Below are positions 1-64,000 of a DNA stretch of 64,000 nucleotides, piece after piece. The translations under genes and the position numbers were made by a program. Position 1 is the first letter of the stretch; each line of letters opens with the position of its first letter. The stretch comes from Solitalea lacus (GTDB taxonomy: Bacteria > Bacteroidota > Bacteroidia > Sphingobacteriales > Sphingobacteriaceae), in the NCBI RefSeq assembly GCF_022014595.1, contig NZ_CP091740.1, forward strand, positions 2,592,200 through 2,656,199. The letters run 5' to 3'. A model generated the notes under the pieces. That model saw only the letters and a list, made by a program, of their open reading frames with translations. It was not told where the DNA came from and did not search any database.

Positions 1-1208
1 GCTGTACGCCAGTAGCTTTTCCTCGTATTGCCGTATTCCATTGCCTTGTTTTTCGGGATACCCAGTTTTATCAGGTTCCTAATTCGGGTTTTGATACTTT
101 TCCATTGTTTCCATATCAATGACCTGATTCTTCTTCGATACCATTCATCTATGCGTTCCAACAATCCTTTCATGTCTGCCAGCTGAAAGTAATTAAGCCA
201 GCCTGTGATGTACCGTCTTATTGCTTCCTTTCGGCGTTCATTGCCCCATCCGTTGCTCCGTGAGGTCAGTTCTCGGATTTTGTCTTTCATCTTTTCAACA
301 CTTTTCTTATGGGTGCGCATTTTGCAACCATTTTTGTTGAAATAAAATCCATACCCCAAGAACTTAACATCCTTGACGTGTGCAACTGTGGTTTTCTCTC
401 TATTTACTTTCAGATAAAGCTTTTGTTCGATATAGTTTGTAAGGCTGACAAGCACTCTTTCAGCAGCTCGGCGGCTTTTACAGAATACCATACAGTCGTC
501 AGCGTATCTGACAAAACGATGTCCTCTTTCCTTTAGTTCCTTGTCCAGTTCGTTGAGCATTACATTGCTCAACAGCGGACTTAGGTTTCCTCCTTGCGGA
601 ACTCCCATCGATGTCTCTTGAAATTCCCCCTGTATCATTACGCCTGCTTTTAGGTATTTATGTATCAATGATACTACCCTGCCATCAGGGATGGTTCGGG
701 ATAAAATCTCTATCAGCTTGCTTTGGTTAACAGTATCGAAGAATTTTTCCAGATCCATGTCCACAACGTAACGATAACCGTCGTTTGCGTTGGTTTGGCA
801 CTGCTTTATGGCTTGATGAGCACTGCGTTTTGGACGGAAGCCGTAACTGTTGGGCGAGAATTGTCGTTCGTAAATAGGTGTTAATTGTTGGGTGATTGCC
901 TGTTGAATGACTCTTTCCACTACTGTAGGTATGCCTAAAGCTCGCTTTTTGCCGTTCTCTTTGGATATCTCGACCCTACGAACGGCTTGCGGTTTATACC
1001 GCCCATTTTGTAGTGAGTCAAGCAGTTCTTCTCGATGGGATTGTAAGTAGGGCAAAAGCTTTTCCACATTCATCCCATCAACCCCGCCTGTTCCATTGTT
1101 ACGCTTAACTTGTTTGTAGGCCGCATTAAGGTTGGATGGCGAGAGTATATACTCTAAAAGTTGGGCTTGTTGCCCTTGCGTTGTGTTGGTGTTTCCTTTT
1201 TCAGTCAT
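1..1208 (-). CDS. ltrA: Group II intron reverse transcriptase/maturase, partial
   Basis: This protein copies intron RNA into DNA at a new site and helps the intron splice. The 402 residues in the window start at ATG 1206-1208 (MTEKGNTNTT) and run off the edge in the C-terminal maturase region. The sequence shows the RT palm motifs: DMDLEKFFDTVN, a PQGGNLSPLLSN motif and the catalytic YADD at 495-506, near residue 235. After these come the thumb/maturase segment with GWLNYF and a basic region. No early stop is visible, so this copy may still be intact, unlike the second one in the window. The upstream ~400 nt is intron domain I-III RNA, not protein coding. Confidence 0.93.
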   Translation of the reverse strand, partial: MTEKGNTNTTQGQQAQLLEYILSPSNLNAAYKQVKRNNGTGGVDGMNVEKLLPYLQSHREELLDSLQNGRYKPQAVRRVEISKENGKKRALGIPTVVERVIQQAITQQLTPIYERQFSPNSYGFRPKRSAHQAIKQCQTNANDGYRYVVDMDLEKFFDTVNQSKLIEILSRTIPDGRVVSLIHKYLKAGVMIQGEFQETSMGVPQGGNLSPLLSNVMLNELDKELKERGHRFVRYADDCMVFCKSRRAAERVLVSLTNYIEQKLYLKVNREKTTVAHVKDVKFLGYGFYFNKNGCKMRTHKKSVEKMKDKIRELTSRSNGWGNERRKEAIRRYITGWLNYFQLADMKGLLERIDEWYRRRIRSLIWKQWKSIKTRIRNLIKLGIPKNKAMEYGNTRKSYWRT

Positions 1209-1854
1209 CCATAGATATGTCTGCCCTCCAGAGCCTGATTCGGTTTCCGACCTATTTCCGCTCTGCCAGGTGTCTTGCTCCGTTTTCTGCTTTCTACCAT
1301 TCATACAGTAACCTTCATTTGATGCTCACCTCTTAAGATTCGACCCTTCCCCTGCTAACTCGTAGCAGCGTACTTTGATCTCTGCTGATTTCTGACAGCA
1401 ATTGTTAGCCGTGTTTCATACTGCTTGTTTCCGCACGTCTGCCAGACCTCCCGTGGTAAACCTATACACTTTCTCCCCATGTAACCGCCTTATTTACACT
1501 CCAGTATCCGGGTAGTTATTGGACTTCGATTTGTATTGCAACCTCATCCTGCTGGATATGCCTGATAGGGTTCGTGTTCCTCGGTTCAGGGATTTGCCTC
1601 AAGCTTCCTTCTATGTTGTAAAGCAAGAGATCTGGAAGTTTTTTTAATGATTACCTTTGTGATATAAATCCGAAGAGGAAGTGGGCGCTGCTGGAGAGCA
1701 ACTCACCAGCAATAGGATTTATGACGGTGAATATAGCTTTGAAGCCCCACAATGACAGGGGCTTTTTTGCTGTATTCATTGTCCTAAATGGCTAAAGAAA
1801 ACTCTCTTGCCCTGAATCTTCAGACACACCTGTCTTTTCAATGAACTAAAAGCC

Positions 1855-2014
1855 TATAAAAACATCCTTCTATTAGCAGAACCGGTAAATCGGGCTGCAA
1901 TGCCGTGTTTAATTTTTTATAGATAGTGAGCTGTAGCCTTCAGATAGCAGATACAGAATGACCAGCACTGCAGGAAGCGTGTTATCAGTCTCAGATTAAA
2001 AGGATGTTTTTATA
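1855..2014 (-). ncRNA. Candidate IS110 bridge RNA
   Basis: A perfect 15-bp inverted repeat (1855-1869 with 2000-2014) closes a ~130-nt region downstream of the transposase gene, read on the same strand. Read 5' to 3', a first loop holds GCTTCCT (1972-1978) and ATCTGAAGG (1937-1945) around a GCAG/CTGC stem. These match the left and right halves of the empty target, on opposite strands. A second loop holds ACGGC (1902-1906) and ATAGAAGG (1866-1873) around another GCAG/CTGC stem. These match the two halves of the joined element ends. Target loop before donor loop is the order known for IS110 bridge RNAs. RNA expression and exact ends are inferred, not seen. Confidence 0.82.
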
Positions 2015-2027
2015 TGGCGTTTTAGTT

Positions 2028-3107
2028 TTATTTAACCACTGCACACTCATATTCTTGTTTGTTTATTAATACATACCTGATTCTGTTGAGTAATTTCCGG
2101 GCTATTCTTACGATGGCCTTATTCGGTTCCATTCGCCGGCAATACTCATGAAAACTTTTAGTCAGTGCCGGATCCAGGCGTGCGGCTACCCATGCACTTT
2201 CAATCAGGGCGCTGCGCAGCACGCTATGCCCCCGTCGGGTGATAGTACCGGCTAGTTCTTTTTCCCCACTTGAATGCGTCGAGGGGATGAGTCCTATAAA
2301 ACTGCAGAGTTGATCCGTGTTTTTAAACCGGTTAATCGTCTCCAGCTCGGTTAATAAGGTCATGGCCGTTAATAATCCGATGCCAGGGATACTTCGCAGT
2401 AAAGCGATGGCTTCCTGGTAAGTACCTGTTTTTGATAGCTCTAGTAAATGCCGGGTGAGTTGCAATACAGAGGCTCTCAAATGTTTCGCTTCTAAAATCA
2501 TGGCCTGCAGGGCCGTTTTACTACTCTGCTCAGCCATAGCGATGCTTTCCAGCCAATCAACAAAAGGTTTCGACCAGTGGGACTGTTTTTTGGTGAAGGG
2601 CGCAGGTAGTTCAATGCCATGAAAGTACAGGAACGATTTTACCCGGTTTTTATACCGGGCAAGGTCCTTGGTCAGTATGGACCGGGTGCGAACTAAACAA
2701 CGGTCCTCTAGGGTTTTACTGGAAGGAACATAAATCGGGATTAAGGCGCCACTTCTTAATGAGTGTGCGATTTTACGGCTATCCCTGGAATCCTCTTTTT
2801 GCACTTTTTCTTTATCGGTGGTGGGAATATCGGCAGGATTGACCACGATGGAGTGAATGCCCAGAGCCTCCAAGCGGTTATGGATCCAGTAGCCGCAGAA
2901 GCCTGCTTCGTAGGCGGAATGATAGGTGCCGCCGGGGAAATTCTGCCGGAGATACTGGTGTAATACTTCGGGTTTAGGTGGCTGCGAAAAGGTTTTATGG
3001 GTGAGCAGTTCAGTCATAACGGTAACCTGCCAGCTTTTTAAGTGCACGTCAAAACCAACATAAATGTTTTGACCGCTAAAATCTAATTGATTAACTTGTG
3101 GTTGCAT
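2028..3107 (-). CDS. IS110-family transposase (DEDD recombinase)
   Basis: This is an RNA-guided DNA recombinase that moves the surrounding insertion sequence. The 359-residue length is normal for the family. The N-terminal RuvC-like DEDD domain shows GFDVH with Asp20, YEAG with Glu67, and the pair Asp106/Asp109 in QKEDSRDSRK. The C-terminal transposase_20 domain has SIPGIGLLTA (helix-hairpin-helix) and the STHSSGEK stretch holding the expected catalytic serine, then RRGHSVLR. The ATG at 3105-3107 leaves an 82-nt leader to the element end. No stop or frameshift is visible, so it could still be active. The gene is nested in intron 1. Confidence 0.95.
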   Translation of the reverse strand: MQPQVNQLDFSGQNIYVGFDVHLKSWQVTVMTELLTHKTFSQPPKPEVLHQYLRQNFPGGTYHSAYEAGFCGYWIHNRLEALGIHSIVVNPADIPTTDKEKVQKEDSRDSRKIAHSLRSGALIPIYVPSSKTLEDRCLVRTRSILTKDLARYKNRVKSFLYFHGIELPAPFTKKQSHWSKPFVDWLESIAMAEQSSKTALQAMILEAKHLRASVLQLTRHLLELSKTGTYQEAIALLRSIPGIGLLTAMTLLTELETINRFKNTDQLCSFIGLIPSTHSSGEKELAGTITRRGHSVLRSALIESAWVAARLDPALTKSFHEYCRRMEPNKAIVRIARKLLNRIRYVLINKQEYECAVVK

Positions 3108-3304
3108 AAGTTCCAGTGTTATAAAATTTTAGGGGTTCTTTCTTAAATTTACATAACTTCCTGGAACTTATTCCTTTACAAACATACGGCCTTCAGATTC
3201 CGCTTCGCAGCGGACACCCTTGCTCTTGGCTAATGGTTGGTAACTACCGACCCCCATAGAGGACTTGCACCTCCTAGTTTATAGATATGCACGGCACACA
3301 ATGC

Positions 3305-3337
3305 AAAAGGCCCAAAAGAGTTGCTCCTCTGGGCCTT
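3305..3337 (-). terminator. Terminator of the M28 peptidase gene
   Basis: The stem AAGGCCCA (3307-3314 and its partner 3330-3337, plus an inner AGAG/CTCT part) is followed on the minus strand by a T run, 20 nt after the peptidase stop codon. The intron 1 5' end (3299) lies 8 nt beyond the stem. This reading of the hairpin explains the choice of insertion site. Confidence 0.8.
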
Positions 3338-3357
3338 ATAACTATAATGAATTAATC

Positions 3358-4902
3358 TTAGTTCGAAATCGTTTTTCTTGGCATCTTGTTTTCCCTTATT
3401 GCTGTATTATAAACAAATGAAGCCATAATAACAGATGCTTGTTTTAGATCTTCAGCCTGTAAACGGTCATAAGTATCCATATTGGTATGATGGGTTCTGG
3501 TGTCGTAATCAATTTCATCTTGAATAAACTGAAAACCAGGAAGGCCGATACCATCAAATGATAAATGATCAGTTCCCCCGGTATTACTTAGAGTAACAGT
3601 ATTGGCCCCTAAGTTAGTAAATGGTGTAAACCATTGTTCAAAAATGGGTTTAACATCTTTATTACCCTGGGTATAAATACCACGAATTTTACCGGTTCCG
3701 TTGTCAAGGTTATAATAAGCAGAAAGCTTTTCATGCTCAGGTAATAATGCCATGGTTGCTTTATCTCCAAAGTGTTGCTTTACATACCCTCTTGAGCCAA
3801 ACAAACCTTGTTCTTCTGATGACCATAATGCAATTCGTATTGTACGTTTTGGTTTTAGATTTAACGCTTTAATAATCCTTACCGTTTCCATTACAACAGC
3901 TGTACCGGCAGCGTTATCCGTTGCGCCAGTTGCAGCAAACCATGAATCAATATGTGCACCTAACATTACCACTTCATTTTTCAATTTAGGGTCAGTACCG
4001 GGTATTTCGGCAATCACGTTATATCCTTTAACGTCCTCATCTACAAACCTAGTTTTAGTATCAATTTCAAGCTCAACCGGAATATTTGCTTTCAACAGGC
4101 GTATCATCCGCATGTAGTGTTCGGCAGTGATTTCCATTTCGGGAACAACAGGTTTTGCATCAACAGCGTAGGGTGCACCATTGCTAGTAAAATAGGTACC
4201 GTTATTTCCACGACCATTACTAATGACCAAAGCAGCACCTTCTGTCAAACAAAACTCTCTGAACTTACCCATCATGGCGCCGCGAGCTCTGAACTCCTGA
4301 ATCTGCTTAGGGGAGAAAGTATCTTTTTTAGCCGGATTTTCATCTGAATATGAAGCCATTTTAACTAAATCCTCATCGGTATAACGTTTAGCATCAGCTT
4401 CAAATCCAGTCTTTATAGAGCTTGGAATATCCATAATGACAATTTTGTTTTTCAGCTTGCCGGCATAATTTACAAAATCACTATCCGATTTAAATTTAAC
4501 TAATTCAACACTTCCTTTAATTGACTTATTAGTACCGTTTGTCCAAGCACGAGGAGTGCCCAACAACTGTTGATAGTAAGGCTTAGTCATGGCAATATAG
4601 CTCTTCTCTATCTCCCAGCCTCGACCAAAATCGCCCCAAGCTTCTTTATGCGGATTTAACAATCCCCATTGCTTAAATTGAGCAATAGCCCAATTCTGTG
4701 CATTTTTTAAACCGTTTGAATTGGAAAGCCTTGGGCCGGAAACATCTGTTAGATAAAAGGCTATATCCATTACCTGGGAGTTATTTAAGCCTTCATTTCT
4801 TATTTTTTCGATTACATCAAAATCGATTTTTTCATCTTGAGCAAATGCCGATGATATACTGGCAACGAACAAGTAAAAGGATAATTTGTAAACTTTCTTC
4901 AT
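3358..4902 (-). CDS. Secreted M28-family zinc aminopeptidase with PA domain
   Basis: A predicted exported peptidase of 514 residues. It starts with a signal peptide (MKKVYKLSFYLFVASISSAF, cleavage after AFA). The N-terminal ~120 residues are followed by a protease-associated domain, then the M28 catalytic domain from about residue 300. The zinc and catalytic motifs are GAHIDSW, GATDNAAGTA, WSSEEQGLFGS with the Glu pair, and a late HHTNMDTYD with the last zinc histidine. The family cleaves N-terminal amino acids or dipeptides in the periplasm. The gene stands alone with its own terminator. Substrate is not predictable from sequence. Confidence 0.9.
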   Translation of the reverse strand: MKKVYKLSFYLFVASISSAFAQDEKIDFDVIEKIRNEGLNNSQVMDIAFYLTDVSGPRLSNSNGLKNAQNWAIAQFKQWGLLNPHKEAWGDFGRGWEIEKSYIAMTKPYYQQLLGTPRAWTNGTNKSIKGSVELVKFKSDSDFVNYAGKLKNKIVIMDIPSSIKTGFEADAKRYTDEDLVKMASYSDENPAKKDTFSPKQIQEFRARGAMMGKFREFCLTEGAALVISNGRGNNGTYFTSNGAPYAVDAKPVVPEMEITAEHYMRMIRLLKANIPVELEIDTKTRFVDEDVKGYNVIAEIPGTDPKLKNEVVMLGAHIDSWFAATGATDNAAGTAVVMETVRIIKALNLKPKRTIRIALWSSEEQGLFGSRGYVKQHFGDKATMALLPEHEKLSAYYNLDNGTGKIRGIYTQGNKDVKPIFEQWFTPFTNLGANTVTLSNTGGTDHLSFDGIGLPGFQFIQDEIDYDTRTHHTNMDTYDRLQAEDLKQASVIMASFVYNTAIRENKMPRKTISN

Positions 4903-5024
4903 ATTTAATAGAATCTTATTTTTTAAATATAAAGAAAAAGAAAACTTTCTTTCGTAAAATTCATCCTAAAAGAAAAGGCATGAACCATAGCTCACACCTT
5001 TTCCAAACTGAATCAAAAAGTCTT

Positions 5025-6059
5025 TTAATCAACCAAAACCTCAGGATTAATGATACTAAAATTACTTCCCTGATAAAGTATGGTAAAGCCACCACCGTCG
5101 CTATTTATCCTGGCAATACCAGAATTTCCGGTTAGGCCTTGTCGATATTGAAAATAAATTAAACCATCTTGAGCAACTGTTGCATTTTGTTTAACCGATT
5201 TATCTGTCTTTAAATCATACATCTTACCACTTATACTTACCAATTGCAAATCAACATATTCAACCTCACTCAAACATCCAGGAGCCACACTGTAAACGAT
5301 ATGTTCATTATCATTTGTAAATGAGGGCTTTCCATCCCAATATTCATTCGAAGTAAGTTTTCGTTCATTCTTTAACTTAAAAGTTGATGAATCCATTTGC
5401 GCAACATAGATCTCCATGTATTTCGAAGGACAAAGACTATACGGTGTGCCCAAAGATTGTGCAGAGTAGGTAATATATTTCCCGTTTGGAGAAAATGAAG
5501 GATCCGCAAATTGAGTTGACCGCGTACTAATCTGAATTGGATTTTTCCCCATTGAATCGGTAAGCACTAAATGCCATCGATATCTGTTCTGGTCATTTTT
5601 ATCACTTATTTCGGCGGCCATTAAAATTTTGCTTCCATCAACCGACCAACTTGCAGAATTATGACCTCGCCATTTATAATCATTTAAGGTAATAAGCTTT
5701 TGCCCCTTGCCTCCATCAATATTAAAGAGCCAAAGCTCTGAATTTTTAGCATTGTTATCTTTTATAATCAACCCCTTAGGTGCACGATAACAAATGAACT
5801 TTCGCTTATCGGGCGCAATTTTAATCCCCCAATAATTGAAACCATCGTCATTGGTAATTCGACTTTCCTCCTTAGAGTTCTTCTTATAAATTTGATACGT
5901 ACCGGATTTGTTGCTGCTATAATACAAAGTTTTGTTAGCTTCAATTGGTACATCAATTGCCACCCTGGGCTCAACCTTTTGTGCTTTAAGTTGAAATGTT
6001 GAAATTAAAAGGCAAGAAATTAAACTGAATCGCGTTATTTTGACATTGATTTTGCTCAT
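5025..6059 (-). CDS. Exported TolB-like beta-propeller (PD40) protein
   Basis: A 344-residue protein with an N-terminal signal sequence ending near LKAQ. Repeated strands of the WD40-like/PD40 kind follow, for example GTYQIYKKNSKEESRIT, GHNSASWSVDGSKILMA and FADPSFSPNGKYITYSA. The SxDGxxI and SPNGKYI patterns mark propeller blades as in TolB. No protease domain follows, unlike in dipeptidyl peptidases. Function is likely binding or scaffolding in the periplasm. It faces the NlpC/P60 gene across a 27-bp divergent gap and is followed by the M28 peptidase on the same strand, 122 bp on. Confidence 0.75.
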   Translation of the reverse strand: MSKINVKITRFSLISCLLISTFQLKAQKVEPRVAIDVPIEANKTLYYSSNKSGTYQIYKKNSKEESRITNDDGFNYWGIKIAPDKRKFICYRAPKGLIIKDNNAKNSELWLFNIDGGKGQKLITLNDYKWRGHNSASWSVDGSKILMAAEISDKNDQNRYRWHLVLTDSMGKNPIQISTRSTQFADPSFSPNGKYITYSAQSLGTPYSLCPSKYMEIYVAQMDSSTFKLKNERKLTSNEYWDGKPSFTNDNEHIVYSVAPGCLSEVEYVDLQLVSISGKMYDLKTDKSVKQNATVAQDGLIYFQYRQGLTGNSGIARINSDGGGFTILYQGSNFSIINPEVLVD

Positions 6060-6086
6060 AAATCAAAAGTATTAATTAGAATCTGA

Positions 6087-6656
6087 ATGGAAAACGTAAA
6101 AACTAAACTATACGTATTAATCACGCTTTTTTCTTTTAGTGCATGTTCCACCCGCAAAACAATTACAGGTCCCAACATTGGTAATAGCACAACTACCCAG
6201 CTTAACTCTACGAACTATTCGTCAGTAAAAGACAAATACCTAATCGGATATTACGCTCAGGAATTAGGCATAAACGAAAAAGAACTCAAAAATGTCAATT
6301 TATTACGTTTTATAGATGACTGGATAGGGGTTCCATATAAAATCGGAGGCATGACCAAAGCAGGAATTGATTGCTCGGGCTTTACAAGTTTGCTCTATAA
6401 AACCGTTTACGAATTAAGTATTCCTCGCACCACCAGTCAAATTTATTCAATTATGGATCAAAAGCCATATACTGCATTACGTGAAGGAGATTTGGTGTTT
6501 ATGAATTATGACGGGAAAAAAAATTCGCATGTAGGTATTTACTTAAAAAACGGACGTTTTGTACATGCATCAACCAGTAAGGGAGTAATGATCAGCGATT
6601 TTAACCAATCCTGGTATCAAAAAGCCTATAGTGTAGGAGGGGAGCTGAAGAAGTAA
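6087..6656 (+). CDS. NlpC/P60 (C40) cell-wall peptidase lipoprotein
   Basis: A 189-residue lipoprotein: a short signal ending in the lipobox FSAC puts Cys20 as the lipidated residue. The C-terminal half is a C40 cysteine peptidase domain with GIDCSGFT (catalytic Cys), GDLVFMNY and SHVGIYLKNGRFVHAST (catalytic His). These enzymes cut peptide bonds in peptidoglycan stem peptides and act in the periplasm or at the outer membrane. Length is typical for small Spr-like enzymes. It is divergent from the beta-propeller gene and 29 bp upstream of the DUF1905 gene, with which it may be co-transcribed. Confidence 0.9.
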   Translation: MENVKTKLYVLITLFSFSACSTRKTITGPNIGNSTTTQLNSTNYSSVKDKYLIGYYAQELGINEKELKNVNLLRFIDDWIGVPYKIGGMTKAGIDCSGFTSLLYKTVYELSIPRTTSQIYSIMDQKPYTALREGDLVFMNYDGKKNSHVGIYLKNGRFVHASTSKGVMISDFNQSWYQKAYSVGGELKK

Positions 6657-6685
6657 TACTTTCTAAGAATCATTCTGACTAAACT

Positions 6686-7180
6686 ATGACATCACTTATT
6701 ATTGATCAAACTGTGCAATTGCAAAAATTTCCAGGTAAAGCCGGATGGACCTATGCACCACTTGATTTAAAGGGTAAGGAATCAAAAAAGCTAAACTACT
6801 TAAAAGTTAAGGGCTCCATTGATACTTATGAACTAGCTGAAACCCATTTAATGCCAATTGGCAACGGTAAACTATTTATTCCTGTTAAAGCAGAAATACG
6901 AAAAAAGATAAGAAAAGAAGCTGGTGATTGGGTTCAATTAATTTTATATAGATTCAATCCAGAAAATGAAACCGCTACTATTGACTCTTTCTTAGCTTGC
7001 CTGGAAGACGAACCTGAGGCATTTGCCAAGTTCCAGCAATTTACTCTAGAAGAACAGAAACAATACACCCAATGGATATTTTCTTCCGACAATGAAGATA
7101 TTCAGGTACAAAGAATTGCATTAGCCGTAAACAATATTGCACAAGGCTTTAAAATGAATAAAAATCAGATTAAGAAATAA
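6686..7180 (+). CDS. DUF1905/YdeI-like protein
   Basis: A 164-residue soluble protein. The first ~95 residues fit the DUF1905 barrel (GKAGWTYAPLD, HLMPIGNGKLFIPVKAEIRK, AGDWVQLILY). The tail has the FQQFTLEEQKQYTQWIF helix seen in YdeI/OmpD-associated proteins, which follow DUF1905 in many bacteria. No catalytic residues are known for the family and no function can be given. It sits 29 bp after the NlpC gene. A ~135-bp gap with a promoter box separates it from the E2 gene. Confidence 0.75.
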   Translation: MTSLIIDQTVQLQKFPGKAGWTYAPLDLKGKESKKLNYLKVKGSIDTYELAETHLMPIGNGKLFIPVKAEIRKKIRKEAGDWVQLILYRFNPENETATIDSFLACLEDEPEAFAKFQQFTLEEQKQYTQWIFSSDNEDIQVQRIALAVNNIAQGFKMNKNQIKK

Positions 7181-7265
7181 GTTTCTTAAAGCCTTTGGGG
7201 AAACAATGAATGCAACCATTGCGAATTTAAGGGAAGGCGTTTCATGATGCTTAAAATAAAATTTC

Positions 7266-7274
7266 TACATTTGT
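7266..7274 (+). promoter_or_regulatory. Bacteroidota -7 box before the E2 gene
   Basis: TACATTTGT fits TAnnTTTG and lies 43 nt before the ATG. A TTTC about 21 nt upstream could serve as a weak -33 element. Inference from consensus only. Confidence 0.5.
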
Positions 7275-7317
7275 CCATCAATAAATTAACCTTTAAATAA
7301 AAGAGATTCTACATTCT

Positions 7318-8700
7318 ATGGCACGTTACGAGTTGATTATGCCCAAAATGGGTGAAAGTGTAGCTGAAGCTACCATTATCAAATGGGTGAAAAACATCGG
7401 TGAAAAAATTGAGGCAGATGAAAACGTTCTTGAAATCGCCACCGATAAGGTTGATTCAGAAGTGCCATCTCCTGTTTCAGGAACTTTAGTGGAGTATTTA
7501 TTTAATGAGAATGATATTGTTCAAGTAGGTGCAGCTATAGCTATTATTGAAACAGATGTTGCCGAAACTACTAACTCTGTAACTCAAGTTGAACCTCCTG
7601 TTCAAATTGAACAAACTAAAGGTGATGACTTGCCAGACTTAAACCTTGTAAATGCCACTTTAGGACGTACTGAAGAAACGGCAGCTCCTATAAAATCTAA
7701 CGGAATTCGTTTCTATTCTCCATTAGTACGTACCATTGCAGAAAGCGAGGGTGTTTCAGCAGCCGAACTAGATGCTATTCAAGGTACCGGATCAGAAGGA
7801 AGGGTTACAAAACAAGATATTTTAGCTTATGTTCAGCAAAGAGCATCAGGAGCAGTTAAAGTAACTCCAGTAGGTCAGCCTTCAGCTCCTGTTCAAAAAA
7901 CTGAACCTGCTAAGGAAACTCCGGCTTCACCTAAAGCAGCTCCTGTTGCCTCAACAATTGAAATTAAGGCCCCTGCAGTTTCTGTTGGTGGAACTGATGA
8001 AATCATCGAGATGGATCGCATGCGAAAACTTATTGCCGAGCATATGGTAATGAGTAAACATGTGTCTCCGCATGTTACTTCATTTGTTGAAGCTGATGTA
8101 ACCAATATTGTTCAGTGGAGAGATAAAGCGAAGAAAACCTTTGAGAAACGGGAAGGTGAAAAAATCACTTTTACACCAATTTTCATCGAAGCTGTTGCCA
8201 AAGCAATTAAAGACCTCCCAATGATTAATGTTTCAGTTGATGGAACAAAAATCATCGTTCGTAAAAACATTAACATTGGTATGGCTGCTGCCTTACCAAG
8301 TGGCAACTTAATTGTTCCTGTAATTAAGAATGCAGACCAAATGAACTTGGTTGGTTTAACAAAATCAGTTAATGATTTAGCAAACCGCGCTCGTAATAAT
8401 AAATTGCAGCCTGATGAAATTCAAGGCGGGACCTTCACACTCACCAATGTAGGTTCTTTTGGTAATGTAATGGGTACACCTATTATCAACCAACCACAGG
8501 TAGCAATTTTGGCAGTTGGGGCAATTAAAAAGAAACCCGCTGTAATTGAAACTGAATTTGGTGATGTAATTGCCATTCGCCATATGATGTTCCTATCATT
8601 ATCTTATGACCACCGTGTGGTAGATGGCTCACTTGGAGGAATGTTTGTTCGAAAAGTAGCTGATTATCTTGAGGCATTCGACCCGAATAGAGATATTTAA
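7318..8700 (+). CDS. 2-oxo acid dehydrogenase E2 (dihydrolipoamide acyltransferase)
   Basis: The core enzyme of a 2-oxo acid dehydrogenase complex, moving an acyl group from lipoamide to CoA. The 460 residues show a lipoyl domain (1-80, ATDKV with lipoyl-Lys44), a Pro/Ala/Thr-rich linker, an E1/E3-binding domain (about 131-170, YSPLVRTIAESEGV...GSEGRVTKQD) and the catalytic domain from about 225, with SYDHRVVDGS holding His432 and Asp436. E1 and E3 genes are not next to it. Sequence style fits a branched-chain or 2-oxoglutarate type, which cannot be settled here. The gene is single, with its own promoter box and terminator. Confidence 0.93.
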   Translation: MARYELIMPKMGESVAEATIIKWVKNIGEKIEADENVLEIATDKVDSEVPSPVSGTLVEYLFNENDIVQVGAAIAIIETDVAETTNSVTQVEPPVQIEQTKGDDLPDLNLVNATLGRTEETAAPIKSNGIRFYSPLVRTIAESEGVSAAELDAIQGTGSEGRVTKQDILAYVQQRASGAVKVTPVGQPSAPVQKTEPAKETPASPKAAPVASTIEIKAPAVSVGGTDEIIEMDRMRKLIAEHMVMSKHVSPHVTSFVEADVTNIVQWRDKAKKTFEKREGEKITFTPIFIEAVAKAIKDLPMINVSVDGTKIIVRKNINIGMAAALPSGNLIVPVIKNADQMNLVGLTKSVNDLANRARNNKLQPDEIQGGTFTLTNVGSFGNVMGTPIINQPQVAILAVGAIKKKPAVIETEFGDVIAIRHMMFLSLSYDHRVVDGSLGGMFVRKVADYLEAFDPNRDI

Positions 8701-8712
8701 TAATCTTCATAT

Positions 8713-8742
8713 AACGTCTCGGTAAAACCGGGACGTTTTTTA
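8713..8742 (+). terminator. Terminator of the E2 gene
   Basis: An 11-bp stem (8713-8723 with 8727-8737, one G-T pair) with an AAA loop is followed by a T run, 13 nt after the stop codon. Confidence 0.9.
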
Positions 8743-8776
8743 TTGTTATATAACCAATTAACCTACTATAAATATC

Positions 8777-9412
8777 ATGAACGAAATAGAAAAACTATTT
8801 GAGAATAATAAAAAGTTTGTTGACCACTGGTTAAGTATTGATGAAAACTACTTTATAAATCTGGCTAAACAACAAGATCCTAAGTTTTTATGGATTGGCT
8901 GTGCAGACAGTAGGGTACCTGCAAATGAAATTACGGGATTGGCTCCAGGAGAGGTATTTGTGCACCGTAATATTGCCAATATGGTTGTTCATACCGATAT
9001 AAACTGCCTTTCTGTAATTCAATATGCGGTAAAAGTGCTTAAGGTAGAACATATTTTGGTAGTTGGTCATTACGGATGTGGTGGTGTTAAAGCTGCTATG
9101 GGCAATTCAAATTTTGGGTTGATTGATAACTGGTTAAGAAATATTAAAGATGTATATCGTATGCATGAAGACCAGTTGAATGTTATTACAGATGAAGAAG
9201 AACGTTTTAGATTGTTATGTGAAATCAACATTAAAGAGCAGGTACTAAACGTATGTAATACCAGCATTGTTCAAAAAGCCTGGGAAAGCGGACAAAAATT
9301 ATCGGTTCATGGTTGGGTATTCGATGTTGCCGATGGTATTTTGCATGATTTGGATGTTACAGTTTCCGATATCAGCCAGATTAGCACCCTTTATCAGTAT
9401 AAAATTAAATAG
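8777..9412 (+). CDS. can: Beta-class carbonic anhydrase
   Basis: Interconverts CO2 and bicarbonate in the cytoplasm. The 211-residue protein shows the zinc ligands Cys42 (with Asp44 and Arg46 in CADSRV), His98 and Cys101 (VVGHYGCGGVKA). Other family features are PGEVFVHRNIANMV and NVCNTSIVQKAW. Length matches the bacterial Can type. It is a single gene, closed by a strong hairpin shared with the convergent PLP-enzyme gene. Confidence 0.96.
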   Translation: MNEIEKLFENNKKFVDHWLSIDENYFINLAKQQDPKFLWIGCADSRVPANEITGLAPGEVFVHRNIANMVVHTDINCLSVIQYAVKVLKVEHILVVGHYGCGGVKAAMGNSNFGLIDNWLRNIKDVYRMHEDQLNVITDEEERFRLLCEINIKEQVLNVCNTSIVQKAWESGQKLSVHGWVFDVADGILHDLDVTVSDISQISTLYQYKIK

Positions 9413-9420
9413 GTATCATA

Positions 9421-9453
9421 AAGCATGAAGAAGCTAAAAGCTTCTTCATGCTT
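9421..9453. terminator. Bidirectional terminator between two convergent genes
   Basis: A perfect 15-bp stem (9421-9435 with 9439-9453) with an AAA loop lies between the stops of the carbonic anhydrase and the PLP enzyme. It can work in both directions because A/T runs lie on both sides. Confidence 0.9.
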
Positions 9454-9479
9454 TAATTAAACATAAATAATCCTTCCAT

Positions 9480-10595
9480 TTAGATCGTTAAGGCTCTATC
9501 TATATCAGCAATTAAATCGTCAATATGCTCCAAACCGACTGAAACTCTTAGTAAATTTTGAGGTGTTTTAGTTTCTGATCCTTCTTGTGAGGCGCGATGT
9601 TCAATAAGGCTTTCAACCCCACCCAGGCTTGTTGCCTGTAAGAACAAACGGGTATTATTACATACTTTAACAGCTTTTTCCATACCACCTTTCACACAAA
9701 AAGAAAGCATTCCACCAAAACCATTTTTCATTTGCTTGGCAGCCAATTGATGATCAGGATGTGATAGTAATCCGGGATAAAAAACTTGTTCAACCCTGGA
9801 GTGTTGCTCAAGAAATTTCGCCAATGCAAGCGCATTCTCTGAATGCCCCCTCATACGATATGGTAATGTTCTGATACCCCTTAGTGTTAAATAACAATCA
9901 AATGGAGAAGGTACCCCACCTCCAAGTATTTGAATATGACGAATTCGCTGAAAAAACTCATTATTATTCTTGGAAATAACTGCTCCACCTAATACATCAC
10001 TATGACCGTTGATATACTTGGTTGTAGCATGCATGACCACGTCAACCCCCATTTCTAAAGGGCGTTGAATACATGGAGTTGCAAAGGTATTATCAACTGC
10101 GGTTATTATATTATTCTGCTTAGCCAAGTGTACAACCCGTTCTATATCTGTAATTTTCATTAGCGGATTAGATGGAGTTTCCATCCAAATTAACCTTGTG
10201 TTAGGACGTATATGATTTTCCACTTCATTAAAATCTATAAAAGTGATCCACATTTTAAGGTCAATAAAAATTTGTTTCAATTGATTGCGTAAACCATGAT
10301 ACATATCATCTGGAGCAATGATGTGATCTCCGGGTTGCAATGCCTGAAAAACTGCAAATGCCGCAGCCGAACCAGAACCAAAGGCTAAGGCTGCTTCACC
10401 ACCTTCTAATGCGGCCAAACAAGATTCCAATTGCTTTCTATTTGGATTATTATGCCTGGTATACATAAAACCTTTTGAATAGCCTAAATCTTCGTCTCTC
10501 AGAAAAGTAGTCGATAAGTGAATAGGAGGGGTAATGGCACCGGTTGCACTATCAGGTTCGTTGCCGGCATGTATGGCCAATGTTTCAAGTTTCAT
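9480..10595 (-). CDS. Cys/Met metabolism PLP enzyme (cystathionine gamma-synthase/lyase type)
   Basis: A 371-residue PLP enzyme of the trans-sulfuration family. The start LETLAIHAGNEPD, the YTRHNNPNRKQLE motif, FGSGSAAAFAVFQAL, and HATTKYINGHSDVLGG with the PLP-binding lysine (near residue 193) are all present. The end carries SLGGVESLIEHRAS and RVSVGLEHIDDL. The family makes or splits cystathionine in methionine and cysteine synthesis. Sequence alone does not separate synthase from lyase. No SAM riboswitch is visible in the short leader. It stands divergent to the CHAD gene. Confidence 0.88.
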   Translation of the reverse strand: MKLETLAIHAGNEPDSATGAITPPIHLSTTFLRDEDLGYSKGFMYTRHNNPNRKQLESCLAALEGGEAALAFGSGSAAAFAVFQALQPGDHIIAPDDMYHGLRNQLKQIFIDLKMWITFIDFNEVENHIRPNTRLIWMETPSNPLMKITDIERVVHLAKQNNIITAVDNTFATPCIQRPLEMGVDVVMHATTKYINGHSDVLGGAVISKNNNEFFQRIRHIQILGGGVPSPFDCYLTLRGIRTLPYRMRGHSENALALAKFLEQHSRVEQVFYPGLLSHPDHQLAAKQMKNGFGGMLSFCVKGGMEKAVKVCNNTRLFLQATSLGGVESLIEHRASQEGSETKTPQNLLRVSVGLEHIDDLIADIDRALTI

Positions 10596-10664
10596 AAATA
10601 AGCAATTTGTAATTGATAGCTGAGATGGTTACTAAAAAGCCTAAATTTAAGAAAGAAATGTATT

Positions 10665-11480
10665 GTGGGAACAGAAAAAATCATATCAGCTACTATTTCA
10701 TCGCAACTTTATCAAGCTATTGATGAAACTCAAAAGGAATGTTCTAACGACCATCTGCATACACTTCGGCTAAATCTGAAAAAAATAAAGGCACTATGTA
10801 TTTTGTTTGCAAACAATAATAATGAACACCAAAATTCAAAAGCTTTATTTCTACCCTTTAAACGCCTCTTTAGGCATTCCGGAAGATTAAGAGACAACTT
10901 TCAACTTGAAAAACGCCTGATTCATTATTTTACTGAAGATGAAAAACTCATCAATTGCTTACAGGACAAACTTCATAATCGAAAAGAAAAACTAACGGTA
11001 AGCTATTTGAATAAGGCCGAAAATTTTGAGCATGAAAAGGCAGCTAGTACCCTGGATTATTTATCCTTTCATTTAGACGTAAAGAGCCCTCTGGAACGAC
11101 TAGGCAATTATAAAACTTTTACGCGTCTAAGATTGGCATCTGTAGAAGAACAAGTTCTACAAGGACCGAATAAGGGACAGCTTCATCATATTCGGGCACA
11201 ACTGAAACATATATTAATGCTATATAAGATTTTAAATGTAGTTTCAAACAGGTCTAACCTAATCACGCAAATAGATAATCTGCAAGAAGAATTAGGGAAC
11301 CTTCACGACTTTGAATTATTATATCATTATGTAAATGAACATATTGAAGAAGAAAGTAAGCATCGGAATATTTCACCAATACTACTCACTCGAATACATT
11401 CCTTGAATGACTTCATAGAAAAATTACGAATCAATTGTCTTAAAAAACTCACTTTGTTAATGAATAATTCGCATTTTTGA
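10665..11480 (+). CDS. CHAD-domain protein
   Basis: A 271-residue, helix-rich protein of the CHAD type. Two histidine-containing helices typical of the family are seen: DHLHTLRLNLKKIKALC near residue 30 and LHHIRAQLKHILMLY near residue 175. A late LGNLHDFELLYHYV follows. CHAD domains bind polyphosphate. No CYTH phosphatase domain is attached. The reading frame starts at GTG (10665), with no in-frame ATG close by. Role here: perhaps polyphosphate granules or phosphate balance, by family inference. Confidence 0.78.
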   Translation: MGTEKIISATISSQLYQAIDETQKECSNDHLHTLRLNLKKIKALCILFANNNNEHQNSKALFLPFKRLFRHSGRLRDNFQLEKRLIHYFTEDEKLINCLQDKLHNRKEKLTVSYLNKAENFEHEKAASTLDYLSFHLDVKSPLERLGNYKTFTRLRLASVEEQVLQGPNKGQLHHIRAQLKHILMLYKILNVVSNRSNLITQIDNLQEELGNLHDFELLYHYVNEHIEEESKHRNISPILLTRIHSLNDFIEKLRINCLKKLTLLMNNSHF

Positions 11481-11524
11481 AAACAGTTTGAAGCTTATTT
11501 ATGTTTATTTTCAAATAGTCAACA

Positions 11525-11556
11525 TTGTTTACTATTTGCTGTAAATGTATATTTGC
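11525..11556 (+). promoter_or_regulatory. Promoter of the menaquinone operon
   Basis: TTG (11525-11527), 20 nt, then TATATTTGC (11548-11556) is a close fit to the Bacteroidota primary promoter. It implies a ~60-nt untranslated leader before mqnE. Confidence 0.75.
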
Positions 11557-11621
11557 AATCCTTTCAGAACCAAACTTTCGTAACACAGGTAGAGGTTTTC
11601 TATTTTGTTAAAATTTAATAC

Positions 11622-12830
11622 ATGAGCGCTGAAACACAACTCGACATACTATTAGCAGATCCGCACCTTGCCCCAGATCTAAAAAACATTGCCCAAAAGG
11701 TAAAAGAAAGTGCGCGCATTACATTTGATGAAGGTGTATTGCTTTATGAAAAAGGTGATTTAGGTTATTTAGGAACGCTTGCAAATCATATAAGGGAGAA
11801 GAAACACGGCAACTACACGTATTTCAACCGCAATTTTCATATTGAACCTACTAATCTTTGTGTATACGACTGTAAGTTTTGTTCTTATTCGCGCTTAATT
11901 AAGCAAAGGGCAGAAGGTTGGGAGTTAACCATGGATGACATGTTGAACATTGTGAAAAAATATGATGGAAAACCTGTTACCGAAGTTCATATTGTAGGCG
12001 GAGTATTACCTCAATATGATTTGAAATTCTATATGGAATTATTTAAAGCCATAAAAGCCCACCGTTCCGAATTACATGTGAAGGCCCTGACACCTGTTGA
12101 ATATCACTATATCTTTAAAAAGGCCAAATTAAGTTATGCAGAGGGCATGAAATTGATGAAGGAAGCAGGTCTGGAATCCATGCCTGGTGGAGGTGCTGAA
12201 ATATTTCATCATGAAATTCGTGATCAAATTGCTGCAGATAAATGTACAGGAGAGCAGTGGCTGCAAATACATGAAGAATGGCACAAATTAGGTATGCGTT
12301 CTAATGCAACTATGTTATACGGGCATATCGAAAGCTATTGGCATCGAATTCACCACATGGATGAATTGCGAAAGCTTCAAGATAGAACCGGCGGTTTTCA
12401 AACGTTCATTCCATTAAAATTCAGAAACAAGGACAATCAAATGTCGGATGTTCCTGAAACATCAGTCGTTGATGACTTGAAAAACTATGCAATTAGCCGT
12501 ATTTATTTAGATAATTTTGATCATATCAAATCTTACTGGGCAATGATTGGCCGTGTAACCACACAACTTTCATTGGCATTTGGGGTAAATGATATTGATG
12601 GAACCATTGATGATACTACAAAAATCTATTCAATGGCCGGTTCGGAAGAACAACACCCGGCAATGAGCACCAAAGAGTTGGTTGATTTGATTAAACATGT
12701 CAACCGTCATCCGATAGAGCGTGATACATTGTATAACATCATAACAGATTATAATGAGTACGATTTCTCGGCTGAAGAGAAGGAGGTTGAATTTATTTCA
12801 CTTCCGGTATTGAATGAAGTGCGCAACTAA
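11622..12830 (+). CDS. mqnE: Aminofutalosine synthase (radical SAM)
   Basis: Second step of the futalosine route to menaquinone: joins the chorismate-derived enol-pyruvate unit to SAM to give aminofutalosine. The 402-residue length is typical. The radical SAM cluster cysteines are Cys80, Cys84 and Cys87 (NLCVYDCKFCSY). MqnE-type motifs such as TEVHIVGGVLPQ, AKLSYAEGMKLMKEAG and SMPGGGAEIFH are clear. It heads an operon with a phosphatase, mqnA and a DUF3050 gene. Finding mqnE next to mqnA leaves little doubt about the pathway. mqnB, mqnC and mqnD are not in the window. Confidence 0.96.
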   Translation: MSAETQLDILLADPHLAPDLKNIAQKVKESARITFDEGVLLYEKGDLGYLGTLANHIREKKHGNYTYFNRNFHIEPTNLCVYDCKFCSYSRLIKQRAEGWELTMDDMLNIVKKYDGKPVTEVHIVGGVLPQYDLKFYMELFKAIKAHRSELHVKALTPVEYHYIFKKAKLSYAEGMKLMKEAGLESMPGGGAEIFHHEIRDQIAADKCTGEQWLQIHEEWHKLGMRSNATMLYGHIESYWHRIHHMDELRKLQDRTGGFQTFIPLKFRNKDNQMSDVPETSVVDDLKNYAISRIYLDNFDHIKSYWAMIGRVTTQLSLAFGVNDIDGTIDDTTKIYSMAGSEEQHPAMSTKELVDLIKHVNRHPIERDTLYNIITDYNEYDFSAEEKEVEFISLPVLNEVRN

Positions 12831-12931
12831 AACAGTTTGCGTAAATTGTTAAAAGATTAGGTTGAATACTTTTAAACCAAAACAAGAAAGGTTTAATAGC
12901 AATTAGACCTATTAGCTATTAAAAGAACATT

Positions 12932-13621
12932 ATGCAGGAATTACTTACAAACCATCCGGCATTTTCCGGTGATAATGAAGAATTTCAGCTTCAAGATTAT
13001 AAGAAGGTACTTTACATTGTACGTCACGGTGAAACCGACTATAACCGTAGTGGAGTAGTACAGGGCCGTGGTGTAAATACTGATTTGAATGATCTGGGCC
13101 ATGAACAGGCTCAGAAATTCTTCAAAAACTATAAACACATTGCATTTGATAAGGTTTATACTTCAACATTAAAACGTACCCACCAAACCATGCGCCCTTT
13201 TATTTCTACAGGACTTGCATGGGAACAGCATCCCGGGTTTGATGAATTGGATTGGGGCGAAAATGAAGGAAAACCATATAAGTCAGAAGTAATTGATGGC
13301 TTTACGACTGTTACCAACGCATGGCTTGAAGGTAAATACGATAAACGTTTTATAGGAGGTGAAAGCCCCTTGGATGTAAGTGAACGTCAGATGCAGGCAA
13401 TGGAATACGTAATGGGGAAAGAAGATGAAAGGAATATTTTAATTTGCATGCATGGCCGAGCAATGCGTATTCTCCTTTGTGGTTTATTGAATATTGAGTT
13501 CCGCAATATGGATAGATTTATTCATCAAAACACCTCATTGTATACACTTGGATACACCGGACAGCAATTTAATTTATTAACTTTTAATTCCCTTGCCCAT
13601 TTGGAGCAAATAGAAAAGTGA
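12932..13621 (+). CDS. Histidine phosphatase (phosphoglycerate mutase-like)
   Basis: A 229-residue protein of the histidine phosphatase branch. RHGETDYN gives the phospho-accepting His32. SGVVQGRG, TLKRTHQTM, LDWGENEG and CMHGRAMR (second His) complete the active site. It lies between mqnE and mqnA, with 10 bp to mqnA. Phosphatases of this family act on small phosphorylated metabolites. A role in menaquinone or chorismate-side metabolism is suggested by position only. The N-terminal ~25 residues before the domain are unusual and may be a regulatory tail. Confidence 0.85.
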   Translation: MQELLTNHPAFSGDNEEFQLQDYKKVLYIVRHGETDYNRSGVVQGRGVNTDLNDLGHEQAQKFFKNYKHIAFDKVYTSTLKRTHQTMRPFISTGLAWEQHPGFDELDWGENEGKPYKSEVIDGFTTVTNAWLEGKYDKRFIGGESPLDVSERQMQAMEYVMGKEDERNILICMHGRAMRILLCGLLNIEFRNMDRFIHQNTSLYTLGYTGQQFNLLTFNSLAHLEQIEK

Positions 13622-13631
13622 GTATAAGCCC

Positions 13632-14393
13632 ATGGAGAAACAAATAGAAAAATTAAGAGTTTCGGCAGTATCATATACCAATACCAAACCTTTTTTATAC
13701 GGATTAGAACACTCAAACATACTAGACAAGATTGAGCTTTCACTAGATATTCCGGCAGATTGTGCGCAAAAGTTAATTGATGATAGGGCGGACGTGGGCT
13801 TAATACCGGTTGCGGCATTACTTCGCTTACCGTATTACGAAATTATCGGCGATTATTGCATCGGAGCAAATGGAGCCGTTAACTCGGTATTTATCTTCAG
13901 TGATTTACCTGTTAATGAAATAAAAACGATTCGTTTAGATGCACAGTCAAGAACATCAAACAACCTTGCTCGTATTCTTCTAAAAAAATATTGGAAATTG
14001 GATCCGATTATTCTGCATGAAGGAACAGCTGACGCTCAGGTGCTCATTGGCGATCGTACTTTTGGCCGCAAACATGAGTTTAATTACGTATATGACCTTG
14101 CCGAAGAATGGAAAAACTTTACCAGTTTACCATTTGCTTTTGCAGTTTGGGCCGCCAATAAACCTATAAGTCCAGAACTTAAACAAGAGTTAAACAGGGC
14201 CCTAGGTTATGGAATTACCCATAGAGAAGAACTGCTAAAAACAATGGACAAACGCAGCGACTTTGATTTAGACGATTATCTGCTGCATAAAATTGACTAC
14301 GTGTTTGATGATAAAAAGCATCAGGCATTAAATTTATACCTTGAGTATTTGAAAGAAATTAACCAAAGTTTAGCTGCCCTTCCTTCAGTTTAA
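13632..14393 (+). CDS. mqnA: Chorismate dehydratase
   Basis: First step of futalosine menaquinone synthesis: removes water from chorismate. The 253-residue protein has the periplasmic-binding-protein-like fold of MqnA. Matching motifs are VSAVSYTNTKPFLYGLEH at the start, ADVGLIPVAALLRLP, LDAQSRTSNNLARILL and LPFAFAVWAANKP. It starts 10 bp after the phosphatase gene and 9 bp before the DUF3050 gene, so the four genes form one transcription unit from the promoter at 11525. Confidence 0.95.
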   Translation: MEKQIEKLRVSAVSYTNTKPFLYGLEHSNILDKIELSLDIPADCAQKLIDDRADVGLIPVAALLRLPYYEIIGDYCIGANGAVNSVFIFSDLPVNEIKTIRLDAQSRTSNNLARILLKKYWKLDPIILHEGTADAQVLIGDRTFGRKHEFNYVYDLAEEWKNFTSLPFAFAVWAANKPISPELKQELNRALGYGITHREELLKTMDKRSDFDLDDYLLHKIDYVFDDKKHQALNLYLEYLKEINQSLAALPSV

Positions 14394-14402
14394 ATCACAA
14401 TT

Positions 14403-15179
14403 ATGGTACAGGAGATACAACAAATACGAACAACTATTGAACCATTACGTCAACAGTTGATTAAGCACCCATTATATGAGAACATCAAAAGCATTGAACA
14501 TCTCCGCATATTCATGCAACACCATGTATATGCTGTATGGGATTTCATGTCATTACTAAAAAACTTACAGCATCACCTTACCTGCACTGAAGCACCATGG
14601 AAACCAGTTGGCTCAGCTGCAACCCGTTATCTAATCAATGAAATTGTAACAGGAGAAGAAAGTGATGTAGACCAAGACGGCAAACGGATTAGTCATTTTG
14701 AACTGTATTTAGATGCCATGAAACAGGCTGGGGCTGAAAAAGCCAAACTTAAGTTCTTTTTGCAATGTGTTACAGGGATTTACTCTATAGAGAATGCACT
14801 ACGGACGGCAGAGTTACCAGAATCAGTGCAACAATTTGTCAACTTTACTTTTGATACAATTGCACAAGGTAAATTGCATACCCAGGCAGCTGTATTTACG
14901 TATGGAAGGGAAGATTTAATTCCAGATATGTTCCTTTCTATTTTAAGAGAACTTGACCAGCAACATCCTGGGGAAATCAGCATTTTCAAATATTACATTG
15001 AAAGGCATATTGAGGTTGACGGTGGCCACCATGGTGAACTGGCTCTGCAAATGACAAATGATCTTTGTGGAGAAGATGACGATAAATGGATTGAAGCCGA
15101 AAGTGCCGTGGTTCAAGCGCTTAAAACTCGAATAAAATTATGGGACGGCGTTTTGGCGGAAATCAAAAGGGTGGGATAA
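14403..15179 (+). CDS. DUF3050 protein (haem-oxygenase-like helical fold)
   Basis: A 258-residue helical protein. Segments FMQHHVYAVWDFMSLLKNLQ, GEESDVDQDG, HFELYLDAMKQAG and YIERHIEVDGGHHGELALQM hold conserved His, Glu and Asp residues as in the DUF3050 family. The spacing of His and Glu residues suggests a metal site like that of haem-oxygenase-fold oxidases, which is inference. It closes the mqn operon (9-bp gap), so a link to quinone chemistry deserves a test. No function is established for the family as far as I know. Confidence 0.82.
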   Translation: MVQEIQQIRTTIEPLRQQLIKHPLYENIKSIEHLRIFMQHHVYAVWDFMSLLKNLQHHLTCTEAPWKPVGSAATRYLINEIVTGEESDVDQDGKRISHFELYLDAMKQAGAEKAKLKFFLQCVTGIYSIENALRTAELPESVQQFVNFTFDTIAQGKLHTQAAVFTYGREDLIPDMFLSILRELDQQHPGEISIFKYYIERHIEVDGGHHGELALQMTNDLCGEDDDKWIEAESAVVQALKTRIKLWDGVLAEIKRVG

Positions 15180-15204
15180 TATTATAACAGATCCTTAGTT
15201 GATA

Positions 15205-15239
15205 AAAAGGCTCATAATTCATAAGATTATGGGCCTTTT
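15205..15239 (+). terminator. Terminator of the mqn operon
   Basis: A 14-bp stem (15205-15218 with 15226-15239) with a T run on the 3' side, 26 nt after the DUF3050 stop. Confidence 0.88.
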
Positions 15240-15484
15240 CTATATAAACAGGACCTTAATTCATCTTCTCAATAAATTATCTAATAAAATATTAGTAAAT
15301 TAATACATACTAATAAACATGCTTATGACTAGTACTCTATCTTTATTCATATTAAACTTAAGCATTACTTTAAAACATCTGCCCAAAATACTGTTTAAGA
15401 TACGATTTTGCACCTGAAACCTATTTATCGTATTAATTCAGCCAAAAGCCTTATAACTGATTAACTAACTACATTATAAATGCA
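15240..15484. other. Non-coding leader before an outer-membrane gene
   Basis: AT-rich gap. A weak -7-like GATTTTGC near 15403-15410 could drive the next gene. No other structure seen. Confidence 0.4.
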
Positions 15485-16540
15485 ATGAAACGTACGCTCT
15501 CTCTAGTTATTCTCTTGTTAATTGGCATTTCCCTAAGGGCACAGTATACCACCGTACCAACAAAAAAAGACAGTGCACGAGTTGCTGATAGCCTAAAAAA
15601 CATCAAATACCCATACATTTTTCCTGCACTTGGTCAAAAAGCAGCATCGAAAGGGTTTAAGTTTCCCTTGCCGAACGGTTTAATGCTTAACACTATTTAT
15701 ACTAAACAAGATATAAAAATTAACGGCCTAGAAGTGGGCTTTAATAGTACAGAGTTAATTAATCTCGATTCAATTGTTGTATTTGATTATGTTACCGGTG
15801 AAGGATACATAACTAACTTTCGTTTTGACACTTACCTATTTCCTTTTTTTAATGTATATGCGCTTGGAGGAACCTTAAACGGAGAAACCATTGTCCAGCT
15901 GGCTGAACCTGTTTCTTTTAGAACTGTTACCAGTAACCCAGGTCAATATTATGGTTTTGGGCTCATGCTAGCCGGAGGAATAGGAAAACTTTGGGTAACT
16001 GGCGATATAAACTTTGCATGGACAGACTTGGATCTTCTGGATCGTCCCGTTAAAACACGGGTAGTAGGTATAAGGGTAGGGCGTACCTTTAACTTTAATG
16101 AACACCCCAAACAGAATATTGCCATTTGGGTAACAGCTCAAAATCAGAAAATTTTTAATGAAACCAATGGCCAAATTTCTTTCAAAGAATTAGGATTAGA
16201 TGGCGATAAAATCAACGATTTACAATCACAACTTGATGATTGGTATAATAACCTCACGCCTCCTTTAAAGGAACTTTATGAGAATGTATATACCCGGTTA
16301 AAGGATGGGTTGGAAACAGCATCGAATACTCTTGAAACCGGATATGTTCGCTATCATTTCAGCAAAGGTTTATACACACCTTGGCACTTTTCAATTGGAG
16401 GACAATGGCAAATCAATCCGCGATGGCAAATTAGAGGAGAGTTCGGTGGAGCCTACAAAAAACAACAGTATATGCTTTCTGTAGGTTACCGTTTTGGTAT
16501 TAAAGGCAAAAACATTATGTCGGGTGAAAAGAAAAAGTAA
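15485..16540 (+). CDS. Predicted outer-membrane beta-barrel protein, unknown function
   Basis: A 351-residue exported protein. The signal peptide ends at SLRAQ (about residue 19). Alternating hydrophobic/polar strands with many Gly and aromatic residues run to the end, finishing with IRGEFGGAYKKQQYMLSVGYRFG, a typical barrel tail. A ~60-residue central part (around 235-300) is helical and hydrophilic. I do not recognise a named family. The next gene begins 26 bp later and encodes another barrel, so both probably belong to one operon and may work together in the outer membrane. Confidence 0.7.
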   Translation: MKRTLSLVILLLIGISLRAQYTTVPTKKDSARVADSLKNIKYPYIFPALGQKAASKGFKFPLPNGLMLNTIYTKQDIKINGLEVGFNSTELINLDSIVVFDYVTGEGYITNFRFDTYLFPFFNVYALGGTLNGETIVQLAEPVSFRTVTSNPGQYYGFGLMLAGGIGKLWVTGDINFAWTDLDLLDRPVKTRVVGIRVGRTFNFNEHPKQNIAIWVTAQNQKIFNETNGQISFKELGLDGDKINDLQSQLDDWYNNLTPPLKELYENVYTRLKDGLETASNTLETGYVRYHFSKGLYTPWHFSIGGQWQINPRWQIRGEFGGAYKKQQYMLSVGYRFGIKGKNIMSGEKKK

Positions 16541-16566
16541 ACTAAAGCTCTAACATTTAGACCTGT

Positions 16567-17724
16567 ATGAACAATCGCATGCTCTCTTTGGTGTTCTTCC
16601 TATTTGCTCTAACAATTACCACTGTATCAGCCCAACCGATTGACACCCTAACCAAAAAACAACAGCGTCAACTTGCCAAAAAACAAAAAGAAAAAGAAGG
16701 CAAGTTCATGATTACTCCATTAGCGGGTCCAGCCTATACTCCTGAACTGGGTTTTACCATAGCAGGAGGTGTATTAACATCATGGAGAATGGATAAGGCC
16801 GATACAACTCTTCAACGGTCATCAGCTCCATTCAATATTGGATGGGGTTCAACAGGCTCTTATTTTTTTTCTACACGTGCCTCTGTCTTTTTAAAACACG
16901 ATAAATATAGGTTATACACCGATGTATGGTTTAAAAACATGGATGACAATTACTTTGGAATTGGTTATGAAAATGGGAGATATACCCCAAAAAGTGACTC
17001 AACCACCAAGTATAATCGTGTTTGGCTCCAATTCTATCCACGTTTCTTATGGCAGTTTAAGAAAACTTTTTTTGCAGGTGCAGCTTTAGACTTAAATTAT
17101 ACAAAAGGAAAGGATCCCAGTCCAGGAGTTGCAGCCGATCCGGTTTATCAGCAATACAATGAAACACCATACAACAGTGGATTTGGCATACTATTTCAAC
17201 ATGACACCCGGGACATTACTGTTAATGCCTGGAAAGGAATTTTTCTTGAAGCACAAATTACTCTTTACGGGGGATTTTTAGGAGGTCAAAATAATTACCA
17301 GGTGTATTCATTTGATACTAGAAAATACTTTTCAATAACTAAACCCGGCCATACCCTGGCGTTTCAGTTACGCGGACGCTTTGCCGTTGGAAACGTTCCT
17401 TATGGAGAAATGTCTCAACTAGGTACACCATTTGACCTGCGAGGTTATTTATGGGGACAATACCGTAATAAGTCGATGTTATTTGGAATTGGAGAATACA
17501 GACATACCTTTTATAAAAAGGATGCTAAACCTTCAAAGTATGGAGCTGTTGGTTGGTTAGCAACAGGTTCAATTGGGGAAGATCCTACAGACTTTAAGCA
17601 TTGGCTCCCCAATGGAGGAATAGGCTTCAGGTTTGAAGTGCAACCTCGCATGAACCTTCGTCTGGATTATGGCTTTGGTAAAGGATCAAGCGGTTTCTAT
17701 TTCAACTTCCAGGAAGCATTTTAA
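16567..17724 (+). CDS. BamA/TamA-type surface-antigen barrel
   Basis: A 385-residue outer-membrane protein with a signal peptide ending at VSAQ and a lysine-rich stretch after it. The rest resembles the C-terminal 16-strand barrel of the Omp85 group: FFAGAALDLNYTKG, FQHDTRDITVNAWKGIFLEA, GTPFDLRGYLWGQYRNKSM (the lid-lock RGY motif), and a tail ending FYFNFQEAF. No POTRA domains are present, so it is a short, barrel-only Omp85-like protein. It lies just after another barrel gene. Substrate is unknown. Confidence 0.82.
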   Translation: MNNRMLSLVFFLFALTITTVSAQPIDTLTKKQQRQLAKKQKEKEGKFMITPLAGPAYTPELGFTIAGGVLTSWRMDKADTTLQRSSAPFNIGWGSTGSYFFSTRASVFLKHDKYRLYTDVWFKNMDDNYFGIGYENGRYTPKSDSTTKYNRVWLQFYPRFLWQFKKTFFAGAALDLNYTKGKDPSPGVAADPVYQQYNETPYNSGFGILFQHDTRDITVNAWKGIFLEAQITLYGGFLGGQNNYQVYSFDTRKYFSITKPGHTLAFQLRGRFAVGNVPYGEMSQLGTPFDLRGYLWGQYRNKSMLFGIGEYRHTFYKKDAKPSKYGAVGWLATGSIGEDPTDFKHWLPNGGIGFRFEVQPRMNLRLDYGFGKGSSGFYFNFQEAF

Positions 17725-17829
17725 AAATACACGTTTTATTTATCTTTATAGACCGTTCAATTAACCCAAACTACCAGCAATATCTTCTGCTTATTCAATG
17801 ACAGGAAGACATAGTCCGCAAATAAAGGT

Positions 17830-18278
17830 ATGGCCAATGACATAATCATAAGAGAATTCTGACCTACTGATAAGGCTCGGCTTATTGAAATAGTAAAACT
17901 AAATGTTCCTAAGTATTTTGCAGAAAGTGAAATTGAAGACCTGAACGAATATCTTGAATATAAAATTGAAAAATATTTTGTGGTTGAATCGGTGAAAAGA
18001 TAATAGGTGCTGGAGGCATCAATTTTGATAATGATAATAGAACAGGCAAAATAAGCTGGGACATTATTGACCCTGATTTTCAAGGGAGAGGAGTCGGACA
18101 AAAGTTGCTTAACTATAGAATTGAGCTTCTTAAGTCAATTAAGGATATAGAAAGAATAAAAGTCAGGACATCTCAACTAGCGTACAAATTTTATCAGAAA
18201 AACGGATTTGTTCTTCAAACAGTTGTAAAGAATTATTGGGCTAAAGGTTTTGACTTATATGATATGCAATATGAATAA
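17830..18278 (+). pseudogene. Broken GNAT acetyltransferase gene
   Basis: Starting at ATG 17830, the frame reads like an N-acetyltransferase but has an in-frame TGA at codon 11 (17860-17862) and loses frame near 18000. The second part reads IIGAGGINFDNDN, GKISWDIIDPDFQGRGVGQK (acetyl-CoA binding motif A) and YKFYQKNGFVLQ (motif B), ending at 18278. An intact ancestor would be about 148 residues. Both lesions point to loss of function. Nothing else is seen in the 17725-18421 gap. Confidence 0.8.
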
Positions 18279-18421
18279 CTTTACTCAGAAAAGTTCTATG
18301 CCAAACTGATATTCAAATAATTAAAAATATTATTTGTTAAGTTATGGCTAGTATTTCTATATTAATGTAATACAAGAATTGAAATAAAATAGCGACCTGA
18401 CATATCTTTAACAACATTAAA

Positions 18422-18799
18422 ATGAAAACAATAATACTGCTATGCGGAATTTTCAATATCGGTTTTGCCTTATTTCATATCGGCTTTTGGAAAATATTCA
18501 ACTGGAACAGTAAATTAAAGAAAACGGGGTACATAAATAAAGCGATAATGCAAATACTCAATGTGCAAATCACTTACTATTTTTTATTTACCGCAGCAAT
18601 TTGTTTCATTTATCCTTCTGAATTGCTGACCACCAGTTTAGGACACCTTTTTCTGATGGGCAGTTCATTATTTTGGTTTATTCGCACCATACAACAGTTC
18701 ATATTTTTACGATCCAACCATTATAAAGTACATGTATTAACCTTATTGTTTGTCATAGGTACGTTATTGTTTATCTCTCCGGTTTTAATGAACAACTAA
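18422..18799 (+). CDS. Small integral membrane protein
   Basis: A 125-residue protein with four likely membrane segments: residues 1-22, 42-65, 73-92 and 102-120. It starts MKTIILLCGIFNIGFALFH and contains no known catalytic motif. I do not recognise a family. It stands alone between a broken acetyltransferase gene and a DUF1801 gene. Confidence 0.6.
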   Translation: MKTIILLCGIFNIGFALFHIGFWKIFNWNSKLKKTGYINKAIMQILNVQITYYFLFTAAICFIYPSELLTTSLGHLFLMGSSLFWFIRTIQQFIFLRSNHYKVHVLTLLFVIGTLLFISPVLMNN

Positions 18800-18888
18800 T
18801 ACATTACCTTGCACGCAACCATAAAACCTTAATTATTTTCATTAGTATAAATGTTCTCAGCAACAAACTTTAATTCTTGATTCCAAGT

Positions 18889-19245
18889 ATGGCTATAGTG
18901 GTTAATACTATTGATGAATACATCTCTCAGTGTCCTGAAAACATACAACTTATTTTATCGCAAATTAGGGAATTAATAAAGAAAACGGTACCCGATGCGG
19001 AGGAAGCCATTAGTTATGGTATACCTACGTTTAAATTAAATGGTCGTAATTTAATCCACTTTGCCGGATATAAAAAACATATTGGAATGTATCCGGCCCC
19101 GCGAGAACACGTTGCATTTAAGGATACCCTTAAATCCTACAAAGGAGGAAAAGGAACGGTTCAATTCTCCTTAAATCAACCGCTACCAATTGAATTGATA
19201 ATTGAAATAGTAAAGTATCGGGTTGCAAAAAATCAGGAGGATTAA
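18889..19245 (+). CDS. DUF1801 (YdhG-like) protein
   Basis: A 118-residue protein. I take the ATG at 18889 rather than an upstream TTG at 18877, since family members begin with the IDEYISQCP-type helix. Features of the family: VPDAEEAISYGIPTFKLNG, IHFAGYKKHIGMYP, KGTVQFSLNQPLP and a final helix. These YdhG/frataxin-like small proteins have no settled role. The gene is single. Confidence 0.85.
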   Translation: MAIVVNTIDEYISQCPENIQLILSQIRELIKKTVPDAEEAISYGIPTFKLNGRNLIHFAGYKKHIGMYPAPREHVAFKDTLKSYKGGKGTVQFSLNQPLPIELIIEIVKYRVAKNQED

Positions 19246-19310
19246 GGAGCAATCTTGGGAACTTATCTTTCAGTAACAGATTTCTTTCACACTTAAAATT
19301 CCTAAAAGCC

Positions 19311-19319
19311 TACCTTTGT
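19311..19319 (+). promoter_or_regulatory. -7 box before the HPP gene
   Basis: TACCTTTGT fits TAnnTTTG, 22 nt before the ATG. No clear -33 TTG. Confidence 0.5.
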
Positions 19320-19341
19320 GGCGCAAACCAAACAATACTAG

Positions 19342-19959
19342 ATGATTAAAAAAAGGATTAAAAGAAGCCTCCGAGTATCAAAATACATTATTTACAAAGA
19401 AACTCTTGTTGATTATAAAGAGCACTTTTGGTCGTTTATAGGAGCATTTGCCGGTATAGGGATCATTGCTTTTCTTCAAAGCCATATCTTACCTCCCAAC
19501 GAAAACATTTTCTTAATAGGATCATTCGGCGCCTCGAGTGTACTGGTTTATGGTGCAATTCAAAGCCCTTTAGCCCAACCAAAAAACTTAATAGGCGGTC
19601 ATTTTATTTCGGCATTTATAGGAGTTACAGTTTATAAGCTGTTTCCTGATATTGTTTGGTTAAATGCCCCCTTAGCAGTTTCGCTTTCCATAGTTATGAT
19701 GCAAATAACTAAAACCATGCATCCACCCGGAGGAGCAACTGCGTTAATTGCTGTAACAGGTTCGGAGAAAATAAAAGCATTAGGATATTTTTATGTGGTA
19801 TTTCCGGTATTGATGGGCGCATTAATTTTACTGGGGATGGCCTTAATATTTAACAATTTAACCTCTCACCGAAAATATCCAACCAACAAACGATTTACAG
19901 CCTCAATCAAGCGTATTTTAATTATAAAGAAAAGAATCTCTACTAAAGGATTATCTTAG
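19342..19959 (+). CDS. HPP-family integral membrane protein
   Basis: A 205-residue membrane protein with about four transmembrane helices (roughly 30-50, 58-76, 84-128 and 148-170). It carries the family-naming motif MHPPGGATALIAV. HPP proteins are found in bacteria and plastids, some with nitrite transport activity. The substrate here is unknown. Both ends are basic and cytoplasmic. It has its own promoter box, and a small hairpin follows it. Confidence 0.85.
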   Translation: MIKKRIKRSLRVSKYIIYKETLVDYKEHFWSFIGAFAGIGIIAFLQSHILPPNENIFLIGSFGASSVLVYGAIQSPLAQPKNLIGGHFISAFIGVTVYKLFPDIVWLNAPLAVSLSIVMMQITKTMHPPGGATALIAVTGSEKIKALGYFYVVFPVLMGALILLGMALIFNNLTSHRKYPTNKRFTASIKRILIIKKRISTKGLS

Positions 19960-19985
19960 TAACTTTATTTCAGTTCCTGCAATAA

Positions 19986-20000
19986 CGTTCTTTTAGAACG
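19986..20000 (+). terminator. Small hairpin after the HPP gene
   Basis: A perfect 6-bp stem with a TTT loop followed by ATTTCTT. Weak but well placed for a terminator. Confidence 0.45.
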
Positions 20001-20023
20001 ATTTCTTATTAAAAATACTACAA

Positions 20024-20536
20024 ATGAAACTCCCTGAACAAACAGAGTACAATCCGTATTTCCAGCATTACATTGACTTAGTGGGTGAAGGTGATTTTGA
20101 AACACTATTTCATCAAAACACTCTGCTAACAGCACAATATTTTAAGGAAGTGCCATCTGAAAAGCATAATTATAGGTATGCTCCAAATAAATGGAGCGTT
20201 AAAGAAGTGTTAATGCATATCATTGATACGGAACGAGTATTTGCTTATCGCGCCTTAGTATGCGCCCGTGGAGATAATTCGACTCCCTTGCATAGCATGG
20301 ATGAAGATCTTTATGCTGCCAATGTTGATGTTACACATAGAACCATGGAAAGTTTAATTGACGAATTTTTGACTGTTCGTAAAAACTCTGAATTTCTATT
20401 CAAAAACATTAGCGATGAACAAAGTAAGTTTTTGGGTAATGGAGTAACACATAACATTAGTGCAAGAGCATTAGGCTTCATTATGATTGGACATATTCAT
20501 CATCATGTGAATGTGCTAAATGAACGGTATTTGTAA
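20024..20536 (+). CDS. DinB-like metal-dependent protein
   Basis: A 170-residue protein of the DinB/YfiT four-helix fold. WSVKEVLMHIIDTERVFAYR carries the first metal histidine, and MIGHIHHHVNVLNERYL near the C-terminus carries the others. Such proteins often act as thiol-dependent transferases, for instance with bacillithiol. The partner thiol here is unknown. It is 47 bp upstream of a GNAT-like gene that overlaps miaA. Confidence 0.85.
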   Translation: MKLPEQTEYNPYFQHYIDLVGEGDFETLFHQNTLLTAQYFKEVPSEKHNYRYAPNKWSVKEVLMHIIDTERVFAYRALVCARGDNSTPLHSMDEDLYAANVDVTHRTMESLIDEFLTVRKNSEFLFKNISDEQSKFLGNGVTHNISARALGFIMIGHIHHHVNVLNERYL

Positions 20537-20583
20537 CTTATAAAACCTCATTTGTTATTTTTGAGCAATAATTAAGCATTACA

Positions 20584-21426
20584 TTGAGTTCAGCAGATTT
20601 CAAGCAATGGATTGAAGAAATTGTTTCATTTCACCAGTTAATGATGGAAACTCATTTCTTAAACTCGTTGCCGGTTTACTTCATACCATCAAAACACTTA
20701 GCTCTGATCTATGTGCAGCTGACTAATAGTGATCAGAGTGTATCAATACCTGATTTACTGCCTGAAGAGTCTGATAAGAATCAACGCGTAATTGTCATTT
20801 GGGAAGATCAATGGATTACGCAGAAAGAGTTGATTCAATCAAGGATTCAGTCAATATTAGGAATCACTAAACGCATACACGGTCGGGCTACCAAAGTAAA
20901 GCGCATTGACAAAAATTTGCTTAACTCTTTTTTAGCGAATAACCATCTTAATGTTATAACCACTGCCAAATTCAAGTACGGGTTATTTTATAAAGATGAA
21001 CTTGTAGCCGTTGCTTCTTTCAGTTCTGGAAGGTTAATGAAAACCAGAGGGGAAAATTATCGATCTTACGAACTCATCCGATTTGCCAATTTAAGAGGAA
21101 ATACGGTGGTTGGAGGCTTAAGTAAATTGTTAAAGCAGTTTATCGAAGAGATTAATCCAGGAGACATAATGACCTATGCCGACCGTGAATGGTCGCAGGG
21201 GATGGGTTATGAAAAATTAGGGTTTATTTGTGAGGGAATAACTCCTGCGCAGCAATTTTGGCTCAAAGAGGGAGAGTGGATACGTTATTATACCCATAAA
21301 TTGCCTGTTGAATTATTAAGGCAAAAAAACAGCGATGAAACCGAACAAGCATTTTTAAATCGATTGGGTTATGTGCAAATTCAAAATGCAGGGAACTATA
21401 AATATCGCTTAACACTTCAAAAATGA
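20584..21426 (+). CDS. GNAT/Mom-like protein of unknown substrate
   Basis: A 280-residue protein. A helical N-terminal ~110 residues precede a fold that recalls the phage Mom/GNAT type: FKYGLFYKDELVAVASFS, YELIRFANLRGNTVVGGLS, PGDIMTYADREWSQGMGYEK and LGFICEGITPAQQFWLKEG. The start is TTG at 20584. An ATG at 20641 is the alternative and would remove 19 residues. Its last codons overlap the first of miaA (ATGA, 21423-21426), so translation is coupled. The link to tRNA modification is inference from that overlap. Confidence 0.6.
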   Translation: MSSADFKQWIEEIVSFHQLMMETHFLNSLPVYFIPSKHLALIYVQLTNSDQSVSIPDLLPEESDKNQRVIVIWEDQWITQKELIQSRIQSILGITKRIHGRATKVKRIDKNLLNSFLANNHLNVITTAKFKYGLFYKDELVAVASFSSGRLMKTRGENYRSYELIRFANLRGNTVVGGLSKLLKQFIEEINPGDIMTYADREWSQGMGYEKLGFICEGITPAQQFWLKEGEWIRYYTHKLPVELLRQKNSDETEQAFLNRLGYVQIQNAGNYKYRLTLQK

Positions 21427-22337
21427 ACAAACCTGATTTAGTCGTGATTTTGGGACCCACCGCTTCTGGGAAAACCCGATTGGCAGTACGTTTAGCTCAT
21501 GAACTTAAAAGTGCAGTTATCAGTGGCGATTCACGCCAGGTTTATAAGGATATGAATATCGGAACGGGCAAGGATTTAAATGAATATACCTATAACGGCC
21601 AGCCTATTCCATATTACCTGATCGATATTAAAGATGCGGGAGAGCGCTATAATATATCAGAGTTTCAGCGTGATTTCTCAACGGTTTATCAGCAACTTCA
21701 CTCAGTAGGTAAGCTCTCTGTACTTTGTGGTGGAACGGGATTATATATTGAATCCATTTTAAAAGATTTCCAATATACATCCATACCGGTAAACGAAGCA
21801 TTGAGAGCCCGTTTAATTTCAAAATCAAAGGAAGAATTACTTGCCATTCACCAGCAAACTCCCTCAGCTTATTCAGCGTTGGCCGACATTTCAACTTCTA
21901 AACGATTAATCAGGGCAATAGAAATTGGAACCTATTTGCAAAGTAATGAACATAAAAATGAACCAAATGCCAAAATCAATACGATTTTGTTTGGCATTGA
22001 TGTTTCAAGAGATGTTCGCAGACAAAGGATTTCTACCCGTTTGGAACAACGTTTGAATAGCGGAATGATTGAAGAAGTAAAGGATTTATTGAACAAAGGT
22101 ATTTCAGTAGAAGATATAATTTACTATGGTTTGGAATATAAATTCATTACGCTGTACTTGCTCGGTGAATTATCGTATGATGAACTGTCCAATCGCTTGG
22201 AAAATGCAATTTGTCAGTTTGCTAAAAGACAAATGACTTATTTCAGAAAAATGGAGCGTGATGGCTTTACTATCAATTGGATAAACGGAGAATTACCTAT
22301 TGATGAACAATTGAAAGTTCTTTTAAGTCACCTGTAA
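21423..22337 (+). CDS. miaA: tRNA dimethylallyltransferase
   Basis: Adds an isopentenyl group to A37 of tRNAs that read codons starting with U. The 304-residue length is typical. Motifs: the P-loop GPTASGKT (residues 10-17), SGDSRQVYKDMNIGTGK, GGTGLYIESIL and the C-terminal AKRQMTYFRK. It overlaps the preceding GNAT-like gene by four bases and converges on the response-regulator gene with only 8 bp between stops. Confidence 0.96.
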   Translation: MNKPDLVVILGPTASGKTRLAVRLAHELKSAVISGDSRQVYKDMNIGTGKDLNEYTYNGQPIPYYLIDIKDAGERYNISEFQRDFSTVYQQLHSVGKLSVLCGGTGLYIESILKDFQYTSIPVNEALRARLISKSKEELLAIHQQTPSAYSALADISTSKRLIRAIEIGTYLQSNEHKNEPNAKINTILFGIDVSRDVRRQRISTRLEQRLNSGMIEEVKDLLNKGISVEDIIYYGLEYKFITLYLLGELSYDELSNRLENAICQFAKRQMTYFRKMERDGFTINWINGELPIDEQLKVLLSHL

Positions 22338-22345
22338 GTATAAAC

Positions 22346-23014
22346 TTATTCCAATATCTCTTCTTCGGTAATCAGTTGATGTCTTAAGGCGTAAACTACC
22401 ACACCTGCTGTATTCTTCACGTTCATTTTTTCCATTATACGCAAACGGTAGCCCTCAACTGTACGCTTGCTTAAATAAACCTGCTCAGAAATTTCTTGAG
22501 CCGTTAGCTGTTTACAGATAAATTTAATGATGTCCTTTTCTCGTTCGTTAAAATCAATTTGAGGAGTTTTGGCATCTTGTTTACTTTTAGCAATCATCTT
22601 CACCAACTTCATTGAAGCCGCTTCGCAAAAATAGTTACCATCATCATAAACAGTTTTTATAGCATCAATAATTTCGTTTTTATGGGCGTTTTTTAGCAAA
22701 TAACCCTTAGCACCTGCCTCAAACATATCAGCTATCAAATTATCCTCATCAAACATTGATAAAGCAATTACCTTCACATCAGGAAACTTATCTACAATAA
22801 TTTTAGTCGCCTCAATACCATCCATAGTTGGCATTTTAATATCGGTAATTACCACATGTGGTCGATGATAACTGATTTTGTTGATTAGATCAACTCCGTT
22901 TACAGCTTGATCCAAAAGGTTAAAATCCTTTTCCTTTTTTATAACCAAACTTAAACCGTCACGAAAAATCTCATGATCGTCGGCGATAATTATGTTAATT
23001 TCAGTAGAGTTCAT
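22346..23014 (-). CDS. NarL/LuxR-type response regulator
   Basis: A 222-residue transcription regulator. The receiver domain (1-120) shows the acidic pair DDHE near residues 12-15, the phospho-Asp in VVITDIKMPTMDG and the KGYLLKNA lysine. The C-terminal LuxR helix-turn-helix reads EREKDIIKFICKQLTAQEIS and YLSKRTVEGYRLRIMEKMNV. It lies 32 bp after the sensor kinase gene on the same strand and is its likely partner. Target genes cannot be told from sequence. Confidence 0.93.
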   Translation of the reverse strand: MNSTEINIIIADDHEIFRDGLSLVIKKEKDFNLLDQAVNGVDLINKISYHRPHVVITDIKMPTMDGIEATKIIVDKFPDVKVIALSMFDEDNLIADMFEAGAKGYLLKNAHKNEIIDAIKTVYDDGNYFCEAASMKLVKMIAKSKQDAKTPQIDFNEREKDIIKFICKQLTAQEISEQVYLSKRTVEGYRLRIMEKMNVKNTAGVVVYALRHQLITEEEILE

Positions 23015-23046
23015 CAGGCAAAGGTTGTTTCAATAGATGTACAAAA

Positions 23047-23823
23047 TTAATTATTTGTGGAATGATTTATGGGAATTTCAAAAATAAATGCCACTCCTTT
23101 GTTGGGTGAACTTTGATGGAATAATTGGCCGCCCAAGACGTCAACGCGGCTCTCAAGATTCTTCAAACCCAATCCACCTTCCTTGCTTACGTCTTTATTT
23201 TTCATCGACTCAAAGTCAAAACCTTTACCATTATCACTTGTTTGCAACAGCAGCATTTTTTCTTGCTGAGTAAGCTTAATAATCAATTTTGATGCTCCGG
23301 AATGCTTAATGGTGTTATTAATGATTTCTTGCACAATTCGGAAAACATTAATCTCCATATCTTTATTAATGCTTAACTCAGGAATTTCGCAAGAATAACT
23401 GATTTTGATTCCATTTTGATTATCTGCCTTATCAACAAATTCTTTAATTGCTGCATCCAGCCCTTTTCGAACTAAGGTATTAGGCATCAAGTTGTTTGAA
23501 ATTTGCCTAATGTTCTGCATAATGTCGTCAATGTAAGTCCCGGCCTTATGCACAATCTCTGTATCATCTTCTCCAACATCTAAACTATTGATGTACAACT
23601 TTACAGAAGAAATCAGCGGACCGATACCATCATGCAATTCAGAAGCAACTCTACGACGCTCATTCTCAAGAGTATTGATTTCAGCATTGATACGCTCTTT
23701 TTGTAATGCAATAAAACGACGCTGATATAAAATTAATGAAGTAACAAAGTAGATAATGATAATACTGAATAATACAATTGCAACTATAATTGCTAGATAG
23801 AGTTCTTTTTCTTTTGCGTCCAT
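23047..23823 (-). CDS. Membrane sensor histidine kinase (HisKA_3 type)
   Basis: A 258-residue kinase with one N-terminal membrane helix (8-30), a coiled linker, and the HisKA_3 dimerisation helix ERRRVASELHDGIGPLISSV with the phospho-accepting His. The ATPase domain holds IVQEIINNTIKHSGAS (N box), TSDNGKGFDF and GGLGLKNLESRV. No separate sensor domain is present, so signal input is probably membrane-level or through another protein. It is upstream of the response regulator at 22346 in one operon. Confidence 0.93.
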   Translation of the reverse strand: MDAKEKELYLAIIVAIVLFSIIIIYFVTSLILYQRRFIALQKERINAEINTLENERRRVASELHDGIGPLISSVKLYINSLDVGEDDTEIVHKAGTYIDDIMQNIRQISNNLMPNTLVRKGLDAAIKEFVDKADNQNGIKISYSCEIPELSINKDMEINVFRIVQEIINNTIKHSGASKLIIKLTQQEKMLLLQTSDNGKGFDFESMKNKDVSKEGGLGLKNLESRVDVLGGQLFHQSSPNKGVAFIFEIPINHSTNN

Positions 23824-23903
23824 ACAAGCGCTTCAACACCTGAATTAGTTAACAAAGCTAAAATTATTAAATATCTGTCCCGCACAACAGATTCACAAAA
23901 ATA

Positions 23904-24572
23904 TTACAATCTACCTATTATAGCCTCTGCAAATAGCAAATCTTCAGGATAGGTGATTTTTATATTCTTGTAATCACCTTCAGTAAGTAGAATGGTTGTA
24001 CCTAAGGCTTCGACTACACTGGCATCATCCGTAAACTCTTCTTTGTACTCCTGCTCATAGGCCTGTAGTATAAGTTCCGCAGAAAAACATTGAGGTGTTT
24101 GCACCAAATAATAATGTTCGCGATTAATCGCTACCGAAATATTGTTCTCGACCTTACGGATAGAGTCTCTACATTTAACCGCAGGCACTGCATTACCATT
24201 CTTTTGCGCTGATTGAAATAGATCAACAATGAACTGATGGCTCACCAAAGGCCTTACCGCATCATGCACAGCTACAACTCCTGGAGATTTCACCAACGAC
24301 AATCCATTTTTTACCGATTCAAAGCGAGTTTTACCTCCGGCAATTAAGGTGTGTGGAGTTGTAAATTTATGTTCTTCGCAAAGTTTTTTCCAGTGTTCGT
24401 GATATTCTGGGTGCATTACCAATATAATTTTGGGTACCAGAGGCCATTGATAAAAAGCCCTGATACTATGCATCAGAATAGGCAATCCTTTTAGTTCAAG
24501 AAATTGTTTAGGTACGCTGGCCCCCATTCTGGAACCTGTACCACCGGCCACTATAATTGCGTAATAGGTCAA
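23904..24572 (-). CDS. ispD: 2-C-methyl-D-erythritol 4-phosphate cytidylyltransferase
   Basis: Third step of the non-mevalonate isoprenoid route: transfers CMP to methylerythritol phosphate. The 222-residue protein has the nucleotide-binding VAGGTGSRMGASVPKQF at residues 8-24, VAVHDAVRPLVS, and DDASVVEALG near the end. Isoprenoid supply also feeds the menaquinone side chain and the miaA prenyl donor. It lies downstream of queA on the same strand, with a hairpin between them. Confidence 0.96.
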   Translation of the reverse strand: MTYYAIIVAGGTGSRMGASVPKQFLELKGLPILMHSIRAFYQWPLVPKIILVMHPEYHEHWKKLCEEHKFTTPHTLIAGGKTRFESVKNGLSLVKSPGVVAVHDAVRPLVSHQFIVDLFQSAQKNGNAVPAVKCRDSIRKVENNISVAINREHYYLVQTPQCFSAELILQAYEQEYKEEFTDDASVVEALGTTILLTEGDYKNIKITYPEDLLFAEAIIGRL

Positions 24573-24589
24573 TGTATAATTATGAGTTT

Positions 24590-24643
24590 AATTATGAATG
24601 ATGAAGGCTTTATTCTACAACAAAGCATTCATCATTCATAATT
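24590..24643 (-). terminator. Long inverted repeat between queA and ispD
   Basis: A 22-nt arm (24590-24611) pairs with 24622-24643 with few mismatches. It can act as a terminator for queA or as an mRNA-stability hairpin. Confidence 0.55.
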
Positions 24644-24664
24644 CAACATTGATAATTATTAAAA

Positions 24665-25714
24665 TTAGATAATTAACATAGCATCACCGTAGCTATAGAA
24701 ATGATATTTCTCTTTAACGGCAATTTCATAAGCATTCATTATGTTTTCATAACCACCAAATGCAGCTACCATCATCAATAAGGTAGATTCAGGTGTATGG
24801 AAATTGGTGATCATTGAGTTGGCAATGCTGAAATCATAAGGAGGGAAGATAAATTTACTTGTCCACTCGTTAGCAGCCTTCAACGTTCTACTTGCTGAAA
24901 CAGCCGACTCAATTGCACGCATAGAAGTTGTACCAACAGCACAAATCCTTCTTTTCTGCTCAATTGCACGATTTACAATATCTGCATCTTTTTGCTCAAT
25001 GATGAAGTGCTCTGAATCCATTTTGTGTTTGGTCAGATCTTCTACCTCAACAGGACGGAAAGTTCCTAAACCAACATGTAAGGTAACCTCTGCAAAGTCA
25101 ACTCCTTTTAACTCCAATCGTTTCAATAACTCTTTACTAAAATGCAAACCAGCAGTAGGAGCAGCCACAGCACCTTCATTCTTAGCAAATACAGTTTGGT
25201 AACGCTCTTTATCTTCAGCAGTAGCTTTACGTTTAATGTATTTAGGAAGAGGAGTTTCTCCTAAAATCTCAATGGCTTCACGAAACTCTTCATCGGTGCC
25301 ATCAAATAAAAAGCGAATGGTACGACCGCGAGAAGTTGTATTATCAACAACCTCGGCAACCAAAAGGTCATTATCGCCAAAGTATAACTTATTACCAACC
25401 CTGATTTTACGGGCAGGATCAACCAAAACATCCCAAAGGCGCATTTCCTTGTTTAACTCGCGCAACAAGAATACCTCAATTTGTGCACCTGTTTTTTCCT
25501 TATTACCATACATACGGGCTGGAAATACTTTGGTGTTATTCAAAATCATTACATCTTTATCATCAAAATAATCCAATACGTCTTTGAAAATTTTGTGCTC
25601 TATCTTTCCTGAATCTTTATGTAATACCATTAAACGGGCTTCATCCCTTGTTTCCGATGGTTTGTGAGCTACTAATGATTCAGGTAAATGAAAACTGAAT
25701 TGCGATAATTTCAT
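24665..25714 (-). CDS. queA: S-adenosylmethionine:tRNA ribosyltransferase-isomerase
   Basis: Makes epoxyqueuosine in tRNA anticodons by transferring the ribosyl part of SAM. The 349-residue protein shows the family start [58 protein letters not shown], and [20 protein letters not shown] near the end. A -7 box lies ~35 nt upstream. Product and pathway are certain, partners (queC/D/E/F, tgt) are elsewhere. Confidence 0.97.
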
Positions 25715-25749
25715 GTTATATGAGGATTATTAGATTTTTGTAAAATGTG

Positions 25750-25758
25750 GCAAAGATA
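25750..25758 (-). promoter_or_regulatory. -7 box before queA
   Basis: On the minus strand TATCTTTGC fits TAnnTTTGC, 35 nt upstream of the ATG. No clear -33 TTG. Confidence 0.5.
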
Positions 25759-25880
25759 GGCATTTTGAATCATAAAATCTTCAATATTACCAATTGCTTT
25801 TGAGTTTATTTTTATGCTTTATGAGTAAATTTTTACATTAGCACCTAACTTTACCATTGATAATTAATTAGATTTGATAA

Positions 25881-27131
25881 ATGATCTATCTGCGTTTAAT
25901 TAAGGAAAGCTTTGCCTTCGCGTTTGAAGCGCTTAGGACAAACAAACTTCGTACCTTTCTTTCATTGCTGGGTATTACTATTGGTATTTTAACTATCATT
26001 TCAATTTTAACCGCTGTTGATGCGTTAAAACGAAATGTTAAAGCCAGCGTTGATAAGCTTGGAAGCAATACCATGGTAATTGAAAAATGGCCAATGCTGT
26101 TTCAGGACGATTACCCTTGGTGGAAATTCATCAATAGAAAACCGGTGGATGAAAAAGACTATAATGCTTTAATGCCTAAAGTAGAAACCGTTGATGCTGC
26201 AGCCTTTTATACTGTTACCTCAGGCAAAACCATTAAATATAAAAGCAATACTGCAGAAGGCGCTTATATGTTAGGTGTAACCTATGATATGGATAAAGTG
26301 TATACGTTGAACATAGAGCAGGGTAGATATTTTACACAAAATGAAGTGCAGAGTGGACGCCCACTTGCAATTTTAGGACATGAAATAGCCAACGGTATAT
26401 TCAAAGGAGAAAATCCAATAGGCAAAACTGTTAAAATTGGCGCTACTAAGGCACAGGTTATAGGAGTTCTTCAAAAAGAAGGTACTTCAATATTAAACTT
26501 TACCGAAGATGATAACTGTGTTTACCTGCCCTTAAACTTCGCTAAAACAATTATTAACCCACGTGACGAACGAAATGACCCGCGTATAATGCTAAAAGGT
26601 AAGCCTGGTATTCCAAACGAAGAAGTTGAGGCTGAGCTGAAAAGTGCGATGCGGTCCATCAGAAGGCTAAGCCCTCTTGAAGAAGATGACTTTGCCATTA
26701 ATAAGATTACCGTTTTAGCTAATCAAATTGACGGTTTATTTGCCGTTTTAAATTTTGCTGGTTGGGTTATTGGCGGCTTTTCAATTTTGGTAGGAGGTTT
26801 CGGCATTGCAAACATCATGTTCGTTTCTGTTAAGGAGCGTACTCACATTATTGGTATTCAAAAGTCATTGGGAGCCAAAAATTTCTTTATCCTTCTTCAA
26901 TTTTTGATTGAGGCAATTGTACTTTGCTTAGTAGGAGGTCTCATCGGTATGGCCATTGTTTTCATATTAAGCTTTGCAGCCACAAGCCTTATTGGTTTTG
27001 ACTTTAGCATTAACATCGGCAATGTCATTGTAGGTTTAGGAATTTCTGTCTTTATAGGCACCCTGGCAGGTTTTATTCCAGCCTTTACAGCTTCAAGATT
27101 AGATCCGGTAGAAGCTATTCGTTCAAAATAA
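25881..27131 (+). CDS. MacB/FtsX-type ABC transporter permease
   Basis: A 416-residue permease. One membrane helix near residues 20-42 (FLSLLGITIGILTIISILTA) is followed by a periplasmic MacB-type core domain. Three more helices (about 285-310, 330-360 and 375-400) form the FtsX domain, with KERTHIIGIQKSLGAK and the closing ASRLDPVEAIRSK. This family exports lipoproteins, peptides or drugs with a separate ATPase, which is not adjacent. The gene is single and reads away from queA. Confidence 0.9.
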   Translation: MIYLRLIKESFAFAFEALRTNKLRTFLSLLGITIGILTIISILTAVDALKRNVKASVDKLGSNTMVIEKWPMLFQDDYPWWKFINRKPVDEKDYNALMPKVETVDAAAFYTVTSGKTIKYKSNTAEGAYMLGVTYDMDKVYTLNIEQGRYFTQNEVQSGRPLAILGHEIANGIFKGENPIGKTVKIGATKAQVIGVLQKEGTSILNFTEDDNCVYLPLNFAKTIINPRDERNDPRIMLKGKPGIPNEEVEAELKSAMRSIRRLSPLEEDDFAINKITVLANQIDGLFAVLNFAGWVIGGFSILVGGFGIANIMFVSVKERTHIIGIQKSLGAKNFFILLQFLIEAIVLCLVGGLIGMAIVFILSFAATSLIGFDFSINIGNVIVGLGISVFIGTLAGFIPAFTASRLDPVEAIRSK

Positions 27132-27206
27132 TTTTAGTATCGTATTTGAAGATTGAAATTTAACTGTGCAATCAAATTTTCAATCTTCAAATAAACTCTT
27201 TAAAAG

Positions 27207-28190
27207 CTATATTTTATGCTTCTTCGCTTCTTCCAATAGCTGCATTTTATCAACCGGCACAACGCCAAGCTTTTCACAGACCAAACCTCCGGCCAAATTG
27301 GCTAATGCCGTAAATTGAGAAGGTTTTAGCCCTGCCGCTAACCCTAATGCTGCAACACTAACAACGGTATCTCCGGCTCCGGATACATCAGAAATATCTC
27401 TGATATGAGCAGGGATCAGCATCTTTTCCTCAGCGCTGTTAATATAAATCCCTTGTTCAGATAAGGTAACCATTACCATACTCGCATTTAGTTTATGCTT
27501 TAGTAATTCAATTGCATCAACTAGCTGATGATGATCCTTGGCATCAATATCCACTTTTAACCCTTCTCTCAGTTCTTTTAGATTAGGCTTAAAAAGTGTT
27601 ACATTTTTATAATGAAGGAAGTTTTTCTTCTTGGGATCAACAATTGTAGGGATATTTCTTTCTTGGGCAAGCTCAACTATTTCTTCAATTAATTTATGCG
27701 TTATTACCCCTTTGTCGTAATCTTCAAAAATAATTGCATCTACTTTTTCAATATCAATAATCTGGGCAACCTTGCCAATCAATTGCTCTGTCTCGGTTTT
27801 GGTAATGTCTTTGATCACCTCCGAATCAACCCTTAGCATTTGTTGATGGTGACCAATAAGTCTTGTTTTTACAGTAGTTACTCTGTTATCACTCTTTATT
27901 ATTCCTGCATTAGAGATGTTTTGGTCGTTCAACAAACTATCAAAAGTGGTAGCATGTCCGTCGTTACCAATAACAGAACAAATAATAGGTTTGGCCCCCA
28001 TTGCCAAAATGTTGAGTGCAACATTAGCGGCTCCGCCTAAACGGTTTTCTCTCTTAGTTACTGATAGAATTGGAACAGGTGCCTCTGGTGATATGCGATC
28101 AACATTTCCCCATAAATAGGAGTCAATCATAACATCACCGATAATTAATACAGTTTGTTTTGCAAGCTTATTGAAAATCTCTTTCATCAA
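27207..28190 (-). CDS. rfaE1: PfkB-type D-beta-D-heptose 7-phosphate kinase
   Basis: A sugar kinase of 327 residues that phosphorylates heptose 7-phosphate on the way to ADP-heptose for lipopolysaccharide. Motifs: VLIIGDVMIDSYLWG at the start, RLGGAANVALN, FEDYDKGVIT and the catalytic DVSGAGDTVVS. It lacks the C-terminal nucleotidyl transferase half of HldE, so it is the separate-kinase form. Two ATG codons sit at the very start (28190 and 28187), and either is possible. It faces the ABC permease gene. Confidence 0.88.
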   Translation of the reverse strand: MMKEIFNKLAKQTVLIIGDVMIDSYLWGNVDRISPEAPVPILSVTKRENRLGGAANVALNILAMGAKPIICSVIGNDGHATTFDSLLNDQNISNAGIIKSDNRVTTVKTRLIGHHQQMLRVDSEVIKDITKTETEQLIGKVAQIIDIEKVDAIIFEDYDKGVITHKLIEEIVELAQERNIPTIVDPKKKNFLHYKNVTLFKPNLKELREGLKVDIDAKDHHQLVDAIELLKHKLNASMVMVTLSEQGIYINSAEEKMLIPAHIRDISDVSGAGDTVVSVAALGLAAGLKPSQFTALANLAGGLVCEKLGVVPVDKMQLLEEAKKHKI

Positions 28191-28250
28191 AGGCTTAAGT
28201 TTGAAGGGGCTAAAATTAGGTATTTTTAACGAGGTGTTCTATAAAAAAGA

Positions 28251-28278
28251 AACGCTATCCGAATAAACGAATAGCGTT
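28251..28278 (-). terminator. Terminator of the aminotransferase gene
   Basis: An 8-bp stem (28251-28258 with 28271-28278) is followed on the minus strand by TTTCTTTTTT. Confidence 0.82.
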
Positions 28279-28298
28279 ATTATTGAATATAATCAGTA

Positions 28299-29495
28299 TT
28301 ATTTCACTTTTTCAAGAAACGCTGAAATACGTCTCATTGCTTCAATCAATTTTTCCTCAGAAGTTGCATAAGAAAAACGAATTGAATTAGGATCGCCAAA
28401 TGAATCACCACCAACGGTTGAAACATGCGCCTCACTTAATAACAACAAGCTTAACTCGTCGGCATTTTTAATTTCTTTGCCTTCATACGATTTACCGAAG
28501 AATGAACTTACGTCTGGAAAGAAATAAAACGCTCCATCAGGCAAATTAGCTTTAACCCCTTTGATATCCTTCAATAAGTTATAAACTAAATCACGACGTT
28601 TGCGGAATGCTTCGCGCATTTCGTAAGTTGGTGACATATCAGCAGTTAAAGCTACCAAGGCCGCACGTTGAGCAATTGAACAAGTACCTGAAGTAACCTG
28701 CCCTTGCAATTTATCGCAAGCTGCAGCGATAGCTTTAGAAGCAGCCATATAGCCCAAACGCCATCCGGTCATTGCATAACCTTTTGAAAAACCGTTGATG
28801 ATAATAACGCGGTCTTTCACGCTCTCAAACGATGCAATACTTGCATGACCATCACCAAAGTTGATGTGTTCATAAATTTCGTCTGAAAGAATATAAATAT
28901 TTGGATATTTCTCGAACACCTTAACTAATTCAGCCAATTCTTCCTTGCTGTAAACAGAACCCGTTGGGTTACAAGGAGAGGAGAACATAAATAATTTAGA
29001 TTTTGGTGTAATTGCAGCTTCTAATTGAGCTGCAGTTATTTTAAAGTTACTTTCAACCGTTGTTGGGATGAAAACACTTTTACCTTCAGCCAATTTCACC
29101 ATTTCCGAATAAGAAACCCAATAAGGAGTAGGAATAATAACTTCCTCACCCGGATTAACCAAAGCTAAAATAGCATTTGACAATGATTGCTTAGCACCGG
29201 TAGAAACCACAATCTGATCAGCAGCATACTCCAAACCGTTTTCGCGCTTCAGTTTTGCCGCAACAGCCTGACGAAGATCTAAATATCCGGCAACTGGTGT
29301 GTAATAAGTATAACCTTGATCAAGGGCGTTTTTAGCCGCATCACAAATATGCTTAGGAGTGGTAAAATCAGGTTCTCCTAAACTTAAATTAATCACATCA
29401 ATACCTTGTGAAGCCAGTTCACGAGATTTTTTAGACATCAATAACGTTGCCGATTCTTCTAATCGGTTAATACGGTCTGCCAGTTGAATACTCAT
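28299..29495 (-). CDS. aspC: Class I aspartate-type aminotransferase
   Basis: A PLP aminotransferase of 398 residues that most likely interconverts aspartate and oxaloacetate. I choose ATG 29493-29495 (MSIQLADRINRL) rather than an ATG 24 nt upstream. A TATATTTGC box at 29516-29524 would place the transcript start inside the longer form, and the family starts this way. Motifs: LSLGEPDFTTPKH, PCNPTGSVYS, SDEIYEHI and INGFSKGYAMTGWRLGYM with the PLP lysine. A terminator follows. Confidence 0.93.
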   Translation of the reverse strand: MSIQLADRINRLEESATLLMSKKSRELASQGIDVINLSLGEPDFTTPKHICDAAKNALDQGYTYYTPVAGYLDLRQAVAAKLKRENGLEYAADQIVVSTGAKQSLSNAILALVNPGEEVIIPTPYWVSYSEMVKLAEGKSVFIPTTVESNFKITAAQLEAAITPKSKLFMFSSPCNPTGSVYSKEELAELVKVFEKYPNIYILSDEIYEHINFGDGHASIASFESVKDRVIIINGFSKGYAMTGWRLGYMAASKAIAAACDKLQGQVTSGTCSIAQRAALVALTADMSPTYEMREAFRKRRDLVYNLLKDIKGVKANLPDGAFYFFPDVSSFFGKSYEGKEIKNADELSLLLLSEAHVSTVGGDSFGDPNSIRFSYATSEEKLIEAMRRISAFLEKVK

Positions 29496-29515
29496 TGTTA
29501 AATTGTGCTTAGATT

Positions 29516-29524
29516 GCAAATATA
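29516..29524 (-). promoter_or_regulatory. -7 box of the aminotransferase gene
   Basis: TATATTTGC on the minus strand, 20 nt before the chosen start. It decides between two possible start codons. Confidence 0.65.
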
Positions 29525-29659
29525 GACAAATTTACAATTCATTGTTGTTTTAATTTGATTTTTTCCAATTAATAATTATCCATTTTATAACATTTAAGCG
29601 TTTTAATTGAAAATATAACAAATTAACCTCAGCAAATACACTAAAATCAAAATATATCA

Positions 29660-29692
29660 TTGGTTAAAATCTTTCTGAATTGATAATTTTGC
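29660..29692 (+). promoter_or_regulatory. Promoter of the CDF transporter gene
   Basis: TTG (29660-29662), 21 nt, then TAATTTTGC (29684-29692), 28 nt before the TTG start codon. Confidence 0.65.
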
Positions 29693-29720
29693 AGTACCCG
29701 ATAATCCTTAATTATTCATC

Positions 29721-30695
29721 TTGAAGACTCCAAAAACCTTAATTATTACAGCCATTTTTATTTCGGTTGCTTTAATGGTAACAAAGTTTTGTGCTTTTTA
29801 TGTTACCAAATCAACTGTTATTTTAACTGATGCAGCTGAAAGCATTGTCAATATTATAGGTAGCTGTTTTGCTTTTTATAGTATTTACTTAGCCGCAAAA
29901 CCAAAGGATAAAAACCATCCATATGGTCATGGTAAAATTGAATTTTTTGCAGCCGGACTTGAAGGTGTTTTAATTTTCATTGCAGGTGTAATCATCTGTG
30001 TAAAAGCTGTATTCGTTTTAATAGAGCCTGTTCAGGTAAAGAAGCTGGAACTGGGAGCAATGTTAATTGCTGTGACCGGTCTTATTAATTACATTTTTGG
30101 ACATATACTGGTCAAAAATGGGAAAAGAGTAAACTCAATTACGTTACAAGCTGATGGAAAACATCTGCAAACCGATGCATACAGTAGTTTGGGAGTTATA
30201 GTTGGACTTGGCTTAATTTATGTAACGGGTTTTATCTATATTGATGGAATTCTTTCATTAATAATAGGAGCTTACATCATTTATAGTGGCTATAAACTGG
30301 TTAGAAAATTTATCGCCGGTTTAATGGATGAAACCGATTTTGAACTTCTGGACAGGGTAGTAGATCAGCTTAATACAAATAGGCGTAATGAATGGATTGA
30401 TATTCATAATTTAAGAATACAACAATATGGTGCCGATATCCATGTTGATTGCCATGTCACCCTTCCTAAGTATTTTGATTTGGAAAAGGTACATGAAGAG
30501 GTTTCCTGCATTGATAAAATGATTGCTAAAGATTCGGAAGGCAGAGTTGAATTCTTTATTCATGCCGATCCTTGCTTACCTCAATGTTGCCATTATTGCC
30601 GTGTTGAAAATTGCCCGGTAAGATCGGAACAATATAGAAAAGAAGTAAAATGGACCGTTGACCTGTTAATGGAAAACCAAAAGCACTTTGCCTAA
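29721..30695 (+). CDS. Cation diffusion facilitator family metal transporter
   Basis: A 324-residue inner-membrane metal exporter (zinc, iron, cobalt or manganese). About six membrane helices are visible. HPYGHGKIEFFAA and HLQTDAYSSLGV supply the His/Asp metal sites of transmembrane helices 2 and 5. The cytoplasmic C-terminal domain ends with a Cys-rich CCHYCRVENCPVR stretch, unusual for the family and perhaps an extra metal site. Translation appears to start at TTG 29721, and no ATG gives a full first helix. The promoter at 29660 supports this start. Confidence 0.9.
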   Translation: MKTPKTLIITAIFISVALMVTKFCAFYVTKSTVILTDAAESIVNIIGSCFAFYSIYLAAKPKDKNHPYGHGKIEFFAAGLEGVLIFIAGVIICVKAVFVLIEPVQVKKLELGAMLIAVTGLINYIFGHILVKNGKRVNSITLQADGKHLQTDAYSSLGVIVGLGLIYVTGFIYIDGILSLIIGAYIIYSGYKLVRKFIAGLMDETDFELLDRVVDQLNTNRRNEWIDIHNLRIQQYGADIHVDCHVTLPKYFDLEKVHEEVSCIDKMIAKDSEGRVEFFIHADPCLPQCCHYCRVENCPVRSEQYRKEVKWTVDLLMENQKHFA

Positions 30696-30761
30696 GTTTA
30701 AAATTAGTTACATACCGACATTTGTATCTGTTTTTGCTGAAATTTCATTTATTTAGTATTT

Positions 30762-31220
30762 ATGATAACTAAGTTTAATGTTCGCGTTTACGGCATTCTT
30801 ATTAATGAACAAAGTGAAGTATTAATAAGTGATGAGTTGGAATATGGAATGGAGTTCTCTAAATTCCCGGGAGGAGGATTGGAACTGGGAGAAGGCACTA
30901 TTGATGGCCTAAAACGCGAATTTTGGGAAGAATGTGGATGTGAAATAGAAGTGATTGATCATTTTTATACTACCGACTTTTTTCTCGAATCAATGTTTGG
31001 AGGCGGACAGCTAATCAGTATCTACTATATCGTAAAAAATATCTCTCCACTTGATATTCATCTTGTAGACAAACCATTCGATTTTAAAGAGCGTGTAGAA
31101 TTAGCTCAATGCTTCAGGTGGCTGCCAGTTAATAAAATTACGGCTGATGATTTAACCTTCCCAATTGATAAACATGTAGCAAACATGCTTCGCACCCGAA
31201 TTCAGTCTTTTGCCAATTAA
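30762..31220 (+). CDS. NUDIX hydrolase
   Basis: A 152-residue pyrophosphatase of the NUDIX fold. The Nudix box reads GGGLELGEGTIDGLKREFWEECG (residues about 38-60), with the catalytic REFWEE core intact. Family members hydrolyse nucleoside diphosphates linked to another group. The substrate cannot be told. It is 9 bp upstream of the PBP4-type gene on the same strand. Confidence 0.92.
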   Translation: MITKFNVRVYGILINEQSEVLISDELEYGMEFSKFPGGGLELGEGTIDGLKREFWEECGCEIEVIDHFYTTDFFLESMFGGGQLISIYYIVKNISPLDIHLVDKPFDFKERVELAQCFRWLPVNKITADDLTFPIDKHVANMLRTRIQSFAN

Positions 31221-31229
31221 ATCCATTTC

Positions 31230-32648
31230 ATGTTAAATAGATTCACTTTATTTTTCCTATTCAGTCTATTTTCGCACGTTCTTTCTGCACAAACCTTAAA
31301 GCAAAAGCTTAGCTCAGCTATTACAGTATTCAGCAATGATGTTCAGCTTAAATATGCCTCAATTGGGCTAACTGTCTTGAACGCCCAATCAGGAGCAACC
31401 ATTTACACCCATAACCCTGACTTAGGTTTAGCACCAGCTTCCACACTAAAAACGATAACCTCTGCTACCGCCTTAAGCTTACTTGGTGAAAACTATCATT
31501 ATAAAACTGTTTTGGGCTACACTGGTAATATTGATAATGAGGGAGTATTACATGGCGACTTAATTATCAAAGGAAGCGGGGACCCTACATTAGGATCATG
31601 GCGTTATGACCAAACCAACGAAAATCTGCTGCTAAGTAATATTTGCAATGCGGTAAAATATATCGGCATAAAAAAAGTAGACGGTAAACTAATAGCCGAT
31701 GACAATATATTTTCATCACAGTCAATCCCAGTTGGATGGATATGGCAGGATATAGGCAATTACTATGGCACTGGGACTTCTGCTTTAACCTGGCGGGAAA
31801 ACCAATTTGATATTACATTGAAAGCAGGCAAAGAAAAAGGCTCTTCCGTTCAAGTACTATCTTATAAGCCTGAAATGAGTTATATCACCTTGAATAATGA
31901 ATTAAAAACCGGCTCAAAAGGTGATGGAGATGATGCTTATGTATTCTTAGCTCCCTATGCTACTGAAGGTTATTTAAGAGGTAAAATTGGCTTAGATGAA
32001 ACTAACCTTAGCATTTCAGCCGCTGTACCTGATCCTGCTTTTGAATGTGCGTATAGAATAAAAGGCGCTTTGGAAAAAGAGGTATTAATTCAAACAATTG
32101 ATATTACCACTGCTCGCCGAATGCAGAAAGAAGGAAAATCAGTACCAACCATTAGCCGAACGCTATTAGATATTCACTCTCCTGATTTAAGTAGGATTGT
32201 TTATTGGTTCAATAAAAAAAGTGTGAACCTATATGGAGAGCAATTAATTCGAACATTTGCTTTAGAAAAGCAACAAAACTCCACAACTGAAGCCGGCATT
32301 GAAATAGAAAAAGAATTTTGGAGTCAAAACGGTTTGGATAAAAACTCATTAAACATTATTGATGGAAGCGGACTTTCTCCTGCCAACAGGGTAACAACAT
32401 ATTCGATGGCAAAAGTTCTATATTATGCATATTCACAGCCATGGTTCAACTCTTTTTACAATTCCTTGCCCGAAAGCAATGGATTAAAGATGAAGGATGG
32501 GTATATAAACGGAGTACGTTCCTATGCCGGATATGTAAACGCTAAGGACGGCAATACCTATCTATTTGCGTTTATTGTTAATAATTTCAACGGTAATCCA
32601 CGCGAAATTCGAGAAAAAATGTGGAAGATACTCGATATGTTGAAGTAA
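31230..32648 (+). CDS. dacB: D-alanyl-D-alanine carboxypeptidase/endopeptidase (S13, PBP4 type)
   Basis: A periplasmic penicillin-binding protein of 472 residues that trims or cuts peptidoglycan cross-links. A signal peptide (ends VLSAQ) is followed by the S13 domain. The motifs are SxxK in APASTLKTITS, SxN in KKSVNLYGEQ, and a third motif where KTG appears as KDG (MKDGYINGVRSYAGYV). The KDG variant is notable. Length matches DacB. It may be co-transcribed with the NUDIX gene. Confidence 0.9.
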   Translation: MLNRFTLFFLFSLFSHVLSAQTLKQKLSSAITVFSNDVQLKYASIGLTVLNAQSGATIYTHNPDLGLAPASTLKTITSATALSLLGENYHYKTVLGYTGNIDNEGVLHGDLIIKGSGDPTLGSWRYDQTNENLLLSNICNAVKYIGIKKVDGKLIADDNIFSSQSIPVGWIWQDIGNYYGTGTSALTWRENQFDITLKAGKEKGSSVQVLSYKPEMSYITLNNELKTGSKGDGDDAYVFLAPYATEGYLRGKIGLDETNLSISAAVPDPAFECAYRIKGALEKEVLIQTIDITTARRMQKEGKSVPTISRTLLDIHSPDLSRIVYWFNKKSVNLYGEQLIRTFALEKQQNSTTEAGIEIEKEFWSQNGLDKNSLNIIDGSGLSPANRVTTYSMAKVLYYAYSQPWFNSFYNSLPESNGLKMKDGYINGVRSYAGYVNAKDGNTYLFAFIVNNFNGNPREIREKMWKILDMLK

Positions 32649-32694
32649 AAAATTTTCTTTACTCTAAAATTCAAGCCCATAAATCCCTTTTATT

Positions 32695-33960
32695 ATGACC
32701 TTATCTCAACGCGATCTCAATGTTATTTGGCACCCCTATACACAAATGAAAACCGCCAAGCCGCCTATTCCAATTGTAAAGGGAGAAGGTTTATATCTTA
32801 TTGATGAAAATGGCAACAGATACATGGACGTAGTGGCCTCGTGGTGGGTCAATATTCATGGGCATGCCCACCCTTATATTGCTCAAAAAGTTTCAGAACA
32901 ATTAAATACCCTTGAACATGTAATCTTTGCAGGATTTACGCACCCCTGTGCTGTGGAGCTAGCCGAACGTTTGACCCAGATAATTCCATCCAATCAAACT
33001 AAAATATTTTATTCGGATAACGGTTCAACTGCAGTTGAAGTAGCCTTGAAAATGGCATTTCAATATTGGTACAATTCGGGTGTAACAAAGAAAAAAGTTT
33101 TGGCTTTTAACAACTCTTATCACGGCGATACCTTCGGAGCCATGTCGGTAAGTGCCCGAAGTGCTTTTACCAACCCTTTTGAAAGTTTATTATTTGAAGT
33201 TGAATATATTGACTTGCCCACCTTTGAAAATCTGGACCGATTAAAATCACAGATTTCAGAACAAAAAAACCAATTATCGTCATTCATATTTGAACCTTTG
33301 GTGCAGGGAGCAGGAGGGATGATTATGTACCATCCGGAACCACTGAACGAACTGATCCGTTTTTGCAAGAAACAGGAGATATTAATCATTGCCGATGAAG
33401 TGATGACAGGTTTTGGCCGAACAGGAAAACTATTTGCATGTGAATATCTGAACGAACAACCCGATATGATGTGCTTCTCGAAAGGATTAACAGGAGGCAC
33501 CATGCCAATGGGCATAACTTCTTGTGCCGAGTCTATTTATGAACGCTTTTTATCTGATGACAAGCTTAAAACATTGTTTCATGGTCATTCTTTTACAGCA
33601 AACCCCGTAGCATGTGCGGCTTCTCTTGCAAGTATGGATTTATTACTTAAACCTGAAACACAGCAACAAATTCAACTTATTGCTACTAAGCATGAAAAAT
33701 TTAAGCAGAAAATTGAGCATCATCCGAAACTAAAAGATGTGCGTCGATGTGGTACCATATTAGCCATGGACTGGAATACCAATGGAAACACTTCCTATTT
33801 TAATGAAGTAAGAGATAAGTTGTATGAATATTTCCTTTCAAACGGAATTATTTTAAGACCGATGGGCAATGTGCTATACCTATTACCTCCCTATTGTATT
33901 ACTGCTGCTGAACTCGATTTTGTGTATAACAAAATTGAAGCTGCATTATTGGAGATTTAG
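32695..33960 (+). CDS. bioA: Adenosylmethionine-8-amino-7-oxononanoate aminotransferase
   Basis: Biotin synthesis enzyme that uses SAM as amino donor. The 421-residue length is typical. Motifs: IWHPYTQMKTAKPPIPIVKG at the start, WWVNIHGHAHP, FYSDNGSTAVEVALKMA, ADEVMTGFGRTG and CFSKGLTGGTMPMG with the PLP lysine. Other biotin genes are not nearby. It is 46 bp after dacB, so it may share its transcript. Confidence 0.95.
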   Translation: MTLSQRDLNVIWHPYTQMKTAKPPIPIVKGEGLYLIDENGNRYMDVVASWWVNIHGHAHPYIAQKVSEQLNTLEHVIFAGFTHPCAVELAERLTQIIPSNQTKIFYSDNGSTAVEVALKMAFQYWYNSGVTKKKVLAFNNSYHGDTFGAMSVSARSAFTNPFESLLFEVEYIDLPTFENLDRLKSQISEQKNQLSSFIFEPLVQGAGGMIMYHPEPLNELIRFCKKQEILIIADEVMTGFGRTGKLFACEYLNEQPDMMCFSKGLTGGTMPMGITSCAESIYERFLSDDKLKTLFHGHSFTANPVACAASLASMDLLLKPETQQQIQLIATKHEKFKQKIEHHPKLKDVRRCGTILAMDWNTNGNTSYFNEVRDKLYEYFLSNGIILRPMGNVLYLLPPYCITAAELDFVYNKIEAALLEI

Positions 33961-34089
33961 AATTAAGACAAGAAGTTCAATGAAAATGCAATAATTTAGC
34001 GCCTAATTAGATACTTAAAGGTTCAAGACATTTAAACTACATATTGATTTTTTAGCCTTAACGTTTTTATCAAATTTATCTAACCCATT

Positions 34090-34698
34090 ATGCAACTCGA
34101 AAATATAGTTACAAAAATTACTCAACAACCTGAAATACATGCAAAATGGCTTAATACGCTTTCGATGATGGAAAATACCGGAGCTCGTAAAATTTCGGCG
34201 TGTGAGCATAAAAAAAATGTTAACCTTATTATTCTAAAACATGCTGCAGAAGAAGCCCGCCATGCATACTATCTGAAAAAACAGATTGGTAAAATTGATG
34301 CAACCCTTTGCCCTGATTATAATAATGAACATTTATTGGCTCCTAAAGCAAGTTACGCCTATTTAAACTCTCTGGATATCGAAGTTTGTCGTTACCTGAA
34401 AAATGAACTGGGACTAAACGGTGAAGAACTAAAATTTGCAGCCTATTTACTGGTAACTTATGCGATTGAAGTAAGAGCTGATGAAATTTACCCGATTTAT
34501 CAGGATGTATTGGACAGTATAGGAAGTAAAGTAAATGTAAAATCGATCATTTTAGAAGAGGAGGGACATTTAGAAGAAATGATCAATCAGTTAAAACAAT
34601 TTTCATCAAATTGGGAAATGCATGGACAAAAGGCCATTTCTATTGAATCTAATCTTTACCAAAATTGGTTAATTGAACTAGATAAAGAACTTGTATAA
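34090..34698 (+). CDS. Ferritin-like protein, unknown function
   Basis: A 202-residue helical protein. HAAEEARHAYYLKKQ and ILEEEGHLEEMINQLKQF look like the two ExxH motifs of a ferritin-like di-iron four-helix bundle, about 105 residues apart. A central helix has YAIEVRADEIYPIYQ, which may supply more acidic ligands. I do not recognise a named family. It stands alone after bioA and is closed by a hairpin. Possible roles are iron handling or an oxygenase; the metal site is inference. Confidence 0.6.
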   Translation: MQLENIVTKITQQPEIHAKWLNTLSMMENTGARKISACEHKKNVNLIILKHAAEEARHAYYLKKQIGKIDATLCPDYNNEHLLAPKASYAYLNSLDIEVCRYLKNELGLNGEELKFAAYLLVTYAIEVRADEIYPIYQDVLDSIGSKVNVKSIILEEEGHLEEMINQLKQFSSNWEMHGQKAISIESNLYQNWLIELDKELV

Positions 34699-34703
34699 AT
34701 CAT

Positions 34704-34740
34704 AAATGAGAGATGAGTTGCATTCGTCTCTCATTTTTCC
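34704..34740. terminator. Terminator between convergent genes
   Basis: A 10-bp stem (34704-34713 with 34727-34736) with T run follows the ferritin-like gene. The A-rich 5' side could also serve the haem-protein gene on the other strand. Confidence 0.75.
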
Positions 34741-34753
34741 TCATCCTATCAAA

Positions 34754-35248
34754 TTATTTTTTCTTTTCAGTAAAATCAACCCCTGGATTTGCCGACTTAA
34801 TCTGTTGTTGAATTACTTTGGCCCAGTTCACAATCGCATCCTTTTGCTGCTGAGTAAGCACAGCATCCTTATGTAGAAAGGTGTAGGAGTCAATAGGCAT
34901 CCAACCCTCTTGTTGTGATTCAATTACTTCCTTTAATTTATGATTTGCCTTTTTGGGAGAGTAGGCCCCAAATTCTGAAAAATTAAGCTCATCCTTTCCC
35001 TCGTCCACATGATGTTGCAACCACCATGCAACCGGCTGAATATTGGCATACCATGGATAAACAGTGTTGTTGCTATGACAATCCATGCATGCCGTTTTAA
35101 GTGCTTCTTGAACGTCAACCGGAACTGAATAATGCTTACTTATATCATTGGCAGATATACCATCGGATTGATTTTTAGCAGGTCGAATAAACTGAATAAT
35201 GACAATAACGGCCAAAAAACCGTATAAAATCTTTTTTCTAAGACTCAT
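34754..35248 (-). CDS. Membrane-anchored haem-binding domain protein
   Basis: A 164-residue protein with one N-terminal membrane helix (LYGFLAVIVIIQFIRP). A periplasmic domain carries one c-type haem motif, CMDCH. Segments YPWYANIQPVAWWLQHHVDEGK and NFSEF match the 'haem_bd' domain common in Bacteroidota. It likely holds one covalently bound haem and moves electrons or senses redox state. The gene is single. Confidence 0.85.
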   Translation of the reverse strand: MSLRKKILYGFLAVIVIIQFIRPAKNQSDGISANDISKHYSVPVDVQEALKTACMDCHSNNTVYPWYANIQPVAWWLQHHVDEGKDELNFSEFGAYSPKKANHKLKEVIESQQEGWMPIDSYTFLHKDAVLTQQQKDAIVNWAKVIQQQIKSANPGVDFTEKKK

Positions 35249-35346
35249 AAAATAAATAACCGGAATGTGGTTTTGTCAAATATGTTTAATTAAAAACTAA
35301 GAAACAATTTAATTATGATTTACTTTGAACCTTAAGAACACCAACT

Positions 35347-35808
35347 ATGATTATTGATAAATTATCTAACGCTGAAAGATACTACCCATTAGGAGATTTA
35401 TTTATTAAAGGATTCAACTACCTTGTTAATACCGACTTCAGCAACATTGAAACCGGAAAATATGAAATTGAAGGCGAAAAGTTATTTGCTATAGTAAATG
35501 AATATGAAACCATTGATGCCGCCAACGAAAAAATGGAAGCACATCGGAAATACATAGATATTCAGTTTTGGATTAGCGGAGAAGAATTAGTTGGCCACGA
35601 CATACTGACTAACCAACCGATTTTTAAAGAATATGATGAGGAAAAGGATTTTCTGCTAGCAGCAAATCAACCTAAATATTTCACGTTAATGCAGAGCGGT
35701 ATGTTTGCCATTTATTTCCCAAGTGATTTACATATGCCCTGCATCAAAAATGAAAAATCTACCCATGTTAAAAAAGTGGTATTGAAGGTTGCTGTAAATA
35801 ATTTCTAA
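35347..35808 (+). CDS. YhcH/YjgK/YiaL (DUF386) family protein
   Basis: A 153-residue cupin-like protein. KYEIEGEKLFAIVNEYET, EAHRKYIDIQFWISGEE and AIYFPSDLHMPCI with conserved His and acidic residues place it in the YhcH/YjgK/YiaL group. E. coli members affect sialic acid metabolism and biofilm formation. Substrate here is unknown. It lies 27 bp before the CPBP protease gene on the same strand. Confidence 0.85.
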   Translation: MIIDKLSNAERYYPLGDLFIKGFNYLVNTDFSNIETGKYEIEGEKLFAIVNEYETIDAANEKMEAHRKYIDIQFWISGEELVGHDILTNQPIFKEYDEEKDFLLAANQPKYFTLMQSGMFAIYFPSDLHMPCIKNEKSTHVKKVVLKVAVNNF

Positions 35809-35835
35809 TTTCAACTACCGCTTTAAGCTTCAGAA

Positions 35836-36540
35836 ATGGTTGGAATATTAGTTTTACTATTATTTTCATGGTTTATACTTTGGCTTGCTTACAAAAGAAA
35901 CTTAAACGCCTTAGGAATTATTCCAACCCTCAAGAGGCTTAATAATTTTAGTTTAGGCCTAGTTTGCGGCGCAATTATTTGCTTCCTTCATTTTGGAACA
36001 CTAGCTATTTTAAGTAAAAGCAATGTTGTTCTTAACCCAAACTTTACTTTCTTCGTTTTCCTGAATAGCTTTTGGTGGACACTTAGTTCCGTTTTGTTTG
36101 AAGAATTAATTTTCAGGGGAGCCTTACTTTACATTGCAATTCAAAAGATTGGAATAAAAAGGGCTTGTTTTTTGTCAGCCATTGCATTTGGTATTTACCA
36201 TTGGTTTTCGTTTGGAGTATTGGGCAATTGGCAACAAATGTTAATTATCTTCTTTATGACAAGTATATGGGGGATGATGTTTGCATATGCATTTACTAAA
36301 ACTAATTCCCTTTATTTACCTATTGGTTTGCATTTAGGTTGGAACCTTGCACACATAGTTATTCTTTCTCAAGGACCATTAGGTAATCAAATGCTTATAT
36401 TTAATGAAAACCATAAGCTGACGGGTCTAAGTTCATTAGTGTTTTTTATCTTGCAAATAAGTATTTTACCACTTCTCACTTATATATATCTTAATAATAA
36501 GCAAGAAAAGGACACGATCAATGCTGAAAAAGCAGCTTGA
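35836..36540 (+). CDS. CPBP-family intramembrane metalloprotease
   Basis: A 234-residue membrane protein with about seven helices. The CPBP (Abi) motifs are EELIFRGALLY (motif 1, EExxxR), FGIYHWFSFG (motif 2 with His) and GLHLGWNLAH (motif 3). Family members process prenylated or secreted peptides within the membrane. Some guard against bacteriocins. The Lys/Glu-rich tail is cytoplasmic. It may be co-transcribed with the YhcH-like gene. Confidence 0.88.
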   Translation: MVGILVLLLFSWFILWLAYKRNLNALGIIPTLKRLNNFSLGLVCGAIICFLHFGTLAILSKSNVVLNPNFTFFVFLNSFWWTLSSVLFEELIFRGALLYIAIQKIGIKRACFLSAIAFGIYHWFSFGVLGNWQQMLIIFFMTSIWGMMFAYAFTKTNSLYLPIGLHLGWNLAHIVILSQGPLGNQMLIFNENHKLTGLSSLVFFILQISILPLLTYIYLNNKQEKDTINAEKAA

Positions 36541-36636
36541 AAAAGATTGTCTCAATCAACCCTTTATCTGTCGTTCCCACCGCCATAAATAATAAGCTTA
36601 GATAATTAAGTTTGTGTAGTTATAAAAACAACTGAG

Positions 36637-37122
36637 ATGAAAATCGAAAACAACCACCCAAAAAAGATCACACCGTTTTTATGGTTTGATGATCAAGCAG
36701 AAGAAGCCGTTAACTTTTATGTTTCAGTTTTTAAAAACTCTTCAGTTGGAACCGTTAATCATTGGGGAGAGGGTGGTCTTGGCAAGCCTGGTTCTGTTCT
36801 AACAGTTTCATTCACCTTGGAAGATCAGGAGTTTGTTGCCCTTAATGGTGGACCACAGTTTAAGTTTACTGAAGCAGTATCCTTTGTTATCAATTGTGAT
36901 TCACAGGATGAAATTGATTATTATTGGAATAAATTAACTGCCAATGGGGGAGAAGAGAGTAGGTGCGGATGGTTGAAAGACAAATATGGACTTTCATGGC
37001 AGGTCGTACCAACTATTTTGCCTCAACTGCTTCATTCTATAGATCCTGCAAAATCACAAAAAGCTATTCAAGCTATGTTGCAGATGAGAAAACTGGATAT
37101 AGCCAAGCTTCAGGAAGCTTAA
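36637..37122 (+). CDS. VOC/PhnB-like glyoxalase-fold protein
   Basis: A 161-residue protein of the PhnB-like (3-demethylubiquinone methyltransferase-like) VOC group. It shows ITPFLWFDDQAEEAVNFYVS, LEDQEFVALNGGP, FTEAVSFVINC and KDKYGLSWQVVP. The conserved metal ligands of true glyoxalases are only partly present. These proteins are common and have no firm function. The gene is single. Confidence 0.9.
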   Translation: MKIENNHPKKITPFLWFDDQAEEAVNFYVSVFKNSSVGTVNHWGEGGLGKPGSVLTVSFTLEDQEFVALNGGPQFKFTEAVSFVINCDSQDEIDYYWNKLTANGGEESRCGWLKDKYGLSWQVVPTILPQLLHSIDPAKSQKAIQAMLQMRKLDIAKLQEA

Positions 37123-37220
37123 ACTATCGCTACTGAAGATAAAGTTGTCTGGTTTTACATCAATTAAAAGGGAATACCAATAAAGATATCCCCTTATTAT
37201 TGGAGTATTGCTTTGATAAT

Positions 37221-37616
37221 TTATTTTTTGAAGGTTCGCATATAATTAACGATTGACCATAAATCCTCTGGATCAGTAATTTTCTTTTTGAAGGAAGGCA
37301 TTTCATCACGACCTGCTGTAATTTTGTAAAATAATTCCCCATCAGATTGTTTTTGAACACCTGCTGAAGTTATATCTTCCATAGTCGTTTTTAATGATGC
37401 CGCCTTGGTTCCATCGCCTGCTCCGGTTTTACCATGACAAGATGCACAATGCTTAGTCCACATTTCTTTGCCAGTCTTAAGTGATGCGGCATCAGCTTTC
37501 ACCGGATTGGCCATCTTTGCATTCTTTTCAGGCACGACCCAAGGTTTGGTTTGATAATACGTAAATGAAAGAAGAACGCTACCAACCATTATTACTCCAA
37601 TCAAATTTGCTTTCAT
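37221..37616 (-). CDS. Small class I cytochrome c
   Basis: A 131-residue exported haem protein, read from the ATG at 37614-37616, which gives a clean signal peptide (MKANLIGVIMVGSVLLSF). An ATG 27 nt upstream is less likely. One haem motif CASCHG (about residue 66) and a late Met ligand in RDEMPSFKKK are present. The end DPEDLWSIVNYMRTF is typical of cytochrome c. It is the last gene of the eight-gene electron-transfer operon. Confidence 0.88.
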   Translation of the reverse strand: MKANLIGVIMVGSVLLSFTYYQTKPWVVPEKNAKMANPVKADAASLKTGKEMWTKHCASCHGKTGAGDGTKAASLKTTMEDITSAGVQKQSDGELFYKITAGRDEMPSFKKKITDPEDLWSIVNYMRTFKK

Positions 37617-37650
37617 AATATTTAGATTTTTTAAGAGTTTCAATTTTCAA

Positions 37651-38544
37651 CTAAACAGTATCCTTTGCTTTTCCAAGCTTAATAAGTCGCGTAATCTGAT
37701 AGATAAGATAAAAGATAATTCCCCAAACACATATAATAATGAGATTAGGAAAAATAAGCAACCAAAGGGGCGTTTTATCGCGTGTGGCCCACAATGATCT
37801 TTTTGCAAAACTATTATCCTGAACAAACGGTGTACCCCATTTTACAGTTTTTACCGCTATTAATGTTCCATACAACTCATTATCATCAATTTTCGCTCCA
37901 ACAATAATATTGCCTTTAGAATCACCTGGTATACTGAGGTTAAAATCGGCTGATACTTCTCCTCCAATGGAGTCTGTAGTGTAGGACTCTTCTTCTGTAG
38001 CCGTCAAGTCGCTTAGTAATCTTCTTACTACCAATTTAACTTCGGTTTCAGGCACCGGCACCCATTTACCATCAGGTTGGATGGCTAAAACTTTTGCATG
38101 TATCGAACGAACACTATCCACCTCATCGAGGGTCAGTTCAATTTTTGCTTTTGTTATTTCCAATTCAGAGGATTGAGTCTCAAAACGCTTGTCCTGAGTA
38201 ACCGTACCAATAAATTTAAAATTGGCCGCTGTATCCCATTGGGCTTTAAATCGCATAGGCAAAGCTAAATACCCGTCTCCAAGGAGGTTGGTTTTTACTC
38301 TTCCCATAAACCCTGCTGAGGTTTCTGTATTAAAAAAGAGATTAATATAAACTCCTTCTAAAGGTACAAACTTCTCTTTTTTAATTTTTGCTGATGCCTT
38401 AATAACAGGTAGATCATTGTTCACTTGGGAATAGGCAAGATAAATCTGAATGGTACTTTTAGCTTTACCTTGGGCATGCGTCATAAAGGTTATCAAGCAT
38501 AATGCCACTGCAATCAGTCCGGTTAAATGGTTGAGTTGCTTCAT
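37651..38544 (-). CDS. Exported, membrane-anchored protein of the NrfD operon
   Basis: A 297-residue protein with signal peptide (ends MTHAQ), about 220 residues of beta-rich periplasmic domain, then one C-terminal membrane helix (LLIFPNLIIICVWGIIFYLIY) and a basic tail. I do not recognise a family. The first part looks like immunoglobulin-like repeats (VPLEGVYINLFFNTETSAGF; WVPVPETEVKLVVRRLL). It overlaps nrfD by four bases (38541-38544), so its product probably belongs to the same membrane complex. Confidence 0.65.
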   Translation of the reverse strand: MKQLNHLTGLIAVALCLITFMTHAQGKAKSTIQIYLAYSQVNNDLPVIKASAKIKKEKFVPLEGVYINLFFNTETSAGFMGRVKTNLLGDGYLALPMRFKAQWDTAANFKFIGTVTQDKRFETQSSELEITKAKIELTLDEVDSVRSIHAKVLAIQPDGKWVPVPETEVKLVVRRLLSDLTATEEESYTTDSIGGEVSADFNLSIPGDSKGNIIVGAKIDDNELYGTLIAVKTVKWGTPFVQDNSFAKRSLWATRDKTPLWLLIFPNLIIICVWGIIFYLIYQITRLIKLGKAKDTV

Positions 38545-39842
38545 GTTTTTTCAGGTTTACTATGTTCCATTTCTTCAATCGTTTCATGAATAGGAATAAT
38601 GGGGAACAAGCGTGTAAAAATGGTAATAATGAGCAATGTTCCGGCCAGTGAACCAATGGTGATAGACCACTCTTCCCATGTGGGGATATAATGGTGGTAA
38701 GATTCCGGAACATCATACATTGGAAGAAATGGGCTCAGCATGGTTGGTGTAACAATTAAAAATCGCTTAAACCATGCGCCAATCACTACTAAAATACCCA
38801 TCAAAAATGCTGGAAATGGTTTTCTTCCTTTTGGAAATAACAGCACCACAACCGGAACTATCATACCTAATATAATGGCAGACCAAAACAAACCAGAGAA
38901 ATGTCCTGTAAACAAGCTGTGCAGATGATGCTCCTCTGCCTTTTTCATTTTGAAGGCTGGAACCAGGTATTCATTGATATTGAAATACAAATACAAAAGA
39001 GCCAGCATCACCACGACTTTACTCATGTTGTTAAAATGTTTGTCAGTGATGTAGGCCTCCAGTTTATAGGCTCTTCTAAACACATACATGGCCACCACTA
39101 CGCCACCTGCACCCACTAAAAATGCACCAGAGACGAAATATGCACCAAAGTTGGTACTGTCCCATCCAGGGCGAAAGGTGGTGGCAAACAACCATGAAGT
39201 AACGGTGTGAATGGCCAGAGCAACAGGAATGATCATGACCGAAATTATTTTAACGGCATTTTCGCTTATTTTAAATTGTGCAGCTGTACCCTTCCAAAAA
39301 GACCCAATGAATTTGTAAAATTTTTGAACTCTGCTTCCTGGTTTGCTATTCTTAATTAAGATGGGAATATCCGGCAGCAGCGGAAAATATAGAAACAATA
39401 TACTAATGGTAAGATAGGTGGTGATCACAATAACATCCCACATGATAGGTGACTGCAATCGACCATATAGAAAGAGATGGGTGAATCTTTCCGGGCGCCC
39501 CATATCCACAATAATGATGATGGATGCAAATAAGATCGCCGACACGGCAATGATTTCTGAAATGCGTGTTAAAGGAGTACGCCATTCAACACCCGTAAGC
39601 CGAAAAATAGCGGTAATAAGGGAACCCACTAAACTTATGGCCACAAAAAAAACAAAATTGGAAATGTAAATTCCCCAGGATGCATAATCGCGCATGCCGG
39701 TAATGCCTAAACCCAAGGTGACTTGCTTATAGTAACAATATAATCCATTTAAACAAAGCAGTATCAGGAAGGCCGTCCAGATCCTACCAGTTTTTCCAAA
39801 CTTTTGGGGTAGTAAATCCGAAGTTATTTTAGTTGAGCTCAT
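38541..39842 (-). CDS. nrfD: NrfD/polysulfide-reductase-type quinol-linked membrane subunit
   Basis: A 433-residue membrane protein with about ten helices, of the NrfD/HybB/ActC type. These exchange electrons between menaquinol and a periplasmic Fe-S subunit. Segments such as GITGMRDYASWGIYISNFVF, DMGRPERF and HLFLYGRLQSPIMWDVIVI match the family, and the DMGRPERF motif is characteristic. It overlaps the Fe-S protein gene (ATGA, 39839-39842) and the next gene. The menaquinone made by the mqn genes at 11.6-15.2 kb is the likely partner. Confidence 0.9.
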   Translation of the reverse strand: MSSTKITSDLLPQKFGKTGRIWTAFLILLCLNGLYCYYKQVTLGLGITGMRDYASWGIYISNFVFFVAISLVGSLITAIFRLTGVEWRTPLTRISEIIAVSAILFASIIIIVDMGRPERFTHLFLYGRLQSPIMWDVIVITTYLTISILFLYFPLLPDIPILIKNSKPGSRVQKFYKFIGSFWKGTAAQFKISENAVKIISVMIIPVALAIHTVTSWLFATTFRPGWDSTNFGAYFVSGAFLVGAGGVVVAMYVFRRAYKLEAYITDKHFNNMSKVVVMLALLYLYFNINEYLVPAFKMKKAEEHHLHSLFTGHFSGLFWSAIILGMIVPVVVLLFPKGRKPFPAFLMGILVVIGAWFKRFLIVTPTMLSPFLPMYDVPESYHHYIPTWEEWSITIGSLAGTLLIITIFTRLFPIIPIHETIEEMEHSKPEKT

Positions 39843-40765
39843 GAGTTTTGTTCATTTTTAAATGGGAACAATCGATCAACCGGCGGCAAATAATAGACGC
39901 TTGGTTTTGTACCCAGTTCTTCCATTAATCGATAGCCTGAACGATCTCGAATTAACTCACTGAATCGAACTGTCTCCGATCCATTGGTTACAGTGTCTTC
40001 ATATATATCGCCAAAGAAAAAAACACCGTTGGGGCAAGCTGTAACACAATGCGGTAATTCTCCTTTTCTGGCCATATCCGGACAGAAATCACATTTAGAT
40101 ACGGTACCAATTTTAGGAGGACAACTGGTTTCTATAGAGTATGGCAAATCTTTGACTGCTTGAGGAATTATGGGTTTATCCCAATTGAATACACGGACAG
40201 AGTATGGACAAGCTGCCATGCAAAAACGACAGCCAATACACCGATCCGCATCAATGCCTACTATTCCATCCTGACGTTTAAATGTGGCATCCACTGGACA
40301 AACTTTTACACACGGCGGATCATCACAATGCATACAGGTGGTGGGTTGCCAAAAAGGTGCAGTGGTTTCAGCATCCTGCATTGGGTACACTTTGATCCAG
40401 TTTTGAAAGTCACTCACAAAGTGAGCATGGTTACAGGCCTCCTGACATTTTTTAAGATTGCGGCACCTTGATAAGTCGATTACCATCACAAATTTCTTAC
40501 CCTCAATTCCCATTCTTTCTGCCATATTGGAAATGGATGGTATTTCCTCGGTGGGCTTTAAGTAAGCTTTGTCAACTTCGATAATTTCCCCTGTGGTAGA
40601 AAGAAGCTTTACCATTTCACCAGAAGGCTGTACGTTTTCCTTCTTAGCTTCATTGGTAAAAGGATCATGAGGGGTACATCCTGCTAAACCTGCCAGCAGC
40701 GCACCCTTAATAAAATCTCTCCGCTGAATCGGGCTTAATGGAACTATTTTGGATAAATCGACCAT
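39839..40765 (-). CDS. Tat-exported lipoprotein Fe-S subunit with four 4Fe-4S clusters (NrfC/HybA type)
   Basis: A 308-residue electron carrier. The N-terminus has a Tat signal (QRRDFIKGALLAG) ending in a lipobox (LAGC). Four cluster motifs follow: CRNLKKCQEAC, CMHCDDPPCVKVCP, CIGCRFCMAACP and CDFCPDMARKGELPHCVTACP. It should sit on the outer face of the inner membrane and pass electrons to or from NrfD. The usual molybdopterin or nitrite-reductase partner is not encoded next to it. Confidence 0.93.
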   Translation of the reverse strand: MVDLSKIVPLSPIQRRDFIKGALLAGLAGCTPHDPFTNEAKKENVQPSGEMVKLLSTTGEIIEVDKAYLKPTEEIPSISNMAERMGIEGKKFVMVIDLSRCRNLKKCQEACNHAHFVSDFQNWIKVYPMQDAETTAPFWQPTTCMHCDDPPCVKVCPVDATFKRQDGIVGIDADRCIGCRFCMAACPYSVRVFNWDKPIIPQAVKDLPYSIETSCPPKIGTVSKCDFCPDMARKGELPHCVTACPNGVFFFGDIYEDTVTNGSETVRFSELIRDRSGYRLMEELGTKPSVYYLPPVDRLFPFKNEQNS

Positions 40766-40777
40766 AAGTATCGTTGT

Positions 40778-41002
40778 TTATTTTTTAACCCAATTTTGCA
40801 CATCTTCCTTTGTTGCAACTTTGCCGGTAGTGGGTAACTTATCTATGTCAATTTCGACTAACTTGCCATCCTGCGTTAAAAACTTTGCGGTTGTAGTTTT
40901 CTCTTTTTTGGGTGGATTATCCCATTTAAAAAAGGCTATAACAGCTGCGAGACTTAAGCCCGAGAACAAGAATTTTTTTCTGCTTAGATTACTCATATGC
41001 AT
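40778..41002 (-). CDS. Small exported protein
   Basis: A 74-residue protein with an N-terminal LSRKKFLFSGLSLAAVIAFF export helix (KK, not RR, so perhaps Tat-like only in outline). A short polar domain (KFLTQDGKLVEIDIDKLPTT) follows. The ATG at 41002 is used; one two codons later would serve as well. It sits 12 bp before the Fe-S gene. Its domain resembles the KLLSTTGEIIEVDKAYL segment of the Fe-S protein, suggesting a related strand pair. Function unknown. Confidence 0.65.
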   Translation of the reverse strand: MHMSNLSRKKFLFSGLSLAAVIAFFKWDNPPKKEKTTTAKFLTQDGKLVEIDIDKLPTTGKVATKEDVQNWVKK

Positions 41003-41010
41003 TCATTATT

Positions 41011-41937
41011 TTAAAAGCTCCACAGCCTGGTAATGTTGAACCCGATATACAAATCCTGATACCATTTGTGTTGTGAGTTAGGTTGATTGAACACATTATT
41101 GTATTGTGGTACAATTAAAGGAAAGTTCGAAATGAAAATTTGGAACTGGTGTGCACTCGTAGCCACCTCTATACCTGTACTTAAATTAAACTGGGGATTG
41201 TTATCGGTATGTTCTGTAAGGGGTTGATCATAGTTTACGAGTATGGACGTTTGTGGTGAAATTTTGTATCTACCTGCCACGGCAACAGCAAAATGATCAT
41301 TTTGCATGTTCGGATCAATCACATTGAAGTGCGAAAGACTTGGAGCCACCATAGCAGAAAACTTATCATTAAATTTCCGGGAAATAATAATCTGATGAAA
41401 GAATGAAAGCCTGTCAGACGAATTACCATTAGGCAGTTCATCTGTTTTATCCTCAGTTGAAATACCCATATCAAAATAATACGCCATACTTATAGGTATT
41501 TTCCCATTCCGGGTTTGACTAAGAAAACCATATTTCAGGTTAATGTCTTGCACCATACCAGTTTTGGTAGATCCAAGTCCAACGGCAACACTGCCTTTGA
41601 ATTTACCAAAACCAATATTATCACACAGTGAGTAATTAAGGCCAAGCCGGATATTGGCGCCTGCTCCGTACATACCGTAGAGATCACTGACGCCATTGTA
41701 AATTGTTCCAAACCGGTGGTTAATCATGAACTCCAATGTCCCTTTTTGAGGGACAAATGTGGTCTGATTATCTATAATCCAAGTGCTTTCAAAAGTAGAA
41801 CGAACTGGTTTATTTCCACTATCCTCTACTTTAACTGAATCATCCTGAGCGAATGATGGTAGTGTTATGAGCATAAAAGCAGTTGTGAATAGCACTCGGA
41901 AGGCCTTGCTATATATAGTAGAATTTAAATTTTTCAT
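41011..41937 (-). CDS. DUF5777-type outer-membrane barrel protein
   Basis: A 308-residue exported beta-rich protein with signal peptide ending SFAQ. Stretches such as LEFMINHRFGTIYNGVSDLYG, GANIRLGLNYSL, PISMAYYFDMGI and FQIFISNFPLIVPQYN fit the DUF5777 family of Bacteroidota. This group appears near electron-transfer and YceI genes. It could form a pore. It lies between a haem lipoprotein gene and a small exported-protein gene. Confidence 0.8.
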   Translation of the reverse strand: MKNLNSTIYSKAFRVLFTTAFMLITLPSFAQDDSVKVEDSGNKPVRSTFESTWIIDNQTTFVPQKGTLEFMINHRFGTIYNGVSDLYGMYGAGANIRLGLNYSLCDNIGFGKFKGSVAVGLGSTKTGMVQDINLKYGFLSQTRNGKIPISMAYYFDMGISTEDKTDELPNGNSSDRLSFFHQIIISRKFNDKFSAMVAPSLSHFNVIDPNMQNDHFAVAVAGRYKISPQTSILVNYDQPLTEHTDNNPQFNLSTGIEVATSAHQFQIFISNFPLIVPQYNNVFNQPNSQHKWYQDLYIGFNITRLWSF

Positions 41938-41957
41938 ATCGATTTATTTAAAAACTT

Positions 41958-42341
41958 TTAATTGTTTTTAGCTCCTTCTGTTATCCATGCCAGAATAATT
42001 TTTTTATCATTATCACTTAACGGCGCACGTCCAGCAGGCATTCCTCCGCCATTGATGGATAGATACAGTACGCTATTTGCAGGATCTGTGGTATTTACAT
42101 AACCGCCGGAAATTAAATCATTGTAAGCCTTTTCCCGGACTAAACTTGGTGCATGAGTTGGTTTATTATCATGACAACCGGACATGTTGCAGTCGCGATC
42201 AAAAATTGGCTGAACATCGTTTTTCAGACTAACGTTTGTAGGAAGCCCTTCAAACGAGGCCACCGTGTCATAATAACATGCATGAAGACCGCCAGAAGCA
42301 CAGAAAAGTGCTACTATCACATAGATAAATTTCTTTTTCAT
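41958..42341 (-). CDS. Haem-binding lipoprotein of the electron-transfer operon
   Basis: A 127-residue lipoprotein with lipobox GLHAC (Cys22). It carries an atypical c-type haem motif, CNMSGCH, where three residues separate the cysteines. PTHAPSLVREKAYNDLISGG and MPAGRAPLSDNDKKIILAWI follow, with a Met ligand candidate. Planctomycete-type cytochrome c proteins in Bacteroidota show the same CxxxxCH variant. It is second in the operon, 11 bp after the YceI gene. Confidence 0.82.
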   Translation of the reverse strand: MKKKFIYVIVALFCASGGLHACYYDTVASFEGLPTNVSLKNDVQPIFDRDCNMSGCHDNKPTHAPSLVREKAYNDLISGGYVNTTDPANSVLYLSINGGGMPAGRAPLSDNDKKIILAWITEGAKNN

Positions 42342-42352
42342 AAGTCTGATAT

Positions 42353-43054
42353 TTACTTTTTATTTCTCATCAGGCTATTGATTTTGATCCTAACAACATC
42401 GCCTATATTAGTATCATTGGGTAGAAAATCAGCCTTTTTTATATCAAATGTTGAATTAAAACCGGCCGCATATGCAGTACCGATATCATATTTTGGGGCA
42501 AAAAACATTTTAACTGTAACAGTTTTTGTTATACCCAAAAACGTAAAGTCAGCGTCTATCAAAAATCCGTTATCTGTGCTACTATATCTGCCAGTGCCTG
42601 GTTTCGATTTAAGGGTTGCCTTATTTTGAGCCTCTTCAGTCAGTCCGTTAGCTGTTCCAAAAGATGTCAGCAAACAACCATCATCTCTATTTGGTTCGCT
42701 TGTGTTCACAGAATTTAACCACACATAGCCTTCAAATGAAATGTTAACAGGATTTGCCTCATCGAAGTTAAAACTGGCCATAAAGAATGAGTCAAACCTG
42801 CCTGTAAGTAGGGATCCTAATGTTTTATACTGCGTTTCCCATTCCACATTGGAGTGCGATTTATCATGGTACCAGACATTAGATGCCGTAGGTACAGTAT
42901 TGCAACTAGTACAGGCTATCATCTCTGTACCACGAACAGGTTGATCAGGTCCATTTACAGGAATCGTTTCTGAGTCATCATGTTGACAGTGTACGGCAAA
43001 AAAGCCCGCAGTTAAAACCAGCAATGCGATTAATGTAATTTTAATTTTTTTCAT
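42353..43054 (-). CDS. YceI-family exported protein
   Basis: A 233-residue exported protein with a lipobox-like AVHC near residue 23. The body follows the YceI lipocalin-like fold: VWYHDKSHSNVEWETQYKTL, RFDSFFMASFNFDEANPVN and GFLIDADFTFLGITKTVTVK. YceI proteins bind isoprenoid chains such as quinones. Extra cysteines (CTSCN, CLL) are unusual. First gene of an eight-gene operon whose other members suggest quinone-linked electron transfer. Confidence 0.85.
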   Translation of the reverse strand: MKKIKITLIALLVLTAGFFAVHCQHDDSETIPVNGPDQPVRGTEMIACTSCNTVPTASNVWYHDKSHSNVEWETQYKTLGSLLTGRFDSFFMASFNFDEANPVNISFEGYVWLNSVNTSEPNRDDGCLLTSFGTANGLTEEAQNKATLKSKPGTGRYSSTDNGFLIDADFTFLGITKTVTVKMFFAPKYDIGTAYAAGFNSTFDIKKADFLPNDTNIGDVVRIKINSLMRNKK

Positions 43055-43563
43055 AGCTGTTGCATTTTAAATAATGAGACTATTAAGTTGATATCTAAAC
43101 CTTTTAACACCTTTAAGTTGATGACTTAGACGACTCTCATTGGAGAAAGCCAAATAAAAATTACTTTATTGAATCTTGTAACGGAAGCTTTCTCGATCTG
43201 TGATCAATGCTTGAATGTAGTCTAACTTTTATCTTAATTACGCCCACCGGAAATAAAAAACTAGCAAAAAAAGTATGGCTATTGGGCGTATAGTGTAAAT
43301 GGGATGAAACCGAAAGAAGTAGTATAAAAACAGAAGAATTTTAAGCAGACCTTGAAATCTCTGTTATGAATGGCGCTATAAATGGATAGGAATCATACCA
43401 TTATTACCCTGCATAATTTAATTTAAGTATAATTAATTTCTTAGTCAAGGATATTTCTAGAAAAACAAAGCTTAACTAACTTATTTAATGCAACTTATAT
43501 ACACGATTATATATACAATTGATTAGTTAGATCATAGTTTTTGAACTTATTCAGCCATCAAAA
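43055..43563. other. Non-coding region upstream of the electron-transfer operon
   Basis: AT-rich sequence without convincing genes. The operon promoter must lie in the first ~150 nt but no clean TAnnTTTG box is seen. An AATTGATTAGTTAG-like stretch near 43520 recurs near 43905, which may be a loose repeat. Confidence 0.35.
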
Positions 43564-43840
43564 TTAGCTCCTATTAAGGCCAGTGAATTGGCCAAATAGT
43601 GTAAGATCAGGGCCGCTTGTTCCGTAAATATTGGCTAATTTCAAATCAGGTAATGTCTCGATCAAGCTATTTAAGGCAAAATCCATCTCCATTGGATCAG
43701 CAATAATACCATTAAATCCTGCAGAATCTCAGAACCTGTATTCTGCAATAAAACGAGTCGGGTTCTGGGACAAATCATTATTCGACCCTTCGGATACTCC
43801 GATATAATAGAATTTTGAAGAACAAAGCTGGTTCTTTTAC
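43564..43840 (-). pseudogene. Scrap of an unrecognised coding sequence
   Basis: On the minus strand one frame reads coherent protein-like sequence (FYYIGVSEGSNNDLSQNPTR, then an in-frame TGA, then GFNGIIADPMEMDFALNSL and ending FGQFTGLNRS). It has a stop upstream and one inside, so it is a remnant if coding at all. The family is not recognised. An alternative small frame at 43671-43868 in the same stretch lacks protein-like composition. Confidence 0.4.
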
Positions 43841-44098
43841 GGATATAAACCCCTTGGTTAATAGGCAATAATCAATCGGTCAAAATTTCAGAATAAAACT
43901 TCAACTAATTGATTAACATTGTTTTATATTTGCTTAATATTTAGAAATAGTAAATTCCATTCTGTGATCGCTCTTTAAGTTATTATCATCTTCCAAATCA
44001 TTATTACTTCTCGATCACTTTTACTGCATTTCTTCCTTGGATTGTCATTTTAAATTATTTATAGCTATTCACTTAAATCATATCTATAATATAAAATC
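43841..44098. other. Leader of a lipoprotein gene
   Basis: A TATATTTGC box at 43925-43933 is a good -7 match, 165 nt before the lipoprotein ATG. No -33 TTG at the right distance. Confidence 0.4.
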
Positions 44099-45001
44099 AT
44101 GAAACGCTCCATTTTATTAGTGCCCCTATGTGTGGCATTTGTGGTTGGTTCTTGTGAAAAGCAAGAAGAGGAGTTAAATCTTAATGAAGAGATTACTTCT
44201 TTAAATACTGAAGCAAATTGCAAGGATTGCAAATATCTTAAACCTATTCAAATAGATTTTTTAGAGACTTCGTATTTGCCCGAGCCGCCAACACCACCGT
44301 ATTCTGGTTTTTTTAAGCTCAGTTACTTGGGTAATAGATTAACAGATATAGTATATAATAATGGGGAAAGCATACACATTGATTACTTTCAACATTCGGA
44401 AAAAATAAATCATGTTTATAATCCAGGAAGCGATTTTTTTAATGCAACGATATATTATGATAAATCGCATTCAAAACGAAAACGGCCTACAAAAATTTAT
44501 TATACAGATTCCTATGATAGTAAGGAGGTAATCACTTTCACTTATAATAATCTGGATCAGCTTATTCATATAAAGATCAAAGACTTAAATCCAGATAAAT
44601 TTTATTTTGGTAACACTTCAGGTGAGTTTAAAGTAACGTACTCAGGTAATTCTGCACTTGTGGAGTATTTGCCTGATTTGTCAGCTGGTGGCCCTAGATT
44701 TCTTGCCGGCGGTGTGAATTATACATTTACATTTTTTGAGAATACTAAGGCCGATGATTATTTGAAATATCGAGGACGATCGGATGGATATTTTGGTGCA
44801 ATCTACGTTGCTTCAATTATATCGGATAAAATCCCTAGCAAAATTAGCGGCCTTACAATATTTGATGGCGATCTCAGAGAAGATCAATATACTATCGACA
44901 ACTGCAAGTTTTTAACTAGCTGGAAATCAGCAGTTATTATACAGGGCACCCCAATATCTATTGTGAACTATAATGTAAATGTTAATAATAGAGGTAATTG
45001 A
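44099..45001 (+). CDS. Lipoprotein of unknown function
   Basis: A 300-residue lipoprotein: signal ending VVGSC (Cys19), then an acidic linker with CKDCK. A beta-rich domain follows with repeated YxN/YxD strands (KIYYTDSYDSKEVITFTYNN, IKDLNPDKFYFGNTSGEFK), similar in style to DUF4595-like or YD-repeat-like lipoproteins of Bacteroidota. Probably faces the periplasm or cell surface. No partner genes nearby. Confidence 0.6.
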   Translation: MKRSILLVPLCVAFVVGSCEKQEEELNLNEEITSLNTEANCKDCKYLKPIQIDFLETSYLPEPPTPPYSGFFKLSYLGNRLTDIVYNNGESIHIDYFQHSEKINHVYNPGSDFFNATIYYDKSHSKRKRPTKIYYTDSYDSKEVITFTYNNLDQLIHIKIKDLNPDKFYFGNTSGEFKVTYSGNSALVEYLPDLSAGGPRFLAGGVNYTFTFFENTKADDYLKYRGRSDGYFGAIYVASIISDKIPSKISGLTIFDGDLREDQYTIDNCKFLTSWKSAVIIQGTPISIVNYNVNVNNRGN

Positions 45002-45198
45002 TGATTACTTTATTTCGCAAGAGCTGGCTTTAATTTAATCAAGTTAATATTCCCAATTGCTTTCGTTGAATGATGAAGGTCAAAAAATCATTAAATGTTT
45101 ACAAACTATTAACGGATGCCCAACTGAATTTGAAAGCAAATATTACCGGTCTATTAACCGATAGGAGTGTACTTAAAACTTGACCCTTGCTTAAGAAA

Positions 45199-45957
45199 TC
45201 ACATGTAATTCAGATCATTATTTTTCTTCAGCTTCACTATTCCGACCAGATTAAAAAGCAATATTAAAGGATAAGTTGGGTCGAACTCGAACCACCTTAC
45301 TCCAAAATTGGCCCTACCGCCAAACTTGTGATGATTATTATGATAGCTTTCACCCAGCATTAATAAGTCTAAAGGAAGCAGGTTCTTTGCTGTATCATTT
45401 ACCTTGAAATTTACATAACCAAACTTATGGGCAAACCAATTTATAATAGCACCATGTACAGGTCCCATCAAAAAATGAATTGGTAGTAATAAATACATCC
45501 ACCAGGCTGTAGCATACTGCATGTAAAACAGAGTATATAAAACACCCCATAATACTCTAACGAGCCAGCGATCGGCAAAACGATCCATTGCCGGCCAATC
45601 AGGAACGCCTTTCATGAACTTAGGAGCTATAGAAACTTTATCGTGAAGAATATCACAATAAGTGGTTTTCGTTTTCCACATCATGTCGAACAGATTATCC
45701 GAATATTTGGGTGAGTGTGGGTCTTTTTCAGTATCGGCATAGGCATGATGCAAGCGATGCATAATACCATATGCTTTGGGACTAAGGTAGGATGAGCCTT
45801 GAAAAATAGCAGTGAGCACATAAAACACTTTTTCCCAAAATTTATTCATGGTGAACATTTGATGGGCCGCATACCGATGCAAAAAGAAGGTTTGAGCAAA
45901 TAATGATAAATACCAATGGAGAATAAAAAAAATCAGAATAGGCATACTGTAAAACAA
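45199..45957 (-). CDS. Acyl-CoA/fatty-acid desaturase
   Basis: A 252-residue membrane di-iron enzyme that puts a double bond into fatty acyl chains (delta-9 type likely). The three His boxes are HRYAAH, HRLHH and HNNHH (within ESYHNNHHKFGG). The last box sits before the C-terminal WFEFDPTYPLILLF helix. Length and layout match the short bacterial desaturases. The gene is single and divergent to the Nramp gene. Confidence 0.93.
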   Translation of the reverse strand: MFYSMPILIFFILHWYLSLFAQTFFLHRYAAHQMFTMNKFWEKVFYVLTAIFQGSSYLSPKAYGIMHRLHHAYADTEKDPHSPKYSDNLFDMMWKTKTTYCDILHDKVSIAPKFMKGVPDWPAMDRFADRWLVRVLWGVLYTLFYMQYATAWWMYLLLPIHFLMGPVHGAIINWFAHKFGYVNFKVNDTAKNLLPLDLLMLGESYHNNHHKFGGRANFGVRWFEFDPTYPLILLFNLVGIVKLKKNNDLNYM

Positions 45958-46129
45958 TTGATTATAAATATTAATGGGTGCAAAAATCGAGGAACCTAAT
46001 CTTTTAAAATATGACTAATGTCATTAATTTGATTATAAAATTTCGGGTTAGCATAGGCTGATAACTTTTCATGAAAATAATACTAACACTTCTTTTCTGC
46101 TTATCTTGATTACATTTTCACCTAAAAAA

Positions 46130-47389
46130 ATGAAAAAGCATTCAAACAAACTCCTTAGTTTCTGGAAACTGCTTGGGCCAGGCCTGGTAACAGGGGCGAG
46201 TGACGATGATCCGTCTGGCATTGCAACTTACTCCCAAGCAGGTGCTGCTTACGGACTTTCAACATTATGGACCTCTATTGTTGCTTTTCCACTTATGGCT
46301 GCTATTCAACAAATGTGTGCACGTATTGGCTTAGTGACTGGTCATGGTTTAACAGGAACGCTAAAAAAACATTACCCTAGACCGATTTTATATCTAATGC
46401 TGCTATTTAGTTTTCCAGCAATTGTAATGAATATAGGTGCTGATATTGCCGGGATGGGTGCTGTAGGAAATCTTTTATTCCCAGCAATTGATGCTACATA
46501 TTTTAGCGTTGTTTTTACCATTATACTCTTAGGGCTAATCATTTATTTACCCTATCTAAAAATCGCTTCTGTTCTTAAATACTTGTGCATTGTGATGTTG
46601 GTCTATTTTATTGTTCCGTTTTTGTATGAACAGGATTTGATGAAAATCTTTAAAGCGACATTCATTCCAACTCTCAAGTTTAACAAAGAATTTATTGCCA
46701 TTCTTGTTGGCATACTTGGCACCACCATTTCCCCATACCTTTTCTTTTGGCAAGCATCTGTTGAAGTAGAAGAAATGCAGCATAAAAAAAAACATCTGAT
46801 GGTGAACAAAAAGATAATCCATGACATGAAAGAAGATGTAGATTTTGGAATGACATTCTCAGGCTTTGTTATGTATTTTATTATTCTTACAACTGGAACC
46901 GTTTTGTTTAATGGGGGTATTCATCAGATTGATACCGTGGAGCAAGCAGCTATGGCATTAAAACCTTTAGTCGGCAATTTGGCCTATCTTCTTTTTGCCA
47001 TCGGGGTCATCGGCACAGGATTTATAGCCATACCCGTATTGAGTGGTTGCCTTTCATACATATTTACCGAAACCTTTGGTTGGAAAGAGGGGCTCGACAA
47101 AAAATTTCATGAAGCAAAAGCCTTTTATGTCATCATTGCTATTTCTCTGATATTTGGCCTATCCTTGAATTACGTTGGCATTTCGCCTATTAAGGCTTTA
47201 ATTTATACCGCTATTCTTTATGGATTAACTGCCCCCGTTTTAATTGCGATCATTCTTCATATTTCTAACAACAAAAAAATAATGGGAAAAAATGTAAATG
47301 GAAGAACCTCAAACGTACTAGGTTTCACAGCCTTAATTATTATGACTGTAGCAGCTGCGATTTTAGTTTACCTACAGTTGAGTGGATAA
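46130..47389 (+). CDS. Nramp-family divalent metal transporter
   Basis: A proton-coupled divalent metal importer of 419 residues with 11 membrane helices. I choose the ATG at 46130 (MKKHSNK) over a TTG at 46106. The first helix has GASDDDPSGIATYSQAG, where the canonical DPGN is replaced by DPSG, and helix 6 motif AAMALKPLVG is present. The changed metal-site motif suggests metal choice different from typical MntH. It ends overlapping (22 bp) a small minus-strand gene. Confidence 0.88.
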   Translation: MKKHSNKLLSFWKLLGPGLVTGASDDDPSGIATYSQAGAAYGLSTLWTSIVAFPLMAAIQQMCARIGLVTGHGLTGTLKKHYPRPILYLMLLFSFPAIVMNIGADIAGMGAVGNLLFPAIDATYFSVVFTIILLGLIIYLPYLKIASVLKYLCIVMLVYFIVPFLYEQDLMKIFKATFIPTLKFNKEFIAILVGILGTTISPYLFFWQASVEVEEMQHKKKHLMVNKKIIHDMKEDVDFGMTFSGFVMYFIILTTGTVLFNGGIHQIDTVEQAAMALKPLVGNLAYLLFAIGVIGTGFIAIPVLSGCLSYIFTETFGWKEGLDKKFHEAKAFYVIIAISLIFGLSLNYVGISPIKALIYTAILYGLTAPVLIAIILHISNNKKIMGKNVNGRTSNVLGFTALIIMTVAAAILVYLQLSG

Positions 47390-47637
47390 TCTGGAGCATA
47401 GTGAGCCACCATTCTTACATCTTCAAGTTTAAAATTTGAAGAAAGAGGGGTAGGGATAATATTTTGACCAGCTTTTAATTTAGAACAGTATCCATTAGGA
47501 GGTACAGGTATTTCATACTTATTTAACAGTTGTTTCAGTTCTAAATATGAAATATTATAGATAGAAATTAATGAAGTTAAGGGATTTTTCCAGATATAAT
47601 CATACAATTCCCTTCTGGTAAATTTGAATTTGTTCAT
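47368..47637 (-). CDS. Small protein with ELYDYIW-type domain
   Basis: An 89-residue protein that begins FTRRELYDYIWKNPLTSL, then ISYLELKQLLNKYEIPVPPNGY. This pattern (ELYxxVW...MxxLAxxYGIS...IPxPxxGYW) occurs in many small or N-terminal bacterial domains of unknown function, probably a DNA-binding helix-turn-helix. The tail after KAGQN is short, so the gene may be truncated. It sits at the junction between core genome and the accessory island. Confidence 0.6.
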   Translation of the reverse strand: MNKFKFTRRELYDYIWKNPLTSLISIYNISYLELKQLLNKYEIPVPPNGYCSKLKAGQNIIPTPLSSNFKLEDVRMVAHYAPDYPLNCR

Positions 47638-48010
47638 GGGAGGATGCTAAATCGAAATCGCAAGATATCAACTTTAATCGATCAGTAACCGGAGGTCCTC
47701 CAGTAATGACCATTTCTTTAATATTATTTTATATTGCTCATAACCACCGGAGTACAAACAATTAATTATTTCTTTGTCACCTTTTTATCATCAAATCTTT
47801 GTACAAAAAATATTGGAAGTAATTCAATAACTGTTGGTTGGATAGACCAACTTGTTCGACCAGCTTTATCCGTAAGCATTCTTCTTAATACGGAATGGCT
47901 TCTTCCGCATTTTGAGGCTAGGGTGTAGATGTCCTGATTTGCGAAACCTATTTTATTAAGTTGTTCATCGAGTAGGAAGATAGGGATTATTTCCCTATCT
48001 GTCCTCTCAC

Positions 48011-48043
48011 ACCACCGTACGTACGGTTCTCGTATACGGCGGT
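48011..48043 (-). ncRNA. Group II intron domain V
   Basis: ACCGCCGTA pairs with the 3' strand TACGGTGGT, with a GAGA tetraloop in between and the usual bulge. The triad reads CGC. This is the catalytic heart of the intron RNA. Confidence 0.85.
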
Positions 48044-48713
48044 TTGTTAAAATAACGACGGTTGCCCATCGGCTTGCCATTGACAATAATAATGCTGAAA
48101 ACCCCAATAGCCTTTCTTTTTCCAGTAGCTGATATTCAGCGTTCTAAGTAAAATGGGGCTGTGTGCAACTCTGGCTGCACCTTTACTTGTGTTGCCCCAC
48201 TGATAGGCCAATGATTTTCCTACTTCGAGTTTTATTAGGTTGGAGACTTTGGTTCGTATCCGTTTCCATCTCCTCCAGGTGTTGATTCGCAATCGGGTTC
48301 TTAACCATTCATCAAGTTTCTCCATTTTACTTCTCGCATTGGCGATTTTAAAGTAGTTTACCCAGCCTCTGATGATTTCATCGAGCTTTTTAAGCTTGTT
48401 TGCTTCTGGGCTGGGGTTACTTGATTGGGTTATCCTTTTACATTTTTCTTTCACCCTTTGGAAGGGCTGTTCTCCTATTCTAATCTGCCAGCCTTTCTTT
48501 GTTTTATAAAAGCTGAAGCCAAGCAGGTAGCTGTTGGAGGGTCGGCTGATTTTCGTCTTTACCCTGTTTACCTTTAGTAGTAGCTCCTTTTCTATGTATT
48601 CTATGATTCCGGCAGCTACTCTTTGGGCTGCTTTCTTACTTTGTACATAGATACTGCAATCATCGGCATAACGCACAAATTTATGTCCCCGCTTTACCAA
48701 CTCCTTGTCCAGC

Positions 48714-50366
48714 TCATTTAAAATGATGTTGGAAAGCAATGGGCTTCTCACTCTTCGTACACAATTGGTAACTTTTTTCATTATTTTCATTTTCAGCCTC
48801 TTTTAATGGAATTGAATGTTTAATATCTATCAAATCATCCCCTACAATTATTTCCTTCACAAGCAGTCTGAGTATCTTCTTTTTCTCCTTTATATCCAAT
48901 TGGTGCAGGTTTTGATCAATTTGGTTGGTAAAGCTCGCAACGTCCAGCAACTGCAATCGTTGATCTAAAGCCAGCTCATGCGCTTTCAACTGTTCCAGGT
49001 CTTTCTCTATAGTGTTAACCCTTTTCTGAAGCTCTGGCATCCTTTTTCTTAACTGAGCGATTGGGATTAGGCCTTCCTGGTAAGCATCCAGTAATTTATC
49101 CATTGCTTGAACTGCCTTTCCCCGTTGCTTTTCAAACGATGCTTTTTGATGAAGTAACGGACTTGTATTTTTAGTTTCCGCTACCCGTTTCTCTACTTCT
49201 CGTTGAATTAGGGTGGGGTCTTGTAATAAGGCTACGATCTGTTCCCATACAATCCTGTCCAGATAATCCTGTCTGATCGGCTTACACGTACACTTTCTGC
49301 CACCTTCGAACCGATAATCATCTGAGCCAAAGCAACGATAATAATAGATCTTGTTTTTTGCCGAAGTTGTAGTTGCGGTCCTATACAACGCATAACCACA
49401 TTCGCTACAAACCATCATTCCCTGAACCAGAGATAAGACAACTGTGTTTCTTTGCGCATGAAGTTTATTGCTTTTTAATCGTTCCTGTGCAATATCAAAG
49501 GTCGCCTGTGACACAATAGCGGGAACGGATAACTCAATCCATTCTTCTCTGGGCTTTTCTTTAGTGCATTTATTTTTTGAACTGTAACCACCTTTTGCTC
49601 TCAATGGCTTTATGACTTTTTGCCTTGGGCTAGCTTCTGTTTTACCAAAACAAGCTTTGCCACAATAGGCCGGGTTTCTTAGTATGCCCCAAACGGTTGA
49701 GCGTTCCCATATGGTTGCCCCTTTCTTAGTAGGAACCTGCTTGGCAGTTAAGGCTCTTGCCACTGCACCTATGCTACAAAAGTCATCGGTGTATAAACGA
49801 TATATCTCCCTTACTACAGAAGCTTCCTGCTCATTAATTTCGTAGTAGGCAGCTGCTGCATCTGTTTTTTTTATGTATTTATACCCATAAGGGGCACCAG
49901 ACATGACACTTACATTCCCTGATTTAGCTTTAAACCGTTTCCCTCTCCTGGAGCGTTCCTTGATCATTGCCCGTTCGTATTCTGCAATCATCCCCTGAAA
50001 CTGTAGCAACAAGGCCTCTTCCGGCGTTTCGGCTTTGGGCGAATTAACAAACATCACTTCTATACCACAGGAATGAAATTCGTCGATTAAAACCACCTGA
50101 TACGCATAATTCCGGCTCAAACGATCGGGACTATAGACCAAAACAGCTTGTATTTGTCCTTCGGCACTTAGATCTCTCACTTTTTCCAATCCAGGACGAA
50201 CCAAAATCGCTCCACTGTAACCCTCATCTTTAAAGATATATTCTTCTGGGACCACATAACCGTTTTCTTTGGCAAATTCTAATAAAGCATCTACCTGGCT
50301 GTCGATGGTTTTATTCTCCTTCTGCTGATCGGAGGATACTCGCGTATAAATGGCTGCAGTTTTCAT
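48714..50366 (-). CDS. Large serine recombinase
   Basis: A 550-residue site-specific recombinase. Resolvase domain: TAAIYTRVSSDQQ with catalytic serine (about residue 10), VLVYSPDRLSRN. Recombinase domain: NPAYCGKACFGK. A zinc ribbon with CSECGYALYR and a later CTC follows, then a coiled-coil region. The last ~10 residues (KPIAFQHHFK and the stop at 48714-48716) lie in intron sequence beyond the element end, so the stop is supplied by the target. The ATG lies inside the upstream small gene (overlap 56 bp), suggesting coupled translation. Confidence 0.92.
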   Translation of the reverse strand: MKTAAIYTRVSSDQQKENKTIDSQVDALLEFAKENGYVVPEEYIFKDEGYSGAILVRPGLEKVRDLSAEGQIQAVLVYSPDRLSRNYAYQVVLIDEFHSCGIEVMFVNSPKAETPEEALLLQFQGMIAEYERAMIKERSRRGKRFKAKSGNVSVMSGAPYGYKYIKKTDAAAAYYEINEQEASVVREIYRLYTDDFCSIGAVARALTAKQVPTKKGATIWERSTVWGILRNPAYCGKACFGKTEASPRQKVIKPLRAKGGYSSKNKCTKEKPREEWIELSVPAIVSQATFDIAQERLKSNKLHAQRNTVVLSLVQGMMVCSECGYALYRTATTTSAKNKIYYYRCFGSDDYRFEGGRKCTCKPIRQDYLDRIVWEQIVALLQDPTLIQREVEKRVAETKNTSPLLHQKASFEKQRGKAVQAMDKLLDAYQEGLIPIAQLRKRMPELQKRVNTIEKDLEQLKAHELALDQRLQLLDVASFTNQIDQNLHQLDIKEKKKILRLLVKEIIVGDDLIDIKHSIPLKEAENENNEKSYQLCTKSEKPIAFQHHFK

Positions 50367-50520
50367 ATACCTGATCTTCTATGGGTTGATTAATAGAATT
50401 TGCTGAGGAAATGATTTCCGACTGGCCTGGGACGAGAAGATGGTAGACCTGTGTGAGTTTTTGCTCCCACAAGCGGTCATAGGAGAACGATATCTTAGCG
50501 ATCCTCTCCTTTTTGGCCAT
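50311..50520 (-). CDS. Small protein upstream of the serine recombinase
   Basis: A 69-residue protein (MAKKERIAKISFSYDRLWEQ) starting 22 bp before the RHH gene stop and overlapping the recombinase start by 56 bp. The gene order RHH, small protein, recombinase with overlaps suggests one transcript with coupled translation. I do not recognise the family. It may be an accessory factor for recombination. Confidence 0.55.
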   Translation of the reverse strand: MAKKERIAKISFSYDRLWEQKLTQVYHLLVPGQSEIISSANSINQPIEDQVYENCSHLYASILRSAEGE

Positions 50521-50842
50521 AGTGTTGTTTTTTTGCTAAAAACTCTTCCAATGCCGCCCTGACTATTTTGCTGATTGAAGTCCCCTGAGAGACTGCAAAT
50601 TCCCTTACCCGACCGATCAGACTGGGCGGAAGTTTTACTGTAAAGACCACTGAACGCTCCGGAATGGTTAACTTCTCCTTGTGCGCTTTGGCTTGCTGAA
50701 CATAACGATAGGCCTGTATTTGGGACACACCATAGGTTTCCATCAACTGCTCTACAATATTTGTATACGGCTTCCGCTGCTCCAATAAGGCATGCGCCTG
50801 ATTGATTCTTTCCGCCAATTCCGAATTCGGTGATCTTTTCAT
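50495..50842 (-). CDS. HTH plus ribbon-helix-helix regulator
   Basis: A 115-residue protein. Its first half has a helix-turn-helix (NIVEQLMETYGVSQIQAYRYV), the second half a ribbon-helix-helix (RSVVFTVKLPPSLIGRVREF, SISKIVRAALEEFLAKK). It is the first gene of the element and probably represses the recombinase operon or steers the recombinase. The promoter would be in 50843-50948 next to the element end. Confidence 0.75.
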   Translation of the reverse strand: MKRSPNSELAERINQAHALLEQRKPYTNIVEQLMETYGVSQIQAYRYVQQAKAHKEKLTIPERSVVFTVKLPPSLIGRVREFAVSQGTSISKIVRAALEEFLAKKQHYGQKGEDR

Positions 50843-52116
50843 TTATCATAAAAATAATACTTTTTATGAAATATCCAAAACTAAAATCTTCCTCTTTTAA
50901 TCACAAGTCGCTTAACAAAGTCAATGTTTGTGAGTGTGTACGTAAAGCTAACGGGCTACCTTGAGGGGTACCTTCGCTGCGAGGGCTTAGCACTCCGCCT
51001 TCCATTATGCCGCTTTTCAGGTAAAGGCTGACTAGTTTTAGGGTCCGTTTGTCCGCAATCTTCTTACTTAGTAAACCCAGTAGTTGCTGGTGGTTTACCT
51101 TGTCGAAGAATTTCTCCAAATCCAGCTCTATTATCCATTCCCGGCCTGTGTTAAGGTACTTTTGGGCAGTCATTACTGCCTTATGGGCATTCTTACCAGG
51201 CCTGAAACCAAAGCTGTTTTCGTTAAATTCCTGTTCGTATTGCGGAATTAGCCATTGGGAGACCGCTTGTTGCAGCATCCTGTCCACTACACAAGGAATT
51301 CCTAGCATCCTTTTGCCGCCCTGTGGTTTGCGTATTTCTACTTTCCGCACGGGTTGTGGCTCATAAGTGCCTTGGAGTATACTTTTCAGTAGGGCTTGAT
51401 AGTGGGCATTTACATAGGGGCGAAGTTCATCGCTCTGCAGATGGTCAATACCCGCTGCCCCTTGGTTGCGTTCTACGGCAACAAGGGCTCTTTCAAGGTT
51501 TCTTCTGTCGAATATTCTCTCTAGCATTACTTTAACCGATAGCGCATTCGGGCAATTCCGTCAGTTTCTTTCATTTTCTGCTAAGCTCCTTCTGCAGTCT
51601 ACTTTCGGTTTCCGACCTTTCCTCATGCAGACAGTTCTCTTACGTGTTTCGGCTTTTTTTTTTTTCGCTTCAAATGATTTAGCTGTTTCCTTGCCAATTT
51701 TAACATTCAGCCCTTTTCCCAACATTACTTGGAATACTATGGCTTCTGCTGACTTCTGATAACACCAGTGCTTGCATCCCTGCAAGCTGTTTCCGCTTTA
51801 GGTTGCGCTTCTCCCGCTGCCAGATTGTTATCAGATCTCTCAGGGTAAGTCTAATCGCTTTCCTCTCATGTAGCCTCTGCATATACATTCATGGCATCTG
51901 TGTAGTGTGGGACTTTGATTTCTTTAGCAATCTTATCCTGCCATGACTGCCTCTTATACAGTTTCTGTTCGTAGGCTCGAGAGTTTGCCTTGGGCTTCCT
52001 TCAGATTCCTTCTCGCGAAGGACACCCTTGCCGTCGGCTAACACTTCCCACTACAAAGCGTGTTCGGGACTTGCACCCTAGAGCTATTAAACATGCCTGA
52101 CGCACTAAAAAATCTG

Positions 52117-52132
52117 CCATTCTCGGGAATGG
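52117..52132 (-). other. Terminator-like hairpin in the exon next to the intron 2 insertion site
   Basis: CCATTC and GAATGG pair with a 4-nt loop, followed on the minus strand by CAGATTTTTTA and then the intron. It resembles a rho-independent terminator although it lies in a reading frame. Class IIC introns are known to recognise such hairpins. Confidence 0.7.
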
Positions 52133-53136
52133 AAGCGTAACTCCTGAATAAGAAGCAGTAAAGGCAAAGTTAATCACAGAGATAATATGGTTACCATTTG
52201 CAGTAATGGAGTGTGATTCAGATAGTTCATTTATATAAATAATGAACAGGTCAGAATGCTGCTGCAACAATAGTTTGAGAGCTTTCTTGTTTTCTACAAT
52301 TACAGTTTTATTGAAGTAAGTCTCTTGAATCAAAGAACTGTTGATAGACATACAAGCAATCAAGAAAGCAACTGCTTCCTGTCTGGAAGATGCCTGTACT
52401 TCCAGAATTCCAGAGTCTCCGGTCAGGAATTTTAGTATTTTATTTTGTTGATCTATTCGACCTTCAATTATAAATTCAGGGGTGAATAACTTATCTTTTA
52501 AATGCGTATAATTGTCCCAGTACTCCCTAGCACTACTTATATCATCTGTGTGGATTTTCAATTCACGAGCGAGCCATAAAGCAACTGCAGGGCACTGGTC
52601 TAACCATAATTCTAAATTATCTGCATCGTAGATTAAGATTTCTTTCCATTCATTTTTACTCGTTAAAGTTTCAATGAATTTTAACTTTGTTGGTCTTGCT
52701 CCAACGTCTTGGAGTAACAAATACAAACGTGGAATCTTTTTTTATTTGGCTCGTTGTTGTGCTGTTTCGATTTTCGAAATCGCTCTTGAATTTGCTTATG
52801 TAATCTTTATTTCTTCCAAATTCCCAGAAAGATTCATTTTTAGGTAACAATAAGCTAGCTTCAGAAACTTTACAATAACCGTCCCATCCTGGCTTAAAAA
52901 TACTATCTCCGATGGGTAGATCGAGGATAGGGAATTCCTTGCTTGAGGAAATAATAAGTTTTTGAATAATCCGAGGAAGTAATTCTTCGCAACGTCTTTC
53001 CTCTGCTAAAAGTGACAAATGAGTAGCGGTTATCCAACGCACGGTTCAAAAGTATTAGATTTTAGGGTCTAGGGATAGATATAGGATAGTAAAAGGCATT
53101 TAATTGATAGTAATTTTTCTTTGGCCATCTGATTCA

Positions 53137-53747
53137 CTACTGCGCTTTCCAATTATTACCGAGGAAAGAAAGCAGTGTGTCACCCAGTTGATATACTTTG
53201 CTGACAAACTTTTCAGGGAAGTAATGATCTTTATGCATATCCATATTTGAGGTATTCTCTGTTGCAGTATCAAGAAGATTTGCGAACTTATCCCTGTTGT
53301 AACCTCCAATTACCAAATTTGCCAAGTTCGCTTTTAATTTCTTGGCAGAATCCAGGTTCGCAGGGATCGTCTTTAATACATGATAGTGCAACCATACCTC
53401 GAAACAAGGATTGCTTATAGACAGTGACCAATTTGCTTCGTGCTCGCAATGTTGATGCAGGTCGTCAATTTCTTTGCGTGGCCAACGGTCCACGTCCAAA
53501 ACAAACCAGACGAAATCCTCAGGTTCAACTCCGTATTCATCGTCGTATTTTCCAAGCGTTCAAGCAAATGTTTGGCGGCCGATTTTCCTTCTTCCCGTGG
53601 AACGATTTCCACAACAACACGTCTGTTCAGTTCTCCAAAAAAATTAAAATATTCATCTTCACGTTGCCCCTCAGCGACAATGACAAATTTTCGAAAATCC
53701 CGATGATGTTTGCCCTTTTTGTATTCTCTGTTCTTATTCCTCGCCAT
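53137..53747 (-). pseudogene. rloB: RloB-family gene with a frameshift
   Basis: The first part (ATG 53747) reads MARNKNREYKKGKHHRDFRK, FVIVAEGQREDEYFNFF, then frame is lost in an AAAA run at 53548-53551. The other frame goes on as KYDDEYGVEPEDFVWFVLDV, DRWPRKEIDDL and SNPCFEVWLHYHVLK, all typical of RloB (an abortive-infection/restriction-linked protein). One added A restores a ~203-residue protein. Starts 14 bp inside the upstream ATPase gene, as in RloA-RloB pairs. Decay, assembly error or programmed shift are all possible. Confidence 0.85.
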
Positions 53748-55065
53748 AATCCTTAAATCTTAACTTCTTAAGATCTCCTAAAAACGGTATTGCACCAAAT
53801 CTTCCTGATAAATATCCTTTCCTAATATCCAGGTCTGGCCGCACATTGTATTCACTGAGAGGATATAAATGTGTAGCACCCTCTTTGTTCTTTTCTGCAA
53901 ACCAGATTTCGTCTTGTCTAAATAGGTCAAGGTCCAGAAGGTTGGACTCATGTGTAGTAATGATTAATTGTCCAACCTTGTTATTGTTTTCCTGTATCTG
54001 TCCGATAAATTCCTTCAGAAGCGAGGGATGTATGCTTTGGTCCATCTCATCGATCATGACGGTTACAGGAAATTTCTCAAGCATATATAATACGGGTATA
54101 AAATCGATCAATCTCAAGGTCCCATCAGATTCGTCGAAAAGTTCGAATACGACTTTTCTTCCAGAAGGGGCCATGTGGTAGGAAACGACTTTTTTAATGA
54201 CAGGCTTTCCTTCCTCGATTATGGCTATCGCGTTCTTGTTGTCTCCAACACGCTCTATTTGACCAGATCTGATCAATTTCAATACACGCTCCTTTTCGGC
54301 TTTATTATCTTCCCCGAAATATGTATCAAAATCAAGGTTTTGGATGTCAAGCTCTTTTATTCCTGTGTCGAATTTACATATCAACTTATTTGTAAATAAC
54401 TTAAAATCATCATCATTGATGAAACTGTAGGTCAGTCCAGCATACTGCATGCCGGGTAAAATAACAACCAGTCCTTTTTCTATCCATTTGTATGCATTAT
54501 TTATTTCCTTGAACTTTTTATCCTTGACCAGAGATATAAAAGGTACCTCAGGTTCCAGAAGATCCTCCTCATAGAGTTGCATCAGTAAGCGGTCTTTTTG
54601 AGTCTTAAGATATTTGGGTGCGACGGTCAGCTTTGTTCTTTTTTGATCGTCAACTGCTCTTTCGAATACAAGTTCGTCGTCTTTTTTACCAAAATTCAGT
54701 AGATAGAGCCATTCTTCCTGTATAATGTTATTATGAAAGGTCATTCCGTAGGAATAGCCGGTTCCGTCTATCAAAAATTCCAGTTCAAGAGTGGATGGCT
54801 TGATGTCCTCAGATAGCTTAAATGCGAAGTTATCAAATGTATCGATCGATCCTTCTCTCACTATTTCGGACAGAAAATTGATGGCCAGTATCAAATTTGA
54901 TTTTCCCGCACCATTTGCACCATAGATGACGGCGCTTTTTACTAGGTCTACGTTTGCAAAACGGTAAACATGATTAGGATGACGCCTGACGTCTCCGGTC
55001 AACATGTTAAATTCTGTTTCCTCTTTGAACGACAGAAAATTTTCGACTATAAATCTGATTAACAT
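53734..55065 (-). CDS. rloA: RloA/AbiLi-type AAA ATPase
   Basis: A 443-residue ABC-like ATPase. It has MLIRFIVENFLSFKEETEFN at the start and the Walker A GANGAGKSN (about residues 50-58). Walker B reads VTVMIDEMDQSIHPSLL, followed by LIITTHESNLLD. This is the OLD/RecF-like group of phage-defence ATPases. The RloB-like gene overlaps it by 14 bp downstream. In known pairs (RloAB, AbiLi/ii) the ATPase senses infection and the partner acts, which is family inference. The ATPase is intact although its partner is frameshifted. Confidence 0.87.
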   Translation of the reverse strand: MLIRFIVENFLSFKEETEFNMLTGDVRRHPNHVYRFANVDLVKSAVIYGANGAGKSNLILAINFLSEIVREGSIDTFDNFAFKLSEDIKPSTLELEFLIDGTGYSYGMTFHNNIIQEEWLYLLNFGKKDDELVFERAVDDQKRTKLTVAPKYLKTQKDRLLMQLYEEDLLEPEVPFISLVKDKKFKEINNAYKWIEKGLVVILPGMQYAGLTYSFINDDDFKLFTNKLICKFDTGIKELDIQNLDFDTYFGEDNKAEKERVLKLIRSGQIERVGDNKNAIAIIEEGKPVIKKVVSYHMAPSGRKVVFELFDESDGTLRLIDFIPVLYMLEKFPVTVMIDEMDQSIHPSLLKEFIGQIQENNNKVGQLIITTHESNLLDLDLFRQDEIWFAEKNKEGATHLYPLSEYNVRPDLDIRKGYLSGRFGAIPFLGDLKKLRFKDYGEE

Positions 55066-55159
55066 ATCGTAGTTTTTTATAAAACGTATTTCACGTTTTT
55101 GGTTTGCTTTTTAATTGGCAACTGGTATTATTGAATGCAATTATAACGATTTTTTCGTT

Positions 55160-55189
55160 ACAAATCTATAGTTTTTTTTATATATTTGT
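55160..55189. promoter_or_regulatory. Divergent -7 boxes between rloA and the hipA remnant
   Basis: TATATTTGT (plus, 55181-55189) faces the hipA remnant. TAGATTTGT (minus, 55160-55168) faces rloA. Both fit TAnnTTTGT. Confidence 0.5.
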
Positions 55190-55210
55190 CTTCAAGGTGA
55201 TATATATTGT

Positions 55211-55970
55211 ATGGCAAATTCAGTAAACGCAATTCAAAACGGTCTGTACTTCCAGGAAGGAATCTTCCTTGGTGGTGCAAGGCCCAAAGCTAATATTCTT
55301 GATGAAGATGGACAGCCGTGGATTGCCAAATTTCCTTCAAAGAATGATACAATAGATAAAGCGTCTTGGGAATATTTAGCCTATCGACTGGCTGTTAATG
55401 CAGGTATTACCATGGCTGAATCGAGATTAGAGCATATTGCAGGCCGGCATCAAACGTTTTTTACCAAGCGTTTTGATAGAGAATTGTATGAACGCTTCAG
55501 CCATGACCATGACCGGAAAGAATGAAGAGCTTATCCGCGATGATATTCCATCGTATTTAGATATTGTGAAGTTTATTCAGTTCTAAGGCAGTCATGTTGA
55601 TGAAGACCTGCATCAACTTTGTAGAAGAATTGTTTTCAATATTCTCATTTCCAATACGGATGACCATTTGCGGAACCATGGTTTTATTCTTAATAATGAT
55701 GGTTGGCGATTAGCCCCTGCTTTTGACATTAACCCATCCACGAATAAGGACGGATTGGCATTGAATATCGATATGGACAGCAATGCATTGGATATTCAAT
55801 TAGCTAAAAGTGTCGAGGAATATTTTAGGTTAGGCCAAAATGAAATGAACAACATTATTGATGAAGTGCACTCAATAGTAGCAGATTGGAAGAAACTGGC
55901 AACGGAAATAGGCATATCACGAAGTGAACAAGCATTAATGGCTCCGACGTTTAGTGAAATATCAACTTGA
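55211..55970 (+). pseudogene. hipA: HipA toxin kinase remnant
   Basis: The frame starting at 55211 has FLGGARPKANI (HipA ATP-binding motif) and FTKRFDR, then is lost near 55480. The next frame reads MTGKNEELIRDD, IPSYLDIVKFIQF, an in-frame TAA (55584-55586), then ISNTDDHLRNHGF (catalytic loop) and LAPAFDINPS. The N-terminal ~100 residues of an intact HipA and the HipB antitoxin are missing. Intact members reach about 420 residues. So the toxin is dead, though the kinase core is recognisable. Confidence 0.85.
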
Positions 55971-55975
55971 ACATA

Positions 55976-58957
55976 ATGGAAAACACTCAAAATAAGCTGG
56001 AGCTTTTCAAGTCTCTTTTTAAAGGAAGAGAAGATGTTTTTGCTATTCGTTGGGAGAAAGGGAACAAAAGTGGTTATATGCCTGCTTACTCTTTCGATCC
56101 ATATCGCTTCCGTATGCATAAAGCAAAAGGAGGTACGCTTCAGAATTATCCTGACAAATCTTTTTTACCGTTCACCAATGAGCAGATCGTGAAGCATCTT
56201 AATGGAGAACAATTCATCGGACTGTATCCGTTACTTACAGATAATACATCCTGGTTTATTGTTGCTGATTTTGATGAAAGCAATTGGATAATATCAAGTA
56301 AGAAGTTTATTGAAGCTTGTGAAGAAGTTTCTATTCCTGCCTATCTTGAGCGTTCCCGGTCTGGCAATGGAGGTCATGTCTGGGTATTTTTTGATAAACC
56401 GTTTCCAGCATATAAAAGCCGGATGGTAATGATGACGCTATTAACCTCATCAGGCATAGTCTCTGTGTTTGATAAAAACACAAGTTTCGATCGGCTGTTT
56501 CCCAATCAGGACTACCTTTCCGGAAAAGGCTTAGGCAATTTGATTGCATTGCCATTGCATTTAACTTCTGGACAAAAGGAAAATAGTTGTTTTATTGACC
56601 CGGGTACGCAGACACCTTACGCTGATCAGTGGCAATTTTTGCAGAATATTCAACGCGTATCAATAGATCATCTTGAAAAGATCTATTCTAATCTTATAAA
56701 CAGTAAACAGTATGCACCTATTGATAATAGTGAATTAATCATAACCCTAAACAATACTGTACAACTTAACAAGAATGCCATAAATCAAACATTAAGCAGC
56801 TTCTTGAAAGAAGAACTTAATTTCTTGAATACTGAGTACATTATTAAAAAGAATAGTGGAAGAATCACCTTTGGAACAAACCGGTATTTCAGGTTTATAA
56901 GTGAAGAAGGAAATAAAATTATTCTACCCAAAGGATTTATTGGCAAACTGATTCGATTTTGTCGAGACAATGGCATTCCACATAAATTTATTGATGAAAG
57001 AAAATTACACACCCCTGTTCCTTTTAGCTTTCAAGCGACACTTCGAAACTACCAACAGGAATGCCTCACTACGATTAACAAAAAAGATATAGGCGTAATT
57101 GTTGCCCCTCCCGGTTCAGGTAAAACAGTTATTGCCTTAAAAGTTGTTGCTGAAAAATGTCAACCTGCGCTAATCATTGTTCATCGTAAGCAACTTGCGG
57201 ATCAATGGATAGAAAGAATTGAGGCGTTTCTGAAGATTCCTCAGAAAGCTATTGGTAGGATTGGGCAGGGTAAAACTAAAATTGGTAAACACATTACAGT
57301 GGCCACAATACAAAGCCTCGTAAAAACTGATTTTAATACACTTAAAGACGCTTTTGGTCTTATCATAGTGGATGAATGTCATCACATACCTGCCGAGACC
57401 TTTCTAAATACAATTAGTAAACTCTACTCATATTACCTTTATGGACTTACCGCAACTCCTTTCAGAAAGTACAATGATGGCAAATTAATATTTATCCACC
57501 TTGGAGATATTATTTCAGAAGTGAGGTTCAATGAATTAGACACAGTTCGACATCCTGAAATAATTATCCGAAATACCCAGTTGGAGGTTCCATTTAATGG
57601 AAAAACAGACCGTTTTGAAACCTTGTCAAAAATATTGGTGCATGATTCTGGAAGAAACAAGCTGATTTTGCAAGACGTTGTTAAGGAACTGAATCAAAGT
57701 AGAAAAGTTGTTATTCTCACTGAAAGAAAGGAGCACATTGATACTTTATATCAATACCTTAAACAATCATTTGAAACGATTACTCTTACTGGAGAGGATA
57801 TTGAAACCAGTAGAAGGGTCAAATTAGAGGTGTTAAATTCGGGAAATTATCAGGTACTAATTACTACAGGGCAGTTTTTTGGTGAAGGTTCTGATTTGCA
57901 AAATGCTTCATGTCTTTTTCTGGCCTACCCATTTTCCTTTGAGGGTAAATTGATACAATATATTGGCAGAGTACAGCGGTCGGAAATCAGTCCAACCATA
58001 TATGATTACCGCGATATCAAGATTGATTACCTAAATCGTATGTTCCTGAAAAGGAACGTATATTATCGAAAATTTGAAAAACAGGTGACATTGTTTGACA
58101 TACCTGTTGAAGATACTTTAGAGGCAAAAAGTGTTTCTGAAGTTGAAAAGATCATCGAGAAAAATATCAAAGTTAAAATAGAAGAGTTGGATTTTCTGTA
58201 CGGAAGCTTCCAGTTCCGATGCCAAATCCATGAGCATTCGGAAGAATTAATTTTTGATATAGAAAACTTAAATATTCGTCCGGAGTTTGAAGTACTGAAA
58301 CCCTTTTTTGAGAAGTTTCTGAAATCAAAAACAGTCGATATTAGCGTCGTGGTTGTGTTGGATAAAAACAAAGTGGTTTCGGCAATGACGGCACAGTCGA
58401 CTGATCTTGAAAAAATTAACCGGGAAGCTGTAGAGGGTGTACGCTTTAAATTTGTGGAAAAAACATTTTTTGGCAAAAAGATTTCTGCAGTGCATGATGG
58501 GTTAAATCAACCACCAGCCTCTGGTGATAATGGAAATAACTTATACGATTCTAACGAAGAATTACTGACCGATATATTGTCCAAAGGCAATTATAGACAT
58601 CAAAAACAGCTTCATTACTTGGCCGAGCGCCACAAAGGAGTTGTTTTGAAGATTCGGTTCGTGTTAAGTCCATTTGCATTTGTCTTTTTATTAGAAGGAG
58701 ATAAACAGTATCACCTTGTTCTGGAAACATTGGATACAGACGAAGCAACTTACATCTGGCATTTACCCTTAAACTTGGATGACTTAAAACAGGGCTTATC
58801 AAAAATAGACATTCAGTTAAACACAATCCGAACTCAGGGTCGACAGGCTTTTCTGCAGACAAATCCTGAAAATTTCAATCGAATATTTCACGAGTATTCT
58901 GATTTAAGAAAGGGATTCATCGAATGGAGAGATGCATTGGAGGAGCATTTATTTTAA
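55976..58957 (+). CDS. TOTE-type primase-helicase (AEP primase plus SF2 helicase)
   Basis: A 993-residue two-part protein. The first ~230 residues resemble the archaeo-eukaryotic primase domain of TOTE conflict systems: FIVADFDESN (metal-binding Asp pair), YLERSRSGNGGHVWVFFDKP and FDRLFPNQD. The rest is an SF2 helicase with VAPPGSGKT (Walker A), IIVDECHHIPAET (DEAH-like), YGLTATPFR (motif III) and QYIGRVQRS (motif VI). ATG at 55976 is chosen; a TTG three codons upstream would overlap the hipA stop. Likely role is nucleic-acid processing in phage or element conflict. No frameshift is seen. Confidence 0.8.
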   Translation: MENTQNKLELFKSLFKGREDVFAIRWEKGNKSGYMPAYSFDPYRFRMHKAKGGTLQNYPDKSFLPFTNEQIVKHLNGEQFIGLYPLLTDNTSWFIVADFDESNWIISSKKFIEACEEVSIPAYLERSRSGNGGHVWVFFDKPFPAYKSRMVMMTLLTSSGIVSVFDKNTSFDRLFPNQDYLSGKGLGNLIALPLHLTSGQKENSCFIDPGTQTPYADQWQFLQNIQRVSIDHLEKIYSNLINSKQYAPIDNSELIITLNNTVQLNKNAINQTLSSFLKEELNFLNTEYIIKKNSGRITFGTNRYFRFISEEGNKIILPKGFIGKLIRFCRDNGIPHKFIDERKLHTPVPFSFQATLRNYQQECLTTINKKDIGVIVAPPGSGKTVIALKVVAEKCQPALIIVHRKQLADQWIERIEAFLKIPQKAIGRIGQGKTKIGKHITVATIQSLVKTDFNTLKDAFGLIIVDECHHIPAETFLNTISKLYSYYLYGLTATPFRKYNDGKLIFIHLGDIISEVRFNELDTVRHPEIIIRNTQLEVPFNGKTDRFETLSKILVHDSGRNKLILQDVVKELNQSRKVVILTERKEHIDTLYQYLKQSFETITLTGEDIETSRRVKLEVLNSGNYQVLITTGQFFGEGSDLQNASCLFLAYPFSFEGKLIQYIGRVQRSEISPTIYDYRDIKIDYLNRMFLKRNVYYRKFEKQVTLFDIPVEDTLEAKSVSEVEKIIEKNIKVKIEELDFLYGSFQFRCQIHEHSEELIFDIENLNIRPEFEVLKPFFEKFLKSKTVDISVVVVLDKNKVVSAMTAQSTDLEKINREAVEGVRFKFVEKTFFGKKISAVHDGLNQPPASGDNGNNLYDSNEELLTDILSKGNYRHQKQLHYLAERHKGVVLKIRFVLSPFAFVFLLEGDKQYHLVLETLDTDEATYIWHLPLNLDDLKQGLSKIDIQLNTIRTQGRQAFLQTNPENFNRIFHEYSDLRKGFIEWRDALEEHLF

Positions 58958-59486
58958 AATTCTGAAGTACAAAAAACAGTTCTAGACTATTGATATCTAA
59001 GTTATTGAAGAGTTCAAACCTCTTTTTGATGTCTTTCGACTACGCTCAAGACGGCCTTGTTGTCTTAAGTGTTTAACAATCGTTTTCTTAAGTCTTAGTG
59101 AAAGCGAGACTAACGACTGCCAATAATCTCCCCCCTGAATTGACTTCGGAAGGCTTTGATTTTGGCATTGAACGATTCGGCAGAAGCGTTGGTGCTTAAA
59201 GTAGTTTAGGATCCGGGTAATGGCGCTTTATTTCCGGAATACTCTTCAGGGGCCTCGTTTACTTCCTTTAAATAGATATGATTAGCCTTTTTCTCCAAGT
59301 AGATTAATTCAAAATATTTCCAATGGATTCAAGAAGAATCAGTGGGAGCAGAGCTTTATAGGACTCGTGCATTGGATTTTTTAGGATACACAAAAATGAA
59401 CTTTTATTGCACAACTTTTGTAACTTGATCTGATCCCTGATATAACCCTAGGGAAGGAGAGAACTTTAGTAAATTGTTATAAACTA
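58958..59486. other. Gap between the primase-helicase gene and the tRNA cluster
   Basis: Non-coding apart from a transposase scrap at 59110-59199. No clear promoter, repeat or attachment site seen. Confidence 0.5.
59110..59199 (-). pseudogene. ISL3/ISAon1-type transposase C-terminal scrap
   Basis: On the minus strand a 29-codon stretch reads LSTNASAESFNAKIKAFRS, then QFRGEIIGSR and stop. The NASAESFNAKIKAFR pattern is a hallmark of DDE transposases of this type, common in Bacteroidota. Everything upstream is degenerate, so only the tail survives. Confidence 0.75.
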
Positions 59487-59513
59487 AAAAGCCCCGACAA
59501 GAATGTCGAGGCT
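59487..59513 (-). terminator. Terminator of the tRNA cluster
   Basis: The stem AGCCTCGACA/TTGTCGGGGCT with a TTC loop is followed by a T run on the minus strand, right after the last tRNA-Leu. Confidence 0.88.
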
Positions 59514-59515
59514 AG

Positions 59516-59600
59516 TACCCCAGGCGGGAATCGAACCCGCACGGCCTTAACGGCCACAGGATTTTAAGTCCTGCGTGTCTACCAGTTCCACCACCAGGGC
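59516..59600 (-). tRNA. tRNA-Leu (anticodon UAA)
   Basis: 85-nt cloverleaf with a long variable arm. Acceptor GCCCTGG pairs with CTGGGGT (wobbles), discriminator A at 59516. Anticodon loop reads ACTTAAAAT (TAA). No CCA encoded. It is the last tRNA of the array. Confidence 0.97.
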
Positions 59601-59616
59601 AGCGGTGTTAAAAGAG

Positions 59617-59689
59617 AGCGAAAGACGAGATTCGAACTCGCGACCCCAACCTTGGCAAGGTTGTGCTCTACCAACTGAGCTACTTTCGC
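59617..59689 (-). tRNA. tRNA-Gly (anticodon GCC)
   Basis: 73-nt cloverleaf, acceptor GCGAAAG with CTTTCGC, discriminator T, anticodon GCC. Identical in body to the two other copies in the array. Confidence 0.97.
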
Positions 59690-59730
59690 TTTTTGTAAAG
59701 AACAATATTAATACAACGTCTGTTGTTTTG

Positions 59731-59815
59731 TACCTCAGGCGGGAATCGAACCCGCACGGCCTTAACGGCCACAGGATTTTAAGTCCTGCGTGTCTACCAG
59801 TTCCACCACCAAGGC
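59731..59815 (-). tRNA. tRNA-Leu (anticodon UAA)
   Basis: 85-nt copy of the first tRNA-Leu. Acceptor differs (GCCTTGG with CTGAGGT) with compensating pairs. Anticodon TAA, discriminator A. Confidence 0.97.
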
Positions 59816-59829
59816 AACCTGTTAAAGAG

Positions 59830-59902
59830 AGCGAAAGACGAGATTCGAACTCGCGACCCCAACCTTGGCAAGGTTGTGCTCTACCAACTGAGCTACTTTC
59901 GC
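59830..59902 (-). tRNA. tRNA-Gly (anticodon GCC)
   Basis: 73-nt cloverleaf identical to the neighbouring tRNA-Gly genes, anticodon GCC. Confidence 0.97.
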
Positions 59903-59937
59903 ATTAATTTTCAACTTTAAAGAACAATTTTCTTTAG

Positions 59938-60010
59938 AGCGAAAGACGAGATTCGAACTCGCGACCCCAACCTTGGCAAGGTTGTGCTCTACCAACTGAG
60001 CTACTTTCGC
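59938..60010 (-). tRNA. tRNA-Gly (anticodon GCC)
   Basis: 73-nt cloverleaf identical to the other two. First gene of the array in transcription order (Gly, Gly, Leu, Gly, Leu). Confidence 0.97.
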
Positions 60011-60167
60011 TTTTGTGTATCCCCTTATTTGTTTGGGACTGCAAATATAGAGATTAAATAAGTTCTGTCAATACCGAAAACGCAATTTTTATTTATTTTT
60101 CGACCTTCCAGTAGCTAAATATTTTAAAATCAGGGGATGAAAATCTCATATTTTTTTTCACTTTGCA

Positions 60168-60659
60168 TTAATTTGATTGCTCTTTGATGAGGTTCCACAC
60201 TAAGTCCGATTCAAATCCACGCGAAATCAGGTATTGCGCAATTTTAAAGTTTCGCTTAAAAGAATCCTTTTCTTTTTCAACCTGGCTTCTTTTTTCATAT
60301 TCCAAAACTAACGTTTGCTCATAGTCGTTACCATCAATAACCAATAAAGCCTTTTTAATTAAATTATCAGAAACACCCTTCAACTTTAGCCCCTGCCTGA
60401 TTTTATTTTTACCCCATTGTTTCATTCGGAATTTCCCAAGGGCATAAGCTTGGGAAAAACGCTCTTCGTTAATAAAATTATTCAAAATTAAATCGGTGAT
60501 AATTTCTTCAACAGCATTAGTAGGTACACACCATTCATATAATTTATTACGTACCTCTTGCTGGCTGCGTTCTTGATAGGCACAAAACTTTGCAGCTTTT
60601 TCTAAGGCTAGCTTACTATCGGTGATTCGTTTTTTAGGTGATTGTTCATCGTATAACAT
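60168..60659 (-). CDS. recX: Regulatory protein RecX
   Basis: A 163-residue helical protein of the RecX family that binds RecA filaments and limits recombination. Three-helix repeats are visible: ALEKAAKFCAYQERSQQEVR, ILNNFINEERFSQAYALGKF and GKNKIRQGLKLKGVSDNLIK. Last part SRGFESDLVWNLIKEQ fits the family end. It stands alone, divergent from murF-alr. Confidence 0.9.
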   Translation of the reverse strand: MLYDEQSPKKRITDSKLALEKAAKFCAYQERSQQEVRNKLYEWCVPTNAVEEIITDLILNNFINEERFSQAYALGKFRMKQWGKNKIRQGLKLKGVSDNLIKKALLVIDGNDYEQTLVLEYEKRSQVEKEKDSFKRNFKIAQYLISRGFESDLVWNLIKEQSN

Positions 60660-60782
60660 ATGGCGAAATTATGATTTATGCTCGATTCAACTATTATTTA
60701 AACCTTACAAAAGATTTATGCCAGTTCAGTATGGTTTATCATTCTTCAATCCTAATTTAGCGCATATAAAAAGCGCTTTATC

Positions 60783-60791
60783 TATATTTGT
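60783..60791 (+). promoter_or_regulatory. -7 box at the murF-alr start
   Basis: TATATTTGT ends only 6 nt before the ATG at 60798. A transcript from it would have almost no leader. Confidence 0.5.
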
Positions 60792-60797
60792 CACAAT

Positions 60798-63260
60798 ATG
60801 CCTTATTTCAGCAATTCCATTCAATATATAAGTAATTTATTAGGTCAAAAAACACTTCTATCTGATGAAACCTCTATAATTGAGGTTTTGGCTATTGATA
60901 GCCGCAAGATTATCAACCCTTCTCAAACTCTGTTTTTTGCTTTAAAGGGTCAACGAAATGGTCATGATTTTATTCCTGAATTGATTGAGAAAGGAGTAAA
61001 GAACTTTGTTGTTTCAGAAGAAAAATGGCTCAAAAAAGTATATGATGCTAATTTTATTTTAGTTAATGATACCTTAAAAGCCATGCAGCAACTTGCAGCG
61101 GATCACAGAAAGCAATTTACCTATCCGGTAATTGGAATTACGGGCAGCAACGGAAAAACAATTGTAAAAGAATGGCTTTTCCAATTATTGTCGGTAGATC
61201 ATCATATTGTTCGTAGCCCCAAAAGTTATAACTCTCAAATAGGCGTTCCACTTTCAGTTTGGCAACTCAACGATACGGCAGACCTAGCCATTTTTGAAGC
61301 TGGTATTTCACAACCAAACGAAATGGATACCTTGACTGCTATCATTCAGCCTACCATTGGGGTATTAACTAACATTGGTGCTGCACACGACGAAGGATTT
61401 ACCAATAGGGCCCAAAAGCTTGAAGAAAAGCTGAAGTTATTTAAAGACGTTGGACTTTTTATATTTCAAAAAGAAGACCTCAAAAGTTTCAAAAAACAAT
61501 TACCGGGAAAACAACAGTTTTCATGGTCGCTGGTTGACAATTCTGCTGATTTGTTCGTTGAAAAGATGGAGAGAAAGACAAACAGCACCAAATTAACTGC
61601 ACTTATTAACGCAAAAGAGTTTAGTATTGAAATTCCTTTCATTGACGAGGCTTCGATAAAAAATGTGCTAAGTTGTTGGAGTGTTTTGTTAGCACTAGAG
61701 CTGCCTTTTGAACAAATTAAACACCGAATGAAAGAATTGGCGCCAATTGAAATGCGCCTTAAGCTTCGCAACGGAATTAATAATTGTACTGTTATTAATG
61801 ATAGTTATAATTCTGACCTGGGATCACTGGAAATTGCCATAAACTTCTTAAAGCAACAACAGCAACATCCTCGTAAAACGCTGATTCTTTCTGACATTGC
61901 TCAATCAGGGATTCCATCTACCGAATTATACAAAAAAGTGGCTGAGCTACTAGCATCCGCAAAAATTGACCATTTGATTGGTATCGGTCCGGAAATAGCT
62001 TCACAAGCGGGCGTTTTTAAGCTGGACAAAGAGTTTTATGCTGATACAGCCTCATTTTTGGAAAATTTCACCAATGCTCGTTTTAGTAATGAAACCATTT
62101 TACTCAAAGGAGCGCGTGCATTTGAATTTGAACAAATCAGCAAGCTAATCGAACAAAAGGTTCATGAAACGGTATTTGAAATCAACCTTAATGGATTAAT
62201 TCAAAATCTTAATTACTATAAATCGAAGTTAGAACCAGACACAAAACTAATGGCCATGGTAAAGGCCTTTTCCTATGGCAGTGGCAGTTTTGAAATTGCT
62301 AGTGTTTTACAATACCACAAGGTTGATTATTTAGCTGTCGCTTATGTAGATGAAGGAGTAGAGTTGCGTAAGGGAGGCATTAAACTTCCAATTATGGTCA
62401 TGAGCCCGGACGTTTCAGCTTTTGAAGGAATGGTAAAAGCCAACCTTGAGCCTGAAATATATAATTTCAGAATTTTAAATGAGCTTATCAGCTTTTTATT
62501 AACCCGAAATACAAAGGAATATCGGATCCATCTAAAAATTGATACCGGAATGCATCGTTTGGGTTTTTTAGAAGAGAACATCGATAAGCTTATTACTATA
62601 CTGAATGAAAACAGGCATATCAGGGTTGCTTCAGTATTTTCACATTTAGCTGCCAGCGAAGACGCTGCAGAGGATGGCTTCACGCAAAAACAATTAGATA
62701 CATTATTGCGGGTAACTCAGAAACTTGAATTGGGGTTAGGCTATTCATTTATAAAGCATATATGTAATACAGCGGGTATAAGCAGGCACCCTGAAGCGCA
62801 TTTGGATATGGTCCGTTTAGGATTAGGACTTTATGGAATTGATAGCGCTGTTAAAAACAATCGACAACTACAGCCAATTGGAACGCTTAAGACAACCATT
62901 ACCCAAATAAAAGAACTGGAAGCAGGGGAGACCGTTAGCTACAACCGACGAGGAATAATTACGCAACACTCCAGGATAGCTACCGTAAAGTTAGGCTATG
63001 CAGACGGATACAGCAGGAAACTTGGATATGGAAATGGAGAGATGCTTGTAAATGGACATCGGGTGCCGGTTATAGGAACTGTTTGTATGGATATGCTCAT
63101 GCTTGATGTGACAGGAGTTGAATGCAAAGAAACAGACGAGGTCATAGTTTTTAACGATGAGTTGCGGGTAGAAGAGTTGGCTGATAAAATAGGAACGATT
63201 CCGTATGAAGTACTAACTGGTATTTCGCAACGGGTAAAACGCATCTATGTTTATGAATAA
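60798..63260 (+). CDS. murF-alr: Bifunctional MurF ligase / alanine racemase
   Basis: An 820-residue fusion that makes cell-wall precursors. The N-terminal half (1 to ~450) is MurF, joining D-Ala-D-Ala to the UDP-muramoyl tripeptide. Motifs: GITGSNGKTIVKEW (ATP loop), NDSYNSDLGSLE. The second half (from ~455) is a PLP alanine racemase, with MVKAFSYGSGSFEIA holding the PLP lysine, HRLGFLEE, VRLGLGLYGID and AGETVSYNRRG with the catalytic tyrosine region. This fusion is characteristic of Bacteroidota. The ATG at 60798 is almost leaderless. Confidence 0.96.
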   Translation: MPYFSNSIQYISNLLGQKTLLSDETSIIEVLAIDSRKIINPSQTLFFALKGQRNGHDFIPELIEKGVKNFVVSEEKWLKKVYDANFILVNDTLKAMQQLAADHRKQFTYPVIGITGSNGKTIVKEWLFQLLSVDHHIVRSPKSYNSQIGVPLSVWQLNDTADLAIFEAGISQPNEMDTLTAIIQPTIGVLTNIGAAHDEGFTNRAQKLEEKLKLFKDVGLFIFQKEDLKSFKKQLPGKQQFSWSLVDNSADLFVEKMERKTNSTKLTALINAKEFSIEIPFIDEASIKNVLSCWSVLLALELPFEQIKHRMKELAPIEMRLKLRNGINNCTVINDSYNSDLGSLEIAINFLKQQQQHPRKTLILSDIAQSGIPSTELYKKVAELLASAKIDHLIGIGPEIASQAGVFKLDKEFYADTASFLENFTNARFSNETILLKGARAFEFEQISKLIEQKVHETVFEINLNGLIQNLNYYKSKLEPDTKLMAMVKAFSYGSGSFEIASVLQYHKVDYLAVAYVDEGVELRKGGIKLPIMVMSPDVSAFEGMVKANLEPEIYNFRILNELISFLLTRNTKEYRIHLKIDTGMHRLGFLEENIDKLITILNENRHIRVASVFSHLAASEDAAEDGFTQKQLDTLLRVTQKLELGLGYSFIKHICNTAGISRHPEAHLDMVRLGLGLYGIDSAVKNNRQLQPIGTLKTTITQIKELEAGETVSYNRRGIITQHSRIATVKLGYADGYSRKLGYGNGEMLVNGHRVPVIGTVCMDMLMLDVTGVECKETDEVIVFNDELRVEELADKIGTIPYEVLTGISQRVKRIYVYE

Positions 63261-63341
63261 ATAACAAAACTTACATTAAAGTAATATAAAGCAAACTATT
63301 TTGCACTTATTTTTGGTACAGAATTTTTAAAGATCCACTTC

Positions 63342-63932
63342 ATGGAAGAAATAGGAAAACTCCGTCGCAAAGCCAAGGTTAGAAGCGTATGGAAAGTAAT
63401 TTTTGGTTTTTTTGCCAAAGGATTACTTTTTGTGTTACCGTTAGGATTAACATTTTACATTATTGCCAGTGGTATCAGATTTGTAGATAATTTGATTGAC
63501 CTTGGCATTCCGGGTTTAGGACTGATTATTGTACTTACATCAATAACATTCATTGGTGTTCTGGTAACGTATTTAATTACCGAACCGATAGCCAATTACT
63601 TTGAAAAGTTGGTAAACAGGATACCCTTGTTTAAACTAATTTACACGTCGATAAAGGATTTTATGGCAGCTTTTTTCGGCGAAGATAAGAAGTTTAACGA
63701 GCCAGTACTGGTACAAATAAATGAATTTGGGCTAAAGAAGGTAGGATTTATCACACAGAAAGACCTTTCAATATTAGGTGTAACGGATGAGGTTGGAGTT
63801 TACTTTCCTCATTCGTACAATTTTTCGGGTGAGTTTTTTGTCGTTCCGGTAAAACACGTAAAACCTTTGAGTTTAAACTCCGGAGAGATAATGAAATTCA
63901 CGGTTTCAGGGGGTGTAAGTGATTTGAAATAG
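63342..63932 (+). CDS. DUF502 membrane protein
   Basis: A 196-residue inner-membrane protein with two helices near residues 18-42 (VIFGFFAKGLLFVLPLGLTF) and 56-80 (GLGLIIVLTSITFIGVLVTY). A soluble domain follows with IPLFKLIYTSIKDFMAAFFG, KKVGFITQKD and FSGEFFVVPVKHV, the DUF502 pattern. No function is known. It follows murF-alr by 81 bp. Confidence 0.88.
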   Translation: MEEIGKLRRKAKVRSVWKVIFGFFAKGLLFVLPLGLTFYIIASGIRFVDNLIDLGIPGLGLIIVLTSITFIGVLVTYLITEPIANYFEKLVNRIPLFKLIYTSIKDFMAAFFGEDKKFNEPVLVQINEFGLKKVGFITQKDLSILGVTDEVGVYFPHSYNFSGEFFVVPVKHVKPLSLNSGEIMKFTVSGGVSDLK

Positions 63933-63950
63933 GCAAGGAGAGGTGTACTT

Positions 63951-64000
63951 ATGAAAAAACAAAAAGTGTGTTTGGTATTGGGAAGTGGTGGAGCCAGAGG
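63951..64000 (+). CDS. Patatin-like phospholipase, 5' end only
   Basis: Cut by the window edge after 16 codons. MKKQKVCLVLGSGGARG contains the GSGGARG oxyanion-hole motif at the start of bacterial patatin-like lipid acyl hydrolases. 18 bp after the DUF502 gene. Confidence 0.8.
   Translation, partial: MKKQKVCLVLGSGGAR

Follow-up and report, generated by a model that had tools for sequence, protein, structure and literature searches.

Gene Organization at the NrfD Locus

The window analyzed here is a stretch of 64,000 nucleotides from the genome of Solitalea lacus. Positions 37221-43054 of it hold eight tightly spaced genes, all on the minus strand. A sequence-only reading had described this interval as an eight-gene set without a molybdopterin enzyme, and both its coordinates and the absence of a molybdopterin gene within the operon held on re-examination; neither a multiheme gene nor a second NrfD gene is present in the window operon. 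The genes are as follows:

42353..43054, minus strand: YceI-domain lipoprotein (Pfam YceI, 3.2e-14), with QHDDSE after the lipobox Cys
41958..42341, minus strand: small cytochrome-like lipoprotein with a CX4CH heme motif (by family motif count), referred to as cytX4
41011..41937, minus strand: DUF5777 outer-membrane barrel with 12 predicted strands (Pfam; AlphaFold2)
40778..40996, minus strand: 72-aa protein with a Tat-like N-terminus (SRKKFL), lacking any cofactor motif (hhalign)
39839..40765, minus strand: Tat-exported Fe-S protein of 308 aa (several Pfam Fe-S families; RR and 15 Cys)
38541..39842, minus strand: NrfD-type quinone-binding membrane subunit (Pfam NrfD)
37651..38544, minus strand: membrane-anchored, family-less protein with a signal peptide, two Ig-like domains and a C-terminal TM helix, referred to as memD
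37221..37643, minus strand: small class-I-type cytochrome c (Pfam Cytochrome_CBB3, 6.9e-13; CxxCH and a conserved Met), referred to as cytC

The NrfD gene overlaps the Fe-S gene by 4 bp (39839-39842) and the memD gene by another 4 bp (38541-38544), and the remaining intergenic gaps are 7-20 bp, the 7-bp gap presuming the listed TTG start of cytC (34 bp if its first ATG is used).

Conservation of the Gene Set in Bacteroidota

We examined linkage in 39 Bacteroidota loci with full flanks (tblastn at E 0.01). The genes encoding cytX4, DUF5777, the Fe-S protein, NrfD, memD and cytC are present in all 39, the 72-aa protein in 37, and YceI in 20. Joint conservation had been proposed as the check on the original grouping, with failure to co-occur counting against it; six genes share a locus in every case, so the grouping is not due to chance. 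The cytX4 and barrel genes lie on the strand of NrfD in 34 of these loci and on the other strand in five, and the barrel gene is within 4.5 kb in 32/39. Across a phylum sample of 296 genomes, members of the Fe-S family (called at ≥454 bits, the next match being 189) and memD occur in the same seven genomes, which represent seven genera and five families. DUF5777 is found in 110 of the 296 genomes; in all seven carriers, a DUF5777 gene lies no more than about 1.5 kb from the Fe-S gene.

NrfD and Its Predicted Quinone Site

The membrane subunit matches the NrfD family PF03916 with 107.2 bits (gathering threshold 25.8; E 1.7e-30). Its closest relative among solved chains is ActC of alternative complex III (ACIII; 3.6e-49), and its best NCBIfam model is DsrP, at 134.7 bits against a cut-off of 350, while the QrcD model reaches 70.7 against 570. 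With the ActC residues in Table 2 of PMC8076601 as the reference, the ActC-type quinone site is retained in part: the column of ActC His139 is Asp in 68/72 sequences and Cys in 4/72, and the position of ActC Asp253 is Leu in the window NrfD. D113 is conserved in 68 of the 72 sequences, and S131, D136, R93, E96 and R360 in all of them. The ion-path columns are likewise partly kept, with Arg in the Arg114 column of 26/72 sequences and Lys in the Glu394 column of 71/72. The quinone-site Asp is 18 residues away from the next Ser, a spacing equal to the one between the residues listed for DsrP1 and QrcD. Since the quinone-site residues (D/S/D) are conserved, a quinol linkage of the operon is supported at the level of sequence. 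An NrfD protein tree, which failed to resolve the module sequences as one clade relative to ActC and the NrfD of locus L098, had long branches and was set aside.

Fe-S Protein, MemD, and CytC

In the Fe-S protein, the RR pair and 15 Cys are invariant in all 38 aligned sequences; the Cys fall into four motifs, of which motif I has three. The best NCBIfam match is DsrO, at 180.1 bits against a cut-off of 200, the QrcC model scores 121.9 bits against a cut-off of 400, and the protein aligns to the C-terminal part of ActB. The idea that a three-Cys motif I sets this family apart was rejected, as the Fe-S proteins of loci L092 and L093 also lack the second Cys. The 72-aa protein, for which Pfam gives a single match below cut-off, aligns with the N-terminal region of the Fe-S protein, the Tat portion included (hhalign probability 98.2, E 4e-14). 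In 53 of 60 testable loci, the Fe-S gene directly follows the gene for the 72-aa protein. MemD has no Pfam or NCBIfam match; its AlphaFold2 model has a pLDDT of 92.6, the fold search returned nothing beyond generic Ig-like matches of low TM-score, which suggest no function, and its gene directly follows that of NrfD in 63/63 testable loci.

In cytC, the C, C and H of the CxxCH motif, the ligand Met and a P are invariant in 68/68 sequences. His/Met heme ligands are a high-potential set, with a potential above that of menaquinone, and the invariant Met therefore favors the direction from menaquinol to cytochrome. The opposite direction, in which an external or periplasmic donor would pass electrons through the outer module to the Fe-S protein, NrfD and finally menaquinone, would thus be uphill unless driven. 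Such an inward flow has a precedent in QrcABCD, an NrfD complex that runs that way (PMC8076601, Table 1), and the replacement of the ActC His by Asp, together with the DsrP1- and QrcD-like spacing to Ser, is consistent with it; nevertheless, the cytC ligand set leads us to consider it improbable.

Barrel and the Exchangeable Slot

The DUF5777 assignment is strong (PF19089, 259.5 bits against a gathering threshold of 23.1; E 3.3e-77). The AlphaFold2 model of the barrel (pLDDT 84.5) has 12 strands, and its top solved-structure match is the COG4313 channel 4rl8 (Z 17.4, rmsd 3.5, 214 aligned). A barrel of 12 strands is, by the usual yardsticks, too narrow to sheath a heme chain, so that an Mtr-like heme route through the modeled DUF5777 barrel appears unlikely; a diffusible carrier passing through the barrel, or a periplasmic end point instead, is possible. 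The sequence-only reading had sent menaquinol electrons either to a heme protein or out through the barrel: its quinol link agrees with the conserved site in NrfD, while the barrel exit fits poorly with a 12-strand model.

In the barrel tree, the NrfD-linked barrels group into a branch of their own (56 rows, support 100/99), except for six of the c21 type that fall outside it. Locus L091 has the outer module but no NrfD, and a YceI-like protein accompanies DUF5777 without NrfD in at least nine of 12 contexts, the YceI identity resting on Pfam for L070 only. The outer part, present without NrfD too, is more aptly regarded as a separable module than as a piece of one complex. No paper in the open-licence literature searched mentions DUF5777 by name.

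The Pfam match of cytX4 to Cytochrome_CBB3 is below cut-off (E 0.001; 19.8 vs. 27 bits). Its family nevertheless has C-Xn-CH in 60/60 members, with CX4CH in 56 of them; the Cys, Cys and His columns are invariant, and the ligand column holds Met in 37/60. The gene ahead of cytX4 and the barrel varies: among 68 barrel copies from loci with NrfD, this slot is occupied by YceI only in 25, by a heme-motif EB_dh lipoprotein only in 23, by both in five, by EB_dh plus a hexaheme protein in two, by c21 (with two CX4CH motifs) in six, and by a hexaheme protein in one, with three empty and three cut by a contig end. A CxxCH or CX3CH motif is present in 27 of 28 EB_dh members and in none of 30 YceI members; as YceI has no heme motif, it could be assigned an electron-carrying role only by analogy with the other proteins that occupy the slot. 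The adjacency of YceI and EB_dh in five loci suggests that the two may do distinct jobs, and the view drawn from the barrel tree that YceI replaced EB_dh twice was dropped as a firm claim because these loci have both genes, differential loss fitting equally well. All four EB_dh genes in the seven carrier genomes precede a DUF5777 gene. EB_dh was rejected as a general DUF5777 partner: matches to EB_dh occur in 14 additional genomes from other classes than that of the window, and none of them adjoins a listed DUF5777.

PMC5080379 describes the surface export signal of Bacteroidota lipoproteins as an acidic stretch after the lipobox Cys, to which CQHDDSE of the window YceI is a loose fit, with H in place of K. 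A strict form of the signal (at least two D/E at +2 to +6) is found in 14/22 YceI, 4/24 EB_dh and 9/72 cytX4 proteins and in 16/232 other lipobox-like ORFs, and a looser pattern in 21, 17, 34 and 28 of them, respectively; the background set includes false lipoboxes and related sequences, and p-values were therefore not used.

YceI proteins bind isoprenoids and quinones. The gene set might accordingly serve envelope making or repair, for example by reducing or protecting an isoprenoid or quinone-like ligand on YceI, rather than respiration, and the pairing of DUF5777 with YceI-like proteins in the absence of NrfD fits such a role. However, NrfD retains several ion-path residues of energy-coupling members, and heme-motif proteins occupy the YceI slot in other genomes, which makes a non-respiratory function distinctly unlikely.

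Search for a Catalytic Partner

The sole match to PF00384 in the window's genome is a protein marked by its neighbors as NuoG. PF01568 has no match in this genome, in four of the seven carrier genomes (the window's included), or in 13 of 35 carriers tested more widely, some of which are metagenome assemblies of unknown completeness whose zeros weigh less; the other 22 encode some PF01568 protein. Pfam can miss degenerate Mo-like domains, as it did for an ActB-like frame in the window's genome. NrfA (PF02335) was found in none of the seven carrier genomes, with E. coli as a positive control, a difference from NrfABCD. A catalytic subunit elsewhere that pairs with these genes had been named as grounds for rejecting the earlier reading; at Pfam sensitivity, no candidate of the Mo type was found in the window's genome and no NrfA in the seven carriers.

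A complex iron-sulfur molybdoenzyme with its catalytic subunit encoded elsewhere would account for the fact that the nearest NrfD and Fe-S relatives examined outside the family (L098, L092, and L093) adjoin Mo-bisPGD genes, and for PF01568 proteins in 22 of the 35 carriers. Yet PF01568 is missing from the window's genome and from three of the other six sample carriers, and the system therefore does not require a Mo partner encoded elsewhere; in the remaining three (G033, G099, and G103), the PF01568 genes lie either on different contigs or at a distance of over 0.7 Mb. We regard this explanation as highly improbable.

The operon might instead encode a small ACIII-like menaquinol:cytochrome c oxidoreductase that supplies electrons to a terminal oxidase or an NO reductase, with the outer genes unrelated to it, for example acting in substrate entry. 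ActC is the nearest solved chain to NrfD, and cytC is of the ordinary His/Met kind. In L075 the module is followed downstream by a NorCB-like pair, as is the outer module lacking NrfD in L091, and in both loci the nearby NorB-like gene could be the true acceptor. A search of 89 loci with the L075 NorB-like protein found it in L075 only, and L091 added a second case; in the seven carrier genomes, the same query returned the L075 gene itself and weak matches (23-25%) in five genomes, among them, at 23%, a 719-aa frame of the window's genome that we presume from its length to be cbb3-like. With so rare a linkage, NO reductase was rejected as a general partner and kept as a local alternative for L075 and L091. 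The window's genome moreover already has a separate ACIII-type operon (L072), assigned by gene order and similarity, with a 1047-aa ActB-like frame followed by oxidase-like genes, and outer-module genes accompany NrfD in all 39 full-flank loci. Taken as a whole, this reading appears rather unlikely.

Comparison with Known Systems

NrfD systems without Mo are known, including NrfABCD, MccACD, NhcABCD, and DsrJOP, which use multiheme cytochromes (PMC8076601, Table 1). The lack of Mo alone is thus not unusual; the unusual point is that the window operon has neither Mo nor a multiheme catalytic subunit. Like ACIII (ActABCDEF), it combines an ActC-like NrfD, a match to the C-terminus of ActB, and a monoheme cytochrome partner, with a presumed quinol:cytochrome role. 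Unlike ACIII, it has one NrfD rather than two (no ActF), no pentaheme ActA, and no large ActB with a Mo-like domain, and it is linked to an outer-membrane module. In combining NrfD with a Tat Fe-S protein and a cytochrome of the c type in the absence of Mo, the operon resembles DsrJOP of DsrMKJOP, but DsrM, DsrK, and trihemic DsrJ do not adjoin, the DsrO and DsrP models both score under cut-off, and L094 and L096 encode DsrO-like proteins (identified from gene order) whose motif I contains four Cys, against three in the window family. The Fe-S and NrfD pair is homologous to that of CISM of the PsrABC type (L092, L093, and L098), which differ in having a Mo-bisPGD subunit (by Pfam in L098 and L092, by similarity in L093) that is found in neither the window operon nor its genome. 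QrcABCD differs as well, since the QrcC and QrcD models score under cut-off and the window operon has no hexaheme gene (QrcA).

As in MtrABC and OmbB-OmaB-OmcB, the barrel is encoded next to a cytochrome lipoprotein and a lipoprotein that may be surface-exposed. Unlike in those systems, the barrel is modeled with 12 strands and cytX4 is monoheme, with no multiheme cytochrome in a large porin. Porin-cytochrome conduits are described as porins with multiheme cytochromes, and unspecified "novel" porin-cytochrome genes were noted in Bacteroidetes of a humic bog (PMC6344600). The YceI-DUF5777 sets without NrfD, such as L070 in the window's genome, share DUF5777, YceI, and a small cytX4-like protein, but the window YceI has a lipobox, the window barrel belongs to a separate branch, and the L070 cytX4-like protein, unlike window cytX4, has no CxxCH or CX4CH motif.

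Proposed Electron Route and Significance

We propose that the operon encodes a menaquinol:cytochrome c module that feeds a separable, exchangeable outer-envelope end piece, a reading to which we give about even chances. Menaquinol would be oxidized at a periplasmic-side site of NrfD, which would pass electrons to the exported Fe-S protein, with which memD and the 72-aa Tat-like protein would be associated. From there, they would move to the His/Met cytC and on to the CX4CH lipoprotein cytX4, which would hand them to the exchangeable terminal lipoprotein beside the DUF5777 barrel, namely YceI here and heme-motif EB_dh or multiheme proteins elsewhere. The end acceptor would be reached via the outer module, without any substrate-specific catalytic subunit of the types known to be linked to NrfD. 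We infer the direction of flow, the carrier order, the nature of the acceptor, complex formation, and the location of the end piece at the outer membrane or cell surface. A bolder form, a trans-outer-membrane redox system without a multiheme wire, in which a monoheme cytochrome of the outer membrane would receive electrons from menaquinol and act with a small diffusible redox carrier through the 12-strand DUF5777 channel and an exchangeable lipoprotein would present electrons outside (YceI for a quinone-like ligand, EB_dh or multiheme proteins for direct transfer), seems to us quite unlikely.

The gene set had been suggested to be an undescribed complex. We found no description of it in the open-licence literature searched, and such absence is not proof; the single-complex part of the suggestion does not sit well with an outer part that occurs without NrfD. 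What we have is a conserved respiratory-type gene set of many Bacteroidota in a seemingly undescribed arrangement, which gives a context to DUF5777 and to YceI as a protein that shares an operon slot with heme-motif proteins. CymA is a general quinol outlet in Shewanella. If the proposed route is true, the NrfD-Fe-S pair can likewise be a general quinol outlet rather than part of one enzyme, and the operon would be a candidate route by which Bacteroidota bring respiratory electrons to the outer envelope.

Organization of the Module in Solitalea lacus

The module consists of eight genes at 37221-43054 of the window. Neighboring genes overlap by 4 bp or are 7-20 bp apart, and the gap before cytC becomes 34 bp if the latter starts at its first ATG. 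It can be divided into an inner part (Fe-S protein, NrfD, memD, cytC, and a 72-aa protein) and an outer module (cytX4, a DUF5777 barrel, and an exchangeable end piece, here YceI).

Genes of the module within 37221-43054, in order of transcription
1, minus strand: YceI-domain lipoprotein (Pfam)
2, minus strand: cytX4, small lipoprotein with haem motif CX4CH (Pfam match below cut-off)
3, minus strand: DUF5777 barrel (Pfam)
4, minus strand: 72-aa protein with a Tat-like start (no Pfam support)
5, minus strand: Tat Fe-S protein (Pfam)
6, minus strand: NrfD (Pfam)
7, minus strand: memD, signal peptide and C-terminal membrane helix (no Pfam support)
8, minus strand: cytC, small cytochrome c (Pfam)

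The genome is a single contig of 4.40 Mb; among named relatives, Solitalea agri has the most similar NrfD, at 91% identity. Near the operon and on the same strand, 34754-35248 encodes a protein with a Haem_bd domain (Pfam 1.4e-47), with plus-strand genes in between. Elsewhere in the window, the ORF list contains two reverse-transcriptase-like frames (48047-48790 and 50901-51527) and, between them, a serine-recombinase-like frame (48714-50366); judged by these frames, 48047-51527 looks like an element inserted into a gene of the group II intron type.

Conservation and Co-occurrence in Bacteroidota

A scan of species-level genomes with NrfD peptides from the window, which is biased toward close relatives, recovered 66 loci, every record being titled as Bacteroidota. 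The gene grouping recognized in the sequence-only reading recurs in these loci: in all 39 loci with full flanks, cytX4, DUF5777, Fe-S, NrfD, memD, and cytC are present somewhere in the locus, the small protein is found in 37, and YceI, by direct comparison, in 20, although these loci are related and such counts do not represent independent events. Fe-S lies directly 5′ of NrfD in 60/60 testable loci and memD directly 3′ in 63/63. The cytX4 and barrel genes share the NrfD strand in 34 of the 39 (L030, L040, L043, L044, and L051 have them on the opposite strand), and the barrel is within 4.5 kb of NrfD in 32. Some genomes contain two or three Fe-S-NrfD-memD sets (L059, L060, L061, L063, L066, and L067).

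Among 296 genomes sampled across the phylum, Fe-S members (at least 454 bits, vs. 189 for the next match) occur in seven, representing seven genera and five families, and memD is restricted to exactly these seven. DUF5777 is present in 110 of the 296, and each of the seven carriers has one no more than ~1.5 kb away from its Fe-S gene. Based on this co-occurrence and linkage, the gene set is real, specific, and uncommon. At one locus, the region 5′ of the module (L076:1-4400) contains repeated-peptide frames, preceded by CRISPR-repeat- and cas-like frames (frame list).

Search for a Catalytic Subunit

The operon has no catalytic subunit, as noted from the sequence alone, and Pfam searches of the S. 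lacus genome revealed no Mo-type candidate elsewhere: the only PF00384 protein is NuoG of complex I, as identified by its neighbors, and PF01568 had no match. A separate operon of ACIII type, with oxidase-like genes after it, is present in the same genome (L072, assigned by gene order and similarity), and the module is therefore not the sole quinol:cytochrome route of S. lacus. As Pfam did not match the ActB-like frame of L072, degenerate Mo-like domains can escape such searches.

We tested 35 carrier genomes for PF01568 (28 from the 66 loci and the seven from the 296-genome sample), and 13 of them, including four of the seven, had no such protein; where present in the seven, the PF01568 genes either lay on a different contig or were separated from the module by over 0.7 Mb. 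NrfA (PF02335) was absent from all seven carriers searched. In contrast, Mo subunits do accompany the nearest relatives outside the family among those compared. In L098, NrfD (437 bits against the family model) adjoins a protein with PF00384 and PF01568. In L092 and L093, whose Fe-S proteins score 190 and 183 bits, a Mo gene is also present, assigned by Pfam in L092 and by similarity in L093. The simplest history would be that the catalytic subunit was lost in the ancestry of the module. The two latter loci (L092:5587-11709 and L093:5021-11112, both Bacteroidota) encode a Mo-bisPGD protein, two tetrahaem frames, NrfD, and an Fe-S protein.

Quinone Site, Cofactors, and Small Subunits

We compared NrfD with R. 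marinus ActC and with the residues listed in Table 2 of PMC8076601. The quinone-site Ser and Asp are kept in 72/72 sequences, as are Arg93, Glu96, Glu291, and Arg360. In place of the ActC His there is Asp in 68 sequences and Cys in four. The spacing between this Asp and the Ser is 18, the same as for the residues that the table gives for QrcD and DsrP1. The column of ActC Arg114 is Arg in only 26/72, and that of Glu394 is Lys in 71/72.

Fifteen Cys are invariant in the Fe-S protein (38/38). Its motif I (C-x5-C-x3-C) is short by one Cys, from which a [3Fe-4S] cluster is predicted. Four Cys occupy this motif in solved PsrB- and ArrB-type chains, in ActB, and in the L094 and L096 proteins that gene order marks as DsrO-like; ActB instead lacks one Cys in motif III. 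A three-Cys motif I is not diagnostic of a missing enzyme, because it also occurs in L092 and L093, whose Fe-S proteins are Mo-linked and lack the second Cys. All 68 cytC members carry CxxCH and a Met. In cytX4, two Cys and a His are kept in 60/60, CX4CH in 56/60, and a Met in 37/60.

The 72-aa family aligns to the Fe-S family at the N-terminal end of the latter (hhalign 98.2%), partly through a shared Tat-like region and otherwise through a short stretch centered on L-T-Q-D-G-K-L-V-E-[IV]-D. Among 46 members of the 72-aa family, the Tat-like pair is RR in 22, RK in 19, KK in two, and unassigned in three. We infer that the small protein may be a cofactor-free helper or spacer subunit. The memD model (pLDDT 92.6) shows a pair of Ig-like domains and a helix at the C terminus, and a fold search with it gave generic matches only; the probable role of memD is to hold the Fe-S protein and cytC in place at the membrane.

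The Barrel and Its Exchangeable End Piece

DUF5777 is modeled as a 12-strand barrel (pLDDT 84.5), and its best structural matches are channels, e.g., COG4313 (4rl8, Z 17.4), FapF, and KdgM. By general yardsticks of barrel size, the modeled barrel would be too narrow for a haem chain. The earlier suggestion that electrons may leave through the barrel is therefore not well supported as a haem-chain route, which is unlikely; passage of a diffusible carrier is possible.

In the 68 barrel copies of NrfD-carrying loci, the gene before cytX4-DUF5777 is YceI alone (25), EB_dh alone (23), both (5), EB_dh with a hexahaem protein (2), a hexahaem protein (1), or c21 (6, all other-strand copies), with no such gene in three copies and a cut-off position in three. 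EB_dh was assigned by Pfam in L005, L008, and the module genes of G099, G103, and G126, and by similarity in the others. EB_dh members have CxxCH or CX3CH in 27/28, mostly CX3CH, and c21 members have two CX4CH motifs; no haem motif was found in YceI members. Non-standard haem motifs predominate in the EB_dh and cytX4 families across L003-L068.

Seven loci (L014, L025, L037, L047, L052, L058, and L065) combine a single NrfD set with both a YceI and an EB_dh set nearby, which suggests that one inner module has two outlets. In five sample genomes of the window's class, each EB_dh gene lies ~0.6 kb before DUF5777; of 14 further genomes outside this class with EB_dh matches, none has it adjoining DUF5777. 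EB_dh-cytX4-DUF5777 was confirmed in L090 and L091, and the outer module is separable, as the L091 genome has no NrfD module. In the barrel tree, NrfD-linked barrels form a separate branch (56 rows, support 100/99) that excludes the six c21-type copies. DUF5777 also occurs without NrfD beside another YceI-like protein, in nine or more of the 12 contexts compared, including one in S. lacus itself (L070:6412-8347), where a second barrel occurs with a YceI-domain protein (Pfam). The small cytX4-like lipoprotein of L070 is without the usual haem motif.

The surface export signal is described as C-X-K-(D/E)2 or acidic variants in PMC5080379. At least two acidic residues at +2 to +6 were found in 14/22 YceI lipoproteins vs. 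16/232 other lipobox-like frames of the same loci, weakly favoring a cell-surface location of YceI; the counts are 4/24 for EB_dh and 9/72 for cytX4.

Relation to Described Systems and Predicted Electron Path

The comparison in PMC8076601 covers 15 NrfD-like subunits, none with the composition of this module. The section of PMC6295460 counting homologs of CymA, CbcL/MtoC/MtrH, and ImcH does not mention NrfD, and the statement on novel porin-cytochrome genes in Bacteroidetes in PMC6344600 is made without detail. The name DUF5777 was not found in the open-licence papers searched, and within that literature the module is a variant of NrfD-type quinol modules for which we found no earlier description.

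Genes for a NorC-like cytochrome and for a NorB-like haem-copper protein of 469 aa lie near the module at L075:15161-16907, and also near the NrfD-free outer module at L091:8316-10107. The NorB-like protein matches Pfam COX1, and its best solved match is NO reductase (E 3e-13). The H-L-W-V-E-G-x-W-E stretch of 3o0r, which in NO reductase holds the first FeB His and Glu residues, aligns with N-G-A-M-V-G-S-W-N, and these residues thus appear to be missing.

With a His/Met cytochrome such as cytC as acceptor, quinol oxidation is energetically downhill, which favors outward flow. Most likely, electrons would pass from menaquinol through NrfD and the Fe-S protein to cytC, and then via cytX4 to the end piece. 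In the most cautious reading, this path would end wholly in the periplasm, while in the boldest a diffusible carrier would move through the DUF5777 channel, with YceI acting as its binder.
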